DNA of 57,202 nucleotides from positions 77,180-134,381 of the forward strand of contig CABXSA010000001.1 in the NCBI GenBank assembly GCA_902514765.1, given 5' to 3'. The notes beneath the pieces were generated by a model. That model saw only the letters and a list, made by a program, of their open reading frames with translations, was not told the DNA's origin and made no database searches. The stretch comes from an uncultured SAR86 cluster bacterium (GTDB lineage Bacteria > Pseudomonadota > Gammaproteobacteria > Magnimaribacterales > AG-339-G14). The stretch's first letter is position 1. Every line of letters begins with the position of its first letter. This document shows positions 1 through 57,202 of this stretch, in pieces. Position numbers and translations under genes: made by a program.

Positions 1-1310
1 ATTACAAATTACTCTCTGAAGGCGATACTGCAAAATGTACCGGGAGAATCCTAGAAGTTCCTGTAGGCGATGAACTTGTTGGCAGAGTGGTTGATGCACT
101 AGGAAATCCAATCGACGGCAAGGGCGATATTGGTTCGAAGTTAACCTCCCCAGTAGAGAAAGTTGCCCCCGGGGTAATGTTTAGGAAGCCGGTTGATCAG
201 CCTGTTCAAATTGGTTTAAAAGCGGTAGACAGCATGGTACCTATTGGGCGAGGCCAAAGGGAATTGATTATTGGCGACAGACAAACCGGAAAAACAGCTA
301 TTGCTATCGATGCCATCATCAACCAAAAAGGCAAGAACATGACTTGTATTTATGTGGCAATTGGCCAGAAACAATCCTCAATAGCTGCAACAGTAAGAAA
401 GTTGGAAGAATTTGGCGCAATGGATCACACCATAGTTGTAGCTGCAGCATCAGCAGACCCAGCGCCAATGCAATTCTTGGCCCCATATTCTGCTTGTTCT
501 ATGGGGGAGTACTTTAGAGACAAAGGCGAAGATGCTTTGATCATATATGACGATTTATCAAAGCAAGCTGTTGCTTACAGACAAATTTCATTGCTGCTAA
601 AAAGACCTCCGGGAAGAGAGGCATATCCGGGCGATATTTTCTACCTTCACTCAAGGCTGCTCGAAAGAGCCTCACGAGTTAACGAAGAATATGTTGAACA
701 AGAAACCGGCGGCAAGGTAAAGGGAAAAACGGGCTCTTTAACTGCACTTCCAATTATTGAAACTCAAGCAGGCGACGTATCGGCTTTTGTGCCAACGAAT
801 GTGATTTCAATTACTGACGGCCAAATTTTCTTGGATACCGCATATTTTAACAAAGGTATTTTACCTGCTATGGATCCAGGGATTTCAGTATCTAGGGTAG
901 GTGGGGCAGCTCAATTGCCATCAATCAGAAAGCTCGGCGGCGGGGTAAGAATAGCATTGGCCCAGTTTAGAGAGCTTGAAGCATTTGCACAATTCGCATC
1001 GGATCTAGATGACGCTTCTCGTGAACAGCTTGAACAAGGACAGAAAGTAACCGAAGTTATGAAACAGAAACAGTACTCTCCAATGTCAGTTGGAGAAATG
1101 TCTGTCATGCTTTTTGCGGTTAACGAAGGTTATATGAAAGATGTAGAGCTTAATAAAGTTGCTGATTTTGAGTCTGCTCTTCTCTCTTTTATGGCATCAG
1201 AATACAAAGACTTAATGGCTAACTTAGATGAAACTGGCGAATATTCAGACGAGGTGCTTGCTAGTTTCAAAGAAGCACTGGAAAAATTTAAGTCATCGCA
1301 AACTTGGTAA
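1..1310 (+). CDS. atpA: F0F1 ATP synthase subunit alpha (5'-truncated by window edge)
   Basis: Frame is open from the window start ([41 protein letters not shown]); Walker [14 protein letters not shown]; followed by atpG/atpD/atpC. The supplied ORF start at 87 is an internal GTG. Confidence 0.98.
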
Positions 1311-1311
1311 C

Positions 1312-2172
1312 ATGGCAAATACAAAAGAAATAAGAAAACAAATTTCCAGTATTTCGAATACGCAGAAAATTACTAGTGCCATGGAAATGGTTGCTTCAAG
1401 TAAAATGCGCAAAACCCAAGACAGAATGGAAATGGGCAGACCCTATGCGGATCGTATGCTTTCAGTTATTGGTCACTTGGCTAATTCAAATCCAGAATAC
1501 AAGCCGTTATACATGACTGAAAGAGACACCAAGAACATTGGTATTATCGTTGTAAGTTCTGACAAAGGCTTGTGTGGAGGCTTAAACATAAACCTGTTTA
1601 GAAGTCTGGTTGGCTTTTTAAAAGAACAAGCTGATCAAGGTATTGGCCAACAGTTTTGTTCGGTTGGCACCAAGGCAAAGGTATTTTTTAATTCTTACGG
1701 GGGCAACGTTGTTGCAGCTGCTGAAAAACTTGGAGATGTTCCTGCTTTAGAGGATTTGATTGGCTCGATAAAAATTCTGCTGGAAAAATTTGAAGCAGGA
1801 GAAATTGATAAGGTTTATTTAGCTAGCAATAGGTTTGAAAATACGATGACTCAACAGCCAGAAATAAAACAACTTCTGCCGCTTTTAGCCGAAGATACTC
1901 CTGAACTAAAACATAGATGGGATTACATCTATGAGCCAGATGCAAAAGAATTATTAGACGGTTTAATGCAGCGTTATATTGAATCTTTGGTCTATCAAGC
2001 GGTGATTGAAAATATCGCCTGCGAGCAAGCGGCAAAAATGATTGCGATGAAGAATGCGACTGAAAATGCTGGCACCCTCATCGACGAGTTACAACTTATT
2101 TACAACAATGCCAGACAGGCGGCAATTACTCAGGAACTTTCTGAAATTGTCGGTGGAGCTGCAGCATTATAA
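1312..2172 (+). CDS. atpG: F0F1 ATP synthase subunit gamma
   Basis: [35 protein letters not shown]-terminus; the ATG at 1312 fits better than the ORF-track start at 1228, which overlaps atpA. Confidence 0.97.
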
Positions 2173-2182
2173 AAATTATTGA

Positions 2183-3568
<1,386 letters not shown>

Positions 3569-3570
3569 AT

Positions 3571-3984
3571 ATGTCGACAATTCTTTGCAACATTGTAAGC
3601 GCCGAGTCGGAAATTTTTTCCGGCCAGGTTGAAATGGTGGTTGCTACTGGAACTTTAGGAGAACTTGGCATAACACCTGGGCACTCGCAACTTCTAACGG
3701 GCATCAAAGCAGGGCCAGTGAAGATAATTTTAGAAGGCGGCGAAGAAAAAGTGTTTTTTCTATCCGGTGGATTCATTGAAGTTCAGCCAGATGCAATAAC
3801 TTTGCTTTCCGATGTTGCCGAACGAGCAGAGGATATTGATGAGGCGGAGGCTGAGCGAGCCAGAGAGTTGGCTGAAAGAGCAAGAGACAATGCGGGCTCA
3901 GATGTAGACTTCTCCAAAGCTAAAGCTGAACTTGCTGAAGTTACCGCCAGATTGCAAACGCTTCGTAAAATGCGAAAGAAATAG
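3571..3984 (+). CDS. atpC: F0F1 ATP synthase subunit epsilon
   Basis: N-terminal SAESEIFSGQVEMVVATGTLGELGITPGHSQLLTGIKAG; position after atpD. Confidence 0.96.
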   Translation: MSTILCNIVSAESEIFSGQVEMVVATGTLGELGITPGHSQLLTGIKAGPVKIILEGGEEKVFFLSGGFIEVQPDAITLLSDVAERAEDIDEAEAERARELAERARDNAGSDVDFSKAKAELAEVTARLQTLRKMRKK

Positions 3985-4031
3985 TCAAAAGCTCCTTAAA
4001 AATCTAGAATACGCTCTAATCTGGGCTGTTC

Positions 4032-5378
4032 ATGAAAATCGATGCAATTATTTTAGCTGCCGGCAAAGGCAAGAGAATGCAATCTGCTTCGCCAAAAGTA
4101 CTACAAAAGGTTGCAGGCAAAGCATTGTTGCAGCATGTTTTAGATACATCACTTGAATTAAAAAACTGTCAGCCTCATATTGTTGTTGGAGACCAAGGCT
4201 CCTTGGTAAAAGCTTCTGTTTCTGCCCCTAAAAACAGTAAATGGTCTAAACAAACAAAACAACTGGGTACAGGACACGCGGTAAAACAGGCTCTGAACGA
4301 CTTAAGAGTAGGATCGGTTGCACTTATTCTTTATGGTGATGTTCCGCTAGTGAAAAGCTCTACAATGAATAACTTAGTAAAGACGGCCGGAAAAAGCAGT
4401 CTTGCCCTGCTTTCATTTGAGCAAGAAACGCCAAAAGGCTATGGCAGAATCATTAGGAGCCCCAGAGGGAAGGTGCTTGGAATTGTTGAAGAGAAAGACG
4501 CAACAACAGAGCAAAAGAAGATAACCGAAGTAAATTCTGGAATTATGGCAGTTGCTTCAAGCAAGCTTGAAGAGCTTCTTAAGGGCTTGAAAAATAAAAA
4601 CGCTGCAAAAGAATATTATTTAACCGATATTGTAAGCCTAGCAAATGAGAACAAAATACCCGTAAAAGCTGTCAAACTTGATAGCAAGGAGGAAGTTTTG
4701 GGAGCAAATAATCTAGAAGAGCTCAATCAGCTTGAGCGAAACTATCAAATGTTGAAAGCCAAGGAGTTTTCGAAAAAAGGAGTCATTATCTCTGATCCAG
4801 CCAGAGTGGATTTCAGAGGCGAGGTCAAAATTCAAAAAGGCAGCAGTATTGACATCAATTGTGTGTTTGAAGGAAAAGTTGAAATCGGAAAAAACGTCAT
4901 CATTGGTCCAGGCGTAATCATAAGAAACTCCAAGATAGGCGACGGTTCAAGAATTGAACCTTACACTCTCATTGAAAATGCAATTTTAGAAAAAAATGTC
5001 TCTGCAGGTCCTTATGCGCATATTGGTCCCGATGCTCACCTTGAAGAAAGCTCCGAGATAGGAAACTTTGTTGAAGTAAAACGCAGCAAAATTGGCAAGG
5101 GCACAAAAGCCAAGCACTTGGCTTATATTGGCGATGCGCAAGTTTCAGAAAAAGTTAATGTTGGGGCGGGGACTATTTTTGTAAATTACGACGGTAAAAA
5201 TAAAAATAAAACTAAAGTGGGCAAAGGTGCTTTTATTGGCTCCAACAGCTCTTTGGTTGCTCCTATAAAAATCGGACAAAACAGCATGATTGGTGCAGGA
5301 TCCGTTGTTACTAGCGATGTTCCGGCAGAAAGACTGGCCTTGGGCAGATCAAGACAAAGGAATATAAAGAAAAAATAA
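4032..5378 (+). CDS. glmU: Bifunctional UDP-N-acetylglucosamine diphosphorylase / glucosamine-1-phosphate N-acetyltransferase
   Basis: IILAAGKGKRMQSASPKVLQ motif, left-handed beta-helix repeats (IGKNVIIGPGVII), VGAGTIFVNYDGKNKNKT; adjacent to glmS. Confidence 0.97.
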   Translation: MKIDAIILAAGKGKRMQSASPKVLQKVAGKALLQHVLDTSLELKNCQPHIVVGDQGSLVKASVSAPKNSKWSKQTKQLGTGHAVKQALNDLRVGSVALILYGDVPLVKSSTMNNLVKTAGKSSLALLSFEQETPKGYGRIIRSPRGKVLGIVEEKDATTEQKKITEVNSGIMAVASSKLEELLKGLKNKNAAKEYYLTDIVSLANENKIPVKAVKLDSKEEVLGANNLEELNQLERNYQMLKAKEFSKKGVIISDPARVDFRGEVKIQKGSSIDINCVFEGKVEIGKNVIIGPGVIIRNSKIGDGSRIEPYTLIENAILEKNVSAGPYAHIGPDAHLEESSEIGNFVEVKRSKIGKGTKAKHLAYIGDAQVSEKVNVGAGTIFVNYDGKNKNKTKVGKGAFIGSNSSLVAPIKIGQNSMIGAGSVVTSDVPAERLALGRSRQRNIKKK

Positions 5379-7204
5379 TGTGCGGAATAATTGCAGCAGT
5401 TACTGAAAAAAGTGTTGGCAAACTCTTAGTGCAGGGCTTGTACAAGATGGAATATCGGGGTTATGACTCTGCGGGTGTGGCTTTGCATCAAATAGATGAT
5501 ATTGCACACCTTAGATCTTTAGGCAAAGTCAAAAAGCTCGAATCCAAAATGATTAAAGAAAAGCCCAAGGGCAAAATTGGCATTGCCCATACAAGGTGGG
5601 CTACCCATGGCAAACCTTCAGAAGAGAATGCCCATCCACACGTTTCTAATAATAGAGTTTTCATCGTTCATAATGGCATCATTGAAAATTATGTTACCTT
5701 GAAAGAACAACTCATTAAAAAAGGCTACCAATTTAACTCCCAAACCGACTCAGAGTTGATAGCTCATCAACTGGATTTTTTCTTAAACCAAGGTAGTGAG
5801 ATGCTGGAAGCCATGTCTCTGTTGAAAAATAAATTAGATGGTGCTTACGCAGTTGCTGCCATTGATTTAAAAAACGACTCGCATTTCTATGTGATGCGAA
5901 ATAAATCGCCGCTGCTTTTGGGTCAATCCGATTCAGGCATGTTTGCCGCATCCGACCCTTTGGCACTTGCTGATCTAACTAATGAATTTATCTTTTTAGA
6001 AGATGGCGATGTCGCAGAGGTATCTGCAAAAGAGTACAAAATTTTAGATAAAAACCAGAAAAGGGCCATTAGAAAAATTACCACTATTGATGTTTCTAGT
6101 GAAGCGATGGGCAAAAACGGCTACCGTCATTTCATGGAAAAAGAAATATATGAGCAGCCAACTGCAATCTTAAATACTTTAGACGGCAGGATTGGCGGCG
6201 AGGATGTGCTCGAGAATATTTTTGGCGAAGGTTCTAATGAGTTGCTTTCAAAAGTAGAAAGAATTCAAATCGTTGCTGCAGGCACAAGTCTGCATGCAGG
6301 CAGAGTGGCAGCCAATTGGTTTTCAGCAATAGCAAATCTCCCAACGCAAATAGATTATGCGAGCGAATACCGCTACAAAAATCCCTACGTCGATAAAAAC
6401 ACCTTGTTATTAACCATTTCTCAATCGGGGGAGACTGCAGATACTTTAGGCGCTTTAAGATACGCCAAAGAAAGAGACTATTTGGGCTCGCTTACCATTT
6501 GTAACGTTCCCACAAGCTCGCTAGCCAGAGAATCTGATTTTGTTCTTTTAACAAATGCAGGTCCTGAAATAGGTGTTGCCTCGACCAAAGCTTTTACGAC
6601 GCAACTAACTGCCTTGATGTTGCTTACTTTATCGTTGGCAAAAGCAAGAAACCTAAATCCAAGATTAAGAGGGAGAGTCGTTGGCGCTTTACGAGCTTTA
6701 CCTGAGAAAATAGCTGAGTCGCTAGAGTTAAAACCCAAGATTATAAAAATCGCTAAAGAAATAGCTAAAAAAGATAACGCTTTATTTTTAGGGAGAGGTA
6801 TTTTTTATCCGATAGCCCAAGAAGGCTCTTTAAAACTAAAAGAAATTTCTTATATTCATGCAGAAGCTTATCCTGCAGGAGAGCTAAAACACGGACCACT
6901 TGCATTGATTGATAAAGATATGCCCGTTATTGCATTGGCGCCCGAAAACGAATTGGCAGAGAAATTGATTTCAAACCTAGAGGAAGTTAAAGCCAGGGGC
7001 GGCAAATTGTTTGTAGTTGGTAATGCCGCAGGCAATATGAAATTGAAACAAAAGAACCTCATAAATTTGCCTGAATGCGATTTTTTGCTATCGCCTATTT
7101 TGTATACAGTGCCTTTGCAAATTCTTTCTTACGAAGTAGCACTACTTAGGGGTACAGATATCGACCAGCCAAGAAATTTAGCTAAGTCTGTCACAGTTGA
7201 ATAA
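5378..7204 (+). CDS. glmS: Glutamine--fructose-6-phosphate aminotransferase (isomerizing)
   Basis: MCGIIAA N-terminus, GYDSAGVAL, two SIS domains, C-terminal DQPRNLAKSVTVE; its ATG overlaps the glmU stop by 1 nt. Confidence 0.98.
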   Translation: MCGIIAAVTEKSVGKLLVQGLYKMEYRGYDSAGVALHQIDDIAHLRSLGKVKKLESKMIKEKPKGKIGIAHTRWATHGKPSEENAHPHVSNNRVFIVHNGIIENYVTLKEQLIKKGYQFNSQTDSELIAHQLDFFLNQGSEMLEAMSLLKNKLDGAYAVAAIDLKNDSHFYVMRNKSPLLLGQSDSGMFAASDPLALADLTNEFIFLEDGDVAEVSAKEYKILDKNQKRAIRKITTIDVSSEAMGKNGYRHFMEKEIYEQPTAILNTLDGRIGGEDVLENIFGEGSNELLSKVERIQIVAAGTSLHAGRVAANWFSAIANLPTQIDYASEYRYKNPYVDKNTLLLTISQSGETADTLGALRYAKERDYLGSLTICNVPTSSLARESDFVLLTNAGPEIGVASTKAFTTQLTALMLLTLSLAKARNLNPRLRGRVVGALRALPEKIAESLELKPKIIKIAKEIAKKDNALFLGRGIFYPIAQEGSLKLKEISYIHAEAYPAGELKHGPLALIDKDMPVIALAPENELAEKLISNLEEVKARGGKLFVVGNAAGNMKLKQKNLINLPECDFLLSPILYTVPLQILSYEVALLRGTDIDQPRNLAKSVTVE

Positions 7205-7290
7205 GATTAAACGTCGTATAGAGTTTAAAAAATAAACATTGCATTCTTAAGTTTAAAACTTAAAAATAAATCAAAAGATTTTTTAAAAAT

Positions 7291-7602
7291 ATGAAAAAAT
7301 TTCTTATCACTCTCTCTTTCTTAATTGTTTTTACCAATACGGTTGGTGCATATGCTGTAAAAGGAACTGGCGCCACCCCTTGTGGTCAATTTTTAATAGA
7401 AAAAAATTTCCAAGGGAAATCTGCTATGCAAATAAACTGGATTATGGGGTACATAACTGGTCTTAATAGGGAAAACTCTTTATACAAAGGACAGGGTGCT
7501 GATCCCACATCAATCCTTTTTGCTGTTAAAAATCAATGTAGAGAAAAACCACTTATGGATGTTGAAGACGCAACTAATTGGGTTTATTGGAACGAACTTT
7601 AA
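7291..7602 (+). CDS. Small predicted secreted protein
   Basis: N-terminal signal-like MKKFLITLSFLIVFTNTVGAYA; 103 aa with two cysteines; family not identified. Confidence 0.6.
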   Translation: MKKFLITLSFLIVFTNTVGAYAVKGTGATPCGQFLIEKNFQGKSAMQINWIMGYITGLNRENSLYKGQGADPTSILFAVKNQCREKPLMDVEDATNWVYWNEL

Positions 7603-7650
7603 TTAATACAAAAATTAATTTAACAATGAAAGATTTAAATACGACGTTGG

Positions 7651-7692
7651 TTCATACTCAATCACTGTGGAATAGAATTGTATGTACTAGTT
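7651..7692. repeat. Left copy of compound repeat: ATCACTGTGGAATAG (7661-7675) overlapping an 18-bp inverted repeat arm GAATTGTATGTACTAGTT (7675-7692)
   Basis: Direct sequence comparison with 8193-8240. Confidence 0.85.
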
Positions 7693-7725
7693 AAATAAAT
7701 TATTAAATAAGTTAATATTTTATTT

Positions 7726-7935
7726 ATGAGTTGGTTGGAATGGTATATAAAATTTGCTGGAGAAAATGTTTACGGTTTTGTTCCATTACTGGCAATCATT
7801 TATCTTGTGTTTCTTTTACTAAAAATAATTTTTCCAAAATTACCCGATCCTGGATATTTTGTTTTTTTAAGTTTTTTTATTCTTATTTTTGCCGCCCCGC
7901 CAATTTCAAGATATCTCTTGAATTTGCTTAATTAA
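7726..7935 (+). CDS. Small two-TM membrane protein
   Basis: 69 aa, hydrophobic segments VPLLAIIYLVFLLLKIIF and YFVFLSFFILIFAAPPI; lies between the repeats. Confidence 0.6.
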   Translation: MSWLEWYIKFAGENVYGFVPLLAIIYLVFLLLKIIFPKLPDPGYFVFLSFFILIFAAPPISRYLLNLLN

Positions 7936-7943
7936 AAAAAAGT

Positions 7944-8189
7944 ATGAATACATTTTTAAAATGGTTTTACAGAATTTGGTTTGGACTAGTCTTGTCTATG
8001 TTAATTTTCTCAGCAATAGGAGTTTATTTATCGACGGCGTCATTGACTGATACCTTAGTTTGGATACAAAACACCTATTCTCCATTTAATATTCTCAATT
8101 ATTTAGTAATTGCAGTTATAGCGTCGCCAGGGATAGGCGCTTACCTATGGAGAGAAAAAAGATTAGAAAAACAAAAATATGATGACTAA
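7944..8189 (+). CDS. Small membrane protein
   Basis: 81 aa, two hydrophobic segments; 8 nt after the previous ORF. Confidence 0.6.
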   Translation: MNTFLKWFYRIWFGLVLSMLIFSAIGVYLSTASLTDTLVWIQNTYSPFNILNYLVIAVIASPGIGAYLWREKRLEKQKYDD

Positions 8190-8192
8190 AAA

Positions 8193-8240
8193 AACTAGTA
8201 CATACAATTCAAATCGATCACTGTGGAATAGCATTGAATG
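8193..8240. repeat. Right copy of compound repeat: inverted arm AACTAGTACATACAATTC (8193-8210) plus direct copy ATCACTGTGGAATAG (8217-8231)
   Basis: 18/18 reverse complement of 7675-7692; 15/15 direct identity to 7661-7675. Confidence 0.85.
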
Positions 8241-8247
8241 AATTTTT

Positions 8248-8943
8248 CTAATTAATTTTTCTCCCAACAAATAGGACTTGCCAATTTTCTCTCCACCCGC
8301 CCAATTCATCTATTGGTGGAGTATCGAGGCCTTCTGGAATTTTCCCTCCACGGTGGTCCTCGCGACGATTAGTGATATCGTATCCAGAGTGAATAGTTTC
8401 AATTTTGTTTGTTAGCAAGAAGAGGCTTTCAAGTCCTTGTGCTGTGTAGCGAAAATAATCAATTGGAACTGGATGATATCTGCAAGCAAAAGGAGCGCTA
8501 TGTATTACTAACCCAGATTTTTTAACAATTCTTACACATTCCATTGCAGCATCCCATGGTTTTTCCAAATGCTCAAAAACATTATTGGAGAAGACAATAT
8601 CAAAAGATTCATCATCAATTTCAGAGCAGCTACATATATCTCCTTGGATAAAATTTATACCAGGAATATCCTCTTCGTTCTTGTCTAACTCTAAGATGAA
8701 GTATTCATAATCTGAAGCAATATGTCTAAATTCTCCCGCTCTCCCTCCGACATCTAAAAATGTCATTTTTTTTCCTTTATTTATAGAGCTGTATTTTTTA
8801 ATATTTTTTAAAGCTATCTCGTCTTTATTGGCAAAACTTAAATGCGGAGAGAGGTTAGAGTATCGTTTTACATTTTCATCCGGCCTAAAGATTCTTGCTA
8901 ATTTGGTGAATATTCTGTACAAGATTGAACTTTGAATTTTCAT
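8248..8943 (-). CDS. Class I SAM-dependent methyltransferase (Methyltransf_11-like)
   Basis: FLDVGGRAGEF motif I, DIVFSNNVFEHLEKPWDAAMECVRIVKKSGLVIHS. Confidence 0.8.
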   Translation of the reverse strand: MKIQSSILYRIFTKLARIFRPDENVKRYSNLSPHLSFANKDEIALKNIKKYSSINKGKKMTFLDVGGRAGEFRHIASDYEYFILELDKNEEDIPGINFIQGDICSCSEIDDESFDIVFSNNVFEHLEKPWDAAMECVRIVKKSGLVIHSAPFACRYHPVPIDYFRYTAQGLESLFLLTNKIETIHSGYDITNRREDHRGGKIPEGLDTPPIDELGGWRENWQVLFVGRKIN

Positions 8944-9000
8944 AATTTTTTAATATTCGTCACTTAAAAATTATAAAATAAAAAAAAGTCAAAATTGATG

Positions 9001-9026
9001 AAAAATTAGCAAAATTGCTGATTTTT
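9001..9026. other. AT-rich hairpin in the divergent intergenic region
   Basis: AAAAATTAGCAA-AA-TTGCTGATTTTT, 12-bp arms with one G:T-type mismatch. Confidence 0.45.
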
Positions 9027-9232
9027 GCACTCAAATTGAAATTTTGCTGTTTCAAAAATTTACATTCGACTAAAATCGCGCAAAGTATAGTACTTACAGG
9101 CTTTTTTACCAGATGTAGGAAGTCGATTTCGCTATACTTTAGTCACGGCAGATTAGTATTGATTGTCGAATAAAAGATGAGAAGTAATTTTTGATATTTT
9201 TTAGTTTTACAAAAAACAGACTTTACATTTTT

Positions 9233-10708
9233 ATGATGTTTAGCATTGTTTTGGCTTCTCAAATCTATGCAAACGAATTTAAAGTTGGGTTTGCTGAGCT
9301 TCCAATTACCCCTGAGCTAATTGATGAATGGGAAGATATAAATAACGATGCTCAATTTGATTCAGATATTGATAGATGGACTGATGTGAACGGCAACAAC
9401 AAATTTGATGCCGTATGGATGGCAGGGTTTCAAAATAAACGAGCCGCTCAAGGAGTTAAAGATGACCTCATGGCGGTAACTGCCGTGATTGATGATGGCC
9501 AGACTCGGATAGGAATAATTAGCGCTGACACTATTGGGCTAATGCGAAAATTTGTACTTAGTGTGCGTGAGGACGTCCCTAAAGAGTGGGGTTTAGATTA
9601 CATCATGGTGCATGCAACACATAATCATGAAGGTCCAGATACTCAAGGACTTTGGGGACCAGGTTTTTTAAAAAGTGGCATTGATGATGGTTATATGGAG
9701 CAGCTCAAAACAGCTTTTATACGCTCACTAAAAATGGCTATAGATAATTTGGAGCCCGCAGAAATGAGCTTGGCTTTAATTCCGACTAATCCACTCACGC
9801 CTATCAAAGACAAACGAAAACCCTTCGTGATAGACGACGACATAAGAGCAATTTTGTTTAATCGCCCCGATGGCTCAATTATCGGCTCGTTAATCAACTT
9901 TGGAATTCATGTCGAACTTACATGGGATAAAAATTTAGAACTAACTGCTGATGTTGCAGGCTACTTAAGAAAAGGCATCAGCGAGGGTATTTACTATAAC
10001 AATCGGCTTGTTAGAGCCGGACTCGGTGGAACCACCTTATGGCTTACAGGAAACATTGGAGGTCTGATGACCTCAGGACCAACCGATCCAATTTATGATC
10101 CTGTTTTAAAAAAAACGCTCACCAAACCAAGTCATGCTAAAGCACGTGCATATGGATATAGCTTAGCAAACAGTGTCATAGAGGCTTTTCATACTGGAGA
10201 TTTTAAGCAGTCCCCAGAGCCATCCATAACTGTCCGCTCGACAGAAATAGAGTTAGGCATAGAAAATTTCATGCTTTCATTGGGCACTTTACTTGGCGTG
10301 ATTGATTCTGATACTAAATTCAGTCTGATGCCGCCATTTGTACGCTATCTCAGTGAAGTGGCATTTATACAAATTGGAGGCGCATCCATTACGGGTATTC
10401 CTGGAGAACTCTATCCAGAAATTGCTGTTGGAGGCATAGAAAATCCTACTGGCGCTGATTACGACATAGCTCCACAAGAGGTTCCACATTTGCGAAGTCA
10501 ATTTCCAGACAAACTTAATTTGATGGTAAATTTAGCAAACGATGCTATTGGTTACATCATTCCAAAAAGCGAATGGGATGAAGTCGCCCCTTGGATCTAC
10601 GGAGAGAATGAAGAAACTTATGGCGAGGTGGTGTCTTTGGGCCCAAACACTGCGCTTATAATTCATGAAAATCTTGTTAAGCTTATAGAAGAATCAAAAA
10701 ACAAATAA
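9233..10708 (+). CDS. Neutral/alkaline non-lysosomal ceramidase-like exported protein
   Basis: FKVGFAELPITPE, IISADTIGL, VHATHNHEGPDTQGLWGPG; signal-like MMFSIVLASQIYA from ATG 9233 (ORF track begins at TTG 9191). Confidence 0.7.
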   Translation: MMFSIVLASQIYANEFKVGFAELPITPELIDEWEDINNDAQFDSDIDRWTDVNGNNKFDAVWMAGFQNKRAAQGVKDDLMAVTAVIDDGQTRIGIISADTIGLMRKFVLSVREDVPKEWGLDYIMVHATHNHEGPDTQGLWGPGFLKSGIDDGYMEQLKTAFIRSLKMAIDNLEPAEMSLALIPTNPLTPIKDKRKPFVIDDDIRAILFNRPDGSIIGSLINFGIHVELTWDKNLELTADVAGYLRKGISEGIYYNNRLVRAGLGGTTLWLTGNIGGLMTSGPTDPIYDPVLKKTLTKPSHAKARAYGYSLANSVIEAFHTGDFKQSPEPSITVRSTEIELGIENFMLSLGTLLGVIDSDTKFSLMPPFVRYLSEVAFIQIGGASITGIPGELYPEIAVGGIENPTGADYDIAPQEVPHLRSQFPDKLNLMVNLANDAIGYIIPKSEWDEVAPWIYGENEETYGEVVSLGPNTALIIHENLVKLIEESKNK

Positions 10709-10823
10709 ATATTAGTCACGGTAGAGTAATTACAACAGTAAATCAGATTCAGCCAGTGACGGCATTATTGACTAAGAGGGCTCTTTAGGGCTAATGTAAA
10801 AGTTTTAACATTAAGGAATAATT

Positions 10824-11219
10824 ATGGGCTTTATAGAATCTACAGAATCAGCTTTTAGGAAATTTTTTGTTTGGAAAGGAAGAGCTTCTAGATCAGAATT
10901 TTGGTGGTTTTATCTTTTTTATCTTTTAGGCTCAATGGTCACGACCCTAGTAGATTTAATCTACGGCGTGCCTGTTCTAAATACAGTCTTTATTCTGGCA
11001 ACCTTTTTCCCATTTATCAGTGTCACAATAAGAAGGTTTCACGACACAGGGCATTCTGGGTGGTGGTATTGGATCATCTTTTTGCCGATAGTCATCTATA
11101 GCTACGAAGGCAGGAACCACAAAGTTTTAATGCCTATATTTGGGTTTATGTACGCCATTAAATTGCTTTTTACATTAAGCGAAGAAGGTGAGAATCAATT
11201 TGGATCAAGCCCTCTGTAA
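10824..11219 (+). CDS. DUF805 family membrane protein
   Basis: FVWKGRASRSEFWWFYLFYLLG, TIRRFHDTGHSGWWYWI, C-terminal GENQFGSSPL. Confidence 0.9.
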   Translation: MGFIESTESAFRKFFVWKGRASRSEFWWFYLFYLLGSMVTTLVDLIYGVPVLNTVFILATFFPFISVTIRRFHDTGHSGWWYWIIFLPIVIYSYEGRNHKVLMPIFGFMYAIKLLFTLSEEGENQFGSSPL

Positions 11220-11295
11220 CAACTTAGTATTCACTTTTGTGAACAAAATCTGGACCGCGGAATAAGCTCATTTAATTTTTACAAGGAGAGATCTG

Positions 11296-11697
11296 ATAGA
11301 AAAAACTTTCATCACTTCCGGCAGGATTCTATTAGGCTTATATTTTTTGCTTCCAGGGATCTCTAAAATTCCAGCTTATGCAGCTACAGCTGAATACATG
11401 CTGCTTCACAATATTCCTTTAGCAAGTATTCTCTTGCCAATCACAATAGTCTTGCAATTGTTTTTAGGAACTGCACTCATCATAGGCTATCGCATAAAAG
11501 AAGCTGCTTTGATTCTTGCTGCATTGACCATTTTCATTAATATCGGTGTGCACGATTTTTGGAATGAGTATCCGAATACAGATGCAGGACACGAAACTCA
11601 GAACTTTGTTAAGAATTTAGGAATCTTTGCTGGTTTGATAGCGCTCAGTGCAGCTCATAAAGTTAGCCAATGGAAACTTTTTCCTAACGCTAAATAA
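11296..11697 (+). CDS. DoxX family membrane protein with apparent non-canonical (ATA) start
   Basis: The reading frame upstream of TTG 11347 encodes (I/M)EKTFITSGRILLGLYFLLPGISKIPAY; RBS-like AAGGAGAG at 11283-11290; no ATG/GTG/TTG in frame upstream. Confidence 0.65.
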   Translation: MEKTFITSGRILLGLYFLLPGISKIPAYAATAEYMLLHNIPLASILLPITIVLQLFLGTALIIGYRIKEAALILAALTIFINIGVHDFWNEYPNTDAGHETQNFVKNLGIFAGLIALSAAHKVSQWKLFPNAK

Positions 11698-11732
11698 AAA
11701 ACGACTGGTCTTAAAAAACCTTTATTAAATTT

Positions 11733-13145
11733 TTATTTTGCCAAACTTTTCCAATTTGAATTTTGTTCAAGCTGAAAACTCAGTTTGAGTAGCAGCCTAT
11801 CTTCTCCCAAGCGACTTGAAAGCTGAATTCCTATAGGCAGACCTTTTGAGTCTGTGCAGCATGGCAAAGTAATAGCAGGCGCACCCGATATGTTTTGATA
11901 CTTTGTGAATGGAAGAAAATCATTAATTCTTTCCCAATGTTCTTGCCCGCTAACCTCGGGGCCAAAAAATCCTAGCTTTGGGACTGTAGTACCAAGAGTA
12001 GGGGTTAAAAGGATATCGAAATTTTGCATAAAAATTTCGTATTGAGACACGAAACGTCTTAGACGCCAAAATGCTGCAGGAATTTTATGAATGTTTTTCC
12101 AATGACGAGCTATAAGATATTTTGGCCATTGCTCTAATTGCGTATGATCAAATTTCGGGCTGAGTTCCTTGCCTACAGAATATCTTATTAAGAAACCAAA
12201 GTGAGCCCACAACAACCAAAAATCTTCATCAAATTTGCTATAAAAAGGATTAGATATCATTTCAACTTCGTGGCCAAGAGAATCGCATAGCCTAGCAACA
12301 TCATGAGTTGCATGAACCAACTCGCCAGAACTATTTTCACCGAGACAATTTTCTGTCAATACCGCAATTTTTAACTTTTCAGGAAATGACTCCGAGATGT
12401 TGCCTATTGGCGGATATTCATCAGCTGGAATGTTTTTTTCAATTTCGGAATGAAATGTCCATGTATCTCTTACAGATCTCGTAACAACACCATCATGCAA
12501 GATGTTTGCAGGCAAGTAACCAGGCACCTCTTTATCTTTGATTCGGCCTCTAGATGCTTTAAGTCCGACTAATCCGCAACATGATGCAGGTATTCGAATA
12601 GAACCAGCTCCATCATTTGCATGAGCTATAGGAATAACTCCGGCAGCGACCAATGCAGAACTTCCCCCAGATGATCCGCCAGTAGAATAAGCTGTGTTCC
12701 ATGGATTACAAGTTGCTCCAAATCGTAAGCTCTCAGTAGTTCCAGTTAAGCCAAACTCAGGAGTAGTCGTGGTCCCTAGGCAATTAAGACCAGTGCCTAT
12801 AATCTGTTTTGCTGCTTTTGAATATTTATCTGAAGACTCTCCTGGAAGACTTCTGCTCCCTAAATACAAAGGAAGATTTGGCACTTCATCAGTATCTTTA
12901 ATAAAAGTTGGTACGCCTTGAAAAAATCCAGAAAAAGACTTTTCTGAATTTGCTTGAGCTTCATCAAAATTTTCTACAGCAATGGCATTCAGTTTTGGAT
13001 TCACTGTCTTGGCGCGCTTTATTGCATCTCGTGTAACAGTTTTAGCATCCAATTCACCTTTTAGTATCTTCTCAGCAATCCCAATAGCATCATCTTCACC
13101 AAGTGAATCATCTTGAAAAGCACTAACGTTAATTTCTGAATCCAT
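11733..13145 (-). CDS. Amidase (amidase-signature family)
   Basis: GGSSGGSSALVAAGVIPIAHANDGAGSIRIPASCCGLVGLKASRGR signature. Confidence 0.92.
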   Translation of the reverse strand: MDSEINVSAFQDDSLGEDDAIGIAEKILKGELDAKTVTRDAIKRAKTVNPKLNAIAVENFDEAQANSEKSFSGFFQGVPTFIKDTDEVPNLPLYLGSRSLPGESSDKYSKAAKQIIGTGLNCLGTTTTPEFGLTGTTESLRFGATCNPWNTAYSTGGSSGGSSALVAAGVIPIAHANDGAGSIRIPASCCGLVGLKASRGRIKDKEVPGYLPANILHDGVVTRSVRDTWTFHSEIEKNIPADEYPPIGNISESFPEKLKIAVLTENCLGENSSGELVHATHDVARLCDSLGHEVEMISNPFYSKFDEDFWLLWAHFGFLIRYSVGKELSPKFDHTQLEQWPKYLIARHWKNIHKIPAAFWRLRRFVSQYEIFMQNFDILLTPTLGTTVPKLGFFGPEVSGQEHWERINDFLPFTKYQNISGAPAITLPCCTDSKGLPIGIQLSSRLGEDRLLLKLSFQLEQNSNWKSLAK

Positions 13146-13272
13146 TTCTCTCTATATAAATATAAACCCAATTTACTATAATGGATGCCTAGCTTGAGGA
13201 AATAAAGCAAAAAATTAGATATGTCTGAAATTAAACAGAACATTAGCAAAAAAGATTTCAGCAAAAGATTCA

Positions 13273-13671
13273 GTGATACTTAGTAAATTATTAATTTTTC
13301 TTAGTCTTTTTTTTGTCGATTTTATTAAGGGCGCCGAAGTAAATTCTTGGGAGTGCGGAAACTTTGAAGGCGCAAATATTATTGGCGATGGCGAAATTTA
13401 TCTTGGAAAACTTGGACCAAATTGGTTAACAGATTCCATATTTAACACTTCATCTGAGTATGCAAGCACTTGGTCATCTGAGAGCATATTCAATGATAGA
13501 AGTAAGTTTGGTGATTCTTATTCAGATACATCTGTTTTTAATGATCGTGCTAGCAATCCTCCTAAAATAATCTCAAACTCGCTTATAGTTGGACTTCTTT
13601 CAATAGGCCCATCATGGGATAACGAACGATTTTCTCCTTACGATTTTAAATACACTTGTGATTGGGATTAA
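13273..13671 (+). CDS. Predicted secreted protein with degenerate internal repeats
   Basis: GTG start with signal-like LLIFLSLFFVDFIKGAE; repeats SIFNTSSEYASTWSSESIFNDRSKFGDSYSDTSVFNDRASNPPKII. Confidence 0.6.
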   Translation: MILSKLLIFLSLFFVDFIKGAEVNSWECGNFEGANIIGDGEIYLGKLGPNWLTDSIFNTSSEYASTWSSESIFNDRSKFGDSYSDTSVFNDRASNPPKIISNSLIVGLLSIGPSWDNERFSPYDFKYTCDWD

Positions 13672-13707
13672 GAAATAACAAGAAAATTTGACCGATATTA
13701 AAAAGAA

Positions 13708-13755
13708 TTCTCCTCAGACAAATTGAAAATTATTTTAGAATTCATCTGAGAAGAA
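13708..13755. terminator. Possible bidirectional hairpin between convergent genes
   Basis: TTCTCCTCAGA (13708-13718) versus TCTGAGAAGAA (13745-13755), 10/11 complementary; loop of about 26 nt. Confidence 0.3.
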
Positions 13756-13766
13756 CTTAGTAATTT

Positions 13767-14129
13767 TTAATTTAGATTATATTTGAAATTAACTTGAAAA
13801 TTATTTTCAGGCAATCTTAGATCGCTTGAATTAAAAGAATTTAATTTTTCATTTGAGTCATTAATAAAGTTGACTTCAAACCTACTTGTTTTAGAAAAAT
13901 TTTTAACTAGAACCTCACTTTTTTCTTCATTTTGGTCTCCTTTATCCCTTGTAAAGTAATAGGCTAGTCCTCCGACGAGAGCAATGACTCCTGCTATGAC
14001 CAATCCATCGCTTCCACCATAACCGCCACCGCCGGAATTATTATTGTTTGTTTCATTGCCACCTTCGCCTGTGTAAGCAAAGCTGAGTTGCGATATAGCT
14101 AAGCCAAGTGTCAATATAAATACTTTCAT
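13767..14129 (-). CDS. Predicted exported/membrane glycine-rich protein
   Basis: Signal-like MKVFILTLGLAISQLSFA, then NNNNSGGGGYGGSDGLVIAGVIALVGGLAYYF. Confidence 0.6.
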   Translation of the reverse strand: MKVFILTLGLAISQLSFAYTGEGGNETNNNNSGGGGYGGSDGLVIAGVIALVGGLAYYFTRDKGDQNEEKSEVLVKNFSKTSRFEVNFINDSNEKLNSFNSSDLRLPENNFQVNFKYNLN

Positions 14130-14430
14130 ACTTTTCTCCTTACTGTTGATGATTAAATCCTTGGAATTATATGATTCCGTTTTAGCATCCTTCTTTTAAA
14201 TCGCGGCAATAGGATCAAATTACGATTAAATTATTTTAAATCTAAACAAAATTTATATAAGGAAAAGTTAAAAAGTTATTTATATTTATAACTTTATGAA
14301 ATAAGAATGATGACATCTGAAAAGAAGTAATCTAAAAAAATTTTTAGAATTTTTTCTCTTTGAAATTAAATTCACTTCCAGTCGCTTAGGCCGCTCTGAA
14401 GCTACAAGAAAGGAAAAGGTTGTGACTAAA

Positions 14431-14745
14431 TTATTTCTGAAATAATTCCTCAAGTTTTTCTTGAGAAATTTTTGAACAAATACCAGCTCCCTCCCAATAT
14501 GTATCATCGGTTCCAAAAAGCGATCTAAAATTTATTTCTTGCTTTTGTCGATATACAAAGGAGTGAATGAGGTTACAGTTAATTGATTTGGCATGTTTCG
14601 CCATTTCAAATTTTAAGTCCCCGAGGTTTTTAAGCATCGCATGGCCCAAAATGCCATCCAGTTTTGTATTTAAATGTTCTATATCTTCAACAGAATCTAA
14701 TTCAGATTCTGTAAAATAGACTTCATTCTTTTCAGTTATCCGCAT
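14431..14745 (-). CDS. Hypothetical protein
   Basis: 104 aa ORF, 8 nt downstream of the DUF4177-like ORF on the same strand. Confidence 0.5.
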   Translation of the reverse strand: MRITEKNEVYFTESELDSVEDIEHLNTKLDGILGHAMLKNLGDLKFEMAKHAKSINCNLIHSFVYRQKQEINFRSLFGTDDTYWEGAGICSKISQEKLEELFQK

Positions 14746-14753
14746 ACTTAACT

Positions 14754-14945
14754 TTATTTGTCTCTTTCAAAAACAACAATCATTTCTTCTCTTGCACCCG
14801 TTAATCCCGGAATGGTTGCTGTTGCTATGGAAACTACTTCCCATCCTTCTTCCGCATAAGCATTGATCCCTTCTTCTAGTTTTTCGGGATCAAATTTTGA
14901 ACTTAACCATTTATCTTTTTGTGACATTACTTTATATTCTTTCAT
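14754..14945 (-). CDS. DUF4177-like small protein
   Basis: MKEYKVMSQKDKWLSSKFDPEKLEEGINAYAEEGWEVVSIATATIPG...REEMIVVFERD. Confidence 0.75.
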   Translation of the reverse strand: MKEYKVMSQKDKWLSSKFDPEKLEEGINAYAEEGWEVVSIATATIPGLTGAREEMIVVFERDK

Positions 14946-14985
14946 GTTAATCTCCTCAAATATTTAAAATCTCAGAATACCACAA

Positions 14986-16191
14986 ATGACAATGTCTAAC
15001 TTTACCGTTAACAACGCAAGTACTTTAAAGTTGCCTCAAGTAAATTGGCCTGACAAAACATCAAATCCAACAAAATTCTTTAAGGATCTTAAATATGCTT
15101 TATCAGAATATGGATTTATGGTTTTAACAAATGCCCCGGGATTATCAGATGATTTTCAAAAAAAGGCATTTTCCGAAGTAAGAGGATTTTTTAATTCATC
15201 TAGAGAGTTAAAAAAAACAGCATATATTGCAAAAACACCTTATTTCAGGGGCTACAGTCTGCCAACTCCACCTGATAGCGGCTTTGGGCAAGTAATCGAA
15301 GCTTTTCAATATGGGTTCGAGCAAGAACCTTTTTGCGAACATGACGATAAAACTCAACCTATTCACCGCCGCCTTTTTCGTGGTCCAAATACTTGGCCAG
15401 ACGCCGAAGCATTTCCTGGTTTTAGGCCTTTGATTGACGATTTAAACTCTCGCTATCATCGCTTAACTCATTTGCTTGGCGAAGCCATAGTTGAATCTTT
15501 AGGTCAGGATGTATCAGCATTTCATAAATACTTTGATTTCGAAGATCCTGATTTGGCAGCAAGTCTAAATCATAATTACAGCATTGCAGCATATGCAGAA
15601 GAAGACAGAGACAAGGTAAGAAAAGAATATGATAAGTTCAACAGCAATAAGGTAGGGGCGCACATTGATGGCCCTCCTTTCATAGCTTTATTAATTAACG
15701 ATCGTCCTGGACTACAAGTAATAGCAGCTGAGGGAAAGTGGATTGATGCGCCGGTCACTTGCAGGACAGGACCTGGAGATTATCACGTTCCTGTAATTCC
15801 AGGGTCAGTTATAGTGAATACAGGAGGAACTTTGATGCATTTAAGCGAAGGTAAATATTCTGCAACTCTTCATAGAGTCAATACCACCTTGATACCTGAA
15901 GGCGAGACTCGAATTTCAATGCCTTATTTTTTAATTCCTAAAATGGAAGGAGATTTAATTCCTTTTGGCACCTCAAAGGTTGAAGCAGTTGGCGCTGGTG
16001 GATATGAGTCAGGTCGCGATAGAGGCGCAAATGCAAGTGTAAATAGAATGGGCACTTTCCCACAGGTGACCAGACGTTGGTGGGCAGAAGAATTTGTTGA
16101 ACTAAGCCAAAAACAACGAGACGAAGTTAAGGCTGAAACTCAAGCTGCTATAAAACTGGCTAAGGAAAGAGGGGAAAGATTCAAAAAATGA
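14986..16191 (+). CDS. Isopenicillin N synthase-like 2-oxoglutarate/Fe(II) oxygenase
   Basis: DIOX_N-like N-terminus (YGFMVLTNAPGLSDDFQ); HID metal motif (GAHIDG), distal H in TLHRVN, RISMPYF. Confidence 0.85.
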   Translation: MTMSNFTVNNASTLKLPQVNWPDKTSNPTKFFKDLKYALSEYGFMVLTNAPGLSDDFQKKAFSEVRGFFNSSRELKKTAYIAKTPYFRGYSLPTPPDSGFGQVIEAFQYGFEQEPFCEHDDKTQPIHRRLFRGPNTWPDAEAFPGFRPLIDDLNSRYHRLTHLLGEAIVESLGQDVSAFHKYFDFEDPDLAASLNHNYSIAAYAEEDRDKVRKEYDKFNSNKVGAHIDGPPFIALLINDRPGLQVIAAEGKWIDAPVTCRTGPGDYHVPVIPGSVIVNTGGTLMHLSEGKYSATLHRVNTTLIPEGETRISMPYFLIPKMEGDLIPFGTSKVEAVGAGGYESGRDRGANASVNRMGTFPQVTRRWWAEEFVELSQKQRDEVKAETQAAIKLAKERGERFKK

Positions 16192-16266
16192 AAGATCATA
16201 TAAAGAATGTCTTTCTTTTTTATAAGTAAAGCGTTTACAATATTTTAAAATATTTGGGAGAAAATT

Positions 16267-16635
16267 ATGTTTGAAGCATTAAAAAACTACGCGGACTTTA
16301 ACGGTCGTGCACGCAGAAAAGAATACTGGTTGTTTTATCTATTTGTAATTCTTGGATACATAGTAACAGCAGTTATAGATCTTATGACAGGAACCCTTGA
16401 TGAAATGTCTGGAGTTGGAATTTTATCAGGATTATTTTTCTTGGGTGTCATTATTCCAAATTTGGCTGTAACGATTAGACGGCTTCATGATCAAGACAGA
16501 AGCGGCTGGTGGATACTTATTGGAGTTATTCCTTTGGTTGGACCATTAGTTTTATTTGTTTTCATGTGCTTACCAGGCACTACTGGAGATAATCGCTTCG
16601 GAGCAGATCCAATCTTAAGCGAAAACTTTTCTTAA
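16267..16635 (+). CDS. DUF805 family membrane protein
   Basis: YADFNGRARRKEYWLFYLFVILGY, TIRRLHDQDRSGWWILI, TTGDNRFGADP. Confidence 0.92.
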   Translation: MFEALKNYADFNGRARRKEYWLFYLFVILGYIVTAVIDLMTGTLDEMSGVGILSGLFFLGVIIPNLAVTIRRLHDQDRSGWWILIGVIPLVGPLVLFVFMCLPGTTGDNRFGADPILSENFS

Positions 16636-16640
16636 AAAAA

Positions 16641-16664
16641 ATGTGCATGCTTAGGCATGCACAT
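16641..16664. terminator. Perfect 10-bp stem hairpin, A-tract on the left side (terminator-like on minus strand)
   Basis: ATGTGCATGC-TTAG-GCATGCACAT; preceded by an A-run, no T-run on the + side. Confidence 0.5.
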
Positions 16665-16789
16665 TAAGCTAGATAATCTCTTTTTGAGTCCATCAGTCTA
16701 ATAGATTTTTAAATCTAAAAAAGAAAGTTCTAAATTAATTTATTGCACATACTTTTTCCTGTTGATAATCTCCTAGACGGAGAGAAATT

Positions 16790-18424
16790 ATGGATAAGAC
16801 TTTTGATTATGTAGTTGTTGGAGCAGGTAGCTCCGGATGTGTGATGGCCAACAGGCTTTCAGAGAATGGCAAGAATTCGGTATTAATTTTAGAAGCAGGC
16901 GGGAAGGATAAAAACATGTTTATACACATGCCTTCTGGATATTCACAAATAGTTCCCACCAAAAATGACTTCAATTATGGGTTTGAAACCGAACCAGAAG
17001 AAACTACTAATAATCGTCCCTTATATTGGCCGAGGGGGAGAGGCTGGGGAGGTTCTTCTTCAATCAATGCGATGATTTACATCAGAGGACATGCTTATGA
17101 TTATGATTTGTGGAGACAACAGGGTAATGAAGGCTGGTCTTATGATGATGTTCTGCCTTATTTTAAGAAGGCAGAAAATTTCCACGGCGACGGAGATGAA
17201 GAATTTCATGGTTATAGCGGACCGCTGCATGTAAAAAAATCTGATAGAGAAGATGATCTGCTTCTTGATAAATTTATCGAAGCGGGGGATCAAGCTGGCT
17301 TTCCATTAACTAGAGACTTTAATGGAAAAGAACAAGAAGGTTTTTCTAGATATGAACATACGATAAACGATACTCCTAGAGGTCCTAGAAGATGGAGTTC
17401 AGCCCAAGCCTATCTACATCCAGCATTAAAAAGAAAAAACCTATTTAACGAAACTAATGTGACTGTAGATAAGTTGATATTTGATGGTAAAAAAGTAAAA
17501 GGCATAGAGTACGTCACTTCAAAAGGAGTAAGAACTTCCTGTTTTGTAAACCGCGAAGTGATTCTTTCTGCAGGAGCATTGGGCTCACCACAAATTCTGA
17601 TGCGAAGCGGTATTGGCGATTCAAGTGATATTACCAAGCATGGGATTGAAATGGTTCACGAACTCAAAGGGGTGGGGAAAAACTTACAAGATCATTATGG
17701 GGTAACCAGTGCTTTTTATGCGACGCAACCTGTCACTCTTCATAGATCAGCTTCCTGGTTAAGCACCCAAATAGCTGGAATAAAATATTTATTATTTGGT
17801 ACGGGAGATGCTGCCTACCCTCCATGTAGTGGGGGTGCATTCATTAAGTCTAGCCCCGAGAAAGATTTACCTGATACCCAATTACATTACGTATCTGTTC
17901 AAAGTCAGGATCAACATTTTAGAGAAGGAGTTACCTTGGATCATGGATTCGGCTGTATAGCATACATTTGTAGACCACAGAGCAGGGGCCACTTAACTTT
18001 GAAAAGTTCAGATGCAAATGATGAGCCATTGCTTTATCCCAACTATCTTTCTGAGGAGGAAGACGTCATTGATACTAGGAATGCTTTTAGAGAAACAAGA
18101 AGAATTCTCATGCAGCCGGCTTTTGAGCCATATCGAGGTGAGCCATCTAAACCTGGACCAGACTTTAATTTCGATGATGATGACGAGCTGGACAATTGGA
18201 TTAGAGAGACGGGCGAAACTTTATATCATCCGGTGAGCACTTGTAAGATGGGAAGCGATGAAATGAGCGTAGTTGATGACAAATTAAAGGTTCACGGAAT
18301 AGATGGATTGAGAGTTGTTGATGCCTCAATCATGCCCACTTTAATTGCTGGAAATACAAATGCTCCAGCTATCATGATTGCTGAAAAAGCTGCTGATTTA
18401 ATCAATCAAGCCTCTGCTTCTTAA
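16790..18424 (+). CDS. GMC family FAD-dependent oxidoreductase (choline dehydrogenase-like)
   Basis: YVVVGAGSSGCVMANRLSE, RGRGWGGSSSINAMIYIRG, HPVSTCKMG, C-terminal NTNAPAIMIAEKAADLI. Confidence 0.95.
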   Translation: MDKTFDYVVVGAGSSGCVMANRLSENGKNSVLILEAGGKDKNMFIHMPSGYSQIVPTKNDFNYGFETEPEETTNNRPLYWPRGRGWGGSSSINAMIYIRGHAYDYDLWRQQGNEGWSYDDVLPYFKKAENFHGDGDEEFHGYSGPLHVKKSDREDDLLLDKFIEAGDQAGFPLTRDFNGKEQEGFSRYEHTINDTPRGPRRWSSAQAYLHPALKRKNLFNETNVTVDKLIFDGKKVKGIEYVTSKGVRTSCFVNREVILSAGALGSPQILMRSGIGDSSDITKHGIEMVHELKGVGKNLQDHYGVTSAFYATQPVTLHRSASWLSTQIAGIKYLLFGTGDAAYPPCSGGAFIKSSPEKDLPDTQLHYVSVQSQDQHFREGVTLDHGFGCIAYICRPQSRGHLTLKSSDANDEPLLYPNYLSEEEDVIDTRNAFRETRRILMQPAFEPYRGEPSKPGPDFNFDDDDELDNWIRETGETLYHPVSTCKMGSDEMSVVDDKLKVHGIDGLRVVDASIMPTLIAGNTNAPAIMIAEKAADLINQASAS

Positions 18425-18428
18425 AGAT

Positions 18429-18950
18429 ATGAGAAGAATTATTACCGGCCACAATGCAGAAGGTAAGTCCGTAATTTCCATAGACGGCCCTCCAGCAAGA
18501 TCAATAGGCGAAGAGGCAGGAGGTTTATTTGAAATTTGGAATACAGATGGATCCGGTTTTGACACAAAATCAAAGACAGATCGTGCAGATATAGATATTC
18601 TTCTTTCTCCTTCTAAAGGCGGGACCAAGTTTAGATATTTTCAGATAAATCCTATTCCAGAAGGAATTCCTCAAGAAGCTATTGAAGCAGCTACAGCAGA
18701 GGCTTTCGAAAAAATAGGCGCCGCTCATCACAGAGTGGATACTTCCAGAAATGCTGCCATGCATGAAACTGACACAATTGATTACATCATTCTTTTGAAG
18801 GGCGATGTAAGCCTGATTCTTGATGAAGAAGAAGTTAGGTTAAAGCCTCATGATGTCGTTGTGCAAAGAAGAACCAACCACGCCTGGGTTAATCATGGTA
18901 CCGAGCCTGCTTTATTGATTGCAGTTCTCATAGACAGTAACTTGGTTTAA
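18429..18950 (+). CDS. Cupin domain protein
   Basis: MHETDTIDYIILLKGDVSLILDEEEVRLKPHDVVVQRRTNHAWVNHGTEPALLIAVLID. Confidence 0.88.
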   Translation: MRRIITGHNAEGKSVISIDGPPARSIGEEAGGLFEIWNTDGSGFDTKSKTDRADIDILLSPSKGGTKFRYFQINPIPEGIPQEAIEAATAEAFEKIGAAHHRVDTSRNAAMHETDTIDYIILLKGDVSLILDEEEVRLKPHDVVVQRRTNHAWVNHGTEPALLIAVLIDSNLV

Positions 18951-19034
18951 CAAATTGAAATTCTCGCTTTTTGGCATTCAAAAAAATTGTAACGTCGGTG
19001 TTTTTTATTTAGACTGCATTTCCGGAGATAAATT

Positions 19035-19430
19035 ATGAACGTGCAACTTTTTACCGACAAACTGGCAATATCATTGTCAACAATTTGTGTATTGCATTGC
19101 CTATTCACGCCCTCTTTTCTAATTTTGTCTTCCTGGTTCGTTGCCTTTTCTTTAAACAATGAATTTGTGCACTTCTCAATTTTATTTGCCGCTGTTCCAG
19201 TGAGTGCCTATGCGCTAATCAGGGGTTATTCAAATCACGATAAGCTGTCTTATTTTCTCTTTGGTATTTTTGGATTGTCTGTTCTAGTTTTCGCGGTATT
19301 AACAGCAAGTATTTTTGGCGAAATTGTAGAAAAATCTCTTACGATTCTAGGCTCTTTATTTGTTATTTATGCCCACTATAAAAATCACCAGATTTGTAAA
19401 GAATTAGACTGTGACTGTCACGAAGCTTAA
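19035..19430 (+). CDS. MerC-domain membrane protein
   Basis: DKLAISLSTICVLHCLFTPSFLIL, four hydrophobic segments, C-terminal HKNHQICKELDCDCHEA-type tail (HYKNHQICKELDCDCHEA). Confidence 0.85.
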   Translation: MNVQLFTDKLAISLSTICVLHCLFTPSFLILSSWFVAFSLNNEFVHFSILFAAVPVSAYALIRGYSNHDKLSYFLFGIFGLSVLVFAVLTASIFGEIVEKSLTILGSLFVIYAHYKNHQICKELDCDCHEA

Positions 19431-20220
19431 ATTAGATAAAAATTTTTCTTCAAAAAATTTTTTTATACTTTTAATATTATTTTTCAGTTTTTCTCTTTCA
19501 GCAGACCCCTTGCAGAAAGCAGTCAATAATGAATTTCGTGATTTAAAAAATACATCAAGAGATATATATCGAAATCCTTACGAGACATTGTCTTTTTTTG
19601 AGCTGGAACCATCTATGACTGTAGTAGAGCTTTCTCCTGGCGGAGGTTGGTACACTGAAATTTTAGCTAGTTACTTGGATAATTCAGGAACCTTGATTGC
19701 GGCGCATTTCGACAGAAACTCATCAAATAATTTTTTAAAAAAAAGCAGAGAAAACTTCGAAAAAAAAATTAGTTCAGAAGCAATTTATAACAAAGTAAAG
19801 ATAGTAGATCTAACCTCTAAACTATCAGAGCCTGGATCGGCAGATGCAGTCCTTACTTTTAGAAATCTCCATAACTGGCTTGGACCGATGATGGATAAAG
19901 TTTTTTCAAATGCTTTTGTGGCACTTAAATCAGGAGGGATTTTTGGTGTTGTTGAGCATAGAGCCTTGAAAGGTACTTCAATTCAAGATATGAAAAAAAG
20001 TGGCTACGTTACAGAAGACCATGCTATAGAAATTGCAAAAAAACATGGTTTCAGGTTAGTTTCTAGATCTGAAATAAACGCTAATCCTAAAGATAATAAA
20101 AATCATCCAAAAGGAGTTTGGACTTTACCGCCTTCTTTGAGACTTAAAGAAAAAAATCAGGATAAATATGTCGCTATCGGAGAAAGCGACAGAATGACTC
20201 TTCTGTTCAAAAAACCATAA
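19411..20220 (+). CDS. Exported class I SAM methyltransferase-like protein (COG4798-like)
   Basis: Signal-like FFILLILFFSFSLSADP; MTVVELSPGGGWYTEILASYL; ADAVLTFRNLHNWL; GTG start overlapping merC by 20 nt. Confidence 0.78.
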   Translation: MTVTKLKLDKNFSSKNFFILLILFFSFSLSADPLQKAVNNEFRDLKNTSRDIYRNPYETLSFFELEPSMTVVELSPGGGWYTEILASYLDNSGTLIAAHFDRNSSNNFLKKSRENFEKKISSEAIYNKVKIVDLTSKLSEPGSADAVLTFRNLHNWLGPMMDKVFSNAFVALKSGGIFGVVEHRALKGTSIQDMKKSGYVTEDHAIEIAKKHGFRLVSRSEINANPKDNKNHPKGVWTLPPSLRLKEKNQDKYVAIGESDRMTLLFKKP

Positions 20221-20280
20221 GACTATTCTTTTCATAATCTTAAATTTGGCAAATCAAATAAAAATTATTATCATTTTTAA

Positions 20281-21480
20281 ATGCTTAAGCAGGAACAAAC
20301 AAGGCTTTTAAAGGGTTTATTAAATCACTTAGATGCAAAAACCAATGTTGATGCAGGAGGAATAATAAAAGCTCCAGCAGAAACCTATACTTCCAAAGAA
20401 AGGTTTGATCTTGAATGGGATTCGTTTTTTCAAGATTATCCGCAAATAATTGGTATGTCAGGAGACCTTGCAGAGCCTAATAGCTTTCTAACGATTGAAG
20501 ATTTTGGCTCTCCAATTATTGCCACTAGAGATGCTGATGGCAAATTTAAAGCTTTTGCCAACGTGTGTTCTCATCGAGGCGCTCAAATCGAAACTGAAAA
20601 AAAAGGCTTAAAGTCAAAGTTTTCCTGTCCTTTCCACGGCTGGACATTCGATAATAATGGATCTTTAGTTGGATACCCCAAAAGCGATCACTTTGGCAAG
20701 ATTGATAAAGATTGTTACGGGTTAACCGAATTACCTTGTTTAGAAAAGTATGGCTTCTTATGGGTTCACCCCAAATCAGACGGTAAAATAGATCTAAAAA
20801 ATTTACTTGGCGATAAACTTGAAAAAGAATTTGCTGCATGGGACTTTGATAAGTTGGTTCTTTCAAACGAGGAAGAATACAAAACCGACATGAATTGGAA
20901 ATTAGCAATCGACACGTTTGGTGAAACTTATCATTTTTCTGTCTTACATAAAGACTCTCTTTTTCAATCTTTTCATGGGAATTGTCAAATGTTTGATAGT
21001 TTCGAAAGGAATGGCAGGTTGATACTTTGCAAAAGAGATATAGACGAAATGAGAAAACTGCCTGAAGAAGATTGGAATATAACCACCGGAACTTTACCGG
21101 TTTACTATTTATTTCCGAATATCATCTTCATGCCTACACCAGAAGGAGCTTTTCTTGTTAAAGAATATCCTTTGGAAAATTCCCCTCATAAAAGCATTTC
21201 AAAGATTTCATTTTATTTTTATCCGGAAGCCATAGAAATGGCAGATAAGATGGGAGTTTCTCCAGAAACTGGTCAAAATCCCCTAGAAGAACTATATAGT
21301 GCTTTTGGTAGCGTCATCAGAGACGAAGACTATGTTGTTGCCGCTTCATCTCACAAAGGACTGAAATCTGGCAATATTGATTTTCTTACTTTTGGAAGAA
21401 ACGAACCGGCTTTGCATCATTACCATAACACATATAGAGAAGCTTTAGGTTTGCAAAAACTTCCAATAACCGAATTTTAA
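20281..21480 (+). CDS. Rieske (2Fe-2S) aromatic ring-hydroxylating dioxygenase alpha subunit-like
   Basis: CSHRGAQIETEKKGLKSKFSCPFHGWTFDNNGSLVGYP Rieske cluster; DTFGETYHFSVLH mononuclear iron motif. Confidence 0.93.
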   Translation: MLKQEQTRLLKGLLNHLDAKTNVDAGGIIKAPAETYTSKERFDLEWDSFFQDYPQIIGMSGDLAEPNSFLTIEDFGSPIIATRDADGKFKAFANVCSHRGAQIETEKKGLKSKFSCPFHGWTFDNNGSLVGYPKSDHFGKIDKDCYGLTELPCLEKYGFLWVHPKSDGKIDLKNLLGDKLEKEFAAWDFDKLVLSNEEEYKTDMNWKLAIDTFGETYHFSVLHKDSLFQSFHGNCQMFDSFERNGRLILCKRDIDEMRKLPEEDWNITTGTLPVYYLFPNIIFMPTPEGAFLVKEYPLENSPHKSISKISFYFYPEAIEMADKMGVSPETGQNPLEELYSAFGSVIRDEDYVVAASSHKGLKSGNIDFLTFGRNEPALHHYHNTYREALGLQKLPITEF

Positions 21481-21481
21481 G

Positions 21482-22216
21482 ATGATAGATTTGTATTATG
21501 CTCCAACCCCGAATGGCTGGAAAATATCCATTATGCTCGAAGAATGTGATATGGATTATAAAGTCATACCTGTTAATCTCGGCAAGGGAGATCAATTTAC
21601 TCCAGAATTTTTAAAAATAAGTCCAAACAACAGAATGCCTGTGATCGTAGATCACGAAAATATTATTAATGGAGAGCCAATTAGCATTTTTGAGTCTGGA
21701 GCAATATTGATGTATCTGGGAGAAAAAGCTGGAAAATTTTTCCCCCAAAAATCTCCAGAGAGAGAAAAGGTTTTAGAATGGTTGTTTTGGCAAGTAGGCG
21801 GTTTAGGGCCCATGGCAGGCCAGGTGAGTCATTTCGTAAACTACGCACCAAATTTTCCCGGCGATCATACTTATTCAGAAAAGCGATACAAAAATGAATA
21901 CGATAGATTGCTTGGCGTAATGGATAGAATTCTTAATGAGCGAGAATACCTAGCTGGCGATTATTCCATTGCAGATATGGCATCTTTTCCCTGGGTAACT
22001 GCCTATAAAAGATATGAAGTAAATTTAGATCTATTCGCTAATGTCCGCAGATGGTTTGATGCAATAAAATCCAGGCCTGCTGTCCGAAAAGGAATTGATG
22101 TAGGCAAGGCTGCAAGAAATTTTGGTGAAGGCATTTCCAAAGAAAGTTTAAAAACTATGTTTAAACAAGATGCCAAAAGTATCGCAGAAATGGTAAAGAA
22201 AAAAGAAAAAGAATAA
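21482..22216 (+). CDS. Glutathione S-transferase
   Basis: IDLYYAPTPNGWKISIMLEECDMDYKVIPVNLGKGDQFTPEFLKISPNNRMPVIVD, SGAILMYLGEK. Confidence 0.93.
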   Translation: MIDLYYAPTPNGWKISIMLEECDMDYKVIPVNLGKGDQFTPEFLKISPNNRMPVIVDHENIINGEPISIFESGAILMYLGEKAGKFFPQKSPEREKVLEWLFWQVGGLGPMAGQVSHFVNYAPNFPGDHTYSEKRYKNEYDRLLGVMDRILNEREYLAGDYSIADMASFPWVTAYKRYEVNLDLFANVRRWFDAIKSRPAVRKGIDVGKAARNFGEGISKESLKTMFKQDAKSIAEMVKKKEKE

Positions 22217-22219
22217 CTC

Positions 22220-22816
22220 CTATAATTTTTTTTGGATAAGCTGAATTCTATCGTTACCGAAATACATATCTTCTTTATCTAAAAAGAAAGTCGGGGAACC
22301 AAAGCCTTTTCGATCCATTAATTCTTGCGTGTTTTTTACAAGTCTTTCCTTGGTTTCTGGTAAAGAGATAAATTCTAGAAAATCTTCAGCTTGAACTGAC
22401 AAAGAAGTGACAATCTCATTCAAACAATCGTCACTTGAAATATCTTTGCCTTCAGTCCAATAAGCTTTAAAAACTTTCTCTAGGTATTCTTCTATATCTT
22501 TGTTTTTGTCAATAAAGTAAAAAACACCGCGCATAGACTTTACGCTATTGATTGGAAAGATTTTTGGCCAGTTAAATTCTATGCGCCTTTGTTTTGCCCA
22601 ATCGTCCATATCTTTTTGAGAATATTCCAATTTCTCTTTAACTGGATTTTTTCTACTTTCATAGACGCTAGGGTTTGTTGAATTGAAGATTCCCCCAACC
22701 AATATGGGTTTCCAAATAATTTCAAATTCTTTATTTTCTCTTAATTCTAAAATTCCCCTAAAAGAAAGGTAGGTCCAGGGGCTACTGCAATCTAGGTAAT
22801 ACTCAATTTTTTTCAT
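22220..22816 (-). CDS. DsbA-family / 2-hydroxychromene-2-carboxylate isomerase-like protein
   Basis: IEYYLDCSSPWTYLSFRGI; WKPILVGGIFNSTN; C-terminal GFGSPTFFLDKEDMYFGNDR. Confidence 0.88.
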   Translation of the reverse strand: MKKIEYYLDCSSPWTYLSFRGILELRENKEFEIIWKPILVGGIFNSTNPSVYESRKNPVKEKLEYSQKDMDDWAKQRRIEFNWPKIFPINSVKSMRGVFYFIDKNKDIEEYLEKVFKAYWTEGKDISSDDCLNEIVTSLSVQAEDFLEFISLPETKERLVKNTQELMDRKGFGSPTFFLDKEDMYFGNDRIQLIQKKL

Positions 22817-22894
22817 CTTCGATCCAATTTTTACTTATTAATACTTTATAATCTTACCTCTTAAGGATTAAAGCTGCTCACTTAAGGAGGGAGA

Positions 22895-23158
22895 ATGGAA
22901 GAAGATCAAAAAAGACTTGCCGACGCTTTGGAAGAGCTGAAAGATCACAATTTCATGAAAATTCATGAATCTGCATGGAAGTTCATGTACTACAACCTGT
23001 TGCGAGGTTTGGCGATTGGTCTTGGATCTGTTGTTGGCGCTACAGTGCTAGTAACTATCTTTATACAAATTCTAGCTCAATTTGAGTTTATTCCCATCAT
23101 TGGAAATTGGGCTCACGAAGTTATAGAAATCATCGAAAAACTGGATAATTCAGGATAG
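22895..23158 (+). CDS. DUF5665-like small membrane protein
   Basis: WKFMYYNLLRGLAIGLGSVVGATVLV; RBS GGAGGG upstream. Confidence 0.65.
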   Translation: MEEDQKRLADALEELKDHNFMKIHESAWKFMYYNLLRGLAIGLGSVVGATVLVTIFIQILAQFEFIPIIGNWAHEVIEIIEKLDNSG

Positions 23159-23171
23159 AGAAGCAATTTTT

Positions 23172-24152
23172 TTAGTCGAACGCAACTCTCTTTATTTGTC
23201 CAGGCTTCAAAATTTCAAAAAAAGTTTCGGAAAGTCCTTTTTTTGCTAAAGCTTTTCGTAATAATGTGGGTGGCTCAAGCATCTCTTCATCAGTCAGTGA
23301 GAAGGTACCCCAGTGCATCGCATAATTTTTTTTAGACCCCAAATCCAAGGCAACCTGCAAAGCTTCTTCCGGATTTACATGATTTGCTTTCATAAACCAC
23401 CTAGGGGCATACGCTCCTATCGGTATCAAAGAAAGGTCAGGATTGCCAAGTCTGGCTTGAGTATCTTGGAAATCTTTGGAGTAACCAGAATCCCCTGCAT
23501 GAAAGCTCTTAAAATTTGGAAAGGACATAAACCATCCTCCCCAGAGGCTTTTGTTTCTGTCTGCTAAACCTCTAGCCGACCAATGTTGAGTAGGAGTGAA
23601 AGTAAATTTAGCTTCTTTAATTTCAATATTTTCCCACCATAAAAACTCTCTAGTATTTTTAATTCCTTTTCGATTTAATAATTTTTTATCTCCTTTTGGA
23701 ACTAGAAATAAAGTTTCTGGATTCTTTCTTGAAAGTTTTTTTAATGAAGGAATATCCAAGTGATCATAATGATTATGACTTATCGTAACTACATCTATTT
23801 CAGGTAAGTCTTCAATTTGCATTGCCGGAGGGATAATTCTTTTTGGACCTGCTATCTTAACTGGAGAAGCTCGATCAGAAAAAACTGGATCAGTTAGAAC
23901 AACTGTTCCTTCTATATTAATTAAAAAAGTAGAATGTCCGATCCAAATTAAGTAATTTTCCTCGTAATTAGAAAAATTTTTCCATTCATCTGATGATTCT
24001 ATTTTTATTGGGGCTGGTCTTTTTCTATTAAAACTCCACTTCAAAAAGTCTCCAAAACTTTTTAAATTTGGCATATTGTTAGTATTTTTAAATCTCTCGT
24101 CAGACATTAGAAGACTTGAAAATAAGATAAAGAATATTAATTTTTTTTGCAT
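23172..24152 (-). CDS. MBL-fold metallohydrolase (NAPE-PLD/UlaG-like)
   Basis: SHNHYDHLD metal motif; HSTFLINIEGTVVLTDPVFSDRASP; FHAGDSGYS; hydrophobic N-terminus. Confidence 0.9.
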   Translation of the reverse strand: MQKKLIFFILFSSLLMSDERFKNTNNMPNLKSFGDFLKWSFNRKRPAPIKIESSDEWKNFSNYEENYLIWIGHSTFLINIEGTVVLTDPVFSDRASPVKIAGPKRIIPPAMQIEDLPEIDVVTISHNHYDHLDIPSLKKLSRKNPETLFLVPKGDKKLLNRKGIKNTREFLWWENIEIKEAKFTFTPTQHWSARGLADRNKSLWGGWFMSFPNFKSFHAGDSGYSKDFQDTQARLGNPDLSLIPIGAYAPRWFMKANHVNPEEALQVALDLGSKKNYAMHWGTFSLTDEEMLEPPTLLRKALAKKGLSETFFEILKPGQIKRVAFD

Positions 24153-24234
24153 GAAAATTAATTCGCATTTTGAAGCGCTATTGTAATCTTATTGAATCTA
24201 AAACATAGAGAAATTTATTTAAAACATTTTAGAT

Positions 24235-25041
24235 ATGTATAATTCTTCTCCGATGAGAATTTTAAGAAAATTATTGATGTTTTTTGGGCTGCTTTTAGTC
24301 GCTATTGGTGCGATCTCGAGCTTAATAGGTGAGCTAACCGGATTTGTTGTTTTTTCTGGTTTACAAAACCTTGTGATTTCTAGTATGGGGGTAGTTATTT
24401 TTTGGTTGTCTCTTGAGCGTGTTCATCCTGAAGGTTATAAGTTCTTTTTGATATTTATTTTACTTTCTTCTTTATTGGGCTTTTTTTATTTCCCTCTGGG
24501 AGTTCTAGGCTTCCTTTTAACGATTTTCGTTTTATGGTTTTTTAGAGATCCAGAAAGAAAGACTCCATCATCTGAAGCAGGCATTATTTCTCCTGCAGAT
24601 GGCGTTATCTGCAAAATAGAAAAAACCTTTCCTCCAAAAGAGATAAAAAGCTCTGATGAATTATTAAAAATTTCGGTTTTTATGAATGTTTTCAATGTCC
24701 ATGTAAACAGAGCTCCGGTTGCAGGTAACATCAAAGAAATAATCTATGTTCCTGGAAAATTTATAAACGCTAGCTTAGACAAAGCAAGCGAACATAATGA
24801 GCGAAATATTCTCGTGCTAGAAAATAATAAAAATGAAGAAATTATTGTGGTCCAAATAGCAGGGCTCATTGCAAGAAGAATCCTTTCTTTTGTAAATCTT
24901 TTTGATTCACTGAAGACTGGCGAAAGATTCGGTCTCATTAGGTTTGGTTCGCGAGTTGATGTCTATCTTCCTGCCAATTACTATCCAAAAGTAGAATTGG
25001 GACAAAAGGTCACTGCTGGAGAGAGCATTATTGCGAGCTAA
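24235..25041 (+). CDS. psd: Phosphatidylserine decarboxylase family protein (short-form proenzyme)
   Basis: FFRDPERKTP-like (WFFRDPERKTPSSEAGIISPADGVICKIEK), VFMNVFNVHVNRAPVAG, cleavage-site-like RFGSRVDVYLP. Confidence 0.9.
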   Translation: MYNSSPMRILRKLLMFFGLLLVAIGAISSLIGELTGFVVFSGLQNLVISSMGVVIFWLSLERVHPEGYKFFLIFILLSSLLGFFYFPLGVLGFLLTIFVLWFFRDPERKTPSSEAGIISPADGVICKIEKTFPPKEIKSSDELLKISVFMNVFNVHVNRAPVAGNIKEIIYVPGKFINASLDKASEHNERNILVLENNKNEEIIVVQIAGLIARRILSFVNLFDSLKTGERFGLIRFGSRVDVYLPANYYPKVELGQKVTAGESIIAS

Positions 25042-25046
25042 TAATC

Positions 25047-25793
25047 ATGTCTGAAAGAAGCATCAAAAATTTTATTCCAAACTTGATTACTTTAACTGGA
25101 CTTTGTTTTGGTCTAAGTTCTATAAGGTTTGCAGTTTTAGAAGATTTTAAAGCCGCAGTTGTGTGTATTCTTATTGCAGCAATCTGCGATGTCTTAGACG
25201 GATTATTTTCCAGGCTTTTAAAAACTCAATCAGATTTGGGAGCCGAACTTGATTCGTTGGCTGATTTTTTGAGTTTTGGGGTGGCCCCTGGAATTTTAGT
25301 TTATTTTGGAATTTTAGAAGAATTGGCTATCTGGGGATACCTTGCTGTAACTGCTTTTATTGTTTTTGCTTGCTTAAGACTTGCTATTTTCAATTTGAAT
25401 TTACCGCCTACTGAGGATGCTCAAAAACAAGGATATTTTTTAGGAGTACCAACTCCATCCGGTGCAGGTCTGATTTTGCTTCCTTTAATTCATTCTTTTC
25501 TTGGTTTTAACTGGGGTATAGAAAATCCTGAGGTGGTTGCAATATATACCAGTCTGGTTGGTTTATTGATGGTCAGCAAGATTCCAACATTTTCGCTAAA
25601 AGAACTTAATATGACTGTAAATAGAAAATTTTTTCTTAGGTTTTTTGCTGGCTTTGTGGTTTTAGTGCTGTTGATGATAAATTTTCTTTGGCAGTTTTTG
25701 TCAGTAGTTGGAATTATTTATATTGTAGGAATTCCTGTTGCAATATTTATCTTTCGCAGAAATCGTAATAAGAACGAAGAAGAAGCAGGTTAG
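25047..25793 (+). CDS. pssA: CDP-diacylglycerol--serine O-phosphatidyltransferase
   Basis: IPNLITLTGLCFGLSSIRFA; CDVLDGLFSRLLKTQSDLGAELDSLADFLSFGVAP CDP-alcohol phosphotransferase motif. Confidence 0.95.
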   Translation: MSERSIKNFIPNLITLTGLCFGLSSIRFAVLEDFKAAVVCILIAAICDVLDGLFSRLLKTQSDLGAELDSLADFLSFGVAPGILVYFGILEELAIWGYLAVTAFIVFACLRLAIFNLNLPPTEDAQKQGYFLGVPTPSGAGLILLPLIHSFLGFNWGIENPEVVAIYTSLVGLLMVSKIPTFSLKELNMTVNRKFFLRFFAGFVVLVLLMINFLWQFLSVVGIIYIVGIPVAIFIFRRNRNKNEEEAG

Positions 25794-26758
25794 TCAGATA
25801 GCTCTTCAAATATTTTAAAGATTTCTTTCGCAGTAGAAATATCTCTTACGTTTCCCCCAAAAAAAGAACTATATTCCACATTTGGAGATGCATAAATATG
25901 TCCTCCATTTATAAGAGTAAATAATGCAACAACATTTTCTCCCGCATTAATTTTTTTTACTACTCCATTGCTTTTGTCTCCATCTGTATCTTCAATCTGT
26001 GAAACCGTTTCCTTTCCAGCAGGGCTTAAACTTTTCCAATATTCGTATGTCTTTTCCGAGGATTGGACTATGCCACGACTAGTATTGCCAAAAAGCTGTA
26101 CTTGCCCACCATCATATGGAGCAATAGGGTCCTTGGTTCCGTTAAAGATTAATATGTTCACTCCTTCATTATTTTTTTTACATTCGTTGTTATTGTCTAT
26201 AGGAATCGTTGCAACTAATGGAGCAAGAATAAAAATTGATTCAGGAGATTCGTAAGCCAAACGATAAATCATTTGACCACCATTTGAGATCCCGGTCGCT
26301 ATTATTTTTTTCTTATCAACTTTGTAGTCTAAAGATATTTTTTGAATAACTTCTTTTAAGAATCCTACATCGTCAATATTTTCTTGGTTGGCAGCATAAT
26401 CGGCAGAGGCTCTGCAGTCATTCCAAAAATTTTTATACCCTTGCGGATAAACAACTAAGAATCCATGCTTTTCCGCAAGATATTCAAAATCATACCCAGT
26501 AGCAATTCTCATATCTTCTGACTTACCGTAAGAGCCATGTAGCACAAAAAATGCTCCAGAATTTTCTTTGAAATTTCTTGGAATATACAAATCGTATGTC
26601 CTCTCAATATTATCGTGGTCAATAGTAAAAGTCTCATAAAGACCCCCTGAGGGAGCGTTTCTCTCAGGATAGACATTAAGATAATTATAAAGAACCAAAA
26701 ATGCAGTTAAGGCACCGACTAAGATGCTTATAAAGAATATTCGTAAACTAGATTTCAT
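25790..26758 (-). CDS. Exported PHB depolymerase/feruloyl esterase-like alpha/beta hydrolase
   Basis: YDLYIPRNFK...FFVLHGSYGKSEDM; ATGISNGGQMIYRLA nucleophile elbow; GGHIY; stop overlaps pssA end tail-to-tail. Confidence 0.82.
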   Translation of the reverse strand: MKSSLRIFFISILVGALTAFLVLYNYLNVYPERNAPSGGLYETFTIDHDNIERTYDLYIPRNFKENSGAFFVLHGSYGKSEDMRIATGYDFEYLAEKHGFLVVYPQGYKNFWNDCRASADYAANQENIDDVGFLKEVIQKISLDYKVDKKKIIATGISNGGQMIYRLAYESPESIFILAPLVATIPIDNNNECKKNNEGVNILIFNGTKDPIAPYDGGQVQLFGNTSRGIVQSSEKTYEYWKSLSPAGKETVSQIEDTDGDKSNGVVKKINAGENVVALFTLINGGHIYASPNVEYSSFFGGNVRDISTAKEIFKIFEELSD

Positions 26759-26881
26759 TAAAGCCTCCACTCAATAAATGAATATGAAGTAGTAGCATCC
26801 AATTACAAGTCCGATTATTAAGCCAAGTAGAGATATAAGAAAATTTTTAAGCATGCAAATTAAAATTTATTTTATCTCATA

Positions 26882-27994
26882 TTAGACTAAGGACTTTGTT
26901 TCAATAATTTTATTTTCTTTTACAGAACGCTTCTTTCTATTGGTCCTGTCGTTTACCTTGCCCACCAATTGACCACAAGCAGCCATGATGTCTTCTCCTC
27001 TTGTTGTCCTTACAGTTGTTATATACCCTTCTTTTTGAAGAATTTTTTTAAAAGTTTCGACCCGCATGTTGGAAGGTCTTTTATATTCTGTTCCAGGGAA
27101 TGGATTGAAGGGGATCAAATTAATCTTGCTTGGAATATCTCTTAATATTTCTGCCAATTCTTTTGCGTTATCTAAAGAGTCATTAACTTTATTAATTAAA
27201 ATGTATTCCATAGTAGTTTTTCTCTGATCACCGCATTTTTCTACGTAACGCATTACCGCATCCAATAGCTTTTTAATCGGATACTTTTTGTTTAAAGGCA
27301 CTAAATCGTTGCGTAATTTATCATTGGGGGCATGAAGTGAAATGGTTAATGCTGCATCGGTTACCTCCGAAAGCTTATCTATCATAGGCACCAATCCAGA
27401 GGTGCTCAAAGTCACCTTTCTTTTTGAAAGTCCATATCCTTTATCATGCATCATCAAGTTCATAGCTTCAGTTACTGGTTCGAAATTAAGCAAAGGCTCT
27501 CCCATGCCCATCATCACAACATTTGTTACATTCTTTGAACCATGATCTCTAGGAGTTCCAAAAGAATTTTCCGCTACCCAAACTTGTCCTATGATTTCTG
27601 CTGTCGATAGGTTTCTTGAAAAGCCCTGTTTTCCAGTAGCACAAAAACTACAGTCAACAGCGCAGCCTACTTGAGAAGAAACACATAAAGTAGCTCTTTT
27701 ACCCTCAGGAATTAAGACCATCTCAACTAAATTACCGTCTCCAACGCTCAAAACCCATTTACGAGTGCCATCTTTAGAATCTTTCTCGTAAACAATTTCT
27801 GGGGGCTTAATTTCTGTTTTTTCTTCCAAAATACACCTTAGGTCCTTTGACAGATTGCTCATCTCATCAAAGTTTGAGATTCCTTTTTGATGAATCCATT
27901 GAAAAACTTGCCTAGCTCGATAAGGCTTTTCTCCTAAAGATTCGAAAAATTTTTCCATGGCATCTAAAGACATACCAAGAAGATTTGTTTTCAT
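26882..27994 (-). CDS. rlmN: 23S rRNA (adenine(2503)-C(2))-methyltransferase
   Basis: CAVDCSFCATGKQGFSRNLSTAEIIGQV radical SAM motif; NVVMMGMGEPLLNFE; AACGQL. Confidence 0.97.
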   Translation of the reverse strand: MKTNLLGMSLDAMEKFFESLGEKPYRARQVFQWIHQKGISNFDEMSNLSKDLRCILEEKTEIKPPEIVYEKDSKDGTRKWVLSVGDGNLVEMVLIPEGKRATLCVSSQVGCAVDCSFCATGKQGFSRNLSTAEIIGQVWVAENSFGTPRDHGSKNVTNVVMMGMGEPLLNFEPVTEAMNLMMHDKGYGLSKRKVTLSTSGLVPMIDKLSEVTDAALTISLHAPNDKLRNDLVPLNKKYPIKKLLDAVMRYVEKCGDQRKTTMEYILINKVNDSLDNAKELAEILRDIPSKINLIPFNPFPGTEYKRPSNMRVETFKKILQKEGYITTVRTTRGEDIMAACGQLVGKVNDRTNRKKRSVKENKIIETKSLV

Positions 27995-27997
27995 TGT

Positions 27998-28972
27998 TTA
28001 AAGCTCAAATAGATTTATTATCGGTTTGCCATTTTTTAAATTAGCGACATTTTCAAGAAAAAGATTAAACGATCTCGGTAGAGACATTAAAGAGTGAGCT
28101 GAATCGTGAGGAGTAATGTAACAATTATTTGCCTCCCAAAGGGGAGAGTCTTTTTCTAGGGGTTCTTTTTTAGTGGTATCCAAAGCCGCAGCAGCAATTT
28201 CACCGGTATTTAATGCCTCTGCAAGATCAGCTTCGTCCACAGCGCTGCCTCGACCGACATTAATGAACATGCTTTGATGATTCATTTGTTTGAAAACTTT
28301 TTTATCAATTATATTTCTTGTATGTTCGCTATCCGGCAAAACCGTGACAAGAAAATCTGCAAAAGGCAACAGCTCCATTAAGCTTTCTGGCGTTTTGACT
28401 TCATTAGCAAATTCACAAGTAACAGGCGATCTTCTAATACCAGTAACGTTCATTTCAAATGACTTTGCAATTCGAGCAATTTCTTTTCCTATACCTCCAT
28501 ATCCATAAATGATTAAATTCTTATTCGTTAATTCCCCGTCACCTCCATTTGGCATCCATTTTTTTTCTTTTTGAAGTTCAATATGAAGATCAATTCTTTT
28601 GTTCCATCTCAACATTTGCGCTAAAACGTAATTGGCCATGGGTTTGCCATATATGCTGCTTGCATTTGCAACAACTGCATTAGTTTCTTTCAATACTGCT
28701 TGCAAAAAAGGATCATCCATACCCGAATATCCGCTTTGGATGAATTTTGCTTTCTTTGCAACTTCCAACATAGGCTCGAAAAGATGTTTGTGGTCTCGCA
28801 CAGCAAAGAGGAATTGATAAGATAAAAACAAGGCATCAACTTCCGGAACATCTCTCCAATCAGGATTTGTATGATTCTCAGGGTTCAGCACAATGATCTC
28901 CATATTAGGATCAAGCTTCAGAATTTCTGATTCATAAAGTTTGCTTATCAGGCTATCGACTACTATTTTCAT
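27998..28972 (-). CDS. D-2-hydroxyacid dehydrogenase (NAD-binding)
   Basis: IIYGYGGIGKEIARIAKSF; MFINVGRGSAVDEADLAEALNTGEIAAAALDTTKKEPL; start set to MKIVVDSL (28972). Confidence 0.92.
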   Translation of the reverse strand: MKIVVDSLISKLYESEILKLDPNMEIIVLNPENHTNPDWRDVPEVDALFLSYQFLFAVRDHKHLFEPMLEVAKKAKFIQSGYSGMDDPFLQAVLKETNAVVANASSIYGKPMANYVLAQMLRWNKRIDLHIELQKEKKWMPNGGDGELTNKNLIIYGYGGIGKEIARIAKSFEMNVTGIRRSPVTCEFANEVKTPESLMELLPFADFLVTVLPDSEHTRNIIDKKVFKQMNHQSMFINVGRGSAVDEADLAEALNTGEIAAAALDTTKKEPLEKDSPLWEANNCYITPHDSAHSLMSLPRSFNLFLENVANLKNGKPIINLFEL

Positions 28973-29048
28973 AGGTTTCTTTTTTAGATGGGGCAATTTA
29001 AACCAGAAGTTTTTGGAAAACAAGAATATTGATTTAACTGGCTATATA

Positions 29049-29909
29049 ATGTACCGGAAAATGACAGAACTCACGATCACAGATGTTTATGCCTTTGGCG
29101 TTCCTATCATATTGGCCCTTATTTTAATTGAAGTCTTTATTTCAAACCGGGAAAACAAGAATTACTATAAATCTGGCGATACTTGGTGTACCTCAGGACT
29201 TCTCTTTGGAAATATCTTAACGGGATTTGCCATCAAAGGATCCATCGTTGGGTTTCATTTCTTTCTATATCAGTTTCGAATTGTTGACTTAGTAACCATC
29301 TTGCCAAGTTGGGTTTTATGGATCTTAACTTTCGTTTTAATAGACTTAGTATTTTATATCTATCATAGGCTTTCTCATCGGGTAAGATTTCTTTGGGCAA
29401 TTCATATGAGTCACCATTCCAGCGAAGAAATGAATTTTGCAGTTTCCTTCAGACAAGCTTGGTTTGGCCCAATTTCAAAAGTACCTTTTTTTATGATGTT
29501 ACCAATTTTAGGTTTAGACCCCCTAATGATTGCAGTAGCAGGAGTCATAAGTACTTTATGGGGAGTAGTGGGGCATACCCAAATTATTGGCAAGTTAGGC
29601 CCCCTAGAATGGCTTTTCAATACTCCTTCCCATCATAGAGTTCATCATGGCTCAAACCCAGAATACATAGATAAAAATTATGGAAACCTACTGATTATTT
29701 GGGACCGCTTGTTTGGCACTTTTCAACCTGAGGAAAGTTCCGTGAATTATGGTCTTGTAAATAATGTAAATACCTTTAACCCAATTAAAATAACATTTAT
29801 GGGCTGGAACAAAATATTTCTAGATATGAAAAAAGCTTCAAGCTTGAGACAAGCTATAGACCATTTTTTTGGCCCTCCAACCACTCACGAAAAAGAAGCT
29901 TTGAATTAG
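29049..29909 (+). CDS. Fatty acid hydroxylase/sterol desaturase family protein
   Basis: FYIYHRLSHR, HMSHHSSEEMNF, HHRVHHG histidine boxes; start moved to ATG 29049 (or 29061) to avoid overlap. Confidence 0.92.
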   Translation: MYRKMTELTITDVYAFGVPIILALILIEVFISNRENKNYYKSGDTWCTSGLLFGNILTGFAIKGSIVGFHFFLYQFRIVDLVTILPSWVLWILTFVLIDLVFYIYHRLSHRVRFLWAIHMSHHSSEEMNFAVSFRQAWFGPISKVPFFMMLPILGLDPLMIAVAGVISTLWGVVGHTQIIGKLGPLEWLFNTPSHHRVHHGSNPEYIDKNYGNLLIIWDRLFGTFQPEESSVNYGLVNNVNTFNPIKITFMGWNKIFLDMKKASSLRQAIDHFFGPPTTHEKEALN

Positions 29910-29930
29910 TTCAGAAAAGCTTAGGTAATC

Positions 29931-30809
29931 ATGAAGACAACAATTATCAATTGGCTCCTAGTTTTATTTGTGAGTCTTAGCTGGGGAGCATCTTTTATGT
30001 TTACACGCTTAGTAGTAGAAGAAATTTCTCCCTCTCACTTAGTATCAATAAGGCTTTTACTTGCTGCTCTTCTATTAGGACCCTTGTTTATTAATAAAAA
30101 AGAATTTTTAAAGATGTCTAAAGTGATCCCTTCTTTGATTTTGCTTGGAATTATAAATGCCGCCTTGCCTTTCTTTCTTTTTGCTTGGTCTGCTCAAGAA
30201 CTCACCGCTGGTATGCTTTCAATATTAAATGGAACTTCACCTTTATTTGCATTAATTATTGCAATTTTACTTTTTAGACAAAATACCACCTTCCTTCAAG
30301 TAATTGGTCTTTTAGCAGGCTTTGTTGGGCTCTTAATTTTTATAGGAATTGATGAAATTAGAGTAGTATTTTTCCCAGTAACTTTATGCCTAATTGGAGC
30401 ATTTTGTTATGCATATTCAAACAATGTCTTATTTAAATTGAACCATATAAATTCTTCAGCTCTTGCTTCTGCAACTATGCTGTCAGGTTTTATTTTTTCA
30501 ATTCCATTATTTTTGTCCGAGCCACAATCTTTTTCATTTGATCTGTCACTAAAAACTTATTTAGCAACCTTATTCCTTGGGCTGATTTCAACAGGCATCT
30601 CATTTATTGCTTACGTTGTTTTGTTACAAAGATCATCCCCAGTTCAAGCCTCGTCGATAATTTTCTTGGTACCCATTACTGGAATTTTCTGGGGCGCAAT
30701 ATTTTTAAATGAAAATATAGATCAAAAGGTCATATTGGGCTCTTTGTGTATTTTAATTGGTATAGGACTAACAAATATTTTTAAACCTAAAAAACTTTTG
30801 AGAGATTAA
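29931..30809 (+). CDS. EamA/DMT superfamily transporter
   Basis: About 10 TM segments; SWGASFMFTRLVVEEISPSHLVSIRLLLAALLL. Confidence 0.93.
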   Translation: MKTTIINWLLVLFVSLSWGASFMFTRLVVEEISPSHLVSIRLLLAALLLGPLFINKKEFLKMSKVIPSLILLGIINAALPFFLFAWSAQELTAGMLSILNGTSPLFALIIAILLFRQNTTFLQVIGLLAGFVGLLIFIGIDEIRVVFFPVTLCLIGAFCYAYSNNVLFKLNHINSSALASATMLSGFIFSIPLFLSEPQSFSFDLSLKTYLATLFLGLISTGISFIAYVVLLQRSSPVQASSIIFLVPITGIFWGAIFLNENIDQKVILGSLCILIGIGLTNIFKPKKLLRD

Positions 30810-31160
30810 TTAAACAATCTTTAAAACATTTTCTGGCGGCCTGCCAACTATAGCTTTAGACCCTTTTACATAAATTGGTCTTTCAATGAGCTTGGAATAT
30901 TCAATCATTAAATTAATGATTTCTTCATCTGAAATATTAGAATCTTTTAAGTTATTCTCTTTATATGCAGATTCTCCTGTCCTCAAAAGATCTCTCGGGC
31001 TAATACCAAGTTTTTGAATTATTTCTTTCAAAAAATCTTTTTCGAGCTTCTCGTCAAGGTACATGAAAACCTCAAAACCTTCTTTTTCTTTCTCTAGGAT
31101 ACTTAAGGCTTGTCTAGACTTACTGCATCTGGGGTTGTGAAAAAGAAAAGCTTTGGCCAT
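30810..31160 (-). CDS. arsC: ArsC-family (glutaredoxin-dependent arsenate reductase-like) protein
   Basis: FLFHNPRCSKSRQALSILEKE; RPIYVKGSKAIVGRPPENVLKIV. Confidence 0.92.
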   Translation of the reverse strand: MAKAFLFHNPRCSKSRQALSILEKEKEGFEVFMYLDEKLEKDFLKEIIQKLGISPRDLLRTGESAYKENNLKDSNISDEEIINLMIEYSKLIERPIYVKGSKAIVGRPPENVLKIV

Positions 31161-31176
31161 AGTTAAGAATTATCTT

Positions 31177-31944
31177 ATGAAAAGAGTTATTTTAAGCAGA
31201 AAAGGATTTGATTCAAAATATGGAGGTAGACCTTCTCCAATATTTAAAAATGGTGATATTTTCTCTCTTCCTATTCCTCAAAATGGAAAATCTCCAAAAA
31301 AATATCATGAGCTTAAATTCAATGGCATTAATGGAACTCAAGCTTTGAAGGAAGTTTCAGCTACACAAGTTACTTCTGAAGATTTTTGCCATTATGATCC
31401 CGCTCTTAATGACAAAATTGGACTTTTTGGTCAGGCGGGTAGTGCACAATCAGAGCTTAAAAATAATGGTGTTGGTATAGGGGATCTTTTTTTATTTTTT
31501 GGGTGGTTTAAAAAAACAGATAATCCAAAAATTAATATCCATAAAATTTTTGGATGGTTACAAATTGAAGAGATCTTGGAAGGCGATAATCAGATTTCAA
31601 ATTTTTTAAAAAAATATAATCTTTCACATCCACACGATCCAAGATATCGACACTATAAAAACAATACAATATATGTATCAAGAAAAAATTTTGGCTTATT
31701 TAAAAAATTTTCAAAAAAACTAGTGCTTAGCGCTCCTAACCATACGAAATCTATGTGGCAGTTTCCCAAGGAATATTTTGCTAATCCTGCTAAGAAGAAG
31801 AGTAAAATTTTTTTAAACCGTCTAAAATGGAAAGACAATAAAAAATTATTAGTCGATACAAATATTGGTCCTGGCCAAGAATTTATTTTCGACGCCCAAG
31901 AAGTTCCAGATGTTTCTTTATGGGCGAAATCACTAACAGAATAG
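31177..31944 (+). CDS. Nucleotide modification associated domain 3 (Nmad3)-like protein
   Basis: VILSRKGFDSKYGGRPSPIFKNGDIFSLPIPQ; HYDPALN; FGQAGSAQSELKNNGVGIGDLFLFFGWFK; start chosen at ATG 31177. Confidence 0.75.
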   Translation: MKRVILSRKGFDSKYGGRPSPIFKNGDIFSLPIPQNGKSPKKYHELKFNGINGTQALKEVSATQVTSEDFCHYDPALNDKIGLFGQAGSAQSELKNNGVGIGDLFLFFGWFKKTDNPKINIHKIFGWLQIEEILEGDNQISNFLKKYNLSHPHDPRYRHYKNNTIYVSRKNFGLFKKFSKKLVLSAPNHTKSMWQFPKEYFANPAKKKSKIFLNRLKWKDNKKLLVDTNIGPGQEFIFDAQEVPDVSLWAKSLTE

Positions 31945-31951
31945 TAATTTT

Positions 31952-32338
31952 ATGAACAATTTATATCTTTTTATTGCGGGGCTCATGGCCGGAATGATTT
32001 TGTTTCAAGCAGCTTTGAATGCACCTACTATTTTTAAAGTGTACTCTGAAGAACAAGCCGGACCCTTTTTAAGAGCTATTTTCCCAAAATTATTTTTAAA
32101 TGTGGCATTTCTTAGCCTCATAGGCGTTGTCTTATCAGTAATTGGCGATCGTCTTTCGCTTCAACTACTTTTTTTTGTTTCTTTTTTATTAATGAGTGTT
32201 TCTTATTTGATCGTTCCGGCAACAAACAAAGCAAGGGATGAAGGAAGAGATAAAAGTTTTAAATATCTGCACTTATTGAGTGTAATACTTACTTTATTCA
32301 CTTTAGTACTCTGCCTTATAATTTTGGTGGTCACCTAA
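31952..32338 (+). CDS. DUF4149-like four-TM membrane protein
   Basis: 128 aa, four hydrophobic segments; LFIAGLMAGMILFQAALNAPTIFK. Confidence 0.5.
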   Translation: MNNLYLFIAGLMAGMILFQAALNAPTIFKVYSEEQAGPFLRAIFPKLFLNVAFLSLIGVVLSVIGDRLSLQLLFFVSFLLMSVSYLIVPATNKARDEGRDKSFKYLHLLSVILTLFTLVLCLIILVVT

Positions 32339-32339
32339 A

Positions 32340-32711
32340 ATGGAAAAACAATTCAATGTTTTTGAAGAAGAAATAGAAGAATGTTGTTCAAATCCTATTA
32401 CTGGATTTTTTCGTAATGGATTTTGCCATACCGATAATTTAGATCGGGGCTTGCATGTAGTTTGCGCTTACATTACAAAAGATTTTTTAGATTTTTCAAA
32501 GTCTCGAGGCAATGATCTTTCAACCCCTAGAGAGGAGTTTAATTTTCCTGGCTTAAAAGAGGGCGATCATTGGTGTGTTTGTGCAGAAAGATGGAAGGAG
32601 GCATATGAATTTGGCAAGGCTCCCAAAATTTTCCTTAAAAGAACAAATAAAAAAACTTTATCTGTTGTAAGTCTTGAAGTTTTAAAAGAGTATTCGATTG
32701 ATCTCAGCTAA
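32340..32711 (+). CDS. DUF2237 family protein
   Basis: NVFEEEIEECCSNPITGFFRNGFCHTDNLDRGLHVVCAYITKDFLDFSKSRGNDLSTP...GDHWCVCAERWKEA. Confidence 0.92.
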   Translation: MEKQFNVFEEEIEECCSNPITGFFRNGFCHTDNLDRGLHVVCAYITKDFLDFSKSRGNDLSTPREEFNFPGLKEGDHWCVCAERWKEAYEFGKAPKIFLKRTNKKTLSVVSLEVLKEYSIDLS

Positions 32712-32765
32712 AGAGAGAGGCAGCCTTAATCAGAATTCATTTTTGTGTTTTGGTAGAATGGGCCT

Positions 32766-33302
32766 GTGTCTTTAGATTATACAAAAGCCCAAAAAGTGAT
32801 TCATTGGCTTATGGCTATAATAATCATGCTTGACTTGAATGTCGCTCAAAAATTTGGGGGCGACATGGAATTGTGGGACAGACTGGAATCTCGTTCAGAT
32901 CACGCAACGGCGGGGATGATCGTGACCTTTCTGTTTATTTTAAGAATAATACTTCGTTATTTTAATGGTGCGCCAGAACTGCCTACGACAATGCCAAGAT
33001 GGCAAATATATTCAGCTAAATTGGGTCATTATTCTCTTTATGTTCTTATGGCAGGTTTAATCATTACAGGAATTTCGATGGCAAGCTTTGCATCTGATCC
33101 AATTGTTGTGTTTGGCATGGATTTGTCTTTCGCTAAACACAATCAAAGCTATTTTCACCTAATAAGGGGCGCACATGAGTTTTGTACAAATGCAATTATT
33201 TTACTCATAATCATTCATATTTCTGCGGCTTTATATCATCACTTCTTCGCAAAAGATGACACAACTTTAAACATGGTTAAATTCTGGCAAACTAAACAAT
33301 GA
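32766..33302 (+). CDS. Cytochrome b561 family protein
   Basis: YTKAQKVIHWLMAIIIM, HATAGMIVTFLFILRIILRY, HISAALYHHFFAKDDTLNM-like C-terminus; GTG start. Confidence 0.92.
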   Translation: MSLDYTKAQKVIHWLMAIIIMLDLNVAQKFGGDMELWDRLESRSDHATAGMIVTFLFILRIILRYFNGAPELPTTMPRWQIYSAKLGHYSLYVLMAGLIITGISMASFASDPIVVFGMDLSFAKHNQSYFHLIRGAHEFCTNAIILLIIIHISAALYHHFFAKDDTTLNMVKFWQTKQ

Positions 33303-33388
33303 AAGTTTAAACAGATAAGATAAAACAAACTTGAAATTTTTAAAATCAATAAAATGAAAAATAAAGTTAAGCCATTGTTCTTTTTTCT

Positions 33389-34177
33389 ATGAATATTATT
33401 AAAAGATTTATCCTATTTAAGGCATTAAGGTCTTTTGCTAAAAAAAACTCTATAGATGGTCTGCCTATAACAGGAGTATTAAATGATCATATTTCTCTTA
33501 AAATATTAATTGATGGATGGTTTGAAAAAAGAGAGCTATTTGCGCTGGAGAATTTTTTTAAAATAAATAACTTTCCTACAAAATTATGCATAGATATAGG
33601 GGCTAATATAGGAAATCACTCTCTATTTTTTTCAAAATTTTTTGACAAAGTAATTTCTTTTGAACCTCTTTTAAAAACTTATAAAATCTTGGAAATTAAC
33701 TCTTTGCTTGTCGATAACTTGGAAATTCATAATTTTGGAATATCAGATTCAGATAAACAAATGCCGGCTTTAGTAAGTGAAGGAAACTTAGGAGCAACTA
33801 AATTAGTTGATTTTAAAGATGATTTTAATAGTACATTGAATTTGAAAAAGCTTGATGCCTTTTTAGAAGAGAAAAAAATAAAAGAAGTTTCATACATAAA
33901 ATATGATATCGAAGGACACGAAATATTTGCTCTTAGAGGGTCTGAACAAGTAATAAAGAATTCATCTCCATTAATTTCCCTTGAATTAGAGATGACAAAA
34001 CACTATGAAAATTGCCTTGAAGCAATAAATTTTCTAGAAGAATGTGGCTACAAATCTGCATATATTTTAAAAAATTCTTTTTCAGGCGGGCTTCCTTCAA
34101 ATTTTAAAAAATTATCTATAGATGATTTCCTGAAAATAAAAAAAAGAAGACATAAAATGGTACTTTTTAGTAAGTAA
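33389..34177 (+). CDS. FkbM family methyltransferase
   Basis: CIDIGANIGNHSLFFSKFFDKVISFEPLLKTY; YIKYDIEGHEIFALRGSEQVI. Confidence 0.92.
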   Translation: MNIIKRFILFKALRSFAKKNSIDGLPITGVLNDHISLKILIDGWFEKRELFALENFFKINNFPTKLCIDIGANIGNHSLFFSKFFDKVISFEPLLKTYKILEINSLLVDNLEIHNFGISDSDKQMPALVSEGNLGATKLVDFKDDFNSTLNLKKLDAFLEEKKIKEVSYIKYDIEGHEIFALRGSEQVIKNSSPLISLELEMTKHYENCLEAINFLEECGYKSAYILKNSFSGGLPSNFKKLSIDDFLKIKKRRHKMVLFSK

Positions 34178-34183
34178 AAATTC

Positions 34184-34810
34184 ATGACAAATTCCTATAA
34201 AATCTGGCTTCCAATCACTTTCATTTATCTAATTTTTTTTCTTTGGTATACAAATTTATCTGGCCCTCTAACGGATCAAGAAATTGAAACTTACAAAAAA
34301 ATCTTCGAAGAAAGTAATTCAGCTAGGAGAGATTCTGGGCAATGGGAAAAGGCATTTAAGTTCATGAGCGAGGATGATGGCAAAGACTTTTATATGGTGA
34401 ATTTTCTCGATAGGAACGAATCACCGCGAACCATGGAAGCTACTGGAGAAGGAGCAACTTCATTAGATCTGCAGATGCACTATATGGAATACATGTGGCC
34501 ACAACAGTTTAAAAGAGCCTCACATCCCATATTCTTTGCTTTTGTTTTAAATCCTGCTCTAGATATCGTTTCCGCCCAAGGGATGGAGGACTGGGACATC
34601 GTTGCAATATTTAGATATAGAAGCAGAAGAGATTTGTTTGAAATTGGTCTGAATCCTGTTTTTGATCAAAGGCATGAATACAAAGTTGAGGCATTAGATA
34701 AGACGATAGCCATCCCTGTAGAAACTCCTTTCATTGCTGATTTAAGATTTGCCTTGTTTGTCTTTTTATTATTAGTTGGCCTAATTATTGAAAGAATCAG
34801 AGGAAAATAA
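34184..34810 (+). CDS. Membrane-anchored protein with possible DUF1330-like dimeric alpha/beta-barrel region
   Basis: N- and C-terminal TM segments; FYMVNFLDRNE...WDIVAIFRYRSRRDLFEI. Confidence 0.5.
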   Translation: MTNSYKIWLPITFIYLIFFLWYTNLSGPLTDQEIETYKKIFEESNSARRDSGQWEKAFKFMSEDDGKDFYMVNFLDRNESPRTMEATGEGATSLDLQMHYMEYMWPQQFKRASHPIFFAFVLNPALDIVSAQGMEDWDIVAIFRYRSRRDLFEIGLNPVFDQRHEYKVEALDKTIAIPVETPFIADLRFALFVFLLLVGLIIERIRGK

Positions 34811-34852
34811 AATTCTTATGAGCTTTTTTTCAAAGTTATTAAAAATTAAAAA

Positions 34853-35914
34853 ATGACGAATAGAATAAAAGCAGCTTGGGAAGGAAGGATTTCAGGTTGT
34901 TTGCTTGGTAAACCCATAGAAATTTTATCAATGAGGGAAGGAAAAGACTCATTAGAAAAATACCTCAAAGAAGCAAAGTCTTTCCCATTGAGAGATTATA
35001 TAAATCATATCGAGCATCCTTTGATAAAAGGCTTATCAATTAATTGTTGTAAGGGAAAAATTAATAGAGCTGAACAAGATGATGATATCACTTACACAGT
35101 TTTAGCTTTAATGATGCTCGAAGAACATGGCATAAAACTTGATACAGATGACATCGCAAGGACATGGATTAATAAGCTACCAGCTGGCGCCACTTTTACG
35201 GCAGAAAGAGAGGCATACATCAAGTTATTAGAAAATATGAACTTTGATTATCAGTGGGGTGGGGCAAGAAAATTTGATATCGACGCTCTCAGCGACAATG
35301 AGTTTAACGATTGGATTGGAGCACAAATAAGAATTGATATGTATGGTTGGGTCCTGCCAGGCAATCCTGCAATAGCTGCAGATTTAGCCAGGAAAGATGC
35401 GCGCCTATCTCATAGAGGATGTGCAGTTGAATGTTCTGCATATATTGCTGCTCTTGCAGCTTTGATACCAGTTAATGAAAAGAGAATGGATGCAGTTGAA
35501 GAAGCTCTAAAATATATAGACAAGACTTCAGATGCCTATGAAGCAGTGGAAATAGGGAAAAAAAATATCGGCAAACCTTGCAACAAAATCATAGATAAAT
35601 ATAAAGATCTTTCCCCAGTTCACAGTCTTAATAATTTAGCCATTGTTGTTTGGGCTTTTTTAAGTTTTCAAGATTCTTTTGATGAAGCAGTAGGCGAAGC
35701 AGTTACAGCGGGATGGGATACTGATTGCAATGGAGCAACTGTTGGTGGATTGTTTGGTCTTGCTAATGGTGAGATTCCTTCAAAGTGGACCGATCCTTGG
35801 AGTGGAAAAGTAAACACTACCATTTCCGGTATAGGGGAATTAAGTTTAGAAAACCTCATTCATAGAACAGAGAACCTCCGAGAAAATATAAGTTTGCAAT
35901 TAAAAAAATCATAA
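34853..35914 (+). CDS. ADP-ribosylglycohydrolase family protein
   Basis: GRISGCLLGKPIE; EQDDDITYTVLALMMLEE; TAGWDTDCNGATVGGLFGLANG. Confidence 0.94.
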   Translation: MTNRIKAAWEGRISGCLLGKPIEILSMREGKDSLEKYLKEAKSFPLRDYINHIEHPLIKGLSINCCKGKINRAEQDDDITYTVLALMMLEEHGIKLDTDDIARTWINKLPAGATFTAEREAYIKLLENMNFDYQWGGARKFDIDALSDNEFNDWIGAQIRIDMYGWVLPGNPAIAADLARKDARLSHRGCAVECSAYIAALAALIPVNEKRMDAVEEALKYIDKTSDAYEAVEIGKKNIGKPCNKIIDKYKDLSPVHSLNNLAIVVWAFLSFQDSFDEAVGEAVTAGWDTDCNGATVGGLFGLANGEIPSKWTDPWSGKVNTTISGIGELSLENLIHRTENLRENISLQLKKS

Positions 35915-35916
35915 AA

Positions 35917-36822
35917 ATGTCTGACTTTATTGTTTTTGGCGGCATTAATATGGATCTTTTTGCATATCTTCCTAGATCTCCTGAAGAAGGTGAAACAATT
36001 GAAGCAAACTCAATAGAATTCTCTTTGGGAGGAAAAGGTGCCAATCAAGCAGTAGCTTTGGCGAGATTAGGCGCAAAAGTGAATTTCGTCGGAACCGTTG
36101 GCAAAGATTTATTTGGCCAGGATCTAGAGTCTTTGATCGAAAGAGAAAAAGTAAATATAAAGAACCTGAGCAGGAAGAAAGGGCAATCTGGCGTTGCATT
36201 GATTAATGTATTAAAAGATGGCAGAAATGAAGTTGTGGCTTTTCCAGGCATAAATAAGAATTCCAAAAGTAAACAAGTAAGCAACAAGGAACTAGAAGCT
36301 TGCTCAATTGTAATTGGTACTATGGAGCTGCAAGAAGTTGAGACTTCAGATTTATTCAAGCGCGCGAAAAAAAACAATTGTTTAACAATACTCAATTTAG
36401 CTCCATATAAAGAACCATCAAAATTATTATTGGAGCAAACAGATATTTTAGTAGTTAACGAGACTGAATTTTTAGGACTTCTTAACAAAGTATCCCACAC
36501 AGTTGATATAGATTTCATTGATAAAAATATTTCCTCTTTAAATATTCCCTCGCATGTAAATGTTGTTATTACTTTGGGAGATTTAGGAGTAATTGCATAT
36601 GCAAAAGGAAAAAGAAAATATTACAAATCAAAAAAAGTTGAAGCTATTGATACAGTAGGTGCAGGAGATTGTTTCGTAGGCGCCTTAGGATTTTCTCTTT
36701 CTGAAAATCCAGATATATTTTCTGCCGTTAAATTTGCGAATTGTGCAGCATCATTATCAGTGACCAAAAAAGGTGCTGCTAAATCAATGCCATCCTACGA
36801 TGAGGTTGTAAATAAACTTTAA
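35917..36822 (+). CDS. PfkB family carbohydrate kinase (ribokinase-like)
   Basis: GGKGANQAVALARLGAKVNFVGTVGKDLFG; DTVGAGDCFVGALGFSL. Confidence 0.95.
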   Translation: MSDFIVFGGINMDLFAYLPRSPEEGETIEANSIEFSLGGKGANQAVALARLGAKVNFVGTVGKDLFGQDLESLIEREKVNIKNLSRKKGQSGVALINVLKDGRNEVVAFPGINKNSKSKQVSNKELEACSIVIGTMELQEVETSDLFKRAKKNNCLTILNLAPYKEPSKLLLEQTDILVVNETEFLGLLNKVSHTVDIDFIDKNISSLNIPSHVNVVITLGDLGVIAYAKGKRKYYKSKKVEAIDTVGAGDCFVGALGFSLSENPDIFSAVKFANCAASLSVTKKGAAKSMPSYDEVVNKL

Positions 36823-36842
36823 ATTTTTTAATCTATATTTAA

Positions 36843-37709
36843 ATGAAGAATTTGAATTTTGAAAATTTTGAAAAATTAGATTTGCCTTTCAAAGTTAATC
36901 GATTGTCCCCAAATATTGGAGCAGAGCTTCTGGAAATTGATCTAAGAGAAAATTTTAATAAGGAAACTTATGAATTGATTTACCAAGCTCTACTCATTCA
37001 TAAAGTAATTTTTTTCCGCAATCAGAATCTCAGTACTGAAGATCATTTGAGGTTCGCAAAAAAATTTGGTGAACTGGAAGTTCATCCATTTGCGCCGCAC
37101 AAAGAAGGATACCCAGAGGTTCTAAGCATAACTCACAACGAAAAGAGTAAAGGTAGAGAAAACACTTGGCACTCTGATGTTACTTGGAGAGAAGAACCTT
37201 CCCTAGGATCTATTCTACGCATGATCGAAGGCCCTCAAGTTGGTGGCGATACCTTATTTTCTGACATGTGCATGGCTTATGATGGGCTTTCTGAGGGAGT
37301 GAAGAAAAAGTTAGAAGGAGCAATTGCTGTTCATGATTTTGCTGGTTTCAGACAAAGATTGATCAAACAAGGTAAAAGTGATGCAGAAATAGAAGCTTTT
37401 AATCAAAAGTACCCAAGCCCTGAACATCCTGTGATTCGTACTCACCCGGATACAAAACAAAAAGTTATATACGTAAACAAAGCTTTTACACAATATATAA
37501 AAGACTGGGACACTACAGAATCTTCCATTATGCTAGATTTTTTATATGCTCAAGCGGCAATACCAGAGTATCAGTGTCGATTTATCTGGGAAAAGGATTC
37601 GATTGCCTTTTGGGATAATAGAGCGTGCCAACACTATGCTGTATCAGATTATTGGCCGCAAGTAAGAAAAGTTGAAAGGGTTACAGTCGTAGGCGACAGA
37701 CCTTACTAA
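36843..37709 (+). CDS. TauD/TfdA family 2OG-Fe(II) dioxygenase
   Basis: NTWHSDVTWREEPSLGSILR; FWDNRACQHYAVSDYWPQVRKVERVTVVGDRPY. Confidence 0.95.
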   Translation: MKNLNFENFEKLDLPFKVNRLSPNIGAELLEIDLRENFNKETYELIYQALLIHKVIFFRNQNLSTEDHLRFAKKFGELEVHPFAPHKEGYPEVLSITHNEKSKGRENTWHSDVTWREEPSLGSILRMIEGPQVGGDTLFSDMCMAYDGLSEGVKKKLEGAIAVHDFAGFRQRLIKQGKSDAEIEAFNQKYPSPEHPVIRTHPDTKQKVIYVNKAFTQYIKDWDTTESSIMLDFLYAQAAIPEYQCRFIWEKDSIAFWDNRACQHYAVSDYWPQVRKVERVTVVGDRPY

Positions 37710-37737
37710 AAATTAAAAATAAATTACAGGGGAAATT

Positions 37738-38127
37738 ATGTTTAGTCACATTATGGTTGGAGCAAATGATATTGAGGAATCTAAAACTTTTTACGACAAC
37801 GTTTTAGAAGTTTTAGGTGCAAAACCAGGACTAATGGTTCCAAATCTTACTGGTCAAACTCGTTACTTTTATTTCTTAGAAGGAATGACTTTCTGTATTT
37901 CAGAGCCTATTGACGGGGAGCCGGCTTCTGCGGGAAACGGCTCAACTATTGGATTCAATATAGAAGATGAGACTCAGGGCGATAAATGGCACGCTGCTGG
38001 ACTAAAATCTGGTGGAATTTCCATTGAAGATGCGCCCGGTGTTAGAGAATTTGAAGGCATGAAAATGTACTTAGCCTATTTGAGAGATCCCTCTGGCAAT
38101 AAGCTTTGTGCAATTAAACAACTATAG
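37738..38127 (+). CDS. VOC family (glyoxalase-like) protein
   Basis: HIMVGANDIEESKTFYDNVLEVLG; YLRDPSGNKLCAI. Confidence 0.93.
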   Translation: MFSHIMVGANDIEESKTFYDNVLEVLGAKPGLMVPNLTGQTRYFYFLEGMTFCISEPIDGEPASAGNGSTIGFNIEDETQGDKWHAAGLKSGGISIEDAPGVREFEGMKMYLAYLRDPSGNKLCAIKQL

Positions 38128-38132
38128 AATTT

Positions 38133-39371
38133 ATGGATTATGTTCCTTTTGCAGTTCCGTTTTTCTTATTAGCTATTTTAATAGAGCTTTCTTATGGGTG
38201 GCTTAAAAATAAAAATACTTATCGAGCTAATGATGCATTTTCTAGTATGTTTATGGGAGCTCTTCGGTCTACTAGTTCGGCATTGAAGATAGGTTTAGGA
38301 GGAGCAGTTTTCTTTTTTGTGGAAACACATTTCTCATTGCCAAGATGGGATTCAAGTTCAATTCTTACTTGGATCGTTGCCTTCATTACATATGACTTCT
38401 TTTATTATTGGTTTCATAGAATTAGTCACGAAAGACAAATTTTTTGGGCATCGCATGTGGCTCATCACCAAAGCGAGGATTACAATTTGTCTACGGCATT
38501 AAGACAGACTGGTACAGGTTTCTTTTTGACCTGGGTATTTTATATTCCGCTTTTCATTATCGGCGTGCCTTCTTATGTTTTTGTTTCGGTAGCTTCCATT
38601 AATTTGATTTATCAATTTTGGGTTCACACAGAACACGTTCCTAAATTAGGATGGTTTGAGTTATTTTTCGTTTCTCCCTCTAATCACAGAGTTCATCATG
38701 CTCAAAATGAGGAATACATAGATAAGAATTATGGCGGGGTGTTTATTATTTGGGATAGATTGTTCGGAACTTTCAAGGAGGAAGAAGATAATGTATCTCC
38801 TGTCTATGGCATCAGAGGTCCTTTAAAAACTTTTAATCCTGTTTGGGCAAATCTTCATATTTATGTGAAGATGCTGAGAGAAATATTTTATACAAAAAAC
38901 CTTAAAGACAAGCTGTATGTCTTGGTTGCACCAACTAGGTGGATTCCAACCGATTCTGGTCATTTATCTACAAAAACTGATTTTGATGTGCACAATTTTG
39001 AAAAATACAATCCTAATTCCTCTTTTGCGTCCAAAACTTATGCTTTTTTTCAACTGATATTCGTGTCTCTTATCAGCACAGTCTTTATTGAATTGGGCGA
39101 AATGAACCTACAGCAAGGTATTGTTGTTGCTATTGCAATAGTTTCAACAGCATATTGTGTTTCTTTGTGGCTGGATAGTAAAAACGCTTTGCTGGCAGAC
39201 GCTTTTAGGATGATTTTTTTAATAGGAATTTTCCTAACTTCTTTTTTCCTTCCTGAAGCGAACAAATACATTCTTCCTTTGGCAGGATACTTGTCTATAA
39301 ATCTATTATTTCTATTTTTCTTACATAATTCTTTTCGAAAAAACAATCTTTTGACACGACAAATGTCATAA
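38133..39371 (+). CDS. Fatty acid hydroxylase/sterol desaturase family protein with C-terminal TM extension
   Basis: YWFHRISHER, HVAHHQSEDYN, HHAQNEEYIDKNYGG histidine boxes; extra TM domain after residue ~300. Confidence 0.93.
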   Translation: MDYVPFAVPFFLLAILIELSYGWLKNKNTYRANDAFSSMFMGALRSTSSALKIGLGGAVFFFVETHFSLPRWDSSSILTWIVAFITYDFFYYWFHRISHERQIFWASHVAHHQSEDYNLSTALRQTGTGFFLTWVFYIPLFIIGVPSYVFVSVASINLIYQFWVHTEHVPKLGWFELFFVSPSNHRVHHAQNEEYIDKNYGGVFIIWDRLFGTFKEEEDNVSPVYGIRGPLKTFNPVWANLHIYVKMLREIFYTKNLKDKLYVLVAPTRWIPTDSGHLSTKTDFDVHNFEKYNPNSSFASKTYAFFQLIFVSLISTVFIELGEMNLQQGIVVAIAIVSTAYCVSLWLDSKNALLADAFRMIFLIGIFLTSFFLPEANKYILPLAGYLSINLLFLFFLHNSFRKNNLLTRQMS

Positions 39372-39408
39372 GTTATATTTTTTTTTATATTTATTAAGGT
39401 AATTCAAT

Positions 39409-41316
39409 ATGGCAGCAAATATAGAAAAATTCGATTTTGATCCGGAAAAACTTCGTCAAAAGTATAGAGAGGAAAGAGATAAACGTCTTCGTTCTGACGG
39501 CAATGATCAATATAATGAAGTTAAAGGAGATTTCTCGTATTTTGTAGAAGATCCATATGTTGAAGAAAAAACAGAAAGAGCATCTTTAAAACTTCATACT
39601 GAAATCGCAATTATCGGCGGAGGTTTTGGCGGAATGCTGGCTGCTGCAAGAATAAGAGAAGCAGGATTTGATGATTTTAAAATAATTGAAAAAGGGGGAG
39701 ACTTCGGAGGGACTTGGTATTGGAATAGATATCCTGGAGCTTCATGTGACATTGAATCTTATATTTATTTTCCTTTGCTTGAAGAAACTGGATTTATCCC
39801 TAAAAGAAAATACACCAATGCTCCTGAGACGCTAGAGTACTGTGGAGTTATTGCTGAAAAATTTAATCTTTATGAAAACTCTATTTTGCAAACAGAGGTT
39901 ACAGAAACAAAGTGGTCGGATGATTCTGGATTATGGACAGTTAAAACCAACAAAGGAGATGAAATAACTGCAAATTTTGTTGTTCATTCAAATGGACCTT
40001 TGAACAGACCAAAGCTGCCTGCAATAGATGGAATCAACGATTACAAAGGACATACTTTTCATACAAGTCGTTGGGACTACCAATACACCGGAGGATCTTC
40101 TCACGGAGACCTTAAAAATCTTTCCGACAAAAAAGTAGCCATTATTGGTACAGGAGCAACTGCAGTGCAGTGTATTCCGCATTTGGGAGCATCTACAAAA
40201 GAGCTTTATGTTTTTCAAAGAACTCCTTCGTCGATAGACGTAAGAGCAAACAGAGAAACCGATGAAGCTTGGTTTAATTCTATGAAGCCTGGGTGGCATG
40301 AAAAAAGAAGAGCTAACTTTGAAGGATTTCTTGGAGGAGAATTCAGCGGCGAAGATTTAGTAAACGATGGATGGACTGAAATTTTCAGAACCATATTGTC
40401 AGCATTTAGGGCATCAGGACCATCTAAACTCAGAATGGCTTTGTGGGCATTACTTGCGCCATTCAATAAAGATTTTTATAAAAAAGGCCTCAAGCCGTAT
40501 ATGGCCGATAAATTCATGAACTTTGTTGGAAAAGAAAATATTTCGAATAAAGTTGAAATGGTAGATTTTGCAAAAATGGAGCAAATCAGAGCTAGGGCTG
40601 AAGAGATTGTAAAAGATCCAAACGTAGCAGAATCTTTAAAGCCCTATTACCGACAATTTTGTAAACGCCCTTGTTTCCACGATGAATACTTAGATACTTA
40701 CAATCGTGAAAATGTGACTTTGGTTGATACTCAAGGTAAGGGCCTAGATAAAATCACTGAAAAGGGCATTTTCTTTGACGGCAAAGAATATGAAGTTGAT
40801 TGCATTATATTTGCTACAGGCTTTGAGGTGGGGACAGACTATACCAGAAGAAGTGGTTATGAAATTTATGGCAGAAATGGTCTTTCAATAATGGATAAAT
40901 GGAAAGATGGTCTTGCTACTATGCATGGCATGCATAGTCGCGGGTTTCCAAATAGCTTTTTCTTTGGTCCTCAACAAGCTGGCTTCACAGCAAACTATAC
41001 TCATTCTCTAGATGAACAGAGTATCCACCTTGCATATATTTTAAAATCTATGAGAGAACAGAATATTTCTCTAGTTGAGGCTTCGAAAGAAGGTGAGGAA
41101 AATTGGGTAAAAACCATCATAGATAACTCAAGAGACATGTTGAGTTTTCAAGAAAGCTGCACCCCTGGATATTACAATAACGAAGGGAAGCCCATGCAGG
41201 CTCCACAGAATAATCCTTACGGAGGAGGAGCTCTGAATTTTTTCAAACTTATGAAAAAATGGCGCGATAAAGGAGATCTTAAAGGCCTTGAGCTAAGTAG
41301 CAATAACTATAATTAA
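39409..41316 (+). CDS. Flavin-containing monooxygenase / Baeyer-Villiger monooxygenase-like
   Basis: AIIGGGFGGMLAAARIREAGF; YKGHTFHTSRWDY; VAIIGTGATAVQCIPHLG. Confidence 0.93.
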   Translation: MAANIEKFDFDPEKLRQKYREERDKRLRSDGNDQYNEVKGDFSYFVEDPYVEEKTERASLKLHTEIAIIGGGFGGMLAAARIREAGFDDFKIIEKGGDFGGTWYWNRYPGASCDIESYIYFPLLEETGFIPKRKYTNAPETLEYCGVIAEKFNLYENSILQTEVTETKWSDDSGLWTVKTNKGDEITANFVVHSNGPLNRPKLPAIDGINDYKGHTFHTSRWDYQYTGGSSHGDLKNLSDKKVAIIGTGATAVQCIPHLGASTKELYVFQRTPSSIDVRANRETDEAWFNSMKPGWHEKRRANFEGFLGGEFSGEDLVNDGWTEIFRTILSAFRASGPSKLRMALWALLAPFNKDFYKKGLKPYMADKFMNFVGKENISNKVEMVDFAKMEQIRARAEEIVKDPNVAESLKPYYRQFCKRPCFHDEYLDTYNRENVTLVDTQGKGLDKITEKGIFFDGKEYEVDCIIFATGFEVGTDYTRRSGYEIYGRNGLSIMDKWKDGLATMHGMHSRGFPNSFFFGPQQAGFTANYTHSLDEQSIHLAYILKSMREQNISLVEASKEGEENWVKTIIDNSRDMLSFQESCTPGYYNNEGKPMQAPQNNPYGGGALNFFKLMKKWRDKGDLKGLELSSNNYN

Positions 41317-41322
41317 TTTTAA

Positions 41323-41736
41323 ATGATAAGTTTATTTTTTGCAGGAGCGCTTGGCTTCTTTGCAATAATCTTGTCTTTACTTACTGTCAGACAAAGACTC
41401 AAAACTCAAATTAGCCTGGGCACTGGAGATAGCGAAGAATTGCTTTCTGCTCAAAGAGCGCATGGAAATTTTATTGAATATGCTCTTATTTTTTTGGCTT
41501 TATCATTTGCCCTTGAAATCATCGGACAGATACCTGATTTAGCAATTGTAATTCTAGGAGATGTATTTCTTTTAGCTAGAATTTCTCATGCTTACACTCT
41601 AATTGGAGGAGGAAATATAATTTTTAGACAGATGGGAATTTTATTTTCTTGGATAGTAATATTAATTCAGGCTTTTTGGGCAATGATTATTTCAGGCCAA
41701 TGGCTGATTTCTAATAATTTTGGCTTAAATATTTAA
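41323..41736 (+). CDS. MAPEG family membrane protein
   Basis: VRQRLKTQISLGTGDSEELLSAQRAHGNFIEYALIFLAL; ISHAYTLIGG. Confidence 0.9.
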   Translation: MISLFFAGALGFFAIILSLLTVRQRLKTQISLGTGDSEELLSAQRAHGNFIEYALIFLALSFALEIIGQIPDLAIVILGDVFLLARISHAYTLIGGGNIIFRQMGILFSWIVILIQAFWAMIISGQWLISNNFGLNI

Positions 41737-41744
41737 CTACAAAG

Positions 41745-42344
41745 ATGAGTTCTACCGATCTTTTTGAATTAACCCTTGCCTTAAAGATAGTTCTTTGGGT
41801 TGAAGCAATAGTTTATTTAGGCTTAGGCATCTTTGAAATTTTTGATGACTTCTTTAGAAAACTGCCTTCTTGGACAAACCTCAACGGAAAATTAAACGCA
41901 TATTTATTTATGGAAGACAAAATGCAACATAAATTTCATGCCATTGTTTGTTTTTTCCTTGGTTTCATTGCCTTAAACGGCATCATAGAGGGAGCAGTCA
42001 CTAGATTTGAAATTGAACTCCTATTTATCGGCCTGGCACTAATAATGATGCTTTTGTGGATGATAATGCCTCCTGGAAAAATGGGAATAGTTATGTTTTT
42101 AACTAAGCCTGAGACATATCTTTCAATTTCAATGTTTTTATTATTTTCCGATTTGATTAGGGTTGAAATTTTTATCATTTGTATTTTATTTAACATTTGG
42201 GGAATGGCGGTTTTTATCTTTAATACGAGAAAACTTGTTATTCCCTATACTTATAAAAGATTTCGTGGCGATGTAATCGAAGTTGGCATTTCAGAAAATA
42301 AAATCAAAGCTTGGGATAAGATGTCAGGATATAAAGAAAATTAA
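41745..42344 (+). CDS. Hypothetical multi-TM membrane protein
   Basis: 199 aa, several hydrophobic segments; 9 nt after MAPEG. Confidence 0.65.
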   Translation: MSSTDLFELTLALKIVLWVEAIVYLGLGIFEIFDDFFRKLPSWTNLNGKLNAYLFMEDKMQHKFHAIVCFFLGFIALNGIIEGAVTRFEIELLFIGLALIMMLLWMIMPPGKMGIVMFLTKPETYLSISMFLLFSDLIRVEIFIICILFNIWGMAVFIFNTRKLVIPYTYKRFRGDVIEVGISENKIKAWDKMSGYKEN

Positions 42345-42350
42345 GTAACA

Positions 42351-42911
42351 ATGAATGAAGCACTAAATAATATTCTCAATAGAAATTCTCCAAGAGAATT
42401 GTCTGAACCCTATCCTTCTGAAAAAGAAATGGAACTAATTTACCAGGCAGCTCTTAGGGCACCCGATCATGCTTGGCAAAGACCTTCAAGATTTATTCAA
42501 GTAACAGGCAAGGGTCTAGAAAAACTTTCCTCTGCTTTTGTAGACTATGCCAAAGAAAATGTTGATGGCCTTAACGAAGAAACTTTAAGTAAATACAAAG
42601 AAGCTCCTTTCCGCGCACCGATGATTATCATTTTAATCTCTGAAATTAAAATTCATCCAAAAGTTCCTGAAATTGAGCAAATGCTGTCTACCGCTGCTGC
42701 CACAGAAAATATCTTACTTGCTCTTAACGCGCTTAACTATGCTGGTATGTGGCGAACAGGAGTATTTGCTCTTAATGAAAAAATTTCAAAATATCTTGAT
42801 TTAAATGAAAATCAAAAAGTGATTGGTTATCTTTACGTTGGCACCGCTACTGGGAAACAAAAAAAAATACCAAAGATGAATACATCCGATTTTGTCACCG
42901 AGTGGATCTAA
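42351..42911 (+). CDS. Nitroreductase family protein
   Basis: RNSPRELSEPYPSEKEMELIYQAALRAPDHAWQRPSRFIQV; AAATENILLALNALNYAGMWRTG. Confidence 0.93.
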   Translation: MNEALNNILNRNSPRELSEPYPSEKEMELIYQAALRAPDHAWQRPSRFIQVTGKGLEKLSSAFVDYAKENVDGLNEETLSKYKEAPFRAPMIIILISEIKIHPKVPEIEQMLSTAAATENILLALNALNYAGMWRTGVFALNEKISKYLDLNENQKVIGYLYVGTATGKQKKIPKMNTSDFVTEWI

Positions 42912-42917
42912 ATTTAA

Positions 42918-43778
42918 ATGGAAAAAGTTTTCAAAATCTCTGAGGTTGAGAATCTAGCCGCATCTGTATTTGGTAATGAAAAGCATCCTTTAGTTATTTT
43001 TCTTCATGGCGGAGGACAAACTAGATTTGCTTGGGATGATGCTGCCAAGAATATCTCTGCTAATGGATTTTATGTAATTACATATGACCTCAGAGGGCAT
43101 GGCGATAGTTTTTGGTCTGAAGAAGGTAATTACAGTATCAAAGATCACAAAGAAGATTTAGCTTTTTTGCTCAAAACTTTGAATAAACCTGCCAATTTGG
43201 TTGGTGCCTCTCTAGGCGGAATGACCTCTTTATTATTCGTAGGAGACAAAAAATTATCCAAGTTTTGTAAAACTTTGACCATGGTGGACATTGGAGTCTA
43301 TCCAAACCAGGAAGGCTCAGAAAAGATTCTAAACTTTATGGGCTCAGCTAAAAATGGATTTAGTTCTCTAGAAGAGGCTGCTAATCATATTTCTGAGTTT
43401 TTACCTCATCGAAAAAAACCAAAAGACTTGTCTGGACTTCATAAAAATTTAAGAAAAAAAGATGATAATAGATTTTATTGGCACTGGGATCCTAAATTTT
43501 TAGAAGGAAGGAAAGGTAGAAATAACAAAGATTATTTTAAGCCTCTTGAGGAGGCAGCTCGGAATGTAAAACAACCGACCCTTTTGATTAGAGGAGCTCT
43601 CAGTGATGTTCTTACAGACGCAGATAAAGACCTTTTTTTGAATCTAGTAAAACATGCAGAATTTGAAGAGATAAAAAATGCGTTCCATATGGTAGCAGGA
43701 GATAGAAACGATATTTTTCAAGCAGCAGTTTATAAATTTCTAAAAAAACATAATCAACCGTTGTTAAATAATAAATAA
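42918..43778 (+). CDS. Alpha/beta hydrolase
   Basis: VIFLHGGGQTRFAWDD; LVGASLGGMTSLLF; AFHMVAGDRND. Confidence 0.94.
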   Translation: MEKVFKISEVENLAASVFGNEKHPLVIFLHGGGQTRFAWDDAAKNISANGFYVITYDLRGHGDSFWSEEGNYSIKDHKEDLAFLLKTLNKPANLVGASLGGMTSLLFVGDKKLSKFCKTLTMVDIGVYPNQEGSEKILNFMGSAKNGFSSLEEAANHISEFLPHRKKPKDLSGLHKNLRKKDDNRFYWHWDPKFLEGRKGRNNKDYFKPLEEAARNVKQPTLLIRGALSDVLTDADKDLFLNLVKHAEFEEIKNAFHMVAGDRNDIFQAAVYKFLKKHNQPLLNNK

Positions 43779-43799
43779 TTTGATTAGATATTAGGTCGT

Positions 43800-45092
43800 A
43801 TGGGGAAATTCTTTGGGACATTTCTGCTTTTTTTTTGCAGTTCATTCTTTTCTAACTCAGATCCAATTATATGGAGCGGCATTGGATATTTTGTAGATTC
43901 CGGCAAAACCTCATCGATTTATCCTAACTTAACTTCTTTAGAAAAGGACTTAAATTTAGCTAAGCTAATTTCAGATAAGTTTTCCGAAAATGAAAATATT
44001 ATTATTGGAGGTTCTGGTAACAGGTCAAGCGATGAAGGTCTTAATAGCGTTCTTTTAGCCATTACATCAGAAAAGATTTTTTCTAATTACAGGGGGAAAA
44101 ATCCTTTAAATGGAGCTCATTTGTGCTATCGAACTTATTTGCTTAGCTCACAAGTTGTACTTTACTCAATAAACGATAAAAAAATTCTGAAAGCATTTCC
44201 TAGTACAACTAAGAAAACATATATAGATGAGGATGATCAAGGATCATGTAACACATCAGCTGTTGATTTAAATCTTCATAAGGCAAGGTTTTCAGATATT
44301 CTTTGGGGCTTAGATCTTGCAAACATTGAATTAGGATCAGAATTTGTTAAAAACTATTCTTCTTCAAATTTAAGTTCAGAAGGAATGCTACAAGAACAAA
44401 TGGAAAGGATTCTCAAATTGAAAAACGTATTTTCAAAAGGCAACCAGCCTATAGGCGTTAGACAGGTTAGTGTATCGGAATATGCAAACAATCAACTTGT
44501 TGGAAAAGGAGATTTTTCATCACACCAAGATTATTTTTCTAAAGAAAAATTAAATCTCAAAGAATTAAAAGAGTGGCTAGGCGCTGAATTCTCTAAATGG
44601 CTAAGTCAAGATTTAAAAATTTCTATTGTTCCTTTCTACGAAGGAGAAGGCCTGACATTGAATATAGGCACCACGTTTTCTGATTCCGCAGAAGCCTTGA
44701 ATTTAAAAAAACCTGAGCTAAGTTATGGGTTTGACTATGTATTAAGAGGTTACAGGAAGGTTGATGTAGGAGAAACTCAGACACAAAAGGGCAGTGTTTG
44801 GTCTGTTTATTCTGGGATTAAATTTGGAGTAGTATTGGGAGAAGAGCCAGAAGATATTAAAAACCTTGCAACCATTCCTTATACTCAAAGTACCGCAAAA
44901 CAATATAATAAGACGGATATCTTGAATGACTGGGACAATTTTGACGAAACAACTCAAGTTGGCATTAGAGAAGTGAGTCAAAATTTGATTAAACAAAACA
45001 AGAAATGGATGAAAGAAAGCTCAGAAATTTCATCAAAAGAATTTAAAAATTTCGCAAAAACTATTTTAAACAAGGTGGGATATGAAAAATAA
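43800..45092 (+). CDS. Predicted exported protein, first gene of the FlgT/CsgG-like cluster
   Basis: Signal-like MGKFFGTFLLFFCSSFFSNSD; overlaps the next gene by 11 nt; family not identified. Confidence 0.65.
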   Translation: MGKFFGTFLLFFCSSFFSNSDPIIWSGIGYFVDSGKTSSIYPNLTSLEKDLNLAKLISDKFSENENIIIGGSGNRSSDEGLNSVLLAITSEKIFSNYRGKNPLNGAHLCYRTYLLSSQVVLYSINDKKILKAFPSTTKKTYIDEDDQGSCNTSAVDLNLHKARFSDILWGLDLANIELGSEFVKNYSSSNLSSEGMLQEQMERILKLKNVFSKGNQPIGVRQVSVSEYANNQLVGKGDFSSHQDYFSKEKLNLKELKEWLGAEFSKWLSQDLKISIVPFYEGEGLTLNIGTTFSDSAEALNLKKPELSYGFDYVLRGYRKVDVGETQTQKGSVWSVYSGIKFGVVLGEEPEDIKNLATIPYTQSTAKQYNKTDILNDWDNFDETTQVGIREVSQNLIKQNKKWMKESSEISSKEFKNFAKTILNKVGYEK

Positions 45093-46182
45093 AATAAAAA
45101 TACTTTTTATTTCGTTAGGTATGTTGGGCATAGGTTTTTTTCCTTCTTATGCAAGTACGGAAGTTGTAGTAAAGGGAACGGGCTTTAATTCCTTTTCCAA
45201 AGGATGTAGCAAAAATAAACCTCGTGACAAGGGCTTGCATGAAGCTACTATGGAAAAAGCAAAGAAAAAAGCTTGGAAAAGATTTGTCAGTAAACAAGAG
45301 GATGATGTCATCGATGTTTATGATGAAAACGAAGATGAAATCTTAGATAATCTTGATGAATTTATTTTAGATATGTCTGTTCTTAATCAAGAATGCGATA
45401 AATCTAGCAAAACTTATGAGCTTATTGTCAGGTTAACTGTAGACGATAGAGCATTTAAACGTTTTTTAACAAAGGCTACTGGAAATACCTCAAGACAAGG
45501 GGCTCTTGCTGGACAAAGAACATTAATTCTTTTGTATCCAAGGATGGTGGATAGCAGAATTGATGCAAGAAGAGCGGATGTTGATGAAACTAGATCCAGT
45601 TTTGTGGGAGATGAAGTAAGCGATGTTGATGATAGTTCAGCGTCTATCTCCGAAAGGTCGGTTTCTAAAACAGCGAAAATAAAAGGTGGAAGTACAACCG
45701 CTTCTAAAGTGATTTACAAAATGGGAAATAGACAAGATGCACAAGCTTCAGCGACACGAGCGCTTAGAAGATTCAAGATGAGACCAGTTTTTCCTCAAAA
45801 TCTAGTGGCAATCTCTGAAAGAGAAGGTATAGATTCAAGTTTTTTAAATACATTGACGAATGAGTTTATTAAAGAGGGAAATTACTCTTTTGAAAGCCTA
45901 GCCAATTTAGAAACTTTTTCCATGGATATTGGAACATATCAATATATTGTCTTAGGCTCCATAGATCTTAGCGAAGCAAGAGTAGACCAACAATCGGGCC
46001 TACCTAGAGTGACGGCAATAGTAAATATAGAGCTTTATGAAGCAACTATGGACGGAAATTTTGTTTTAGCAACTGCAAACGAATCTTTTAACGCAGTTGC
46101 AGAAACTCAGGAAGAGGCACAATCGGCTGCTTTAAAGAAAGCAGCAAAAACAGCAATTGAAGGTTTATTTACTCAGATCTGA
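45082..46182 (+). CDS. Predicted exported protein with weak FlgT/LPP20-like N-terminal features
   Basis: Signal-like IKILFISLGMLGIGFFPSYAS; EVVVKGTGFNSF...AMEKAKKKAWKRFV-type region (EATMEKAKKKAWKRFVSKQ); C-terminal VAETQEEAQSAALKKAAKTAIEGLF. Confidence 0.65.
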   Translation: MKNKIKILFISLGMLGIGFFPSYASTEVVVKGTGFNSFSKGCSKNKPRDKGLHEATMEKAKKKAWKRFVSKQEDDVIDVYDENEDEILDNLDEFILDMSVLNQECDKSSKTYELIVRLTVDDRAFKRFLTKATGNTSRQGALAGQRTLILLYPRMVDSRIDARRADVDETRSSFVGDEVSDVDDSSASISERSVSKTAKIKGGSTTASKVIYKMGNRQDAQASATRALRRFKMRPVFPQNLVAISEREGIDSSFLNTLTNEFIKEGNYSFESLANLETFSMDIGTYQYIVLGSIDLSEARVDQQSGLPRVTAIVNIELYEATMDGNFVLATANESFNAVAETQEEAQSAALKKAAKTAIEGLFTQI

Positions 46183-46230
46183 TGAGTTAATATAAGTTTT
46201 ATTATTTAAATAATTTTTTAGGAGAAAAAA

Positions 46231-46935
46231 ATGAAAAAAATTATACAAACCCTTGTCATCATGACATTTTTCCTAGCACCATCTCTTGGCCATGCCCAGT
46301 TTGGTGGCCTCGGAGGCCTTAAAGATGCAATGGGGGGCGGTGAATCATCTGGTGGAGGAAATGCATTAGCCCTTCAAGCAGAACTAATTTTAGGAATGAG
46401 TGTTGCTATGAATTCTTTTTTAAAGGCTGACGCAAAATTCATGAGCGCTATAGATCTAGATGCAGATGCGAAAAAACTTCTAAATCTTGTAGAGGAGCCT
46501 TCTGATAATGACAAAAAACTAGAAGCCAAGATTAAAGCGAGTAGAGAGGCAGATAAAAAAATGCAATCTTTCATTGATTCTGGAAAGGAATTAAGCGCTG
46601 AAGGAAAAAAAGATTTAGCTGATGGCTTACTTCCATACGCTATAGGAATGGCTTCAATGGTAAAAATGGCAAAGGTAGCTCCAGAGTTTTTGAAAGCTTC
46701 AGTTGATGAGATTAAGAGCGTGAAGAATCCAATGCAAATTGTCAAAATAAAAAAACAATTTGATTTAGGAGTAAAAACAGGAAAGCAAGTTCCTGATCTC
46801 TTCAAAAAATTAGGAACTTCTTCTAAAAAATTATTTGGCTTTGCGAAAGCAAATAAAATAGATATGAAAAAAGTTGAAAGTGATGCAAAAAAAGCGGGAG
46901 CGGCTGACGGCATACCTAGCATGAGCATGAACTAA
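46231..46935 (+). CDS. Predicted exported helical protein of unknown family
   Basis: Signal-like QTLVIMTFFLAPSLGHAQ, then GGLGGLKDAMGGGESSGGG; predicted helix-rich body; RBS AGGAG. Confidence 0.65.
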   Translation: MKKIIQTLVIMTFFLAPSLGHAQFGGLGGLKDAMGGGESSGGGNALALQAELILGMSVAMNSFLKADAKFMSAIDLDADAKKLLNLVEEPSDNDKKLEAKIKASREADKKMQSFIDSGKELSAEGKKDLADGLLPYAIGMASMVKMAKVAPEFLKASVDEIKSVKNPMQIVKIKKQFDLGVKTGKQVPDLFKKLGTSSKKLFGFAKANKIDMKKVESDAKKAGAADGIPSMSMN

Positions 46936-46942
46936 TTCAAAT

Positions 46943-48217
46943 ATGTTTTTTAGGAAATTTTTATTCATTTCATCTGTTTTTATTTTTGCAGGTTTTGCTT
47001 TCAGTCAGATAGAAACTGTATCAGTAAATGCCAAAGGTTATGGCGATGGACCTGAGTCAGCTTTAAATTCGGCGCTTACTCAGGCTATAGGCCAAGTTAA
47101 TGGGAGATCTATTGATTCTGATACGTTATTAACAACTTCTGAAAAAAGCACTACAAGCAACGACAAATCTGATTATCTCTCAAGTAGAGATTTTAAAGAA
47201 TCTATAAAATCAAAAACCAAAGGGGTAGTTGAGAGTTACTCAATTATTTCTAATGCAAAAGATGATTCGACAGGATTGTGGATGGCAGAAATCACAGCTC
47301 AAATAGCGAGATTCAAAACTTCGAAGTCTGCTAATCGAAAGAGAATTGCGGTCATTGATTTGATAGGCAGGCAAGGTTGTTGCAAAACTGCTGAGGGACA
47401 GTTGAATCCAGATGTTGTTGCATATGAAGTTTCTAGTGCAATTTCAAATTTCCTTGTTCAAAGTAGAAAATTCACAGTTTTGGATAGATCCTTTCAAGGA
47501 TTTGCTGAAGCAGAAAGAGATACCTTGAAGACTTCAGAAAATATGCCAGTTAAAGAATTGGCAAAGCTAGGACAAGAGTTATTTGCAGATATGATTCTTG
47601 TAGGAAACCTTAATTCTATAAGGCTTCAAAAAGCGCAAAGAAAAATGAAAACTTCTGATCGTGTTTTAGAATATTTAGCAGGAAATATTGCTACCAATAT
47701 CAGAATAATCGATACCGCCACAGGTCAAATTAAATTTTCTTCTTCTTTGAGAATGAATCCAAAAGATTTAGACCTGAGTCTTGGAAGTGATATCTTCACA
47801 ATCTCAAAAAAAGTTGGAGAACGCGTAGGATTTGCAGTTCTTAATGCAATTTATCCCATTCAAGTAACAGGCGTAACTGATAAAGTTACAGTTGATCTTA
47901 ATACTGGCGGAGACGTCGTTTCAGTGGGTCAAGTTTTTGATCTAATGTTGTTGGGAGAAAAAATAAAAGATGCTTATACAAAGGAATCTTTAGGTAAAAG
48001 AGAAACCAAAATAGGAACGGTTGAAATAACTCAAGTCTCTCCTAAACAGTCTAGAGGAAAAGCTATCCTAACTGATGAAAAAGTGAATCTTGAATCTAAT
48101 TTCAAACCTAAGATGTATATCTTAAGATTGAACAATTCAAGTAAAAAGCAGGCAGTAAAGAAAAAGACTAAAGAAGTAAGAAAACAAATAGAAAAAGATT
48201 TTGAGGATTTATACTAA
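46943..48217 (+). CDS. FlgT/CsgG-like exported protein
   Basis: Signal-like FLFISSVFIFAGFAFS; VNAKGYGDGPESALNSALTQAIGQVNG (FlgT_N-like); IAVIDLIGRQGCC...FLVQSRKFTVLDRSFQGFAEAERD...ADMILVGNLNSI (CsgG/FlgT_M-like); C-terminal GDVVSVGQVFDLML (FlgT_C-like). Confidence 0.7.
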   Translation: MFFRKFLFISSVFIFAGFAFSQIETVSVNAKGYGDGPESALNSALTQAIGQVNGRSIDSDTLLTTSEKSTTSNDKSDYLSSRDFKESIKSKTKGVVESYSIISNAKDDSTGLWMAEITAQIARFKTSKSANRKRIAVIDLIGRQGCCKTAEGQLNPDVVAYEVSSAISNFLVQSRKFTVLDRSFQGFAEAERDTLKTSENMPVKELAKLGQELFADMILVGNLNSIRLQKAQRKMKTSDRVLEYLAGNIATNIRIIDTATGQIKFSSSLRMNPKDLDLSLGSDIFTISKKVGERVGFAVLNAIYPIQVTGVTDKVTVDLNTGGDVVSVGQVFDLMLLGEKIKDAYTKESLGKRETKIGTVEITQVSPKQSRGKAILTDEKVNLESNFKPKMYILRLNNSSKKQAVKKKTKEVRKQIEKDFEDLY

Positions 48218-48239
48218 AACTAATTTAAAGGATAAGAAT

Positions 48240-49634
48240 ATGAATATTTATAAGTTAAAAATAAGAACTTTATTAATTATAGTTGCTATCTTTTCATCAG
48301 TTGTCATCAATGAAGAAATTGCTGATGATGAATCCGGAGGCTTTACTTTAAAAGTATTGCCTACGCCCGGAGGAGCTTGCGGCGATTATTTAGATAAAAA
48401 AGGATGGCGAGAAGGATTTCAAGTTCTGGGGAATGGAGCTGAGACTTTCTTTGCTATAGGTGAAAGTTCTGTAAAAGCTCCTAAAGGATCAAACGCCAGT
48501 GAGAATATGGCTTATATTGATTCAATTCAAACAGCATATGCAGTAGCAGCGTTATCGGCAAAAAGGAAGTTAGCTGAAGCCTGGAGTTTGAAGGTAAAGT
48601 CAGATATTCAAAATTCTATGATCGAAAGAGTTAAATCTGGCACTCCCCCTAAGGTTTTGCTCGCAGAAAGAGAGGCTGAACAAAAGGATAAGTTAGTAGA
48701 TAACTCCGACGACGGTGAATTATCTATGTTCGAAAAAGCTAAACTTTTGATAAATCAAAAACTTGATTCGATGCTAAGCGATGAGACCAAACAAAAACTA
48801 GAAGATGATAATTTAGCTGATGCTGAAGCTGAGAAAATTTTAGAGGATGAAATTAATAGGATTTCAGACCAAAGTAGTTTTAATCAAACAATTGAATCGG
48901 CCGCTCAAGCAGAAATCAAAGGTATGAAAACTGTGCATACTAATAAGTCAAAAACAGGTGTATGTGTAGTTGCAGGATATTCAGAAAAAACTTCCAAACA
49001 GGCTGACGCTCTTGCTACAGGAAATTTATCAATTATGAAAGGTCTAAAACCTAGTAAGCCTTTCAGCAAACGTATCCCAAACTACAAAACACAAGAAGGA
49101 TTGATGGAATTATTGGGTATGTTCGGAGCCCACATAGCAAGAAATGAAAAAGGTGAAATGGGGATTATCAGTTATGCTCAAGCTGGCTCGCAAAGAAGCG
49201 ACTCAACGTCTCTAGGTTTTGCTTTTAATGTCGCAACTGCAAAAGCTAGAGCTCAAATAGCTCAGTTAAGCAATGAAAACATAGCTGTACAAAATAAATT
49301 ACAACAAATAGAAATTGCTACAGGATTCGCAAATAGTGATCTAAAAGAGTACTACTCTGAAAGAAATTCTGAGGATAGGATGAACGCAAGTTCAAGGCTA
49401 ACAGTTTCAGGTGTATCAGAATGGGGAAGGTGGACGGTAGAAAATCCTGACACAAAAAGCCCCATGGTTGGAGTGATTCTTACTTGGACTCCTTCAGGAG
49501 CTGACTTTGCTAAAAAAAGTAGAGACGCTAGCAAAGAAAGAAGTTCAAATAGCGGATCATCTCAAAGTACTTGGTCCGAGGAATCCGGATATACTTCTGG
49601 AGGTTCCTCTGGAGATGATGAAGAAGACTTTTAG
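48240..49634 (+). CDS. Predicted exported protein (possibly DUF6844-like)
   Basis: Hydrophobic N-terminus IRTLLIIVAIFSSVVI; GACGDYLDKKGWREGFQVLGNGAETFFAIGESSV; ATG 48240 after an AAGGATAAG RBS-like stretch. Confidence 0.65.
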   Translation: MNIYKLKIRTLLIIVAIFSSVVINEEIADDESGGFTLKVLPTPGGACGDYLDKKGWREGFQVLGNGAETFFAIGESSVKAPKGSNASENMAYIDSIQTAYAVAALSAKRKLAEAWSLKVKSDIQNSMIERVKSGTPPKVLLAEREAEQKDKLVDNSDDGELSMFEKAKLLINQKLDSMLSDETKQKLEDDNLADAEAEKILEDEINRISDQSSFNQTIESAAQAEIKGMKTVHTNKSKTGVCVVAGYSEKTSKQADALATGNLSIMKGLKPSKPFSKRIPNYKTQEGLMELLGMFGAHIARNEKGEMGIISYAQAGSQRSDSTSLGFAFNVATAKARAQIAQLSNENIAVQNKLQQIEIATGFANSDLKEYYSERNSEDRMNASSRLTVSGVSEWGRWTVENPDTKSPMVGVILTWTPSGADFAKKSRDASKERSSNSGSSQSTWSEESGYTSGGSSGDDEEDF

Positions 49635-49965
49635 CCTATTTATCTTTTTTCTTGCATCTGTAAATTTAGCAGCTGAATATACTTTTGATTTTGAGTTAAA
49701 AGAAAATTTTCAATTTCCTTATGCTCAGGCAAGAGCGGAAGCAAATAAAATAATCATTGAAAATGCTTATCTAGCCTATGATGATGAATCTGCAAAGACA
49801 AAAGCTTGTTGGAAGAATTATTCTCAAAATAAAAAAATAAAAATTAAAATTACAGACAGTTTTATAGAAAAGTTAGGTACTGGATATGGAGCCTATAGAG
49901 TAAGTTTTGATCCATCCAAAATTGTTTTCCATTCAGATCATTCTAATTACCTTACAAGGTGTTAG
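49615..49965 (+). CDS. Small predicted exported protein, last gene of the cluster
   Basis: Signal-like MMKKTFSLFIFFLASVNLAAEY; overlaps the previous gene by 20 nt; ORF-track start 49507 is too far upstream. Confidence 0.6.
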   Translation: MMKKTFSLFIFFLASVNLAAEYTFDFELKENFQFPYAQARAEANKIIIENAYLAYDDESAKTKACWKNYSQNKKIKIKITDSFIEKLGTGYGAYRVSFDPSKIVFHSDHSNYLTRC

Positions 49966-49983
49966 TTAAATTAAATAATTAAT

Positions 49984-50667
49984 ATGTTGTGGATTAAGAC
50001 TTTCTTTGGGATACTTTTTCAAACCTTATTGTTGGGTGTTTTTTTATACTTGCCTGCTTTTACACTAAATTGGCCAGATGCACTATTGTTTCTTACCATT
50101 CACTTTCTAATAACAATTCTGGCTTCTGCATACTTGCTCATTGTTAAGCCAGCAAGCATAGAAGCTCGAATGAATTACGATTCAGAGACTCAGCCAAAAG
50201 AAGACAGACTGGCAACAGCCTTGATGTTATCTGCAATTGTTGTCGGACTATCTTTGGCGCCGATAGATATTTTTCATTTAAACCTCTCGTTTAATTTTGA
50301 AGGCAATATAAAAAATATTGGCTTGGCTATTTATATCATTGGCATGCTTTTTGTTATGGCCTCAATGAATGCGAATGAGTTTGCGGAAACTACTGTCAAC
50401 ATTCAAGAAGAAAGAGGTCAGAAAGTTATCGATACCGGGATATATTCACTAATTCGACACCCTATGTACACGGGTTTTATCTTTTTTATAGTTGGAGTGA
50501 ATATTTGGCTAGGAACTTACCTTTCCCTTTGTTTAAGTATGATTTTTCTAGCAATAGCTCTAAAGTCGAGAATAGCTGTTGAAGAAAAAACTCTTCTTGA
50601 TGATTTAGAAGGATATGAAGATTATTGTAAAAAAGTTAAAGCAAGACTCATCCCTTATTTATTTTAA
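49984..50667 (+). CDS. Isoprenylcysteine carboxyl methyltransferase-family membrane protein
   Basis: VIDTGIYSLIRHPMYTGFIFFIVGVNIWLG; EEKTLLDDLEGYEDYCKKVKARLIPYLF. Confidence 0.88.
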   Translation: MLWIKTFFGILFQTLLLGVFLYLPAFTLNWPDALLFLTIHFLITILASAYLLIVKPASIEARMNYDSETQPKEDRLATALMLSAIVVGLSLAPIDIFHLNLSFNFEGNIKNIGLAIYIIGMLFVMASMNANEFAETTVNIQEERGQKVIDTGIYSLIRHPMYTGFIFFIVGVNIWLGTYLSLCLSMIFLAIALKSRIAVEEKTLLDDLEGYEDYCKKVKARLIPYLF

Positions 50668-50730
50668 AAAATCGTTTAAATAAACGAGCAAAACAATTAA
50701 GCTTATCATTCTCAATTTTTGGAATAAAAT

Positions 50731-51198
50731 ATGAATTTTTTTATTGAGTACTTTAATAGCATTGTCGGGGCATTGGCAGCAATTGGAGCTGTTGCCTCAA
50801 TTTACTATTTAATACAAGAAATGAGAGAGCAAAATAGAGTAGCAAGAGCAAATGCTAGGCAGAATGTTGCCGACAGTCATCAGGAAATTGCTTTAGAAGG
50901 CATGAAAAAAAGTATGGTTAAGATTAAGTTAAAATTGCGAAATGATGAGGAGCTTACTCCAGAAGAAGACGCCAAATACATGTCATATTTCAGCATAATG
51001 TTAAGATCTAGAGAAAACCAACATTATCAATACACAATTGGAATGATTGATAAAGGCGAATGGGATAATTACAAAAGATCTTTCAAAACGCTTTTTAAAT
51101 CAAAATATCACCTGAAACTTTGGTCTTTCATGAAAAATACATTTAATGATAGCTTCGTTGAAGTTGTCGAGGAACTTATAGAAGATGACAATAATTGA
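50731..51198 (+). CDS. Membrane-anchored protein upstream of EAL gene
   Basis: One N-terminal TM (IVGALAAIGAVASIYYLIQEM) then soluble region; overlaps the EAL ORF by 14 nt. Confidence 0.65.
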   Translation: MNFFIEYFNSIVGALAAIGAVASIYYLIQEMREQNRVARANARQNVADSHQEIALEGMKKSMVKIKLKLRNDEELTPEEDAKYMSYFSIMLRSRENQHYQYTIGMIDKGEWDNYKRSFKTLFKSKYHLKLWSFMKNTFNDSFVEVVEELIEDDNN

Positions 51199-52273
51199 AG
51201 ATCAACAGGCTAAATACCTAATTAAATCTCTGCAACATCACCCGAGCCCATATTTAATTTTTTGTAAAGATGATGGGGTGGAATGGATGAACCAATCTGC
51301 TCAATATGTCTTTGATACAACTGAAATAGCTGATATTGGTATCGCTCCAATAATATCTCATGGCGCGTCAAAGAAAATAGAGGCAATTGGGTCTTCATTT
51401 CAATCTGATATTGAACTTTCTTTAAGGCAAATAAATTTTTTATTGAGATCTAGGGTTCACGAAATTCCCTTAGACAAAGAAGAATCTTTCTTTTTGATAG
51501 AGGTATTGGCTCAGTCCGAGGCAGCTTTGGATGCTTTAAAAAATACCATTTCCTGTCTAGAAAATGGTCGAATAGACATGGCATACCAAAAACAATATGA
51601 CCTGGCTACGGGAGACTTAGTCAGCGTGGAAACACTACTAAGATTAAAGGACGAAAACGGAGACATCATCCCTAATGACAAATTAATACCACTTGTTGAA
51701 GGAGAAAGCTTATTTTCTCTTGTAGTGCTGGCTTCTATGCAGAAGTTAAAGGAGGTCTTTGAATTCAAGAAAAAGAAAAAATTAGATTTCACCGTTTATT
51801 TAAATGTTTCAGCATATACAGCTATGCAAGAAAACTTTTGTAATCTCATTTTAGATTTTGTAAAAGAAAATAATCTTAATCCGGGAGACTTGGGGCTTGA
51901 AATAACTGAAACCGCAGAGCTTGAAGATAGATCAAAAGCAGCAGAGTATTTTGAAAAACTTAAAAAACATGGAATACCTCTCGCGCTGGATGATTTTGGA
52001 GCTGGTTATTCTTCATTAAGCTATTTGCGAGACCTGCCGATTACTTTAGTGAAGCTTGATAAGGATTTTGCTAGAACTGTGTCTGAACAAGATACGCAAG
52101 AGCTTGTGAGATTTGTGGTAACAATTTGCAACAACATGGAACTAGGTATGTTAGCTGAAGGGATTGAAACTGAGGAACAAGAGAAAACATTTCTAGAGCT
52201 CGGTTGTCATAAAGGTCAGGGATATTTTCATCACAGACCCCAGTTTTTAAATGATTTCAAGGAGGAGTTTTAG
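51185..52273 (+). CDS. EAL-domain c-di-GMP phosphodiesterase (N-terminal PAS-like region)
   Basis: VETLLRL (EAL variant), NVSAY, LEITETAE, LDDFGAGYSSLSYLRDL, VKLDKDF, AEGIETEEQ, GCHKGQGYFHHRP. Confidence 0.92.
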   Translation: MTIIEDQQAKYLIKSLQHHPSPYLIFCKDDGVEWMNQSAQYVFDTTEIADIGIAPIISHGASKKIEAIGSSFQSDIELSLRQINFLLRSRVHEIPLDKEESFFLIEVLAQSEAALDALKNTISCLENGRIDMAYQKQYDLATGDLVSVETLLRLKDENGDIIPNDKLIPLVEGESLFSLVVLASMQKLKEVFEFKKKKKLDFTVYLNVSAYTAMQENFCNLILDFVKENNLNPGDLGLEITETAELEDRSKAAEYFEKLKKHGIPLALDDFGAGYSSLSYLRDLPITLVKLDKDFARTVSEQDTQELVRFVVTICNNMELGMLAEGIETEEQEKTFLELGCHKGQGYFHHRPQFLNDFKEEF

Positions 52274-53727
52274 TGACTGTTTCTGAAAAACCCTCTAAAG
52301 GTGCGGAAAAAATATTGCTGGCACAAATTAAACAAGAGTTTGCAGCTCCCGCTGAAGCTATCGAACAATACATTGATTTGGTTGAAGAGTTCGGTGTAAA
52401 AAATAACCTCGATATTAGTTCAGAAATAAACCAAATAAAAGAAGCTGAAGATAAGCTCTTAAGCCAATATGAGGATGCTTTTAGGGAAAATACCGCTGTA
52501 GATAAGCAGTCAAAAACTTCGCAAGAATATTCAGAACTAAGGCATAACCTCCGAACTCCTCTAAACGCAATTATTGGTTATAGCGAGATTCTAATGGAAG
52601 ATTTTGAAGATGATCTATCAGAAGAATGCATCAAAGATCTAAATACTATTTTATCTTTATCAAGAGAGACAGAGACAGCAATAGAAAGATTCGTAGATTT
52701 TATTAAGGGTGATCTAAATGAAAAGGCAGCAGAGGATTCTGAGCAAGGACAGATCCAAAATGCCGAATCACTTTTTAGATCATTAGGTGACATTGACTAT
52801 AGCTTAGACATAGATGATTACCTCAAAGGATCAGATGTTCTTATAGTTGACGATAATAAAACTAATTGCGAGGTTTTAGAGAGAAGACTTACCCAGAATG
52901 GTCTCTCATGTAGGGTTGCACTAGATGGTACTTCAGCAATAGAAGAGGTAGATAAGAAAACTCCTGACCTAATTTTATTAGATGTTATGTTACCCGACAT
53001 AAATGGCTTAGAGCTTTTAAAAAGATTTAGAGAGAATCATGATAGAGATGAAATGCCAATTATTATGGTTTCTGCATTTAATGATGTTGATAGCACTGCT
53101 AAATGCATCAAATTAGGCGCCTCGGATTATCTTCCAAAGCCTTTGAATGGGACTATATTGATGGCTAAGTCCATTGCTAGCCTAGAGGCAAAATATTTTA
53201 GAGCGAGAGAACAAGAGTTATTAAAAGAATTAAATCTTAAAGCTACAACTTGCCCTCTAACTGGAATTTTTAATAGACAAGTTGTTTTTGACAAGATTGA
53301 GGAATGTTTTGAGAAACTAAATCAAGATAAAAGCTACGAATTTTCTTTACTTTCTATTGATATAGACTTTTTTAAGTCAATCAATGATACATATGGGCAT
53401 CCGGGAGGTGATGAAGTACTAAAAGCAGTTGCTAATAGTTTAAAAGATGCATGTGGTGAAAATGTTATTGGTAGAGTAGGTGGAGAGGAATTTATTGCAG
53501 TTTTAGAACATAAAGAAGAAATGAGCTTAAAACACTACTGCGAGTCAATAAGAAAAGCTGTAGTAGATTTATCAATACCCTTTCAAGATATTAAAATTAA
53601 TATTACTATAAGTGGAGGAGTTATTAATTCATCCGAAGTTAAGGATCAAGAAGAACTTGTTAATCTTGCGGATGAGAGGCTCTACAAAGCAAAAGAAGGG
53701 GGAAGAAATCAGTTTGTTTATAGCTGA
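52273..53727 (+). CDS. HisKA (DHp)-only / REC / GGDEF diguanylate cyclase
   Basis: ELRHNLRTPLNAIIGYSEIL H-box; no N/G boxes; LIVDDNKTN...LILLDVMLPD REC; LTGIFNRQ...GRVGGEEF GGDEF. Confidence 0.93.
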   Translation: MTVSEKPSKGAEKILLAQIKQEFAAPAEAIEQYIDLVEEFGVKNNLDISSEINQIKEAEDKLLSQYEDAFRENTAVDKQSKTSQEYSELRHNLRTPLNAIIGYSEILMEDFEDDLSEECIKDLNTILSLSRETETAIERFVDFIKGDLNEKAAEDSEQGQIQNAESLFRSLGDIDYSLDIDDYLKGSDVLIVDDNKTNCEVLERRLTQNGLSCRVALDGTSAIEEVDKKTPDLILLDVMLPDINGLELLKRFRENHDRDEMPIIMVSAFNDVDSTAKCIKLGASDYLPKPLNGTILMAKSIASLEAKYFRAREQELLKELNLKATTCPLTGIFNRQVVFDKIEECFEKLNQDKSYEFSLLSIDIDFFKSINDTYGHPGGDEVLKAVANSLKDACGENVIGRVGGEEFIAVLEHKEEMSLKHYCESIRKAVVDLSIPFQDIKINITISGGVINSSEVKDQEELVNLADERLYKAKEGGRNQFVYS

Positions 53728-53738
53728 AGGAGAGAGTT

Positions 53739-54104
53739 ATGAAGAAGATTCTTTATGTTGAAGACAATGAAATGAATCGTGATATGTTAGGTCGAAGACT
53801 CACCAGAAGAGAATTCGAGGTAGTTTTTGCCTTTGATGGCCAAGAAGGTTTAGAGAAGATGAAATCTGAAAATCCAGATTTAGTTTTAATGGATATGGGT
53901 CTTCCTGTTTTGGATGGCTGGGAAGCAACTACAAAAGCTAAAGCCGATCCTGAAATCTCAAATATTCCTATTATTGCCTTAACTGCTCATGCAATGGAGC
54001 ATGATAGGCAAAAGGCTTTGGAATGTGGCGCGGATGATTTCGATACCAAGCCTGTTGATTTTAAGAGACTGTTAGAAAAAATTGAGTCAAATTTAGGCGC
54101 TTAG
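53739..54104 (+). CDS. Stand-alone response regulator receiver (CheY/DivK-like)
   Basis: ILYVEDNEMNRDMLGRRL; LVLMDMGLPVLDGWEATTKAK; PIIALTAHAM; DTKPVD. Confidence 0.95.
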   Translation: MKKILYVEDNEMNRDMLGRRLTRREFEVVFAFDGQEGLEKMKSENPDLVLMDMGLPVLDGWEATTKAKADPEISNIPIIALTAHAMEHDRQKALECGADDFDTKPVDFKRLLEKIESNLGA

Positions 54105-57094
54105 CTCTTAGCTCCTAATATTTTAGTAACCATTCCTGGAAGTTGATTAATGGATACTTCATCTTTTTTTACTAGCCCAGCGACATTTTTTCTTAGAAGT
54201 TCCTCTTGAACTTCTGATAAATCTTTTCCTGAATAAACTAGGATATTTGGTTTATCATCAAATTCCATTTCAACAAAATTCTCTAAAAATTCAAAACCAT
54301 CCATTCTTGGCATTTCTAAGTCAAGGACAATAAGTGCTGGATTTTTATCCAGATTATCTAATCCTTCCCTACCATCTTTAGCTAAGAAAGGTTCATACCC
54401 AGCATCTTTTAAAGCTCTTCCTAAAATATCTCTAGTATTGGAGTCATCATCAACAATCAAGATTTTTTTATTTGTTGAGCTACCGAGTAAGTTAGTTACC
54501 ATTTTCAAAAATTTATCTCTATCTATTGGCTTAGTAAGGTAATCATCTGCACCTAAAGAAAATGCCAAAGTTTCTTGTGACATTTGGGAAACCATAATTA
54601 CAGGAATGTCTTTGATTGAATCATCGGATTTGCACTCTTTTAGAATTGACCAGCCATCTCTACCGGGCATTAATACATCTAATAAGATAAGCTTTGGTTT
54701 TGACTCTCTAATCATATTCAAACCTTGTTCACCATTAGTGGCACCAATCAATGTCATTCCGGCTTTTTTAACTGTTCTTTTTATTAAGTCATGCATTGCT
54801 ATATCATCATCAATTAGCACACATAAGTTTTCACCCTCTAAGGAGGATATTTCTTCATTTTCGATTTCTTCAGATTCATCGCAGATTCTTGGAATAAAAA
54901 TTGAAAATACAGATCCAACTCCTTTTTCACTAGACACTGTTACGCCACCACCCATCAATTCAGCAAATCTTTTACTAATGGGCAGACCCAGACCAGTTCC
55001 ACCATGAGTTGCAGAAGTAGATCTTTCAGCTTGCTCATACTCTTCAAAAACTTTTGCTACTCCTTCCTCGCTCATACCTTCCCCATCATCTGTAACCTTA
55101 AATTCAATCATTTCAACTTCATCTTTTATGAAAGAAGTAACATCTAAGGTAACCAGTCCATTATTAGTAAATTTGAAGGCATTGCTTAAGAAATTTGTAA
55201 CACATTGTCTTAATTTTGTTTCGTCTTGGGACATTGATCCTATTGCTTCTTGGACATTGATTTTAAATCCATTATCATTTTTAGCAGCCAAAGGAGAGTT
55301 TATATCTCGCAGCGTTTCAACTACCTTCTCTATTTCAAAGCTAGTAATGAAAAGCTCCATTTTTCCAGACTCAATTTTAGATAAATCTAAAATATTATTA
55401 ATAAGAGATAACAGATGGGTTCCAGAAGTAGTAATTTTTTTAAGATCAGGCATTAAATCTTCATAACCTAAGTCTTCACATTCTTCGTAAAGCATTTCTC
55501 CGTAGCCTAAAATTGCATTCAATGGCGTTCTGAGTTCATGACTCATATTGGCAAAAAATTTACTTCTTTGTTCATTAGCTTCAAGCGCTTCATCTCGAGA
55601 CTCTTCCATCTCTTTGGTTCTTGTATCTATAAGAACTTGAACCTCATCAGCCATCCTGGTGAACGCTACAGTCATTAGCTCTACTGAGGCTTCTTCTCCT
55701 TTGTCTTGCGAGCTTTCCTGAGCAAGATTTTGCATTTTATTTATATCATTAAGAATTAAAGTTCTTGAATCTCCTTCGAGCTCATCAGCTAAAATGCTCA
55801 TTTTTTCAATTATTGCAGTATCCCTTTCTTTTCTCCTGCGAGCTTGCTCCGTTCTTATATTTTCCATTTCGTTAAGATGGCCTCTGTAAATTTCTAGGGC
55901 TTTAGCTAATTCACCAACTTCATCATTTTCAGACCTTAAAAGACCTCTTCTTTGAGGCATGGTTTTTGATAAATCTCCGCTAGTTAGAGCCTGCAAAACT
56001 TCAATTGCTTTATTTACAGATCCAAAAACACTCGCGAGAATTACCGAAGTAAAAGCAATCACCAAGAAGATTACAATTGTAATTATTATGTAAATTGAAT
56101 TTAAGATAGCATCTTCCTGAGCGATACTTTCACTTTCATCTCTAAAAATAAATAATTGCGCTTTATCTGACGAAAGGTATGAACTCAATGGGAGCAGCGT
56201 TATAAGTGATCCTAAATCTGAATCTCTTGTAGACGTTCTATTACCAAATTCTTCTAAGTTTGAATTTGCCTTATCAACATGGCCTTTAATATTGGTAATT
56301 CCAAAATTAGAAGTTTCATCCAATTCTAGCCCTGATTCATACCTTGCATAATCATCTCCTAAAGAAATGATTCCTTCTTCTGTTTGAACAGCTGTTACAA
56401 GTTCAAACTCATCACCAAATGTTTCCATAGACTTTCTTACATCAATTCCCATCACAATTATTGCTTCCGCATTTCTACTAAAAGCCTTAATTGGGAAAGC
56501 CATCATTTGGTTTAAGGTAGAGATTTTTTCTCCAGAAGAATCCACAATCTTTTGAAGAAATCTTCTTGGTCTTTTACCTGCGTCTACAAGAAATTCTGCA
56601 AGATTATCATCATATTCATTTCTTGCTTGAGGGTTACACGCGTCGATGCCTGATAAGTCTAAGGCACTAGCACAATAAAATCTCTGTCCATCAGGATAGT
56701 AAGCTTTTATAAAGCTCAAATTTCCTTCATCCAAATCGAATTCAAACATTAAATCTAAAAGATATCCTGCCTCTCCAATATTTTTATCTGTTATGAATTG
56801 TATTAGTGGGTTGGCGAAAGAATCGTCTGGAGAAGAAAGCTCTTCTTCAGGATAAATTGGGTTTTCAGGATCCCAATAATTACCTCTTTCTCCAGTTACC
56901 GGAAGCCAGGCAGAAATTGCATCAATTGAAGTTTCAAGGGTCTGAAACCATGCAGCCTCATACGTTGAAACTAAAGATTCGTTAGCAAAGCTTTTCTGAG
57001 TAGAATCTCTGTAATTGAATAAAAAGATAAGAGAAAAGGCTAGCAGTAAGTTACCTGCTAGGCCTATCCCAATTAATACGGTTCTGATACGCAT
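54101..57094 (-). CDS. Membrane hybrid sensor histidine kinase (extracytoplasmic sensor, HAMP-like, HisKA, HATPase_c, two REC)
   Basis: Two TM segments; FFANMSHELRTPLNAILGYGEML; NFLSNAFKFT; GGTGLGLPISKRFAELMGG; two receivers LIDDDIAMHD.../ILIVDDDSNTRD... Confidence 0.96.
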   Translation of the reverse strand: MRIRTVLIGIGLAGNLLLAFSLIFLFNYRDSTQKSFANESLVSTYEAAWFQTLETSIDAISAWLPVTGERGNYWDPENPIYPEEELSSPDDSFANPLIQFITDKNIGEAGYLLDLMFEFDLDEGNLSFIKAYYPDGQRFYCASALDLSGIDACNPQARNEYDDNLAEFLVDAGKRPRRFLQKIVDSSGEKISTLNQMMAFPIKAFSRNAEAIIVMGIDVRKSMETFGDEFELVTAVQTEEGIISLGDDYARYESGLELDETSNFGITNIKGHVDKANSNLEEFGNRTSTRDSDLGSLITLLPLSSYLSSDKAQLFIFRDESESIAQEDAILNSIYIIITIVIFLVIAFTSVILASVFGSVNKAIEVLQALTSGDLSKTMPQRRGLLRSENDEVGELAKALEIYRGHLNEMENIRTEQARRRKERDTAIIEKMSILADELEGDSRTLILNDINKMQNLAQESSQDKGEEASVELMTVAFTRMADEVQVLIDTRTKEMEESRDEALEANEQRSKFFANMSHELRTPLNAILGYGEMLYEECEDLGYEDLMPDLKKITTSGTHLLSLINNILDLSKIESGKMELFITSFEIEKVVETLRDINSPLAAKNDNGFKINVQEAIGSMSQDETKLRQCVTNFLSNAFKFTNNGLVTLDVTSFIKDEVEMIEFKVTDDGEGMSEEGVAKVFEEYEQAERSTSATHGGTGLGLPISKRFAELMGGGVTVSSEKGVGSVFSIFIPRICDESEEIENEEISSLEGENLCVLIDDDIAMHDLIKRTVKKAGMTLIGATNGEQGLNMIRESKPKLILLDVLMPGRDGWSILKECKSDDSIKDIPVIMVSQMSQETLAFSLGADDYLTKPIDRDKFLKMVTNLLGSSTNKKILIVDDDSNTRDILGRALKDAGYEPFLAKDGREGLDNLDKNPALIVLDLEMPRMDGFEFLENFVEMEFDDKPNILVYSGKDLSEVQEELLRKNVAGLVKKDEVSINQLPGMVTKILGAKS

Positions 57095-57116
57095 TTACGC
57101 GTAGATGTTGTTGATC

Positions 57117-57202
57117 TTATTGAACTCGAAAGGTAAGTCTAACTTTTACGTCACTGACTTGAACAGAAACACCATCATGAACAGGAGGCTGATAAATCCA
57201 TT
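57117..57202 (-). CDS. C-terminal fragment, possibly a TonB-like energy transducer domain (truncated by window edge)
   Basis: Minus-strand frame reads WIYQPPVHDGVSVQVSDVKVRLTFRVQ*; resembles TonB C-terminal pattern W-x-[FY]-x-P...G. Confidence 0.5.
   Translation of the reverse strand, partial: WIYQPPVHDGVSVQVSDVKVRLTFRVQ

Follow-up and report, generated by a model that had tools for sequence, protein, structure and literature searches.

A cassette of six genes for exported-type proteins (p1 to p6) in a SAR86 genome may encode a periplasmic or outer-membrane scaffold in which FlgT/CsgG/PelC-type modules are employed independently of flagella and curli, and this is the explanation that we tentatively favor. 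With a little more reserve, we consider it possible that p1–p5 constitute a so far undescribed machine of the cell envelope, in the form of a FlgT/CsgG/PelC-type collar without flagella or curli, which occurs as an optional cassette in the marine lineage SAR86 and in operons on chromosomes or megaplasmids of other proteobacteria. The analyzed stretch of DNA (the window) comprised 57.2 kb (G000:C1:77180-134381) of a metagenome-derived genome of 0.9 Mb that is about 68% complete.

The first-pass annotation had described six consecutive plus-strand genes for exported proteins with two overlaps. The open reading frames, their order, and the overlaps at 45082–45092 (p1/p2) and 49615–49634 (p5/p6) turned out to be real. 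The gene p1 (43800–45092) codes for an exported protein of 430 aa without known domain and overlaps by 11 bp with p2 (45082–46182), whose exported product of 366 aa probably consists of an SHS2-like (Lpp20/FlgT_N-like) N-domain and a PelC/CsgG-like C-domain, both weakly assigned. The exported p3 protein (46231–46935; 234 aa) has a Gly-rich start. The FlgT-type protein p4 (46943–48217; 424 aa) comprises an N-domain (about residues 22–123), a CsgG-like middle domain (about 127–294), and an SH3-like C-domain (about 302–396). It is followed by p5 (48240–49634; 464 aa), an exported homolog of PDB 4QVR, and by the exported p6 protein (49615–49965; 116 aa), which overlaps by 20 bp with p5. For p5, the ATG at 48240, which is preceded by an AGGA-type sequence, is a likelier start than the TTG at 48201, where the list of open reading frames begins this gene. 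An open frame of 184 aa runs antisense across p3 (46374–46928, minus strand) and probably results from the codon use of p3.

When signal peptides were called by a simple hydrophobicity/AxA rule, p1–p5 passed and showed no later membrane helix; 4 of the 49 other genes of the window passed as well. The p6 protein missed the rule solely at the strict −3 residue (LAA/E) and is signal-like by eye. Exactly two cysteines were present in each mature cassette protein except for p3, which has none, and two cysteines per protein would fit an oxidizing periplasm. Among the four SAR86 genomes with the cassette, protein identity was 87–92% for p2 and 89–91% for p4, while cassette DNA of the carriers was about 77–87% identical to the window. 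The higher identity at the protein level makes it certain that p2 and p4 are coding and implies purifying selection on both.

The complete cassette, with p1–p6 in the same order, was found in the window, in L009 (genome G003), in L010, and in L011 (genome G014). In eight further genomes of the genus (G004, G005, G006, G009, G010, G011, G012, and G013) the site was empty and the hydrolase and methyltransferase genes were located side by side with a spacer of about 20–50 bp. Judged by comparison with these empty sites, the optional cassette as a whole, with the junction spacers at its two ends, spans 43779–49983, between the hydrolase gene (42918–43778) upstream and the methyltransferase gene (49984–50667) downstream. 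Its GC content was 35.05% compared to 35.3% in the surroundings, and none of its six genes was transposase- or integrase-like. On these grounds a mobile element was rejected, and the cassette appears to be optional yet well settled. Pairwise identity shifted along the cassette: p1 and p3 grouped the window with L009, while p5–p6 grouped it with L011, a pattern suggestive of recombination among two or more sets of alleles. The c-di-GMP genes further downstream (51185–54104) do not belong to the cassette, since they were also present in members of the genus lacking it.

Some further observations were made at these loci. A second variable site lies just downstream (50667–50731 in the window; L009 13678–17783, L044 9069–14277, L045 8922–14130), where, in other SAR86 genomes, the methyltransferase gene and a gene for a 155-aa protein are separated by 4–5 kb with glycosyltransferase and dTDP-sugar-type genes. 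The L010 contig (PCCQ01000063.1, 1–8467) is filed as Candidatus Neomarinimicrobiota and is probably misbinned; it shows the SAR86 gene order, with flanking proteins up to 98.6% identical to those of the window. In L009 (5900–7022), frame changes appear to interrupt the hydrolase gene and the beginning of p1, with matches in several frames, which may be due to sequencing error. Two tandem genes for exported CsgG-like proteins of about 305 aa were seen in L041 (9957–11788; G009) and at the matching place in L042 (G005), adjoining a DNA cytosine methyltransferase-like gene. Their C-terminal part resembles that of p4, and they possibly represent a related smaller system; both genomes lack the cassette.

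A FlgT-type layout had been proposed for p4, with a CsgG-like middle domain. The Pfam CsgG model matched p4 above its cut-off (5.6e-8; 32.8 bits versus 20.8), and the p4 profile also matched CsgG chains weakly. Comparison of the p4 profile with an alignment of four FlgT proteins gave a match of 99% (E=2.1e-18) over 344 columns spanning all three domains, and the same four-protein alignment retrieves the solved structures of FlgT (1e-36 to 1e-44). With the SAR86 p4 sequences alone, the match to FlgT was weak (E=0.0037), so the homology rests on intermediates. The three FlgT Pfam models did not match p4 of the window; one p4 relative matched FlgT_M at 1.8e-10 and another FlgT_C at 0.008. The profile of the C-domain resembled TsaP. 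From these profile matches we concluded that p4 is a full-length three-domain relative of FlgT, and both proposals held.

Evidence for p2 was less clear. FlgT, FlgP, and Lpp20 have a fold in common that is associated with ring structures at the outer membrane (PMC12222027), and PelC is described as forming a periplasmic ring of twelve (PMC12141448). Comparison of p2 with the FlgT N-domain resulted in E=0.0036, and the p2 sequence gave nothing convincing against the PDB. The AlphaFold model of p2 is of low confidence (mean pLDDT 46), so its fold matches are hints; in Foldseek, PelC was the best match (E=2e-4) and Tip-alpha was also found, which would fit the C-domain and the N-domain, respectively. 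The FlgT/Lpp20-like features noted earlier for p2 are thus weakly supported. The AlphaFold model of p1 was unusable (pLDDT 31). Comparisons gave no support for p1 as a FlgT or CsgG paralog, and this was rejected.

The fifth gene had been said to resemble DUF6844. A profile of SAR86 p5 sequences only matched a DUF6844-only profile with 98.9% (E=1.8e-17), and a p5 search matched G251 at 1e-14. The Pfam model PF20891 (DUF6844) did not match p5, and a PF20891 search likewise left G000 unmatched. We assign p5 to the DUF6844 family by profile homology, though it falls below the Pfam model. The p5 profile also matched PDB 4QVR, a solved structure labelled uncharacterized, with a very low E-value that may owe much to the close relatives from G240 and G338 within the profile. 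A study on outer-membrane vesicles lists the Francisella protein of this structure among the immunoreactive proteins (PMC10963506). The literature searched, which covered sources outside subscription, contained no mention of DUF6844 that we could find.

At nine loci a p4 homolog followed a DUF6844 gene on the same strand, immediately in eight of them and after p2 in G362. Since p4 relatives occurred without p1–p3 in some genomes, two or more different systems may exist. This kind of system is not wholly new: the structure of a p5 homolog has already been solved (4QVR), and p5-p4 pairs were seen in several families, in some cases beside LpoB- and YcfL-type genes. Near the p5-p4 pair of Azospirillum (L060 11032–17044), a very large gene of about 20 kb, annotated as an Ig-like domain protein, is located on the opposite strand.

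Relatives outside SAR86 were found by a p4 search and then by profile searches. A co-oriented p1-p2-p3-p4 operon was present in six proteobacterial genomes (the Cupriavidus CH34 megaplasmid, G542, G585, G321, G628, and G720). The gene order was p4-x-y-p1-p2-p3 in Caballeronia and p5-p2-p4-p3-p1 in G362, where p3 was the weakest match. An overlap of p1 and p2 by 10–11 bp was seen in SAR86, Cupriavidus, Caballeronia, and further genomes with both starts readable. To limit circularity, we compared alignments of SAR86 sequences only with alignments of outside sequences only by profile. This resulted in matches of 96% (E=1e-9) for p1, 99% (E=4e-18) for p2, and 98.7% (E=1.5e-16) for p3, and comparisons across different cassette families gave nothing convincing. 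Co-conservation of the six genes, as expected from the first-pass annotation, was thus observed for all six in four SAR86 genomes and for p1–p4 or p1–p5 as clusters in distant bacteria. Judged from sequence comparison, p1–p5 is a conserved module outside SAR86 and p6 is known from SAR86 only.

The distribution was sporadic, with five strong p2 matches besides the window among 398 genomes of the phylum; of 370 genomes of the class, 8 carried DUF6844. No relative of p6 was found outside SAR86; the Caballeronia gene adjoining the cluster did not match p6, and the neighbor of that gene did not match p5. Absence in our searches means absence at the sensitivity used, and the host genome is incomplete. 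A phage or plasmid origin was rejected: p5 had no match in PLSDB, relatives of p2, p4, or p5 were not found in IMG/VR with the patterns used, and the four plasmid records matched by p4 were all large replicons.

In the scaffold that we favor, p4 and p2 would oligomerize into one or more collars beneath the outer membrane. The lipobox found in p4 of several relatives suggests that p4 would dock at the outer membrane. With mature charges of −12 and +12, respectively, p5 may be the partner of p4. The proteins p1 and p3 would complete the complex or be carried by it, and we regard p3 as the most plausible candidate for a cargo or filling subunit. A likely job of such an assembly would be to support a surface structure or an export path, or to act as its gate; neither a beta-barrel nor a secreted substrate was evident in the cassette.

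CsgG/LpoB-type domains are also found in proteins acting without rings. Accordingly, the CsgG/LpoB-like domains of the cassette could act as LpoB does, crossing the cell wall in order to control peptidoglycan synthesis or the integrity of the outer membrane, and neither a ring nor export would be involved. We consider such a role in envelope maintenance unlikely, even if some observations point to it. The Pfam LpoB model was passed by p4 (5.8e-6), the p5-p4 pair of Azospirillum comes after genes annotated as YcfL and LpoB, and in G106, G240, G338, and G792 a short lipoprotein with a weak match to the p4 profile precedes p5. However, p4 remained far under the cut-off of the LpoB equivalog TIGR02722 (21.7 versus 110.55 bits), its full-length homology to FlgT was stronger than the LpoB match, and p1–p3 showed no link to LpoB.

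A curli-like secretion system, with an outer-membrane portal of p4 and p2 through which p3 or p6 would leave the cell, appears more doubtful still. It would account for the CsgG domain of p4 and for the small, Gly-rich, exported p3, which always adjoins p2/p4 in the p1–p4 operon. However, CsgF was found in 0 of 13 genomes, and p6 as a substrate would be restricted to SAR86. Furthermore, residues 219–240 of p4, the counterpart of the first CsgG membrane hairpin, were strongly basic (LVGNLNSIRLQKAQRKMKTSDR) and, upon inspection of the sequence, appeared unlike a membrane strand.

The complex had been proposed to have no flagellar role, given a window without flagellar or curli genes, and nothing pointed to a full flagellum of the host with this cassette as its H-ring locus. 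FlgI was not found in the cassette carriers G000 (about 68% complete), G003, and G014, nor in SAR86 genome G009, and it was also not found in G240 and G338. Seven carriers of related genes have FlgI, elsewhere in the genome where it could be placed, and no flagellar genes were seen beside p4 in the loci inspected. That p4 is a FlgT left from a lost flagellum, with unrelated neighbors, is largely refuted and highly improbable despite its full-length FlgT homology, because p4 is retained together with its partners, and under strong purifying selection, in SAR86 genomes without detectable FlgI, the same partners recur beside p4 in distant genomes, and the cluster of flagellated carriers lies on another contig than FlgI or more than 1 Mb away (G585).

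A FlgT-type protein with stable partners where no flagellar P-ring gene was found bears on the origin of flagellar ring accessories. If p1–p5 indeed form a collar, ring modules would make up a larger family, of which the flagellar H-ring protein represents a single branch. Five poorly characterized protein families gain a shared context, which is tied to a solved but unexplained structure (4QVR). While SAR86 is hard to culture, Cupriavidus metallidurans CH34 is a tractable species for studying the system.

Among known systems, p4 corresponds over its full length to FlgT, which belongs to the H-ring of Vibrio-type flagellar motors (PDB 3W1E, 8Z5N); the three domains and their order agree. In contrast to FlgT, p4 of the window stays under the FlgT Pfam models and has different partners, and no P-ring gene was detected in SAR86. 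The curli export pore CsgG (PDB 4UV3) is similar to the middle domain of p4 (Pfam CsgG), whereas p4 has additional N- and C-domains, a basic stretch at the place expected for the first membrane hairpin, and no CsgF. The dodecameric lipoprotein ring PelC (PDB 5T0Z) was the top Foldseek match of the low-confidence p2 model; unlike PelC, p2 carries an additional N-domain and is devoid of a lipobox, and the cassette lacks pel genes. The DUF6844 protein FTT_1539c (PDB 4QVR) is homologous to p5 by profile, and DUF6844 genes usually adjoin a p4 homolog, but p5 of SAR86 stays under the Pfam cut-off and is accompanied by p1–p3, which most DUF6844 loci lack. In the megaplasmid operon of C. metallidurans CH34, p5 and p6 were not found, protein identity was 20–25%, and p4 carries a lipobox-like motif, whereas the four families, their order, their strand, and the p1/p2 overlap were the same as in SAR86 p1–p4.
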